DNA of 25,278 bases from the IMG/VR virus record IMGVR_UViG_3300027976_000198, positions 1 through 25,278 of that record. One strand, given 5' to 3'. The translations under genes and the position numbers were made by a program. Origin of the DNA: a virus. Position 1 is the first letter of the stretch. Each line of letters opens with the position of its first letter. The notes beneath the pieces were generated by a model that did not search any database, was not told the origin of the DNA, and was given only the letters and a program-made list of their open reading frames with translations. Below are positions 1 to 25,278 of the stretch, piece after piece.

Positions 1-50
1 CCACCGCTGATCGCAGCGGCATAGACATCGCCCTTGCGCGTGCGCCTCAC
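1..50 (-). CDS. Partial small ORF at the left edge, unknown
   Basis: A GTG at 50-48 overlaps the stop codon of the preceding 51-aa gene as GTGA, the same coupling used throughout this window. The frame stays open to the window edge and begins M-R-R-T-R-K-G-D-V-Y, basic at its start. Only 16 codons are visible, so no function can be given. A second in-window ATG lies in another frame. The call rests only on the overlap. Confidence 0.3.
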   Translation of the reverse strand, partial: MRRTRKGDVYAAAISG

Positions 51-202
51 GACTCGCCACCGATCTCACGCAGGTTGCGGGACTCGATCTCTGTGAGGAT
101 TTCCGCGTCAGTTGGAGTCGGAGCCGGGATCGTTTCGGCCGTTGGTCGACGGCTGCGAGGAAACGGCAGATTGATTTGCATGAGGTCACGAGGTTTGTCC
201 AT
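47..202 (-). CDS. Small hypothetical protein, 51 aa
   Basis: ATG at 202 is preceded by a purine-rich ribosome binding site (AGGAAAAGAGAAG) and the frame ends in TGA at 47-49. The product starts MDKPRDLMQI, has a proline- and threonine-rich middle (around residues 13-32) and a charged C-terminal end (ILTEIESRNL). It shows no cysteine pairs, membrane segment or enzyme motif, and I do not recognise it. Its leader (203-227) is one copy of a 25-base repeat also found on the other side of the neighbouring tRNA. It sits at the end of the promoter-1129 transcription unit and is coupled to the next gene by GTGA. Confidence 0.5.
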   Translation of the reverse strand: MDKPRDLMQINLPFPRSRRPTAETIPAPTPTDAEILTEIESRNLREIGGES

Positions 203-227
203 GGTGCTTCTCTTTTCCTGTTTACTT
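203..227 (-). repeat. Direct repeat copy 1 (25 bases), the leader of the 51-aa gene
   Basis: This is identical to 359-383 except for one base. On the minus strand it begins AAGTAAACAGGA and ends AGAGAAGCACC. Here it supplies the ribosome binding site and ends directly at the ATG of the 51-aa gene. The two copies are 156 bases apart and bracket the tRNA at 268-343. Confidence 0.85.
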
Positions 228-260
228 TGGTCCGAAGCTCTACCGCTGAACTACGTTCCC
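227..260 (-). pseudogene. tRNA 5'-half-like fragment
   Basis: On the minus strand this reads like the first half of a tRNA: a 7-base GGGAACG in the acceptor position, TA at positions 8-9, then GTTC-AGCGGTA-GAGC, a D-arm with the canonical GG of the D loop. It is followed by TTCGGACC, where an anticodon stem would start. No matching anticodon 3' strand, T-arm or CGTTCCC acceptor partner follows; the sequence runs straight into repeat copy 1 and the 51-aa gene. It is best read as a truncated tRNA remnant. A chance resemblance is possible. Confidence 0.4.
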
Positions 261-267
261 TAAAAAC

Positions 268-343
268 TGGTGCCGCGAGCTGGAATTGAACCAGCACTTA
301 CTCCCCTTTATATCGGGGCGCCTCTAACTTGGGCTATCGCGGC
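268..343 (-). tRNA. tRNA with encoded CCA, atypical D loop and anticodon arm
   Basis: The acceptor stem GCCGCGA/TCGCGGC pairs perfectly over 7 bp. The T-arm is GCTGG-TTCAATT-CCAGC, the discriminator is A and CCA is encoded at 270-268. The D-arm (GCC/GGC) has a shortened loop with a single G instead of GG. The anticodon stem is four C-G pairs around an 8-base loop, GATATAAA, so the anticodon cannot be assigned with confidence; placing U33 at the first T would give ATA. The body is 73 bases without CCA. It may be a functional unusual tRNA, a decaying one or a tRNA-like RNA. Confidence 0.75.
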
Positions 344-358
344 ATAAAATGGTCGAGA

Positions 359-383
359 GGGTGCTTCTCTTGTCCTGTTTACT
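359..383 (-). repeat. Direct repeat copy 2 (25 bases), upstream of the tRNA
   Basis: This copy differs from 203-227 at one base. Here the ribosome-binding-site-like purine run is not followed by a start codon: copy 1 runs into ATG, whereas this copy runs into CTC and then the tRNA. It lies between the stop of the 54-aa gene (389) and the tRNA 5' end (343). Confidence 0.85.
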
Positions 384-388
384 TGTTG

Positions 389-553
389 CTAGAGATCAGC
401 GAACAGCTTACAGCGGGTGCAGTGCCGGAAGTCGCTACCACACGCGATCCAGTCGTGCTGGCAAGCCTCCTGTTGAGCACAGAATGCGAGCTGTTTACGT
501 CGTGTGCTGAGGAGGGCACGGTACGCAAGCAAGCTCTTCGTCTTCTTATCCAT
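389..553 (-). CDS. Small Cys/His-rich protein, 54 aa, putative zinc ribbon
   Basis: I chose the ATG at 553 because a strong AGGAGAGGAGAG ribosome binding site lies just upstream. The frame is open further upstream only through the tRNA at 612-687, which cannot be coding. The product begins MDKKTKSLLAYRALL, a basic helix-like N-terminus. It then carries C25, C31, H33 and C38 and a final H44-C45-x2-C48, which could bind one zinc ion. I do not recognise a family. It lies between the two tRNA genes in the unit led by the Pth2-like gene. Confidence 0.6.
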   Translation of the reverse strand: MDKKTKSLLAYRALLSTRRKQLAFCAQQEACQHDWIACGSDFRHCTRCKLFADL

Positions 554-611
554 ATCATCACTCTCCTCTCCTGGAGGAGTCTCGCACCCCCGACCTGAGC
601 TAAGGACCCTT

Positions 612-687
612 TGGAGCCTTGTGAGGGATTCGAACCCTCGATCCCCAGGGGCATTACTCCCGAGGCTCAGCCAACTCTGAACAAGGC
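612..687 (-). tRNA. tRNA with encoded CCA, atypical anticodon arm
   Basis: The acceptor GCCTTGT/ACAAGGC pairs perfectly, the T-arm GAGGG-TTCGAAT-CCCTC is canonical, the discriminator is T and CCA is encoded at 614-612. A D-arm-like TCAG-AGTTGG-CTGA is present. The anticodon arm is poor. GGG-AGTAATG-CCC gives a 7-base loop with no U33; shifting the loop to place U33 gives AAT with a closing A-C mismatch. An alternative pairing, CCTCG with CGAGG, would compete with the T stem. Length without CCA is 73 bases. Amino-acid identity is not assigned. Confidence 0.7.
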
Positions 688-690
688 TTA

Positions 691-707
691 GTAGGAATTG
701 CACCTAC
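691..707 (-). other. T-arm-like hairpin (tRNA fossil candidate)
   Basis: On the minus strand GTAGG-TGCAATT-CCTAC forms a perfect 5-bp stem with a 7-base loop matching the tRNA T-loop pattern except for G at position 55. It lies just after the stop of the Pth2-like gene and four bases before the tRNA at 687. The sequence that would hold the rest of a tRNA is coding, so this is at most a remnant or a processing hairpin. Confidence 0.45.
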
Positions 708-715
708 GACATCTT

Positions 716-1015
716 TTACTTCACCAGCTTCAGGGTAGAGGTCACCTTGCGGATACTCTTCCGGTCCCTGGTGGGACAGACGCCGATAGCCATCGGCTCC
801 CCGTCACACTCTATGATGAGGACACACTTGATGTCTGCGGCCACAATGGTCGCATAGATCTCGAGGAGGTGCTTTTTGTCGGTGGCTGAGAGAGCCACCG
901 CAACAGTACCTGCAGGATGGACCAGTCCTCCGTGGCTCTCACCTACGGCGTGGACTGCCTGTGCGACCTGCTGTCCGTGTGTTAGGTCCGACCGTACGAT
1001 AACGTAGTGGACCAT
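716..1015 (-). CDS. Pth2/PTRHD1-like peptidyl-tRNA hydrolase family protein
   Basis: The 99-aa product fits the Pth2 fold in length and motif order. It begins with a beta strand and R-x-D-L (YVIVRSDL, residues 4-11). The family's helix with A-Q-x-x-H-A follows (residues 18-23), then a central strand-helix region, and it ends with the family's hydrophobic-basic tail (VTSTLKLVK). Pth2 enzymes free tRNA by cleaving peptidyl-tRNA. The usual lysine just before the AQ helix is replaced (HGQQ), as in divergent members, so catalysis is uncertain. The ATG at 1015 has GGAG at good spacing. It is the first gene after the promoter at 1101-1129 and lies directly before two tRNA genes, a fitting context. 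The family call is by motif reading only. Confidence 0.7.
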   Translation of the reverse strand: MVHYVIVRSDLTHGQQVAQAVHAVGESHGGLVHPAGTVAVALSATDKKHLLEIYATIVAADIKCVLIIECDGEPMAIGVCPTRDRKSIRKVTSTLKLVK

Positions 1016-1100
1016 GTCTGACTCCGAGTGACCCGCGCTCTCGCAGGCCCTAGGGGATTCAGATGGTGTCGCAATGGTAATGGTTGTTCAACATGAATTA

Positions 1101-1129
1101 ATTATACAACCTGTAGAATCCCATACCAA
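1101..1129 (-). promoter_or_regulatory. sigma70-type promoter for the Pth2-like/tRNA unit
   Basis: On the minus strand TTGGTA (1129-1124) and a perfect TATAAT (1106-1101) are separated by exactly 17 bases. The -10 box is followed by an AT-rich TAATTC. The inverted pair GGTTGT/ACAACC (1111-1106 and 1087-1082) encloses the start region and could be an operator. Transcription would run into the Pth2-like gene and tRNAs. About 80 bases of untranslated leader follow. Confidence 0.65.
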
Positions 1130-1154
1130 CACAGCATCACAAAGTTACTTTTTC

Positions 1155-1589
1155 TCAGCCTGGCTTCACCGAGTCGATGTCGAGGCCGCCCTCTTCTCCA
1201 TCTGACTCAGGGGTGACGCCGAGTGCTTGTTCGATCGACTTGAGGTTGTCCCTGAACCACTTGACGAGATCTCTGGCAAGTGTTGCATTGTCCATAGAGC
1301 TGTGTGTGTACCTGCCGACCAGCTCCGACAATTCACCGATCGCGTCCATCGCCGCACCGTGGTCCTCGTTGGTCTGGACGGGTGCAGCCTCCTGCGTTGT
1401 CTGGCCCAGTGCACCGGTCTGACCCATCTTACTGGTCTGCTGCCCGGGCCTCCTCTTCTGCCCGGGACGCAACGGTGACTTCGGGTCGGTCACACCCGGG
1501 AGGTAGCCAGGCTTGTTCCAGCCGTTACCCTTCACAGGTGTCATAGGGCTCTCGTTCTTGAGGCCGTAGATCTTCGAGAGCTTGCTCAT
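1155..1589 (-). CDS. Hypothetical protein, 144 aa, distal to the tail tube gene
   Basis: The product starts MSKLSKIYGL. Residues 10-75 are rich in Gly, Pro, Lys and Gln and look disordered. A helical region follows (about 76-125, AIGELSELVGRY...LARDLVKWFRDNL), then an acidic tail. An AAGGAT ribosome binding site lies upstream. It follows the tail tube gene after a 99-base gap that carries a perfect hairpin, and it is the last gene before the promoter of the tRNA region. The position suggests a virion or tail-assembly role, but no family is recognised. Confidence 0.75.
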   Translation of the reverse strand: MSKLSKIYGLKNESPMTPVKGNGWNKPGYLPGVTDPKSPLRPGQKRRPGQQTSKMGQTGALGQTTQEAAPVQTNEDHGAAMDAIGELSELVGRYTHSSMDNATLARDLVKWFRDNLKSIEQALGVTPESDGEEGGLDIDSVKPG

Positions 1590-1616
1590 GTTTTAGGTAT
1601 CCTTCTCAACGGAAAT

Positions 1617-1642
1617 GGGCTGTATGTCTTCACATACAGCCC
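1617..1642 (-). other. Perfect 11-bp stem-loop between tube gene and 144-aa gene
   Basis: GGGCTGTATGT pairs with ACATACAGCCC around a 4-base loop (GAAG on the minus strand). No T-run follows on the minus strand, so it is not a standard intrinsic terminator. It lies in the 99-base gap (1590-1688) and may set mRNA ends, stability or differential expression after the abundant tube protein. The rest of the gap is AT-rich with nothing else supported. Confidence 0.8.
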
Positions 1643-1688
1643 AGGTGATTTCGCTGTGTAAGTCTAGGCTAATGCCAATAATAATTAT

Positions 1689-2177
1689 TTAGAACTGGAG
1701 GACGGCGTTATCGAACCTGATAGTGCAGGTCAACTCGATGTTATCTGATGTGCTGTAATCAAGCTCTCCGAAGTTGCTGTCCTGGACCCATCCACCGACG
1801 ATGTCCCATAGCTCGACCACGGCCCCCGCCGGGTCAAGGAGCTTTAAGGAGAAGTCCTGCTTGTACTGGACAGCGTATCCGGCGCGGCCGGTCACTGACT
1901 CGTAGCAGAGGCGTACCCAGTTCATGACCTTCTGTGCCGCCGACGGGGCGATCGGGTCATGCATAGTGATACTGATCGGGTTGAATGTTGCCTTTCCGGC
2001 GACGTATCGCTTGGTGTTAATCCAGTCGATAAGGGTCTCGTCGAATGTGATCTGGGGACGGGAGGCCGTCTTCAGGGTGAACGCATCGAGGCCGGCGACC
2101 TGCAGGATCCACCGAAACTTTCGCTTCGGCTCGAACGTGTTCGCCATCATCGTGTTGGTGTCAATAATCTCGGCCAT
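1689..2177 (-). CDS. gp19: Tail tube protein, T4 gp19-like
   Basis: The 162-aa product has the length and pattern of T4 gp19: an N-terminal region with FRWILQVAGLDAFTLKTASRP, the central KRYVAGKATFNPISITMHDPI strand pair, and a C-terminal LDYSTSDNIELTCTIRFDNA typical of tube proteins, whose tail closes the beta barrel. Hexamers stack into the inner tube through which DNA passes. It lies immediately downstream of the sheath gene, the order 18-19 seen in T4-like phages. An AGGAG ribosome binding site precedes the ATG. The 224-base upstream gap contains several hairpins. No anomaly was seen. Confidence 0.93.
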   Translation of the reverse strand: MAEIIDTNTMMANTFEPKRKFRWILQVAGLDAFTLKTASRPQITFDETLIDWINTKRYVAGKATFNPISITMHDPIAPSAAQKVMNWVRLCYESVTGRAGYAVQYKQDFSLKLLDPAGAVVELWDIVGGWVQDSNFGELDYSTSDNIELTCTIRFDNAVLQF

Positions 2178-2253
2178 CGTTTTCTATCAGCTCCTATTGA
2201 GAGGTTGGATCACCCTGCGTCCGAGATTAACTATCGGAGGTGCGCATGTTTAT

Positions 2254-2268
2254 GGTCCCGTCGGGACT
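2254..2268 (-). other. Short stem-loop upstream of the tube gene
   Basis: GTCCC-GTC-GGGAC with one further flanking pair (A/T at the ends on the minus strand). It is one of three hairpins in the 2178-2401 intergenic stretch. Function unknown. Confidence 0.4.
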
Positions 2269-2325
2269 TTCTAGGTCTCACCCTGTAGTGCCCACCACAC
2301 GTCAATATGCCAGGTCATATGGAAA

Positions 2326-2356
2326 TGCCCCGGACCATCTCGAAGGTCACGGGGCA
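2326..2356 (-). terminator. Long stem-loop after the sheath gene, terminator-like
   Basis: TGCCCCG pairs with CGGGGCA and, after a one-base bulge, GACC pairs with GGTC around an 8-base loop: eleven pairs in total. On the minus strand it is followed by only TTT, so termination would be partial at best. It lies 46 bases past the sheath stop codon. A smaller hairpin, AGACC-CTGC-GGTCT, lies at 2389-2376. The arrangement may separate sheath and tube transcripts. No convincing ORF was found in 2178-2401. Confidence 0.45.
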
Positions 2357-2401
2357 CTCTGTGGTGAACGTAGTGAGACCGCAGGGTCTATATGGTCTGG
2401 C

Positions 2402-4771
2402 TCAGCTTGAGAACGAAACTCCTGAGTTAGTTACGACGAAATCGATCGAGATATATTCCGCGGTCTTCGTGGGCTGGAGGATGATCTTACCGAAGATGGC
2501 GTTCTTGTCCACCAGGTCCGGGGTCGTGGTGGTGGAGTCCATCACGACTCGGAACCTCTCCAGGCCCTGGTCCCGCCTGATGGCATCCAGGATCGGGTTG
2601 ACCTTGTTGACGTAGTTCTGCCAGGTCTGGCCGTTGTTCGGCTCAAAGAGCAGTTCCTTCGCCACCTGCATGACCTGCTTCTTGGCAAGGATCAGCAGTC
2701 TTCGGACGTTCACTCGGTCCAGGGCGGAGGGCCGCGCCTGCAGGGTCTTCTGCCCGTAGATCACGACACCCTCCTTGGTGAAGAAGCCGATCGGGTTGAT
2801 CTTCGCGTCGTACAGCCTATCGCGATCCTTGAAGTTCAGGCGGTCCACGACGTCCTTGATACCAAACTGCCCGAGTCCACCGCGGTTGAGACCGGCGGGG
2901 GCGAAGAAGGGCTGTGCCACCCTGTCGGTGTAGGCGATGGCACCCACGACTCCGACCGAGGCCGGCACTCGGATCATCTTACCAGGGATGAGCGGGTGTT
3001 CCATCTTCAGGTCGGGGTAATACGCCGCGGTGTAGTTGTCGTCCAGCTCGCGGTTGGTCAGCGCTGTCTCACACTCCGAGACGGTCGAACCTGTCACGTC
3101 CATGACGTAGAACATGTCCTTGCGCTCGTTCACCATGTTACGGGCGTAATCGGTGACCTTCTTGTTGTGGACGCCCGGGATCGCCAGCATGTTAGCGTCG
3201 ATGAAGTCCGGGTTACGGATGGTGTCCACGGCCCTCTTGATGGAGACGACGCCGATGTTGGTCTCGGTGGCGGTGTTGGCCAGCTCAAACTGGTGGATCG
3301 GGTTCTTCACTCGCAGATCCCAACCGTCGAACCCACCCTTGAAGGGGATGGTGAACTTCTGCATGGAGCCTGACGTGTAGATCGGCTGATATGCTGTACC
3401 GGTATTCAAATAGTAGAACCTCTGAGTACCGTTGTCGGTGTAGGAGGTCAGTCCCTTGAGTGAGAAATCCGCGTCCGAAGCGGTCATCGCGAGGTCGCCC
3501 ACAGGCATATCCGGGAAGGCCCTCATCCGGTCGGCGATGCCGCCAGAGACGAAGTTCACACCCCAGCACACGTTGCCGTTATAGTTGCCCTGGTGGTCCC
3601 TCTGGAAGACCGAGTACGGAAGAGTCGGCACTAGGTTGAGTCCACCGATGTCGGTGGCTCCGGCCGAGCCAGAGAAGCGCGCCTTCTGGAAGCCGCGGAA
3701 CCCAAAGGGCAGCGCCTCCGGCGGGAAGTTCGCAGCCTCATTGAGCTGTACGCGGATGTGGCGTGAGCCGGGCTTGCCGACCCAACTGCCCTCGGTGACC
3801 ACGAACTTGCGCTCGGTATCGTCGAAGACCTCCTTGATGTCTCCGATCCTACGGAGGATGTAGTTCTGGTCGGCCGGATCCAGACTCAGCTGAGTGTGGT
3901 TCTCCAGGATGATCGGCCTGATGTCATTGTCGTAGAAGTCACGGACCACGATGTCGAAGGTGCCGTACGGATAGAGACCGGGGTTCGGTGAGGGCCTAAT
4001 GTTGGCCACCGTGACCTTCACCTGGTCGTTGGTCGCCCGGCCGTCTGCGGTCGTGTAGATACGGAAGAGGTCGAACTCGACGCCGCCCAGGGGCTGCGAC
4101 TTGATGTACGGGGTGACCCCCGGCTCGTAGTCACGGAGGAAATCCTTCCATGACGACGAGAGGATGGCTGCCGTAAACCAACTGGCTGAGGCGACCTGCT
4201 TCTGGTAGCGATAGACCGAGGACAGGTAGTGTCCGTACGTGGAGTACTTGGTCGGATCAGTGTTCAGCACCTTCTCGATGTAGTCCGCACTTGCAGTCTG
4301 GAACGAGGCGGTCGCCGAGAAGGTCGAGCCGAAGCTGATCGTGAACCTGTTGGCATCGAGTGCCACACCCGCCACGGTCACTGTGGAGTGGATGCCGGTG
4401 TGGTGGATCTGCGCCATGATCGAGCCAGTGCTCGTGCCACCACCTGGAACGTCCGAGATGCCGATGATACCTCCGACAGTGTAGCCACTGCTGGCCGCGG
4501 TGCCATCGCTGTCACCAAGAATCCTGACAACCCTGAGGGAGTTGGAATTCTTCAGATAGTTGTACGCGGCGAGCGTCACCGGATGGACCGGGTCGATATC
4601 ACCGAACACTTCACGAAACTGGTCGAAATTGCGAATGAGGGTCGGACGGTACGCTGGACCCTTCGGGGTGGTGCCCATCAGAACGCCGCCCACCTGGGGT
4701 GAGTCGGCCTCGTTGAACGACTGGTCGACCTCGTTCGCCTGCACATTCGGTGAAGAGAAACTGTTGTTCAT
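2402..4771 (-). CDS. gp18: Tail sheath protein, T4 gp18-like
   Basis: The 789-aa product is longer than T4 gp18 (about 659 aa). The N-terminal region matches sheath proteins (GGVLMGTTPKGPAYRPTLIRN, then an AYNYLKN...LRVVRILG stretch). The conserved C-terminal sheath domain includes DRLYDAKINPIGFFTKEGVVIYGQKT, RVNVRRLLILAKKQV, LFEPNN and a final strand (EYISIDFVVTNSGV). The middle (about residues 110-330) is the variable, surface-exposed part and holds the extra length. Subunits form the contractile sleeve around the tube. It sits between gp15-like and tube genes. A GGGAGAG ribosome binding site precedes the ATG. Confidence 0.95.
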   Translation of the reverse strand: MNNSFSSPNVQANEVDQSFNEADSPQVGGVLMGTTPKGPAYRPTLIRNFDQFREVFGDIDPVHPVTLAAYNYLKNSNSLRVVRILGDSDGTAASSGYTVGGIIGISDVPGGGTSTGSIMAQIHHTGIHSTVTVAGVALDANRFTISFGSTFSATASFQTASADYIEKVLNTDPTKYSTYGHYLSSVYRYQKQVASASWFTAAILSSSWKDFLRDYEPGVTPYIKSQPLGGVEFDLFRIYTTADGRATNDQVKVTVANIRPSPNPGLYPYGTFDIVVRDFYDNDIRPIILENHTQLSLDPADQNYILRRIGDIKEVFDDTERKFVVTEGSWVGKPGSRHIRVQLNEAANFPPEALPFGFRGFQKARFSGSAGATDIGGLNLVPTLPYSVFQRDHQGNYNGNVCWGVNFVSGGIADRMRAFPDMPVGDLAMTASDADFSLKGLTSYTDNGTQRFYYLNTGTAYQPIYTSGSMQKFTIPFKGGFDGWDLRVKNPIHQFELANTATETNIGVVSIKRAVDTIRNPDFIDANMLAIPGVHNKKVTDYARNMVNERKDMFYVMDVTGSTVSECETALTNRELDDNYTAAYYPDLKMEHPLIPGKMIRVPASVGVVGAIAYTDRVAQPFFAPAGLNRGGLGQFGIKDVVDRLNFKDRDRLYDAKINPIGFFTKEGVVIYGQKTLQARPSALDRVNVRRLLILAKKQVMQVAKELLFEPNNGQTWQNYVNKVNPILDAIRRDQGLERFRVVMDSTTTTPDLVDKNAIFGKIILQPTKTAEYISIDFVVTNSGVSFSS

Positions 4772-4821
4772 CGGATCACGCTCTCCCTTAGCTCAGCAGA
4801 AAAATACATCGGACGCGAGTA

Positions 4822-4827
4822 ATTATA
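4822..4827 (-). promoter_or_regulatory. Possible -10 element before the sheath gene
   Basis: TATAAT followed by TA lies in the 77-base gap between the gp15-like and sheath genes. The same octamer TATAATTA forms the -10 region of the promoter at 1101-1129. No good -35 box is visible at the proper distance, so this is tentative. Confidence 0.25.
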
Positions 4828-4848
4828 CCCGCAGCGGCGCACATAGGC

Positions 4849-5754
4849 TCACTTGCGGCGTATTCTCTCGCTAAGAGTTGGACCGGGGTGACTAAAAATC
4901 AGCTCGATCTCGGAAGGGTCATCCACGAAGTGACAGGACTCCTTGCCAAGCTCCAGCTTGAAAGCTGTCTGCTCGACCTGGACCGACTCCCGTTTTCCTG
5001 CGGGGTTCAGCTGAAGGAAGACGGGGACGGTAAAACGTGTCGAATATCGGAAGATACGCTCCTGGTCTGTGAACTCGTCCATGTTCCCCTCGGAGCTCAT
5101 GGAGTCGTCGAAGTAGCCGCAGACGTAGTAGTCCGACATCATGATCCGTGACTCGAAGTGGGCGTCCTCCCCAGGGACCCGCTCCCCACCACCATTGATC
5201 GATTCCGGCCTGTTCTCCCCACGTATAGGGGCCACGAAACAGGGTACATCGTAGAACTCCATCTCGGTGATGATCTTCTCCATGATCTCGTTCATATGCG
5301 TCATATAGGACGCGTGGATGACCACCTCATACGGAGCAGTCCCGTTGAACGGGAACGGGATGGTGATCACCTCATATACAACCGGGTCAGGGGCGATCGC
5401 CTGTGAGAGCAGGCGATTAGACTTCAGGACGTTCGTTTTCGGGGAGATACGTCTAGAGACCTGAAGTCTGGGGACGTTTGAACCCAGTGCTAGCATGTTG
5501 TTGGTGGGATCTAGGCCTGTCCTGGTGATGCTGATTGCGGGGAGGATCAGCTTACCGTCCTTGTCACGGATACCTGTGTTCTCACGCGACGATACCCAGC
5601 GCTCCTTTGAGCTGAACAGCACCGGTACCTTATGGCGCCTGGCGTCTGCCATCATGACATGGGCGTTCACGGTCCTGTCGAACCAGTGGAGGATCGCCCT
5701 GTCGACGTCCTCGATCCTGATGTCCTGATAGTTCTGTGGCCTAGCAGCTGTCAC
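4849..5754 (-). CDS. gp15: Tail sheath stabiliser / tail completion protein, T4 gp15-like
   Basis: The shared pattern with T4 gp15 is an early strand (KVPVLFSSKERW ~ VPITYASKEHF), ILPAISI (~ILPRINL), a PKTN motif (~FKTN), then P-x-x-V-x-YE-V-x-I and M-x-x-IMEKIITEM (~MFQIVEQIL). gp15 caps the finished tail and joins it to the neck. I chose the GTG at 5754, which overlaps the preceding stop as GTGA with AAGGA six bases upstream (301 aa). A GTG at 5775 would add seven residues. Placement between neck genes and sheath matches T4 order. The C-terminus is basic. Confidence 0.8.
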   Translation of the reverse strand: MTAARPQNYQDIRIEDVDRAILHWFDRTVNAHVMMADARRHKVPVLFSSKERWVSSRENTGIRDKDGKLILPAISITRTGLDPTNNMLALGSNVPRLQVSRRISPKTNVLKSNRLLSQAIAPDPVVYEVITIPFPFNGTAPYEVVIHASYMTHMNEIMEKIITEMEFYDVPCFVAPIRGENRPESINGGGERVPGEDAHFESRIMMSDYYVCGYFDDSMSSEGNMDEFTDQERIFRYSTRFTVPVFLQLNPAGKRESVQVEQTAFKLELGKESCHFVDDPSEIELIFSHPGPTLSERIRRK

Positions 5755-6497
5755 TCGTGGTCCTTGTTGAGCCACGCCTTCGCGGCCACCTGGGCCGCCC
5801 AGAGGTGCTCCACGGGAACGAAGTACGCGTGGTGGTGGAATTTACCGTCCACCATGGAGAGCAGGCCGAGCGCTTCACCGTTTGAGTCGAGCAGCGCCGA
5901 TCCACTCGCACCCATCCAGGTCTCGATGGAACCTACCAGGTAGCCCGAGTTCTCCATCTGTGCGGTGACGTGTCCCTCGAACACCCCGAGGCTACCATTC
6001 GGGTAACCGACGTACCAGATCGGAGTGCCGATCATACGCTGTCTCGTGGGTGTCTTGCTAAGAGTCATGTGATGTTTCGGCTTGGCACCTACGACGCCCA
6101 TGACACATGTGTCATCCGAGGACTCGTCGTGGTCGTAGAGAACGGTGCCGATGAAAGTCTTCTCGTCGTAGGTAGAGATTGTGTAGGTGATCTGCAGGAC
6201 CTTGTAACCCTGGACGAACGTACCGGGCGTTTCACAGACATGTCCGGCGGTGACGACGGTCGAGAACTCGCCCTTCGACATGAGGAACCACCCTGTGGCC
6301 ATCCCGTTTTGGGTGGACCGGGCTCCATAGATGTTCTCCACCAACATCTTCATCTCGATCTTTACGGTGGCCTGCCTGGCGTCACCGACTGAGTCAAGAT
6401 TGTCGATCCCACGGTTGCCAGATTTCGAGATCATCCAACAACCCGAACATGCGGAGACCATCAGGGCCAAAAACAGAGTCAGAAGAAATTTACGCAT
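5751..6497 (-). CDS. Exported trypsin-like serine protease, putative lipoprotein
   Basis: This 248-aa protein has a signal peptide (MRKFLLTLFLALMVSAC) with a lipobox V-S-A-C at C17. A trypsin-like fold follows: H86 in TAGHVC, D129 in DDTC and S198 in G-A-S-G-S form a plausible catalytic triad, with a later GLLSMVDG strand. It should be secreted and lipid-anchored, then cleave proteins outside the inner membrane. Substrates are unknown. It overlaps the gp14-like stop (TAATG) and is followed by gp15, so it shares their late expression. No such gene lies between 14 and 15 in T4. It could alter the infected cell envelope, or be a protease-fold adhesin without activity. Confidence 0.85.
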   Translation of the reverse strand: MRKFLLTLFLALMVSACSGCWMISKSGNRGIDNLDSVGDARQATVKIEMKMLVENIYGARSTQNGMATGWFLMSKGEFSTVVTAGHVCETPGTFVQGYKVLQITYTISTYDEKTFIGTVLYDHDESSDDTCVMGVVGAKPKHHMTLSKTPTRQRMIGTPIWYVGYPNGSLGVFEGHVTAQMENSGYLVGSIETWMGASGSALLDSNGEALGLLSMVDGKFHHHAYFVPVEHLWAAQVAAKAWLNKDHE

Positions 6498-7018
6498 TAG
6501 TCCCTCACATTTTTCGAGATCGGAGTTTGAACAGGGTGGGTGTTGTCCACCACCTCGTGAGATGAATATGATCCCCCTGCGAACACTGATTCACGTGAGG
6601 AGACACACGAGAACTTGGTCATAAGCTTGTTGTTCACCTGTCCAAACGCGAGCTGTGGGAGGGTGACGGACGATATCTCGAAGAACTTCTGTCCAAACTC
6701 GACGAAATCACCTTCGTTAGGCTTGATGTTGCGGTCGATGAGTTCGTCCGTGAGGACGTAGACTTCCAGACTGTACTCAGCATCAAGTCCAATATCCAAT
6801 GTCTTGACATCGGGGTTGTCGAACGACACGAGACAGTTCAGAGTGACAGGGGCATACCAGACTTTGTCGACCGCCTCGCCGTATACGTCGTGAGGTGTGG
6901 TCTCCTCCCTGGAGAGGGCATAGTAGATTACCTCCTGGCCGATGACCTTCTGGATCAGCTCCTTGTTCACCCTCGCGATGAAGGCGTGCTCCTTGGCTGT
7001 GATAAACTTGCGTGCCAT
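6497..7018 (-). CDS. gp14: Neck / head completion protein, probably T4 gp14-like
   Basis: The 173-aa product has the features of short gp14-type proteins of environmental T4-like phages: EVIYYALSREETTPHDVYGEAVDKVW near residues 29-54, then a beta domain with NEGDFVEFGQKFFEISSV (about 100-118) and FGQVNNKLMTKF. gp14 acts with gp13 at the head-tail junction. It is shorter than T4 gp14 (about 256 aa), so identity leans on gene order: it lies directly after the gp13-like gene and before gp15. The start MARKFITAKEH follows a 13-base gap. Confidence 0.6.
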   Translation of the reverse strand: MARKFITAKEHAFIARVNKELIQKVIGQEVIYYALSREETTPHDVYGEAVDKVWYAPVTLNCLVSFDNPDVKTLDIGLDAEYSLEVYVLTDELIDRNIKPNEGDFVEFGQKFFEISSVTLPQLAFGQVNNKLMTKFSCVSSRESVFAGGSYSSHEVVDNTHPVQTPISKNVRD

Positions 7019-7031
7019 CAGATTCTATTCA

Positions 7032-8147
7032 TCAACCTACGTAGATCATTAGCGGTGCCCGCTTTAGTGTCTCTTCGAGTGCTGAAGCCTTCTCGGCCTC
7101 CTTGATGGCAAGCTTGTCGTAGGTGAGGTCCTCGAGGGCGGCGGTGAGCTCCTGCCTAAGCCTCTCCATCTCCGCCTGTGCCTCGGACACGAGCTGGTCG
7201 CCGTCCATGGATACCTCTCCGTTGGGGACAGGGATGGATCCCATCTTTCGACGTACATACCCAAGCGTCTGTTTACACAGGGCGAGCGTCATCTGAAAGA
7301 TCCAGCGTCTGGAGATACTGTTCATCGCAGAGTACCGAATATTGCCGAATGGGAGGTTCGACATGTTCGAGACGCCGTAGCTTGCCTGGTCGTTCGCTCC
7401 CAGGACCGGCTCATCACTCAGTTGATAGGTGAACCAGAGCTTGATGTTGGCCGCCGGAATCGGCATGACCTTGAGGATGTTGTTGTGGAGCTCGTAGCTG
7501 TAGTTCGAGCGTCGAACCTTGTTAGAGACCTTGAACTGCATGCCGCGGAGGATGTCCTCCCACACCGGAAGAAGGTGAAAGACGGTCTCAGGTGTGTAGC
7601 TCTCGAACTTGAACTCGTTGTTCAGGTAGTTCATGAAGGACGTGGTACCAAAAAACCTAAACGCCGATCCAGGCGAGTAGTGGTACACGTTCTTGATAAC
7701 CATCCGGCGTGATCCTCCGTCCGATCCTGTGGGATTGGTCAGCGTCTGGAGGTCGTAGTCTTGCTGGCCGGTCGAGAGGTCGACGGACCCACTGTAATAC
7801 GGCTTCCTGGAGTTCAGGTTGGACAAGTCGTTATAGGCTTCAGCCTGTCGCCTGGCCCACTCGAGACTGAATTGTGGATATCGCTGCTCAGAGCCGACGA
7901 GGGAACCTGTAGCTGAGCCGAGGAAGGTCCCTAGGGTCGACTTTGCCTGGTACATGTTGATGATGGAGGAGAACTCCATCGTGGCCGCCTCGAAACAGGT
8001 ATAGACATCGGACGAGCTGATCTCCACCTGCAGCTGGCTCTCTCCGAGCATACGGGTGACGTATGTGAGCACCTTGTCGGCGTCAACCTGGAACTGTGTG
8101 TCTGCATCGAAGAACCCGAAGGCTGTGGAACCTGTCACAAAGCTCAT
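7032..8147 (-). CDS. gp13: Neck protein, T4 gp13-like
   Basis: The 371-aa product ends with PNGEVSMDGDQLVSEAQAEM, then ERLRQEL and a terminal VG, closely following the T4 gp13 ending (GGVTIDGQRLIEEA...EALREEL...ILVG). An N-terminal helical part with DVYTCFEAATMEFSSIINMYQ corresponds to gp13's DQIYDCIQRALELY. gp13 helps seal the packaged head and attach the tail. It is longer than T4 gp13 (309 aa). The ATG overlaps the acetyltransferase stop (ATGA) and has GGAGG upstream. The role is secure from the C-terminus and position. Confidence 0.82.
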   Translation of the reverse strand: MSFVTGSTAFGFFDADTQFQVDADKVLTYVTRMLGESQLQVEISSSDVYTCFEAATMEFSSIINMYQAKSTLGTFLGSATGSLVGSEQRYPQFSLEWARRQAEAYNDLSNLNSRKPYYSGSVDLSTGQQDYDLQTLTNPTGSDGGSRRMVIKNVYHYSPGSAFRFFGTTSFMNYLNNEFKFESYTPETVFHLLPVWEDILRGMQFKVSNKVRRSNYSYELHNNILKVMPIPAANIKLWFTYQLSDEPVLGANDQASYGVSNMSNLPFGNIRYSAMNSISRRWIFQMTLALCKQTLGYVRRKMGSIPVPNGEVSMDGDQLVSEAQAEMERLRQELTAALEDLTYDKLAIKEAEKASALEETLKRAPLMIYVG

Positions 8148-8596
8148 CTGCCGTTCCTCCCGTTAGTATCTAGAAGCCTGAGGGCCTCCATGAAGTAGAC
8201 CATTCCACCTTGGACGGCCTTTGGACCCCGTGCAAGGCCCTTTTTTCTTAGGGCATTCCACATGCTGTTGGCGTCGTGGCTTCTGATCGTATCGGACGTA
8301 AGCCCGCTACCCTTCGTCTGCAGTTTCTTATGAAACTCACGGTACGCGGCCTGCATGATGCCCTTTCCTCTGAAGGACGACTCTATGCTGGAGTCCACCA
8401 CCTTGAACCACCGTGTTCCAGGGTCATACATGGCCATGATCGTTCCGATCGGTTGTCCTTTGTACATCACCTTGGTCCGGATGGCCGGTGAACCGTCGAC
8501 TGACTTTAACGATTCATATGAGAGTGTGACCCCAGCTGGCAGCGTGGGATCAACTTCCTCATCGAGGAACGCTTCGCTGAGTGTTCTCCAGGTCAA
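8144..8596 (-). CDS. GNAT-family acetyltransferase with a predicted cleavable N-terminus
   Basis: The 150-aa product carries the GNAT acetyl-CoA motif region: strand FKVVDSSIESS, then F-R-G-K-G-I (residues 75-80) with MQAAYREF, then SD (101-102) and NSMWNALRKKG (110-120), the usual GNAT motif B. The substrate is unknown; related enzymes acetylate proteins or small molecules. It starts at TTG (8596) with MTWRTLSE, giving an L-S-E|A site after residue 8 that matches the T4 prohead protease rule. This suggests it is packaged in the head and trimmed. It lies among structural genes, coupled to gp13 by ATGA. The TTG start is the weak point. Confidence 0.75.
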   Translation of the reverse strand: MTWRTLSEAFLDEEVDPTLPAGVTLSYESLKSVDGSPAIRTKVMYKGQPIGTIMAMYDPGTRWFKVVDSSIESSFRGKGIMQAAYREFHKKLQTKGSGLTSDTIRSHDANSMWNALRKKGLARGPKAVQGGMVYFMEALRLLDTNGRNGR

Positions 8597-8602
8597 ATCG
8601 GC

Positions 8603-8932
8603 TCACTCTTCGCTCTTGAAGTCGACGACCATAGTGACCCCGCCTTGCCCGTCCCAGGCAGCATAGATCGGGCCAGTGTAGACGGGCGTGGGCAGCTCGA
8701 AATATGACCCAGAGGTCAGCTTTACCCAGAAACCACCGGCCACAGAGCCGGTCACACTGGTCCAGGGGGCGATATACATCGTCACATTAGAGTGGTTTGT
8801 GATGCTGGCCGCACGTCTCCCTGTACTGGACGACAGGATCAGCACTGGTGCACCAACCACCGCAGGGCTGGTAACCCTGTAGAATTCATAACTGCCGGAA
8901 ACGATGGGCGCGAAGATTGACGGTACGAACAT
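8603..8932 (-). CDS. Small beta-rich protein, possible virion protein, 109 aa
   Basis: The sequence is almost entirely alternating hydrophobic and polar beta-type stretches: ASITNHSNVTMYIAPW, GGFWVKLTSGSYFELPTPVYTGPIYAAW and GGVTMVVDF. This pattern, with an ordered N-term and a closing strand, recalls small phage proteins of head or fibre surfaces, but I cannot name a family. It lies two genes after the capsid, between the 518-aa protein and the acetyltransferase, with short gaps. No signal peptide, cysteine or charged tail beyond the final KSEE. Confidence 0.75.
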   Translation of the reverse strand: MFVPSIFAPIVSGSYEFYRVTSPAVVGAPVLILSSSTGRRAASITNHSNVTMYIAPWTSVTGSVAGGFWVKLTSGSYFELPTPVYTGPIYAAWDGQGGVTMVVDFKSEE

Positions 8933-8956
8933 GTTGGTCTTCCTTAGGTAGTCAGA

Positions 8957-10513
8957 TCACAGGCGGGTCCCTGTATCCCGCTCAAACATACGGAGGTATT
9001 TCTGGAGGTCGTCCACCGACCATTTCCCAGCCTTCACAGGCAGGCCCTTCGTCCATTCGACGGACCTCTGTACCTTCTCAGGTTCTGATATCCGTCCGTT
9101 ACGCTCATATTCAAGTGACACCGGTGTGGTATTGATGCTGGGGAGTGACCGGGTCTTCTTCCTGTTGATGATCTGTGTCCTCTCCTTGGAGTCCCTTGAT
9201 CCGAGGAGGAAGATCTGCTTCCTACCCTCCTTTCTGGCCAGGTCGACAATGTCTGATAACGCGCCGTCACCTCTGATCTTCACCGTGGGGCGCTCCACCT
9301 CACCCTGAGGTTCGTCCTTGGGAGGACTAGGTTGCTTACCCTTGACCCATGCTGAGGGAATCTGAACAGGCTGTCCTATGTCTTTCTCGTCCTTCCACCA
9401 CCGCTGTCCACCGGCGGACTTTGGCATGGCTGGGGCGTCGTTGTCCAGGGTTTTTCCTGTGACCGGGTCGAACCTGCCCTTTTTCTGTACCCACCTGGGC
9501 TCGTCCTTCTTTGGCTCACCCTGCGGCATTTGCCACATATCGGATTTGCCACGGCCGGGCTGCTCGGGGTCTGCCGGCTTGGGGTCGGTCTTGTCGATGC
9601 CATGCCTCTTGCGCAGGGCACTCCACGCGTCATTGTCGTCGTCTGCTGCCGTGGCTTTGGCGAGGGCGCCGGTCGGGAGCTGTGAGTCCACCCTCACCTT
9701 GCCTGACTTTATGACCTTCTGTGAGTCGTGGATCACTTCCTCGTCGAGGTCCTTGGCACGGATGGCGTAGAAGCTACCACCCTCGGCCAGCACGATGATG
9801 TCCTCAGGATCCACACCTCCCGGAAGCTGAGGCTTTTGGACTTCCTTGGTGGGTTCTCCCCTCTTGAGCTTTCCGGTCAGCGGTTCCAGGACGATCCCTG
9901 TCTGCTGGTAGAAGCTGTCGGCCGCCTGCTCCGCTGCAGCCACGCTGGATCGTCCTGAGATGAAGTCAAAGAACGACTTGTCCGGCTCGCTCTGTGTGAC
10001 CGTCATCGGCATATCGTCGTCAACGAACCTGGTCCCCCACTGGTTAAGCAGACCCTGGTCGATGTCGTCAGCGAAGCCTTTCTGCATCTCCGGGCGGCTG
10101 GTGGTCGTGGTGCGCTTAGGGACATCAGAGGAGTCGCGCGGCCTGAACATGGAGTACACGCCGTATAGTGTCCACTCTGGTAGCTTTGCACCCTCGAGGT
10201 GGTTGAACGATCTGGCGTGGTACATGAGGGTCTTCCCTTGTACCTCGATCTTCCTCCAACCCTTGTCGATCATGTAGCGTAGGAGTCTGGAACTCTGTGG
10301 GTCCGTAGGCAGCGTGACGAGCTGCCAGATCGTGTGTCTGAGCGCAGGATTGTCGGTGATGCTGTTCACCATCTCCCGCGGGACATTGCGCTGGGCCGTG
10401 AGGGTGTTCACCTTCATGGCCTTGGACTTCACCCTCTTTGCAGGGGCCTCGTTGACAGGAACAGATGAGGTCTCATCGATCTGACCGAATGCCTCCGCTA
10501 GTCGCTTGGTCAC
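8957..10513 (-). CDS. Large hypothetical head-region protein with predicted L-A-E|A processing, 518 aa
   Basis: The start is GTG at 10513 with AGGAG about 11 bases upstream. The N-terminus MTKRLAEAF contains L-A-E|A at residue 7, a T4 prohead protease type site. A small ordered domain follows (about 60-125, including a YHARSFNHLEGAKLPEW segment). A long Lys/Pro/Asp-rich, probably disordered region (about 280-420) comes next, then a C-terminal domain (about 420-518) ending in WSVDDLQKYLRMFERDTG. It may be an internal protein co-packaged with DNA. No enzyme motif was identified. It is the first gene after the capsid terminator, so it probably has its own promoter or depends on read-through. Confidence 0.85.
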   Translation of the reverse strand: MTKRLAEAFGQIDETSSVPVNEAPAKRVKSKAMKVNTLTAQRNVPREMVNSITDNPALRHTIWQLVTLPTDPQSSRLLRYMIDKGWRKIEVQGKTLMYHARSFNHLEGAKLPEWTLYGVYSMFRPRDSSDVPKRTTTTSRPEMQKGFADDIDQGLLNQWGTRFVDDDMPMTVTQSEPDKSFFDFISGRSSVAAAEQAADSFYQQTGIVLEPLTGKLKRGEPTKEVQKPQLPGGVDPEDIIVLAEGGSFYAIRAKDLDEEVIHDSQKVIKSGKVRVDSQLPTGALAKATAADDDNDAWSALRKRHGIDKTDPKPADPEQPGRGKSDMWQMPQGEPKKDEPRWVQKKGRFDPVTGKTLDNDAPAMPKSAGGQRWWKDEKDIGQPVQIPSAWVKGKQPSPPKDEPQGEVERPTVKIRGDGALSDIVDLARKEGRKQIFLLGSRDSKERTQIINRKKTRSLPSINTTPVSLEYERNGRISEPEKVQRSVEWTKGLPVKAGKWSVDDLQKYLRMFERDTGTRL

Positions 10514-10564
10514 AATGTAAGTAGCTCCTGCTCTGTCAGAGTACCTGACCTGGAAATAGTTGCA

Positions 10565-10596
10565 GAAAAACCCCGCAGTTTCCTTTGGGGTTTTTC
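10565..10596 (-). terminator. Intrinsic terminator after the capsid gene
   Basis: GAAAAACCCC pairs with GGGGTTTTTC (10 bp) around a 12-base loop. The T-run on the minus strand and the matching A-run make it effective on either strand. It lies 54 bases past the capsid stop and should end the capsid transcript. Confidence 0.85.
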
Positions 10597-10615
10597 TTTA
10601 CAGGCAGATTAATCA

Positions 10616-10634
10616 ATTGGACAAAAAGTCCAAT
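10616..10634 (-). other. Stem-loop, second of three after the capsid gene
   Basis: ATTGGAC pairs perfectly with GTCCAAT around a 5-base loop (TTTTT on the minus strand). It lies between the stop-codon hairpin and the terminator. It may protect the 3' end of the abundant capsid mRNA. Confidence 0.7.
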
Positions 10635-10637
10635 GAT

Positions 10638-10653
10638 CTGATCTAGGGATCAG
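10638..10653 (-). other. Stem-loop overlapping the capsid stop codon
   Basis: CTGATC pairs with GATCAG around a 4-base loop (CCTA on the minus strand). The stem includes the capsid TGA at 10652-10650. With 10616-10634 and the terminator it forms a tandem array. Confidence 0.6.
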
Positions 10654-12335
10654 AGGTCGTATACGGTGATGGTCCCGTAAAAATCCGACCTAACCATCTT
10701 CTTCGCGTACCGCGTCATCATCAGCTTGCGCGGGGTGCCGTCCTCGGGCGCGTAGATCGTCGGGGTGACGATCAGCGGCACGTAGGGGGCATACACGTAG
10801 CCGACTTCGAGGAAACCCGAACCCTTGAATCCAAGGAGGACCTTGGTCTTCGGGAAGTACGGGTCCTTGTAGACCGTGTACTTGCTCGAGAGCGAGCCGA
10901 CCTTCTCGGCTCCGATGGTGAAGGTACCTTCCTTCGGATCCAGCGACATCACCGGCTTGAAGGCCATGGTGAACTCGAGGATGGTGCAGATTTCCGGGCT
11001 GGTGACCAAGAAGTTGGCAGCGCCGCGGAGAGTCTTGCGGTGGATGGCGTTTCCGACATCGATGCAGCGCTCAACCAGGGTACTGTACCACTCCTGCACG
11101 TTACCGGTGAACGAAGTTCCACCGAGGACCGTGCCAGTGCTCTTGTCCACGAAGTTACCGGGCTTGCGGCTCCAGAACATGTTCGCGCCGGTCGCCTGGT
11201 AGAGGATGTCCGAGAGGATCTCTCGGTCGATCTCAAGGGCGATCTGCTCCGACATGACCGTGGTCAGCTCGACCTCGGCGTCCAGGTTCTGGTAAGCCGC
11301 CAGATCCTGTGCGAGCTCGGGGGTCCACTTCGCCTTCAGCTTCCTCGGCTGGGCTGTGACGGCCTCCGAGCTGATCCTGAAGTCTAGCTCCGGAATCGAC
11401 GGAGTAGGCGAACCAGCCATGTCCGACTCGTACGGATCAAGGACAAGCGAACCAGAGGTTCCACCAGTAAGGCTTGCGCCCACCAGGTACGAGACCTTCA
11501 GCGCAGTGTTACCCGCGAGGGTGCCGGCCAGCGAGGCGACCGAACCGGAAACCACGAAGACCAGGTCGTTGCCGCTCACCTTGGTGAACCGACGATAGAC
11601 CTTGATCACGTCAGTCGTGGTGGCACCGACACCAACGGGGGTACCGTCGGTCGTGGTGCTCCACGAGGTCGAGGTACCCGACAGCGGCATCCACTGCTTG
11701 AGGTCGGCAGTGCCGAACAACGAGCCAGAGGCGTTTAGCATCGAGTAACCACTCGTCAGGGTAAGCTTCTTCAGCAAGGTCAGCGATCCGGACAGATCCG
11801 GATCGTGGTCAACGTCGCCCATGTTGAGCGTACCGATGGTACCTGAGAAGGTAGCCAGTGAGACGCGCTCACGCTGGGAGAACGAGGTACCTCCCATGTT
11901 GTACATGCCGCCCGTGGCATCGTTGGTCTGCAGCGTGCTGCGGGCACCAAACAGCGATCCACCAGTGGTGAAGTCATCGTTCTGGTTACCAGCCTTGACG
12001 CTGTCATACCGGTAGTCCATATAGAAGATCAGACCGGACGGAAGCGACATCGGCTGGACGCCGACGAGCTCGTTCGCGATCAGTCCACCGAACACCCTAC
12101 GCACCATGGGGAACGCGATGTTCTGGAAGCCGATGATGTCCGCCTGGACACTTGCTTCCTTCAGGATCCAGGCCGCCTGGTTCTCCATGAGGCGGGCCAG
12201 AATCGCGGCGCGAGCCTCGTTCAGTCCGTCCAGGAGGCCGGTGCGGGCCCACTTCTCAGTGATCCTCTTGGACTCCTTGAGCATGTTACGCTCATAGAGA
12301 CCAGAGGTCAGGTCTTCATTCAAAATCTTCGCCAT
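10650..12335 (-). CDS. gp23: Major capsid protein, T4 gp23-like
   Basis: The 561-aa product matches T4 gp23 in order: MVRRVFGGLIANELVGVQPM (T4 MVRRAIPNLIAFDICGVQPM), ISSEAVTAQPRKLKAKWTPE, LAQDLAAYQNLDAEVELTTV, EIDREI and a C-terminal GFLEVGYVYAPYVPLIVTP. gp23 forms the head lattice. An N-terminal propeptide is expected: L-K-E60|A61 lies where T4 cuts after E65 (L-T-E|A). A second site, L-N-E40|A41, is possible. Residues about 125-320 differ from T4 and are rich in Gly, Ser and Thr, and may form a surface domain. AAGGAG precedes the ATG. It follows the scaffold and precedes a terminator. Confidence 0.95.
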   Translation of the reverse strand: MAKILNEDLTSGLYERNMLKESKRITEKWARTGLLDGLNEARAAILARLMENQAAWILKEASVQADIIGFQNIAFPMVRRVFGGLIANELVGVQPMSLPSGLIFYMDYRYDSVKAGNQNDDFTTGGSLFGARSTLQTNDATGGMYNMGGTSFSQRERVSLATFSGTIGTLNMGDVDHDPDLSGSLTLLKKLTLTSGYSMLNASGSLFGTADLKQWMPLSGTSTSWSTTTDGTPVGVGATTTDVIKVYRRFTKVSGNDLVFVVSGSVASLAGTLAGNTALKVSYLVGASLTGGTSGSLVLDPYESDMAGSPTPSIPELDFRISSEAVTAQPRKLKAKWTPELAQDLAAYQNLDAEVELTTVMSEQIALEIDREILSDILYQATGANMFWSRKPGNFVDKSTGTVLGGTSFTGNVQEWYSTLVERCIDVGNAIHRKTLRGAANFLVTSPEICTILEFTMAFKPVMSLDPKEGTFTIGAEKVGSLSSKYTVYKDPYFPKTKVLLGFKGSGFLEVGYVYAPYVPLIVTPTIYAPEDGTPRKLMMTRYAKKMVRSDFYGTITVYDL

Positions 12336-12375
12336 TTTCCAGACTCCTTATCCTTGCAATACTTCCGTCAGGGTT

Positions 12376-13380
12376 TCACTTCAGAAGCCCAGCAAGGGTA
12401 CCCCAACGCGAATATTGCTCCTTGTTAGGATTCGCGCTATTGTCAGCCGACTCACGGATGACTGTCTGGTTGGCTCCCGGCCTGCGGACACGCTGCGAGT
12501 TAGCCTTCGGCTTCCTCGACTCACTCACGACACCTGCGGCACGGAAGGTAGCCTCCAGGGTCTTGTACGTCTTCTGAACCTCACCGGAAGACCCGGCGCG
12601 GTCGATCGACTCGATCACAACTTTCTGCTGGCCCTTCGAGAGCTTGTGCTCCGCGAAGAACTTGTTGACATGCAGCATCTTGGTGTTGAAGAGGTTCAGC
12701 TTGGACAGCTCGCGCACCAACTTGGTGTGGGCTTCCTTCAGCTTCCTGTTCTCCAGCGCCAGGCGCTTGTTTTCAGCGAGGCCCTGCCTTACCAGACTCC
12801 TCACCTCCTTGACGGTCCAATCTTTCTTGGCAGGCGGCTCGATGTCGCCGAAGTACTGCTCGCCGCCCTTCACATCGTGAAGAGCATTGGACTGATCGAC
12901 CTCTTCCTTACCGGAGAGGTCCAGGTCCTTCAGGCCCGAGGTCATCTTGACCTCGAGGGCAAGGGCCTCGTCATAGACCTTCTTGAGCTCGGCCTCATCG
13001 ATCTCGATTTCCTCGTCGAGGTCACCCTCGAGCGACTCCATCTCGTCGAGTGACGGAATCTCCGCCTCGTCAAGCTCGTCCTCATCTTCGTCGACCGCTT
13101 CGTCCAGCTCGTCGCCGTCCGTCTCCTCGGTCTCACTGATACCCGGGAACATACCCGAGATGGACTCAAGGTCCAGTTCATCTTTCGCCATCTTGTTGTC
13201 TCCTTCAGATATGATACCGTTGCCGCCGATCTTGGTGCCGAGCGATTCCTTCAACACCCGATCGACAAGCTTCCTAACTCCGGGTTCCAGTTGCTCATAG
13301 ATCTCGTTCTTCACGCTATCCTGAGCGAGCTGTGCGAGTGCTCTCGCGTCCCTTACGGCCTTGTCAACAAGATCGCTCAT
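12376..13380 (-). CDS. gp22: Prohead core scaffold protein, T4 gp22-like, with possible internal start
   Basis: Length is 334 aa. Residues 65-145 are strongly acidic (repeats of LDEAE and IDEAE). The conserved gp22-like helix follows (about 205-245: NRKLKEAHTKLVRELSKLNL, then FNTKMLHVNKFF), and the end is SRWGTLAGLLK. The scaffold shapes the prohead and is degraded by the gp21 protease; many L/I-x-E sites fit (E45, E59, E94, E105, E129, E216, E310). The first 63 residues form a separate basic-helical segment. M64 (13191) has a strong internal AAGGAG at 13205-13200 with 8-base spacing, so a shorter product, or an ancestral start, is likely. It lies directly upstream of the capsid gene. Confidence 0.88.
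   Translation of the reverse strand: MSDLVDKAVRDARALAQLAQDSVKNEIYEQLEPGVRKLVDRVLKESLGTKIGGNGIISEGDNKMAKDELDLESISGMFPGISETEETDGDELDEAVDEDEDELDEAEIPSLDEMESLEGDLDEEIEIDEAELKKVYDEALALEVKMTSGLKDLDLSGKEEVDQSNALHDVKGGEQYFGDIEPPAKKDWTVKEVRSLVRQGLAENKRLALENRKLKEAHTKLVRELSKLNLFNTKMLHVNKFFAEHKLSKGQQKVVIESIDRAGSSGEVQKTYKTLEATFRAAGVVSESRKPKANSQRVRRPGANQTVIRESADNSANPNKEQYSRWGTLAGLLK
13200..13205 (-). promoter_or_regulatory. Internal ribosome binding site within the scaffold gene
   Basis: AAGGAG lies 8 bases before an in-frame ATG (13191-13189, M64 of the scaffold). It is at least as good as the binding site of the full-length start. It would yield a 271-aa scaffold starting MAKDELDLES. Confidence 0.5.
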
Positions 13381-13440
13381 GCTCTCTCTTCCTTCATATA
13401 GCTCCGCAGATGTGTCTAAGTAGGGCGTGAAAGTTTTTTG

Positions 13441-13620
13441 TCACTTTGCACACGTTTTTCTACGCTGTTTCACGAACCGGGTGGATGCGACGTACTCCTT
13501 AAGCACACCATCGGTCCTAACCATCTTCGTGAATCGCTTGATGAGGTCCTCTCCGGACTCATCGCGTCTGGCTTGGACCGTCAACCCGCGGCCGAAATTG
13601 ATGTCGTCACTTGAATTCAT
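13441..13620 (-). CDS. bS21-like ribosomal protein homologue, 59 aa
   Basis: ATG at 13620 overlaps the preceding stop (ATGA) and the frame ends in TGA at 13441. After MNSSDDINFG the product reads LTVQARRDESGEDLIKRFTK, then MVRTDGVLKEYVASTRFVKQ and RRKTCAK. This matches the bS21 layout: a beta strand V-x-V/A-R, then E-x-x-x-x-L-x-R-F, a G-V/I-L-x-E turn, then R-F/Y-x-K and a basic tail. bS21 sits in the small subunit near the Shine-Dalgarno duplex; phage copies are thought to bias initiation. It lies between head genes, coupled to its neighbour, so it would be expressed late. Short length keeps this at a motif-level call. Confidence 0.65.
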   Translation of the reverse strand: MNSSDDINFGRGLTVQARRDESGEDLIKRFTKMVRTDGVLKEYVASTRFVKQRRKTCAK

Positions 13621-13910
13621 TTACGACCGTTCCTCAGTGCTTCGCGGATAACTCCGCGGATCACATATCTGAGCCGTTCCTCCGAGGTCAACACCGGGCT
13701 CGAGGACGTCTGTCCCTGACGACCCAGCCTGTTCATGGGACCCTGTGGGGGAGAGAAGTCCAAGGCCGGCTTGGCCTCGTTTCCCGTACCCAACTTGTTC
13801 TTCGCGGGTGCACCCTTGAACTCCTTCTTAGAACGGGTCTTGGCACTTTTGGCCTGTGCCACGGCCTCGTAAACAATAGTCCGCAGCTGTCTGACACTGA
13901 TCTTCTTCAT
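13617..13910 (-). CDS. Small head-region protein with basic amphipathic termini, 97 aa
   Basis: I chose the ATG at 13910, which overlaps the upstream stop (ATGA) with GGAGG in front. The N-terminus MKKISVRQLRTIVYEAVAQA is an amphipathic basic helix similar in layout to the N-terminus of the 153-aa protein at 14428. A Lys/Gly/Pro-rich linker follows, then a second helix (EERLRYVIRGVIREAL). It may be an internal or core protein like T4 gp67/gp68 by position, but no direct family match is recognised. It is followed by the bS21-like gene. Confidence 0.75.
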   Translation of the reverse strand: MKKISVRQLRTIVYEAVAQAKSAKTRSKKEFKGAPAKNKLGTGNEAKPALDFSPPQGPMNRLGRQGQTSSSPVLTSEERLRYVIRGVIREALRNGRK

Positions 13911-14428
13911 TTGTCCTCCGGTGGGTTCAGGCCACGCCACGTCTTCGAGGCCACAACCTCGTCCTCTTTCGCGCAGTTCGACAGTTCGATGTCGTCGCCC
14001 GGCCTGGCCAGGAAGTCAACGAGCGCCTGCCACGCTTCTCCATATAGATCCAGTTTATCGTAGTCGGTTGCTTCGTCGTCGCCTGCGATCCGTGGACGCT
14101 CCCACCCAGGGATATAGCCGTTGTGGTTACCGCCCTTGCTGGACATCGCAGTATTGTATGGAACCCCAATGGCCTCCGCCACCCGGTCCCACACACCATG
14201 GTCGTCTTCACCACGTGGATCCTTCACAAGGGCCTCAGCCTCATCCCAGTGGGTGTGCTTGGTGTCCATAGGGATGATCTCTAGGCCACCACTCTGTGTG
14301 GCGTCACCGGTGCCGTTCTTTCCGTACTTGGTCTGCCTGTCATACGGAAAGTCCTCCGCGCCCGAGGCCCTGGCTACCTGGCTGTACTGGCCTCCGGGTC
14401 GTCCTCCAGGTGCTGTGGGAAAACCCAT
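13907..14428 (-). CDS. Hypothetical head-region protein, 173 aa
   Basis: The Gly/Pro-rich N-terminus (MGFPTAPGGRPGG) probably is extended. Later segments contain many acidic residues and tryptophans, such as DDHGVWDRVAEAIGVPYNTA, GYIPGWERPRI and YGEAWQALVDFL. The only cysteine is near the C-terminus (SNCAKED). It starts by TGATG overlap with the preceding gene and ends by ATGA overlap with the next. I do not recognise a family. Context suggests a minor head or assembly protein. Confidence 0.75.
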   Translation of the reverse strand: MGFPTAPGGRPGGQYSQVARASGAEDFPYDRQTKYGKNGTGDATQSGGLEIIPMDTKHTHWDEAEALVKDPRGEDDHGVWDRVAEAIGVPYNTAMSSKGGNHNGYIPGWERPRIAGDDEATDYDKLDLYGEAWQALVDFLARPGDDIELSNCAKEDEVVASKTWRGLNPPEDK

Positions 14429-14889
14429 CAGCCACCCATCAGCCGCTTGTTCAATTTTCTCATATGGTTGAGGTCCACCCCGAGGTTCTCGAGGGGGATG
14501 CTTGTCATGCCACTGTGGTCGTTGTCCGGGGCGAGCGGTTGGGTACCCTCGTAGATGTCACGCATGGGATTATCCTTGGCTAACAGCGCCTTGGCCGCCC
14601 CGGCGGCCTTACGGTTGGCTGAAGTCGGTGGGATAAGTGCTTGGAGGTTCGATGACCTGGTCCGTTTCAAAGGTAGTGAGTCCGGTTCCTCGTGTTCGAC
14701 CTCCTCCACGACCTGCTGACGTCTGGTGGGTATCGAGGAGTTCGGGTTGACAGTGTTCTCCACGAGCGAGCGGATGTAGACCTCGCCGATCTGCTTCATC
14801 ACGACCTCATGGATCTTCTTCTCGATGATCTCCGAGACCAGCTCTGCGACGATACCTCGGAGGGTCTCCTTTAGTTCACTGCGCTTCAC
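14428..14889 (-). CDS. Hypothetical head-region protein with helical N-terminus, 153 aa
   Basis: The first about 45 residues (MKRSELKETLRGIVAELVSE, then IIEKKIHEVVMKQIGEVYIR) form a continuous amphipathic helix, probably a coiled coil. The rest is likely disordered, with an acidic patch (VVEEVEHEEPD) and an Ala/Lys segment. I-V-A-E-L and L-K-E-T are loose matches to the prohead protease rule. The N-terminal layout resembles the 97-aa protein at 13617. It is coupled by ATGA to the protease upstream. A core protein role is inferred from position only. Confidence 0.75.
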   Translation of the reverse strand: MKRSELKETLRGIVAELVSEIIEKKIHEVVMKQIGEVYIRSLVENTVNPNSSIPTRRQQVVEEVEHEEPDSLPLKRTRSSNLQALIPPTSANRKAAGAAKALLAKDNPMRDIYEGTQPLAPDNDHSGMTSIPLENLGVDLNHMRKLNKRLMGG

Positions 14890-15494
14890 TTTATGTGTCC
14901 CTTTCTGGCGAGCGCATCATTCACACGACGGAACACCCGGTCCTGCTTAGAGACCACCACGTCCCTGTCCCATCCCTCCTTAAGATAGAGGTAGGCACCA
15001 GGTGTACTGGGTTCACTGACGATGTCGAACGCCACAAGTTGGAAGTCATCTTGGACGATGTCACAGCCGGTGTTGTCCTTGTTGGTTGAGCCGACGCCAC
15101 GCGAGGAGATTCCGATCGTGACACCACTCTCGATGAGCGTCTCCAGGATCTTTCCCTTCGGGGTCCCAAGGACCTCGATGACACCGGACAGGTCGTTACC
15201 TGTCCAAGCCATCTCCCTGATGATATGGGAGACTCGCTCCAACGAGACCGTCGAAGTGTCCGGGTGGTCCAGCTCTCCGACCGCGCGGTTCTCACGCACG
15301 GCCTTCTGATAGTTATCTGCCTCACGAACCAGGATACTACGGGGGTAGATTCGGTTGTTCTGGTTCTTTGTCTCGGCCTTCTGGATGATGCCCCGCAGCA
15401 TCAGCTTTCCGCCATTGAGAGCACGATCCTCCTTGATGAGGGCGCTGGAGTACTCACATTGAATGTACTCTCTGAGAAGCTGCTTTCCACTCAT
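14886..15494 (-). CDS. gp21: Prohead core protease, T4 gp21-like
   Basis: The 202-aa product has the gp21 signature: strand GGKLMLRGIIQKAET, NRIYPRSIL, GELDHPDTS with catalytic H77, and TIGISSRGVGS with the nucleophile S130 or S131. VAFDIVSEPS (residues 155-163) follows the catalytic core. It degrades the scaffold and trims capsid and internal proteins after L/I-x-E. A zymogen-type self-cleavage could occur at ALIKE22|D or in the C-terminal tail. It sits between internal protein genes and scaffold as in T4. Overlaps are ATGA at both ends. Confidence 0.93.
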   Translation of the reverse strand: MSGKQLLREYIQCEYSSALIKEDRALNGGKLMLRGIIQKAETKNQNNRIYPRSILVREADNYQKAVRENRAVGELDHPDTSTVSLERVSHIIREMAWTGNDLSGVIEVLGTPKGKILETLIESGVTIGISSRGVGSTNKDNTGCDIVQDDFQLVAFDIVSEPSTPGAYLYLKEGWDRDVVVSKQDRVFRRVNDALARKGHIK

Positions 15495-16762
15495 TCGGAT
15501 TCGTCTCCTGTATATTTGTCCACGACCAGCTTCTTTAGCATAGAGAGTTCAAGTGCATCGAGGTCCGACAAGTAGTCGTCCACGGCCACCTCCATATCCT
15601 CGAGATATTCGTCCCTGGCCTCAACAGCTCGCTGAAGTTCCTTACTGTCGAACTCGTGCGGAAGCTCTGCGAGAACCTCTCGGACGCTCTTGGCCTGCTC
15701 GGGCTCGAGCTTCATGATGGCCGACTTGACTTTACCATCGCTGACCACATGGAGGAGCTCACCCTTGATGTAGATGTATACTGGGCCGACCTTCCCTGAG
15801 TCCGTCTGGAACGTGACGGTGGTGTAGGGTCTATCGAGCTTGTCGGTTCCGACCTTACCCTTGGAGACCTTCACACCCTTGACACCGCGTGTCAAACTCT
15901 TGACGGCCCTCTCAAGTGACCTGAGGGAGACATCCTGAATCTTCTTTACCAGCCTTCGCAGCTGTGGGTCCTTCTTCACCGCAGTGTCAGAGAGTTTGGA
16001 CAGTAGGTTCTCCCACCTCGACTCCTCCTCCCTGGACACGGGCTTCTCCGATGAGATTGGAGGTGCTGCAGGTGGGTCACCCTCTGGATCAATCGGTCCC
16101 TGGACAGCTGCAGGATCTGGCTCGTCCATATTCGGGAAATCGCCGTCAGTCGACGCGTCCTTCTGCTTGGGCTTCTTGACCTCATCGTCGTCCATGGCGT
16201 CCATGGCGGCCTCGGCAAGCTGGTCACGCAGGTTCTCGAAGGCAAAACTCTCGCCGACCCTCTTGTGTTTCTTCAGACGCTCGACGTTCTTCTTCGCCTT
16301 CTCCTTCTTCTCGGGATCACGCGGCGGAAACTGATTCAGCTCGGCGGCCTTGGCTTGTGCCTTGGTACCGTAACGACCCACCGGCTTTGGCGGCTTTCCC
16401 TTGCCCTGGTTCGGAGCGTACAGGGTGAACCCAGCCTCACCGTCCCTGTTCTTTCGCACGATCTCCTTGACCTTCTTCTTGACGAGAAGTCTCAGCAGGT
16501 CCTCAGGGGAGAGGGAGATCTGCGGACCATCGTTGCTACCGCCTGGCGGCTTGCGGGGATCAGGACGTGTCTGTTGGACCGGGTCCGGAATACGTGGGGC
16601 CGGCAGCTTACCGATCTGGGGCACTTGCCGCGGACGTTCATCGTTGTGATCGTCTGGCTGCATGCCTATGGGCATCTGCATACCACCCATGTCACCACAC
16701 TCGTTCTTGATCCTGGCGGCCTCCGCCAACTTCTGCCAAGGACTTGACTTTTTGTTACTCAC
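15491..16762 (-). CDS. Internal/core-type head protein with two L-A-E|A sites, 423 aa
   Basis: The start is GTG (16762), GTGA-coupled to the preceding gene. L-A-E14|A and L-A-E184|A match the prohead protease rule, so the protein may be trimmed and cut in two. Residues about 20-85 are Pro/Met/Gln-rich and disordered. Residues 108-150 hold GFTLYAPNQGKG...VGRYGTKAQAKAAEL, a short beta module found in phage internal proteins. Residues about 185-235 are an acidic linker. The C-terminal 170 residues look folded (ending in helices with KLVVDKYTGDE). The place between portal and protease is that of T4 67/68, although it is much larger. Confidence 0.8.
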   Translation of the reverse strand: MSNKKSSPWQKLAEAARIKNECGDMGGMQMPIGMQPDDHNDERPRQVPQIGKLPAPRIPDPVQQTRPDPRKPPGGSNDGPQISLSPEDLLRLLVKKKVKEIVRKNRDGEAGFTLYAPNQGKGKPPKPVGRYGTKAQAKAAELNQFPPRDPEKKEKAKKNVERLKKHKRVGESFAFENLRDQLAEAAMDAMDDDEVKKPKQKDASTDGDFPNMDEPDPAAVQGPIDPEGDPPAAPPISSEKPVSREEESRWENLLSKLSDTAVKKDPQLRRLVKKIQDVSLRSLERAVKSLTRGVKGVKVSKGKVGTDKLDRPYTTVTFQTDSGKVGPVYIYIKGELLHVVSDGKVKSAIMKLEPEQAKSVREVLAELPHEFDSKELQRAVEARDEYLEDMEVAVDDYLSDLDALELSMLKKLVVDKYTGDESE

Positions 16763-17619
16763 CGGTCACTCCTGATCTCGTCCAGAACTCCCTGGTAGAG
16801 CATAATTTCCTCCAGGATCTGTTCGTTGTTACCTTCCCTCAGCTCGGAGACCGATTTGAGGACCAGTTCGATGCGCTCCTTAAAGATGGCGTCCTTCTTG
16901 ACATCATCGGTGCCCAAGTATGACCTAAGGCCCTCACAGATCTCGACCTTCCTGGACTCCACCACCCGTTCAAAGCGGGTGTAGTCGCCCTTGACGGCCC
17001 CCACCACGTACGCGTCGATGATGGTCTTCTGGTCTTTGGTGAGACACCGCGAGTACTCCTCATTGAACGCTTCAACGGCCAGATTCAGGGCCATCGCGTT
17101 CCTGTCAGGATCGATGTGCTCGACCTTCAGGTCCGGCTTGGTGGCCATGTAGCGGATGATCGACTCCTCGATCCTGGCCCGATCGGCCGATTCGAAGATG
17201 TTCTTCTGCTTCCTCTGCTGGATGAGCAGGTGTGTGGAGGCGATCGCCCTGTACTCATCCACCCTGTACTTGTCGAAGAAGTCCTGACCGAAGGTGTAGT
17301 TTACCTCCTTGATCAGGTTGGACTTCTTGATATCGATGAGTCGCCAGTCGAGGTTATTGGCCTCGTCGATCACCTTGCTGATGATGTTTCTGGCCAGCTT
17401 CTCATTGATACCGCGGTTCTCCTGGATGACACGGTGAAGCGACAGCTCTTGTGCCAACGGCATGCCGTCCGCGAAGAACCGCTTCATCGTCTCAAGTGCA
17501 AGTTCGCCCCGATGGTTGTCATTGTTCACGAGTGACTCAGAAAGACACTTGAGCAACATGCTGTAGACCAGACCGACGTTCCTGCGCTTATTATGCTTCA
17601 AGGCATTTCCTCGTGACAT
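16759..17619 (-). CDS. Unknown helical protein after the portal, 286 aa
   Basis: I chose the ATG at 17619 (MSRGNALKHNKRRNVGLVYS); the frame is open 33 codons further into the portal gene, which would force a 99-base overlap. The protein is predicted largely helical, with many charged residues and segments such as RFFADGMPLAQELSLHRVIQ and EEIMLYQGVLDEIR. It has no transmembrane segment or nucleotide-binding motif. Position between portal and the internal protein suggests a role in prohead initiation or portal docking; this is inference. The ribosome binding site is weak, so translation may depend on coupling to the portal. Confidence 0.8.
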   Translation of the reverse strand: MSRGNALKHNKRRNVGLVYSMLLKCLSESLVNNDNHRGELALETMKRFFADGMPLAQELSLHRVIQENRGINEKLARNIISKVIDEANNLDWRLIDIKKSNLIKEVNYTFGQDFFDKYRVDEYRAIASTHLLIQQRKQKNIFESADRARIEESIIRYMATKPDLKVEHIDPDRNAMALNLAVEAFNEEYSRCLTKDQKTIIDAYVVGAVKGDYTRFERVVESRKVEICEGLRSYLGTDDVKKDAIFKERIELVLKSVSELREGNNEQILEEIMLYQGVLDEIRSDR

Positions 17620-17629
17620 AGCTTTAAAC

Positions 17630-19570
17630 TCATCTAAGTAGCGCACGGGTTCGCGTGACCACCTTACGCCGAGAACTCTCGAGCGAGGAGCGTCGCGCCA
17701 TCTTCCGAAGAATCCCATCTAGTAACCCAGCGTCCTTGATCTGTCTCTTGAACCAACCCCCGACGACGGCCTCAGAGAGATCTGGATTGTCGTCCCAGAC
17801 GTCATACTCCGGATCGTCCTCGTTGTCAGTGTCCTCTGAGAATGGTCTCGAGATAAGTCGGCTCATGGCCCTGGTATCAAAGGGATCCGAGGCCGTCTGT
17901 TTCTCGGTCCCGAAGGTCACCGCATGCTGGTCCTCACCGGTCGCGAACAGGTTCCTGCCTTTGTCCACAGCGATCTCGGCCCGATTACCGGCACTTCCGA
18001 TATTGAAGGCGTCCATCAGGGTGGGCTCGTCGCCATCAGGTCCTTCCTCGGTCTGTCCACCCAGGGTGGCGGGCAGCTCGTCGTCTCCAGGGACATCCTC
18101 GAGCGGATCACCCGGCACGTCACCATCAGCGGGATCGGCCGGTCCTCCGCCCTCGCCACCGCTTCCGTCCTCTGTGGGAAGCTGCATCGCATCCAGGCTC
18201 ATAGACTCCAGCTTATCGAGTCTGATCCTGCTCTTGATCTGGTCGATCTCCTTCTGGTTCATGCCGAAGATCTTCTCACGGATGGTGTCCTTGTCGAGCA
18301 TACCATCTTGGGCCATACCAGCAACCTCGAACCTCATGCGCCAGAGCTCAAGCTTCTGCTGCTCGGCGATGGTGGACGGGGCGGCCAATTTGATCTGGAA
18401 GTTGGCCAGGTCGGCCCCGGTGTATCCAACCAGGAAGAGGTGGATGACAGCGAGTTTGTTCAGCTCAGCCACCACGATCTGATCGATTCGCTCGATGGTC
18501 TTAGCGAAACGGACGTCCTCCTGGGCCAGGGTGGCTTTGGAACCAACGTCACCGTCGTAGCTCAGGTACGCCTTAGGGACGCCGAGAGCTGCGAACAGCT
18601 TGTTCTGGATGTACTGCACGTCGTCGATGTCACCTGTGAACTGTCCGCCTGGCAACGTCTCAATCGTCGGACCAACATCACCACGGAAGGGGAGGAAGTA
18701 GTCCTCATCCACCGAGAGTGCATTGTAACGGAGGTCAACCCGACCAGTGGTCGAGTCGATGATGGTGTTCCGCTTCATGTTCGATATGAACTCTTCCATG
18801 AACCGCGGCACCTCCTCAGGTGCGACGTTGCCCACGGGAACCTTGAACATGCGGCGCTCAGGCGACCTGACGATGCGGTAGACAAGCATCGCATCCTCGA
18901 TGAGGATCAGCTGACGCCAGATGCGTCGTGCGGGCTCGATGACTGAGTAGCCGTACGGCAGGAAGCCGTCGTCACCGAGGAGTCTGAAGTGTGCGATCTG
19001 CCAGTTCTCAAGGACCGAGTTTCCCTGTGTCAACCAGCGGTATCGGATGGCGAATGGGTCGTCCTTATCGAAACCCTCCTCACGCTCGATCTCGTTGATC
19101 GGGATCGGGAGGAGATTCAGGATTCCGTTGTCCTCGTTGGCGTCAACGAACAGACAGAGATCACCGTACTTGCAGAGGTTACGGACCCATGACCAAAGGT
19201 TGAACTCGATGTCCAAAATATCGAAGAACAGGGTCTCGAGGATTGTTTTGATCTCGTCATTGGGCGATTCGACACGAAGCACACGTCCCTGTTCATCCTT
19301 CGCACAAACGCCGTCGGCATAGACATTCAAGGCTGCAGCGATCTCTGGCGTGTAGCACATCTCTGTGTAATCACTGTACCTTGACAGACGCTCAAACTGT
19401 CCGTAGGACGCCATAGAGCTGACGTACAACGAGGAGATCTGCTTCTTGTACGCCCTCGCGGTACCTACGGGCTCACGCATGGGCTCGGCCCGACTGATCT
19501 TGTGACGGACGACCGGTCCGCTCCTAAAGAGCTTTGTAAGCCTTCGCCAGACGCTTTCATCAGCAGCCAT
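17630..19570 (-). CDS. gp20: Portal protein, T4 gp20-like, with extended C-terminus
   Basis: At 646 aa this is longer than T4 gp20 (524 aa). The portal core is clear: YTEMCYTPEIAAALNVYADG, WSWVRNLCKYGDLCLFVD, SVIEPARRIWRQLILIEDAM, YRIVRSPERRMFKVPVGN, GDIDDVQYIQNKLFAALGVP and ATLAQEDVRFAKTIERIDQI. A 12-mer forms the DNA entry vertex and binds the terminase and neck. Residues 466-518 are an acidic Gly/Pro/Asp-rich linker, followed by a tail with L-S-E600|A601 and a basic C-terminus. The tail could be cut off by the gp21-like protease. GAGGAAAC precedes the ATG, seven bases after the terminase stop. Confidence 0.94.
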   Translation of the reverse strand: MAADESVWRRLTKLFRSGPVVRHKISRAEPMREPVGTARAYKKQISSLYVSSMASYGQFERLSRYSDYTEMCYTPEIAAALNVYADGVCAKDEQGRVLRVESPNDEIKTILETLFFDILDIEFNLWSWVRNLCKYGDLCLFVDANEDNGILNLLPIPINEIEREEGFDKDDPFAIRYRWLTQGNSVLENWQIAHFRLLGDDGFLPYGYSVIEPARRIWRQLILIEDAMLVYRIVRSPERRMFKVPVGNVAPEEVPRFMEEFISNMKRNTIIDSTTGRVDLRYNALSVDEDYFLPFRGDVGPTIETLPGGQFTGDIDDVQYIQNKLFAALGVPKAYLSYDGDVGSKATLAQEDVRFAKTIERIDQIVVAELNKLAVIHLFLVGYTGADLANFQIKLAAPSTIAEQQKLELWRMRFEVAGMAQDGMLDKDTIREKIFGMNQKEIDQIKSRIRLDKLESMSLDAMQLPTEDGSGGEGGGPADPADGDVPGDPLEDVPGDDELPATLGGQTEEGPDGDEPTLMDAFNIGSAGNRAEIAVDKGRNLFATGEDQHAVTFGTEKQTASDPFDTRAMSRLISRPFSEDTDNEDDPEYDVWDDNPDLSEAVVGGWFKRQIKDAGLLDGILRKMARRSSLESSRRKVVTRTRALLR

Positions 19571-19576
19571 GTTTCC

Positions 19577-21280
19577 TCACTTTTTATCGAAGAGCTCGCT
19601 TAGGTCGACAATATGCCGACCGATGAGCACCTTATATGGGTTAGAGGGACGTACAAAGGCGCCCATGGCCCTCGCAGGAGCCAGCCTAGGATCCTTTGAG
19701 GCACCACGGATGTCTGTGTTGAGCACCCTGTTCACCGTCGCACTTGTAAGTAATGCTTTATGTATCTCACCGACATGGACATTCGGCGCCAGATAACAGT
19801 CACGAATGTAGATACCCATAGCACAGGACATGACGAGATCGTCGTTGTATCCGCGCAGTGCCTCTGGACGACCATCGTTCCAGACGAACGTACGCAGCTC
19901 ACCGAGGAAACGCATAGACCTCATTGTGACCTGTCGCATCCTGATGTACTCTTCCATCTTGGAGAGCATGACAGGACGATTCTTGGCGGACGTAGTCAGT
20001 CCGGGGAGGAGCGTGTCAGGGATTACACCGTGACGTAGGTCCATACACTCACCGGCCGAGGCGTCACCTCGCCTTGAACAGTACAGGTTGGGATACCCCG
20101 GCATCGCCGTGGGGTTGTCGGAAGGTGTCCACAGACGCATGTGTTCGATGACAGCGAGGCCGTAGGAGTTGTTCTCCACGATGATCGGGGCCTTACCGTA
20201 TGCCCATCCTGTGTCACAGAGTAGCTTCGCGTACTCATTGACAGGAATCTTGCCGTAGTACTCCACGACATGGAGCATCGTGTCGGTCTCAAAACAGTGG
20301 AAGCCCTGGTTGTCGCGGCCGTCACCTCTGGCCACGTCCGCACAGATGAAATACGGCTGGTTCAGCTTGGGTCTTGACCAGACATGTAGGTTTCTGTCCC
20401 AATATTCGATGAAGACAGGCTGGACCACCGTGGACTCGACCAGGGCGAGTCCCTCGGCTGGCACAAACGTGTCACCTGACGACAGAAAGTCGCACTCATG
20501 CTCCTGGGCGCGGTCACGGGCAGACATGTTTTGTGTTTCCTTGCGGAACCACGGACTTGTCTTGAAACCGGGACGCTCCGGATCGTCGATGAGGCCGTCG
20601 ATGTGTTCAGGATGCCTCCACCACATCAGAGACGTGGCCTTGAAATCGTTCTGGCCGCTCTCAGCGTCCTTGTAGGTCTTGTGGTAGACGTTACCGACGC
20701 CGTTAGGGGTGGAGATCATGATCACCCGACCGCCAGCAGTGACCGTGGGGAGCAGGCCTGTCCAAATCTCGTCGAAGCCGGCGATGAAGGCAGCCTCATC
20801 GACGACCAACAGTGAGACAGCCTCTGATCGACCGGCATCCGCTGAGCTGGCGATCGCCTTGATCACTGAGCCGTTGTCGAACTCGAGCGACATCTTGTTG
20901 TTGGCCAGCTCTTCGGTGATCACAAGCCACGAAGGCAGATGCTGGATCACCGTACGGACGCGCCTGATGATGTTCTTTGCGGTCTCGGCCTTGGTGGCCA
21001 CACACAAGATGTTCTTGTTCTTGTAGAACAGGAGAAGCCAGGCGCAGAACGCAGAAGTGATCTCCGTCGCTCCAAGCTGTCTGGCCTTCAGAACCACGTT
21101 GAAGCGGTTCTCCTGGTAAGAGTGTATCAACTCCTCCTGAAAGTCCCATATCTTGAAAGGGATCAACCCGCGCTGAGGGTGCTTAATGCGGACGTACTTC
21201 TTTATGAAGTAGACCGGGTCACGTCCACACTTAATGATCTCGCTCTTGATACGAGACTTGTTAGTCTCGCCTTTCATCAA
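19577..21280 (-). CDS. gp17: Terminase large subunit, T4 gp17-like
   Basis: The 567-aa product packages DNA. ATPase domain: Walker A variant K-A-R-Q-L-G-A-T-E (65-73), Walker B L-L-V-V-D-E-A (157-163), coupling motif M-I-S-T-P-N-G (188-194). Nuclease domain: D315 in ICADVARGDG, E369 in IIVENN and D480/D481 in GYNDDLVMS give the RNase H-like acidic cluster that cuts concatemers. Length is close to T4 gp17 (610 aa). It starts by ATGA overlap with the gene before it and precedes the portal. All key residues are present. Confidence 0.96.
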   Translation of the reverse strand: MMKGETNKSRIKSEIIKCGRDPVYFIKKYVRIKHPQRGLIPFKIWDFQEELIHSYQENRFNVVLKARQLGATEITSAFCAWLLLFYKNKNILCVATKAETAKNIIRRVRTVIQHLPSWLVITEELANNKMSLEFDNGSVIKAIASSADAGRSEAVSLLVVDEAAFIAGFDEIWTGLLPTVTAGGRVIMISTPNGVGNVYHKTYKDAESGQNDFKATSLMWWRHPEHIDGLIDDPERPGFKTSPWFRKETQNMSARDRAQEHECDFLSSGDTFVPAEGLALVESTVVQPVFIEYWDRNLHVWSRPKLNQPYFICADVARGDGRDNQGFHCFETDTMLHVVEYYGKIPVNEYAKLLCDTGWAYGKAPIIVENNSYGLAVIEHMRLWTPSDNPTAMPGYPNLYCSRRGDASAGECMDLRHGVIPDTLLPGLTTSAKNRPVMLSKMEEYIRMRQVTMRSMRFLGELRTFVWNDGRPEALRGYNDDLVMSCAMGIYIRDCYLAPNVHVGEIHKALLTSATVNRVLNTDIRGASKDPRLAPARAMGAFVRPSNPYKVLIGRHIVDLSELFDKK

Positions 21281-21735
21281 TCCTCGTCGCCGAAGGCCGT
21301 GGCCTCAGGGGAGACGTCATACATACGCCAGGTACGGAGGTACCAGCGACCGTTCAGTGAGATCTGCTCAAGGTGGTAGCCTGCGGAGTCCTTAAGCTCT
21401 TTCAGGTCAAGTGTCGCCTTCGTACGCTTCTTGAACTCTTTCTTGAGCTGGGTACAGAGCGTCGCGATCGCCTTATGGGCCTCCTGGACAAGACCCTGGG
21501 TCTTCTTTGTGTCGTTGAGGAACGTGTCCTGGAGGTGGTACTCGACCATCAGGCGGTCACCTGTACGCTTCAACAGGAAACGGCCCACTGCGTTCGGCAG
21601 GCCGGGGTAATCCTCGGGAGGTCTGTTACTGATATCGTTGAAAACCTGGATGAGTTGGGCAACCAGGTCCTTGTCATGGTTATACGCGGTACCAGAGACG
21701 TCAAACCCGCGATTCTTCTCTTCTTTCTTGGCCAT
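21277..21735 (-). CDS. Terminase-adjacent protein, 152 aa; small terminase candidate
   Basis: It starts MAKKEEKNRGFDVSG. A helical stretch (DKDLVAQLIQVFNDI) follows, then RFLLKRTGDRLMVEYHLQDTF, a long charged helix (QEAHKAIATLCTQLKKEFKKRTK) and a final beta part (ISLNGRWYLRTWRMYDVSPEA). Length and place just before the large terminase fit a gp16-like small subunit, but no DNA-binding motif is evident and other conserved terminase-adjacent families exist. It is coupled to the terminase by ATGA. Its ribosome binding site (GGAAGGAAG) is part of a 10-bp inverted repeat, which may control it. Confidence 0.75.
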   Translation of the reverse strand: MAKKEEKNRGFDVSGTAYNHDKDLVAQLIQVFNDISNRPPEDYPGLPNAVGRFLLKRTGDRLMVEYHLQDTFLNDTKKTQGLVQEAHKAIATLCTQLKKEFKKRTKATLDLKELKDSAGYHLEQISLNGRWYLRTWRMYDVSPEATAFGDED

Positions 21736-21736
21736 G

Positions 21737-21779
21737 GTCTTCCTTCCTCTCCCCTAAATAAGGGTCTCAGAAGGAAGAC
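21737..21779 (-). promoter_or_regulatory. Inverted repeat sequestering the ribosome binding site of the terminase operon
   Basis: GTCTTCCTTC and GAAGGAAGAC pair perfectly (10 bp) across a 23-base loop that itself contains CCCT-TATTT-AGGG. The 3' arm is the GGAAGGAAG binding site of the 152-aa gene, whose ATG starts one base beyond the repeat. The 5' arm begins one base after the stop codon of the upstream gene. A ribosome finishing that gene would open the hairpin, which suggests translational coupling. It has no T-run, so it is not a typical terminator. Confidence 0.7.
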
Positions 21780-21780
21780 G

Positions 21781-22002
21781 TCAGTCACGGGGGGCTTTAA
21801 GCTTCTTGCAGAACTGTTCCACCTGCTCCGCGGTCGGCCGCCAACCACCGTTCCACCGGTCCTCACGGTCCTCCACCCACTCGATGTAGCAGTCAGTACA
21901 GCAGCCGAAGCTGTAGAAGCGGTGGATTGTCTCCGTGCCGCACATCATCCTCTCACAGACCGGACAGAAGGCCGGCACTCGCAGTTCATCTCTTATGGAC
22001 AT
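21781..22002 (-). CDS. Zinc-ribbon protein, 73 aa
   Basis: I chose the ATG at 22002, two bases after the previous stop, with GAGGTGA in front. The product has C13-x2-C16 and C34-C35-x2-C38, a four-cysteine ribbon, followed by an acidic/aromatic stretch EWVEDREDRW and GGWRPTAEQVEQF. The C-P-x-C ... D-C ... W-x-x-G-W-R-P layout looks like a conserved small phage protein, but the function is not known to me. It directly precedes the terminase genes. It may bind DNA, RNA or protein through the ribbon. Confidence 0.75.
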   Translation of the reverse strand: MSIRDELRVPAFCPVCERMMCGTETIHRFYSFGCCTDCYIEWVEDREDRWNGGWRPTAEQVEQFCKKLKAPRD

Positions 22003-22004
22003 TG

Positions 22005-22307
22005 TCACCTCACATACCAGAACTTCGCCACGGCCCCATCTAGCCCTGGGCCTTCCACCACGACCTGATGTATACCCTCCACAGCGTCCATAGGAAACGT
22101 CATGAACACTTTCATCTTGGTTCCCCACCTCTCCACCCTTGTCGGAACGAATGAGGACCCCGGATTTAAGACTCTTACCTCCAAATCATGGCAATTCTTA
22201 TGCTTTTTGGGGCTAAAGATCACCCGAAAGGTGTGTTCTCCCTGTCCGAGGACAATCTCAGGCAGCTCTGTGACGATCAGCTCGTCAGAGTGTAGGTGAC
22301 TCCTCAT
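22005..22307 (-). CDS. Small beta-sandwich-like protein, 100 aa
   Basis: I chose the ATG at 22307, which overlaps the upstream stop (ATGA); an ATG at 22325 would add six residues. The sequence alternates beta strands: HTFRVIFSPKKH, DLEVRVLNPGSSFVPTRVER, TKMKVFMTFPMDAVEGIHQV and GAVAKFWYVR. This spacing resembles a single Ig-like or similar beta-sandwich domain. No signal peptide is present. The role is unknown. It is part of the accessory group between the gp46-like gene and terminase. Confidence 0.7.
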   Translation of the reverse strand: MRSHLHSDELIVTELPEIVLGQGEHTFRVIFSPKKHKNCHDLEVRVLNPGSSFVPTRVERWGTKMKVFMTFPMDAVEGIHQVVVEGPGLDGAVAKFWYVR

Positions 22308-23116
22308 CGGTCGAACGGCCTCCATGAGATACCAACCCCACATGACCAGGAGACCTCGTCATCTAGATACGCCGAGCACTTTGGACCGACAGCAAGTTTG
22401 TCTCCGTACTTAACGCCCACCCCGAGGGACGGCTTACCAAGGAATCCCACGTCGAGATCTGTGGAGATCTTGTCCCGCCACGTGATAAGCTCGAGTTTCC
22501 TGTCCACTGCCGACACGTTCACGTCAACCTCGAACCCGTCCTCACTAGACGACACCACAGTGGACCAGTCACCATCCTTGTCCTGGGTCAGGGCGACACC
22601 CAGGATGAGTGGGCGTGACTGTGTGACGGCCACGAACGCCTCCGGCGGACTCGTAATGGTGTACCCATCGACCCTGAACGGTCCGAATTCCTTCTTGAAA
22701 GTGACCTTCAAACGTTCGATGCCAGGTGTGGTACCGGGTTCTGTGGTCTGACCCTCGAAGATCTCCTGGTATGCTTCGGCCATGCCCTCGTACTTCTTCC
22801 TCCATGTCACAGACAGCTGTGTGTAGTGTACGATCGTCTTCTTCTGAGACTCGATGGTGGCCTTCAGGTCGGCGATCTCCTTCCTGGTGGTGTCCAGGAC
22901 GGTACTCACATCACCCAACTCGACAACCTTCTTCTGAAAGATGCCCTCCTTGATCTCTATCGTGTCCTCCTGGATGGAGATCACCCTGTATAGCTCGTCC
23001 CGTTCCCTCTCTAGCTCTCGTTTCTGGAGGTAGAAAGTGAGAAAGCCGATCGCGACGAGCAACGCGAGCACCAGAAATACGATGTACTTGAAGTACTTCT
23101 TGAATTTGTCTAACAT
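22304..23116 (-). CDS. Membrane-anchored coiled-coil protein, 270 aa; spanin-like candidate
   Basis: I chose the ATG at 23116, with GAGGG six bases upstream; the ATG at 23122 overlaps the previous stop (ATGA) and adds two residues. A transmembrane helix (YIVFLVLALLVAIGFLTFYL) follows a basic N-terminus, so the rest probably lies outside the cytoplasm. Residues about 33-115 are a coiled coil (LERERDELYRV, then ADLKATIESQKKTIV). The C-terminal part is beta-rich and ends SWSCGVGISWRPF, with two cysteines. This layout recalls inner-membrane spanins (Rz) but is longer. The preceding two-helix membrane protein supports a lysis or envelope role. It is an inference. Confidence 0.75.
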   Translation of the reverse strand: MLDKFKKYFKYIVFLVLALLVAIGFLTFYLQKRELERERDELYRVISIQEDTIEIKEGIFQKKVVELGDVSTVLDTTRKEIADLKATIESQKKTIVHYTQLSVTWRKKYEGMAEAYQEIFEGQTTEPGTTPGIERLKVTFKKEFGPFRVDGYTITSPPEAFVAVTQSRPLILGVALTQDKDGDWSTVVSSSEDGFEVDVNVSAVDRKLELITWRDKISTDLDVGFLGKPSLGVGVKYGDKLAVGPKCSAYLDDEVSWSCGVGISWRPFDR

Positions 23117-23118
23117 CT

Positions 23119-23385
23119 TCATCCCTCGTTGCTCTTGACACGTTCAACCTCGACCTGAGTGTTGAACTTCTTGTCCGTGTGCTTCCGTGCGACGTATCCG
23201 GCCGACGGGACCGCCAGCAGGACCGCAGCCAGTTCAGCGTCGGGCTGTGCGATACTCAGCGTCCAACTCAACATGGTGAGATCGGTACCACCGAACACCA
23301 CCTTGATCATCACAACCACGAACGCAATCACCATCATGGTGAAGGATGCATCCGGCTTACCATCGGTGTTCTTAAACCACCTCAT
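23119..23385 (-). CDS. Two-helix membrane protein, 88 aa; holin candidate
   Basis: After MRWFKNTDGKPD come two hydrophobic segments: FTMMVIAFVVVMIKVVFGG (about 15-33) and AELAAVLLAVPSAGYVA (about 50-66). A charged C-terminal tail follows (RKHTDKKF...VERVKSNEG). Size, two segments and charged tail fit class II-type holins or other small phage membrane proteins. The start overlaps the GroES-like stop (TAATG) and the next gene is a membrane-anchored coiled-coil protein. No endolysin is in the window, so a lysis cassette is only suggested. Confidence 0.7.
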   Translation of the reverse strand: MRWFKNTDGKPDASFTMMVIAFVVVMIKVVFGGTDLTMLSWTLSIAQPDAELAAVLLAVPSAGYVARKHTDKKFNTQVEVERVKSNEG

Positions 23386-23663
23386 TAGCTGATCCTCGCG
23401 ATGACGTCACGGGCCCGAGCGAAGATGAAGTCCTCCCCATTGGCCTTCCCCTCGACAGTTGTGCGTGTGTCGTAGATGATCAGGTCACCGACCGTAGCTG
23501 TCACGTTGTAGTTGAAGTCCGCGTCACCCTCCGGAGGAAGGGCCGTGATCCTCCCGACACGGTATGCGTCGGTGTTCCGTGCGGTCTCGGGGATAAACAT
23601 GAGACCCTTCTTGGTCTCCTCAACAACCTCAACGGCGATCCAATCGTTCTGTGGGATGATCAT
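23385..23663 (-). CDS. GroES-like co-chaperonin
   Basis: At 92 aa it has the GroES size. The order is an opening strand (DWIAVEVVEE), the mobile-loop motif G-L-M-F-I-P-E-T-A at about residues 20-28 (compare G-I-V-I-P-D-T-A in bacterial GroES), YRVGRITALP for G-x-V-x-A-V-G, then TVGDLIIYD and the closing EDFIFARARDVIARI. GroES caps GroEL; phage forms such as T4 gp31 help fold the capsid protein. Unlike gp31 it looks like ordinary GroES. A strong AAGGAGG lies upstream. It sits in the accessory group rather than in the capsid block. Confidence 0.82.
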   Translation of the reverse strand: MIIPQNDWIAVEVVEETKKGLMFIPETARNTDAYRVGRITALPPEGDADFNYNVTATVGDLIIYDTRTTVEGKANGEDFIFARARDVIARIS

Positions 23664-23665
23664 CT

Positions 23666-23812
23666 TTAGTCCTCCTTCTTTCTCGGAATCCTTCTCTCGG
23701 GTTTACCCAGGCTCTCATTGAAACAGTCACAGCAGATCCCAGGATGGTCGGCCGCATGGTCGAGTTCCTCCTGGATCAAAACACGTAGACAGTCGTCACA
23801 GGGTGGTTGCAT
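23666..23812 (-). CDS. Tiny zinc-ribbon-like protein, 48 aa
   Basis: ATG at 23812, TAA at 23666. It has C5-x2-C8 and C27-C28-x-C30, four well-placed cysteines for one zinc site, with an acidic helix between them (IQEELDHAADH) and a basic tail (PERRIPRKKED). The stop lies two bases before the GroES-like start, and the GroES ribosome binding site is inside this gene. The ribosome binding site of this gene itself is weak (GAAAGAA). Function is unknown. Confidence 0.65.
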   Translation of the reverse strand: MQPPCDDCLRVLIQEELDHAADHPGICCDCFNESLGKPERRIPRKKED

Positions 23813-23821
23813 ATGGTTCTT

Positions 23822-25278
23822 TCAAATGTGCTCGATGTGAGACCGACCTGTATCGTCTCGTCCGATATCTATCGTCCCATCGACCATGTCCCTCAAAGAG
23901 TCATGATGGGAGACGATGATGACGTGATCAAACATGGTCTTCAAGTAGTGGAACATTCGTTGGATCGCGGAGATGCCGTCTACATCCAGCTTTCCGAAAC
24001 CCTCGTCTACAATGAACATGTTGGACCGCGGAAGGCTTGTGATCCGTGCCAGAGCCGCCCTAATGGCCAGGCTCGTGATGAACTTCTGGGCACCACCAGC
24101 CAGGCCGATGGACCTGGTCACCCCTCCCGGATATGTGATCGTGAGGTCAAGACTCTGCTCGTCCTCCTCTGCGTCAAGAGAGACCGTGAAGTCGGCCACA
24201 CTGGCCACGATCCGGTTGATCTCCCGAGATAACATGGGTAGAACTTGTGAGAGGATGACCCTCGGGATCCCGTTCTTACCCATCGCAGCCAGGTAGACCT
24301 CGAACATGTGGCACCTGTCCCCAAGTTCCTTGGTCTTCGTGTGACGATCCAGGGCCTCAGCGATCCGAATCTCAAGCGACATGACCATCTTCGCGAGACC
24401 CCTGGCCGTCGAGCTGATCTCGTTGAGCTTTACGTTCGTGTCTTTTATGTCCCTGTCCACGCTGACCATGACCTCGTCGATCTTTCTGATGTTCTCTAGA
24501 TCATCGGCGGCCTCGATCTTCCTCTCGAGTATCGTCGTGTACCCCGTGATCTGCTCCTGCTTGATGAACCTCTCATTGTTGGCAAAAGACCTCCTAGTTG
24601 TCGCACTCGTCAGCTGGTCGGACAGATTAGCCCCGGCGGCCAGTGCGTCTCTATATGCCTTCCATTCACCCTGCTGTGTCAGCAGCGCCCACCTCTTCAC
24701 CTCCATGTTGGTGACAATGGCCTTAAGGCTGGTGATCTCCTGGTGAACTGTAGTGAGGCCCTCCTTGGCCTCAAATGCATCCCTCAGGAACTTACAGGTC
24801 GGGAACGCGTCGCCGCAGGGTACCTCGTCCAGTACCTTGAGCTTCCAGGTCGAGGTCTTCTCTTTGTCGTTTAGCTTGGAGATGGCGAGCTTCATCGACC
24901 TGATCTCCTCCTCAATGTTCCCCAACTCCTGCGACGGGTTGTCGACCGGCGATGGGTCGACCCAGCTATCGAGGTCACGCTCGATCGCTTGGATCGCCAG
25001 TGTCATGGCCTCGCACTCCTGCTCCATCTGAAAGAGTTGCTTCTTTCTCTGACTAAGCGCAAGCTCGATCTCTCCTTCCGCGAAGGGGTAATGTTCCTCG
25101 ACCTTCTTCGTGAGAACCTTCCTCCTGGCGAGGAGATCTGACTTCTGCTGCTGACGGTTTGATATTGATTCTACCAGTTCCTGTGTGGATTTGTCAATAC
25201 CGAGCTGTCGTACTTTCATCGGCTCAAGCTCGTTGAGCAGGACCCCTGGGTCTACTACATCACGCTGCAGGATCTTCA
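23822..25278 (-). CDS. gp46: gp46/SbcC/Rad50-like recombination nuclease ATPase subunit, C-terminal part
   Basis: The frame is open to the right edge, so the N-terminus with Walker A lies outside; the ATG at 25219 is internal. Visible parts are a first coiled coil, a zinc-hook-like P-C-G-D-A-F-P-T-C turn (Cys-x6-Cys), a returning coiled coil and the ATPase lobe. That lobe has the signature helix (GLAGGAQKFITSLAIRAAL), Walker B (MFIVDEGFGKLD) and the H-loop (IIVSHHD). With gp47 it resects DNA ends for recombination-dependent replication. It ends 9 bases before the tiny zinc-ribbon gene. Confidence 0.92.
   Translation of the reverse strand, partial: KILQRDVVDPGVLLNELEPMKVRQLGIDKSTQELVESISNRQQQKSDLLARRKVLTKKVEEHYPFAEGEIELALSQRKKQLFQMEQECEAMTLAIQAIERDLDSWVDPSPVDNPSQELGNIEEEIRSMKLAISKLNDKEKTSTWKLKVLDEVPCGDAFPTCKFLRDAFEAKEGLTTVHQEITSLKAIVTNMEVKRWALLTQQGEWKAYRDALAAGANLSDQLTSATTRRSFANNERFIKQEQITGYTTILERKIEAADDLENIRKIDEVMVSVDRDIKDTNVKLNEISSTARGLAKMVMSLEIRIAEALDRHTKTKELGDRCHMFEVYLAAMGKNGIPRVILSQVLPMLSREINRIVASVADFTVSLDAEEDEQSLDLTITYPGGVTRSIGLAGGAQKFITSLAIRAALARITSLPRSNMFIVDEGFGKLDVDGISAIQRMFHYLKTMFDHVIIVSHHDSLRDMVDGTIDIGRDDTGRSHIEHI

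Follow-up and report, generated by a model that had tools for sequence, protein, structure and literature searches.

The protease gene and its neighbours

The window analysed here is a virus record of IMG/VR, 25,278 bases long, and comes from a T4-like phage remote from the cultured ones; its terminase shares at most about 40% identity with those of Flavobacterium phage immuto and Microcystis phage Mel-JY01, and its gp23 is about 34-42% identical to that of the closest records. Within its neck block lies a gene for a predicted exported serine protease (Table 1), whose start has one base in common with the stop of the upstream gp14-type gene (TAATG), and whose TGA falls inside the start region of the downstream gp15 gene. 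The listed start of the latter is a GTG at 5775, and a second GTG at 5754-5752 would give a 4-base overlap with the protease gene (GTGA). That the ORF arose by chance is ruled out by its conservation.

Table 1. Positions of the protease gene, of features in its product and of other structural genes in the window
Feature	Positions	Strand	Basis or remark
Predicted exported trypsin-fold serine protease lipoprotein	5751-6497	-	248 aa, ATG start
Predicted signal peptide, residues 1-16 (MRKFLLTLFLALMVSA)	6450-6497	-	Pfam LPAM_1 over residues 1-18; Arg/Lys, then hydrophobic run; helix in the model
Cys17, predicted lipidated residue; Ser18 at +2	6447-6449	-	Sequence; lipobox VSA/C17
Catalytic His86 in VVTAGHVCE	6240-6242	-	Invariant alignment column
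Cys88, candidate disulfide partner of Cys131	6234-6236	-	Cys co-occurrence in homologues
Catalytic Asp129 in SDDTCVM	6111-6113	-	Invariant alignment column
Cys131, candidate disulfide partner of Cys88	6105-6107	-	Cys co-occurrence in homologues
Catalytic Ser198 in MGASGSAL	5904-5906	-	Invariant alignment column
gp14-type neck gene (head closure Hc2)	6497-7018	-	Directly upstream; synteny, PHROG 679 in relatives
gp15-type tail terminator gene	4849-5775	-	Downstream overlap, alternative start at 5754; T4-gp15_tss in relatives; model
gp13-type adaptor (Ad2) gene	7032-8147	-	PHROG 211, 2e-8
Tail sheath gp18	2402-4771	-	Phage_sheath_1, 1.5e-7
gp21-like gene	14886-15494

The placement between neck genes 14 and 15, proposed in an earlier note on this DNA, agrees with the profiles and synteny of the gp13, gp14, gp15 and gp18 neighbours. 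Behind the names gp14 and gp15 stand synteny, weakly matching profiles and one model of low confidence: PHROG 679 ('head closure Hc2') weakly matches two of the 12 aligned gp14 members, the T4-gp15_tss profile matches five of the 12 aligned gp15 members (best 5.5e-5), and the PDB entries that the gp15 model (pLDDT 58) matches first belong to the T4 neck complex and to T4 gp15 (4hud, 4huh and 9mkb). Searches of PDB sequences with the gp14 and gp15 profiles gave no match. A scan near the block for the T4-type late promoter (TATAAATA) found only a one-mismatch site at 4827, the same scan upstream of stand-alone copies of the protease gene found nothing consistent, and scans for sigma-70 promoters and terminators gave matches at chance level. 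An ORF resembling GNAT acetyltransferases (8144-8596; Pfam E 0.0015, slightly below the cut-off) adjoins the gp13 gene.

Protease domain and export signal

The protein matches the Pfam family Trypsin_2 (PF13365) at 3.2e-12 (47.9 bits against a gathering score of 27.6), as do 33 of 34 homologues at E up to 0.01, and it has the His-Asp-Ser order of these peptidases. The triad named in the earlier note (H86, D129 and S198) was exactly right: the three residues are invariant in an alignment of 34 sequences, and the triad is intact in 35 of 35 distinct homologues and in two more (37 of 37). It is kept down to about 17-29% identity with the window protein, which argues that proteolysis is what selection keeps. 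The AlphaFold model computed from the 34-sequence alignment (pLDDT 91) consists of an N-terminal helix followed by a mostly-strand domain with a chymotrypsin-type fold, and its closest relatives in the PDB are the protease domains of DegQ, HtrA1 and DegS (TM about 0.63; Foldseek against DegQ, E 9e-12 and TM 0.63). The description 'trypsin-like' is borne out for the fold by this structure search, with the nearest structures being of the HtrA/DegS type; the Arg/Lys specificity of S1A trypsins, which goes with an Asp189-type pocket, is not supported by anything found, and the residue six positions before Ser198, Glu192, varies among the homologues. From sequence and model, the gene product is most likely a serine protease with the trypsin/HtrA fold that is active.

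The peptidases HtrA, DegP, DegQ and DegS (MEROPS S1C) share with the viral window protein the fold of the protease domain, the order of the triad, the GxSG motif and an envelope location, predicted for the window protein, at about 16% identity. As HtrA, DegP and DegS also provide the closest folds and profiles, the protease might act in envelope quality control or nutrition, either clearing misfolded periplasmic proteins in the manner of HtrA or releasing amino acids under envelope stress. We consider such a role unlikely: no PDZ domain was found, the protease domain ends near the C-terminus and is followed by no long extension, the protein has, unlike DegP, a predicted lipid anchor, and sister phages do not have it.

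The signal peptide with a lipobox claimed in the earlier note was upheld by a match to the Pfam lipoprotein signal LPAM_1, which at 20.3 bits just passes the cut-off of 20, and by the homologues. A strict rule finds a lipobox in 24 of 35 homologues; one fixed rule that also admits signal- or anchor-type N-termini covers 34 of the 35. In the same loci this rule assigns an exported-type N-terminus to 44 of the 363 other ORFs with a length of 150 aa or more (12%). Both extra homologues beyond the 35 have a lipobox, so 36 of 37 distinct homologues start with a membrane anchor or with a signal peptide, of the lipoprotein type or not. The only exception is the copy in L013 (L-numbers label the loci or sequences of relatives), a fusion in which the protease follows a cytosolic segment and a transmembrane stretch, the latter lying further in. 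Among the likely genes of the window, only the protease gene and the two lysis-like genes (22304-23385) encode a strongly hydrophobic N-terminal segment after positive charge.

Judging from these signals, the protease is predicted to be lipid-anchored in the host envelope, and probably at the outer membrane, because the residue at +2 from Cys17 is Ser. According to the Lol rule of E. coli, Ser at +2 is not an inner-membrane retention signal, and Asp is never found at +2 after the lipobox Cys among the homologues. Cys88 and Cys131 (H-x-C...D-x-C) are jointly present or jointly absent in every homologue, a pattern that would fit a disulfide formed outside the cytoplasm; since the absences are confined to one subclade and L056, it represents few events, and a single subclade that lost the pair once or twice might account for it.

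The location among the neck genes, and long fibre-like ORFs beside the protease in some relatives (L048, L063 and L068), would agree with a virion or assembly protein that has a cytoplasmic task in neck or fibre maturation and whose hydrophobic N-terminus is not a signal peptide. In T4, the prohead protease gp21 is a cytoplasmic head-maturation enzyme, and in the window a gp21-like gene shares one structural region with the neck protease, from which it differs in being a separate gene with another fold. We regard a virion role as very improbable and as largely refuted by the export signals in nearly all homologues, as virions are assembled in the cytoplasm, which the protease is predicted to leave; the possible disulfide, the absence of the protease from sister phages with the same neck genes and the occurrence of homologues far from neck genes also argue against it.

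Distribution and inheritance

Loci of relatives were collected by scans with gp23, gp15, gp14 and the protease itself, their ORFs were called, and the loci were then searched with profiles of the protease, gp14 and gp15. The position described in the earlier note is shared by relatives: the protease gene lies at the gp14-gp15 junction in 21 distinct IMG/VR sequences (the window, L003, L005, L009, L011, L038, L043, L048, L050-L053, L056-L058, L061, L063, L066, L067, L087 and L110), in most of which the genes are joined by start/stop overlaps or short gaps. In L048, L056, L063, L067 and L110 the protease-bearing junction also contains other ORFs. Seven relatives of the gp15 set (L004, L007, L012, L060, L062, L071 and L073) have gp14 joined to gp15 with no protease gene between them, and as L004, L012, L060, L062, L071 and L073 are members of the lineage, the protease is dispensable. 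In the wider gp14 set, gp14 is followed directly by gp15 in 43 distinct loci, mostly more distant ones. The simplest reading of this distribution across close and more distant loci is that the insert was derived in one lineage and lost again in some of its members; the direction of change is left unfixed by the trees.

The junction itself resembles an insertion hot spot. It contains endonuclease-like ORFs without a Pfam match in L056 (5139-6002, GIY-YIG-like) and L059 (3092-3595, HNH-like by eye), the latter in place of the protease, long fibre-like or collagen-like ORFs in L048 (1349-5119), L063 (3246-5147) and L068 (3478-5139), and, in the more distant relative L108 (2336-4420), two other ORFs of 263 and 430 aa between gp14 and gp15. 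In L009, the portal gene (gp20) is interrupted twice by segments with intein-like ends (594-1510 and 2247-3064), which are likely inteins.

In its lineage the protease gene is inherited vertically with its block. Groups of the protease tree reappear in the gp15 tree, and pairwise identities of the protease correlate with those of gp15 (r = 0.83). Each of the 66 pairs shows the protease to be less conserved than gp14 as well as gp15, with a mean pairwise identity of 27% against 53% for gp14 and 49% for gp15. This combination of lower identity and correlation with gp15 is what vertical inheritance together with host-driven change would be expected to produce, although faster divergence is common to any exported protein. 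The window protease itself forms a long branch, grouped with the copy in L013, which is a different phage (100/98 support). This L013 gene (5818-6705) is the closest to that of the window in the tree, no other gene of the window matches the L013 locus, and a gene swap at this point of the tree is possible.

Other homologues lie outside the neck. In L016, L017 and L020 the gene is on the opposite strand and adjoins a PIN-PhoH gene, and in L019, L021-L023, L025 and L029-L037, part of which were examined, it has other contexts. The stand-alone opposite-strand copies beside PhoH or gp23 look like a host-acting cargo gene and not like a part of the virion. This isolated, cargo-like occurrence in several phages, along with the patchy presence and fast divergence of the protease, would suit a counter-defence role, in which the enzyme destroys membrane or periplasmic sensors of anti-phage systems or hostile periplasmic host factors. 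We consider this role quite unlikely, as in the lineage of the window the gene belongs to a presumed late block, and PADLOC matches (LmuA, RT-Protease_XI and Avs1b) were rejected as reflecting shared trypsin-like domains only.

Of two scans of genome contigs, the first gave no match and the second gave one Legionellales MAG contig (L023, PBNF01000027). Its homologue (9797-10594) groups with viral copies, for which reason the contig may be a mis-binned virus and no bacterial donor was identified. Searches with tblastn of 50,697 phage records gave no match to the proteases of the window, L005, L011 and L031, and only marginal matches (E 0.1-0.9) to that of L021. PHROG 9683, the viral family of the Pootjesviridae-type phage protease and annotated as 'protease', matches the window protein alone at E 0.005 and 24 of 34 homologues (best 1e-16), which may reflect the shared fold only.

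A distant signal-anchored trypsin-like protease is encoded next to gp23 in cultured Pootjesviridae of Rhizobium and Sinorhizobium, namely Sinorhizobium phage phiM9 (gene 102) and Rhizobium phages P10VF (gene 80), RHph_N34 (gp044), RL38J1 and AF3, and is mentioned in PMC10783043. The phiM9 homologue was reached via a paper and a fold match to Rhizobium phage AF3, and not by sequence search; it matches 26 phage records, nearly all of phages of rhizobia, and profile comparison of our homologues with it by hhalign gave 96.6%, which again may reflect the shared fold only. Like the window protease, the Pootjesviridae protein belongs to T4-superfamily phages, has about 230 aa, a hydrophobic N-terminus, the H/D/S triad and a structural gene as its neighbour; unlike it, it has neither lipobox nor Cys pair, is encoded on the opposite strand near gp23, outside the neck block, and shows 16% identity in the profile alignment. 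We know of no counterpart of the neck protease lipoprotein in T4 itself, as the earlier note had stated; the T4 superfamily does have counterparts, the distant exported homologues of the Pootjesviridae, and the protein described here is a predicted lipidated, neck-located variant of a kind already known by annotation but unstudied. In the literature on phage-encoded exported proteases we found no functional report. Exported trypsin-like proteases turn up repeatedly among tailed phages as a strongly conserved accessory, and their annotation goes no further than 'protease' or 'hypothetical'.

Possible roles in the infected cell

The picture drawn in the earlier note, in which a block of cytoplasmic assembly genes includes one for a serine protease that is exported, lipid-anchored and apparently active, is supported as a prediction, and the three functions offered there (blocking superinfection by modifying the host surface, removing receptors at release, aiding lysis) are not separable by sequence. 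Very probably the protease is exported, active and acts on the host envelope. Sec would export it and, once lipidated at Cys17, it would stay in the envelope, probably at the outer membrane; translation together with the neck genes in a shared operon would make it late and abundant. From there it could cut one or more host envelope proteins. Removal of, or damage to, receptors and other proteins of the surface would keep cells filled with progeny from being re-infected and released progeny from sticking to envelope debris. An envelope-anchored late serine protease with the clearing of receptors and the surface as its most likely use is our best explanation, which as a whole we hold tentatively, a little short of even probability.

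That such clearing is the main use is a proposal that we hold with still less confidence, as rather less likely than not, but prefer to the other uses because a late, anchored, fast-evolving, dispensable and host-facing protein fits it, and because it has a precedent in Llp of T5, a phage lipoprotein that disables the receptor and spares progeny (PMC9586334). Llp and Cor are likewise phage-encoded outer-membrane lipoproteins with a possibly similar biological role, but the known receptor blockers are small, non-enzymatic and expressed early (PMC9586334), whereas the window encodes a protease of 248 aa in a presumed late block, which counts against receptor clearing. Nor is the protein of the Llp/Cor type, as PHROG 1119 (Cor) matches it at E 0.09 over residues 1-80 only. 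The narrower idea of a late receptor-destroying enzyme, comparable to a neuraminidase but proteolytic, which a T4-like lineage has kept at one locus, is rather doubtful. If receptors are cut, the protease would represent an enzymatic route to both a block of superinfection and an escape from trapping in debris.

The main rival to receptor clearing, somewhat unlikely in our view, is a lysis helper that would cut envelope tethers, weaken the outer membrane, act as a partner of or substitute for spanins and speed up release, adding a new outer-membrane step to lysis. The presumed late operon and the predicted lipid anchor in the envelope would suit such a protein, as would the L013 fusion protein, where the protease comes after cytosolic and transmembrane parts. 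Against it, a protease produced all through the late phase would require some form of restraint, and the gene is not in a recognisable lysis cassette of the window, which has a separate lysis-like pair. Spanins are small outer-membrane lipoproteins or proteins with a transmembrane segment and a coiled coil, whereas the window protein has a globular protease fold. Both readings, receptor clearing and lysis, can be tested with Sinorhizobium phage phiM9, which is in culture and carries a distant homologue. The lysis-like pair comprises a candidate Rz-like spanin (22304-23122; PHROG 739, E 0.003) and a hydrophobic holin-like ORF (23119-23385), and is adjoined by a GroES-like ORF (PHROG 3188, E 0.005), the whole region extending over 22304-23663.
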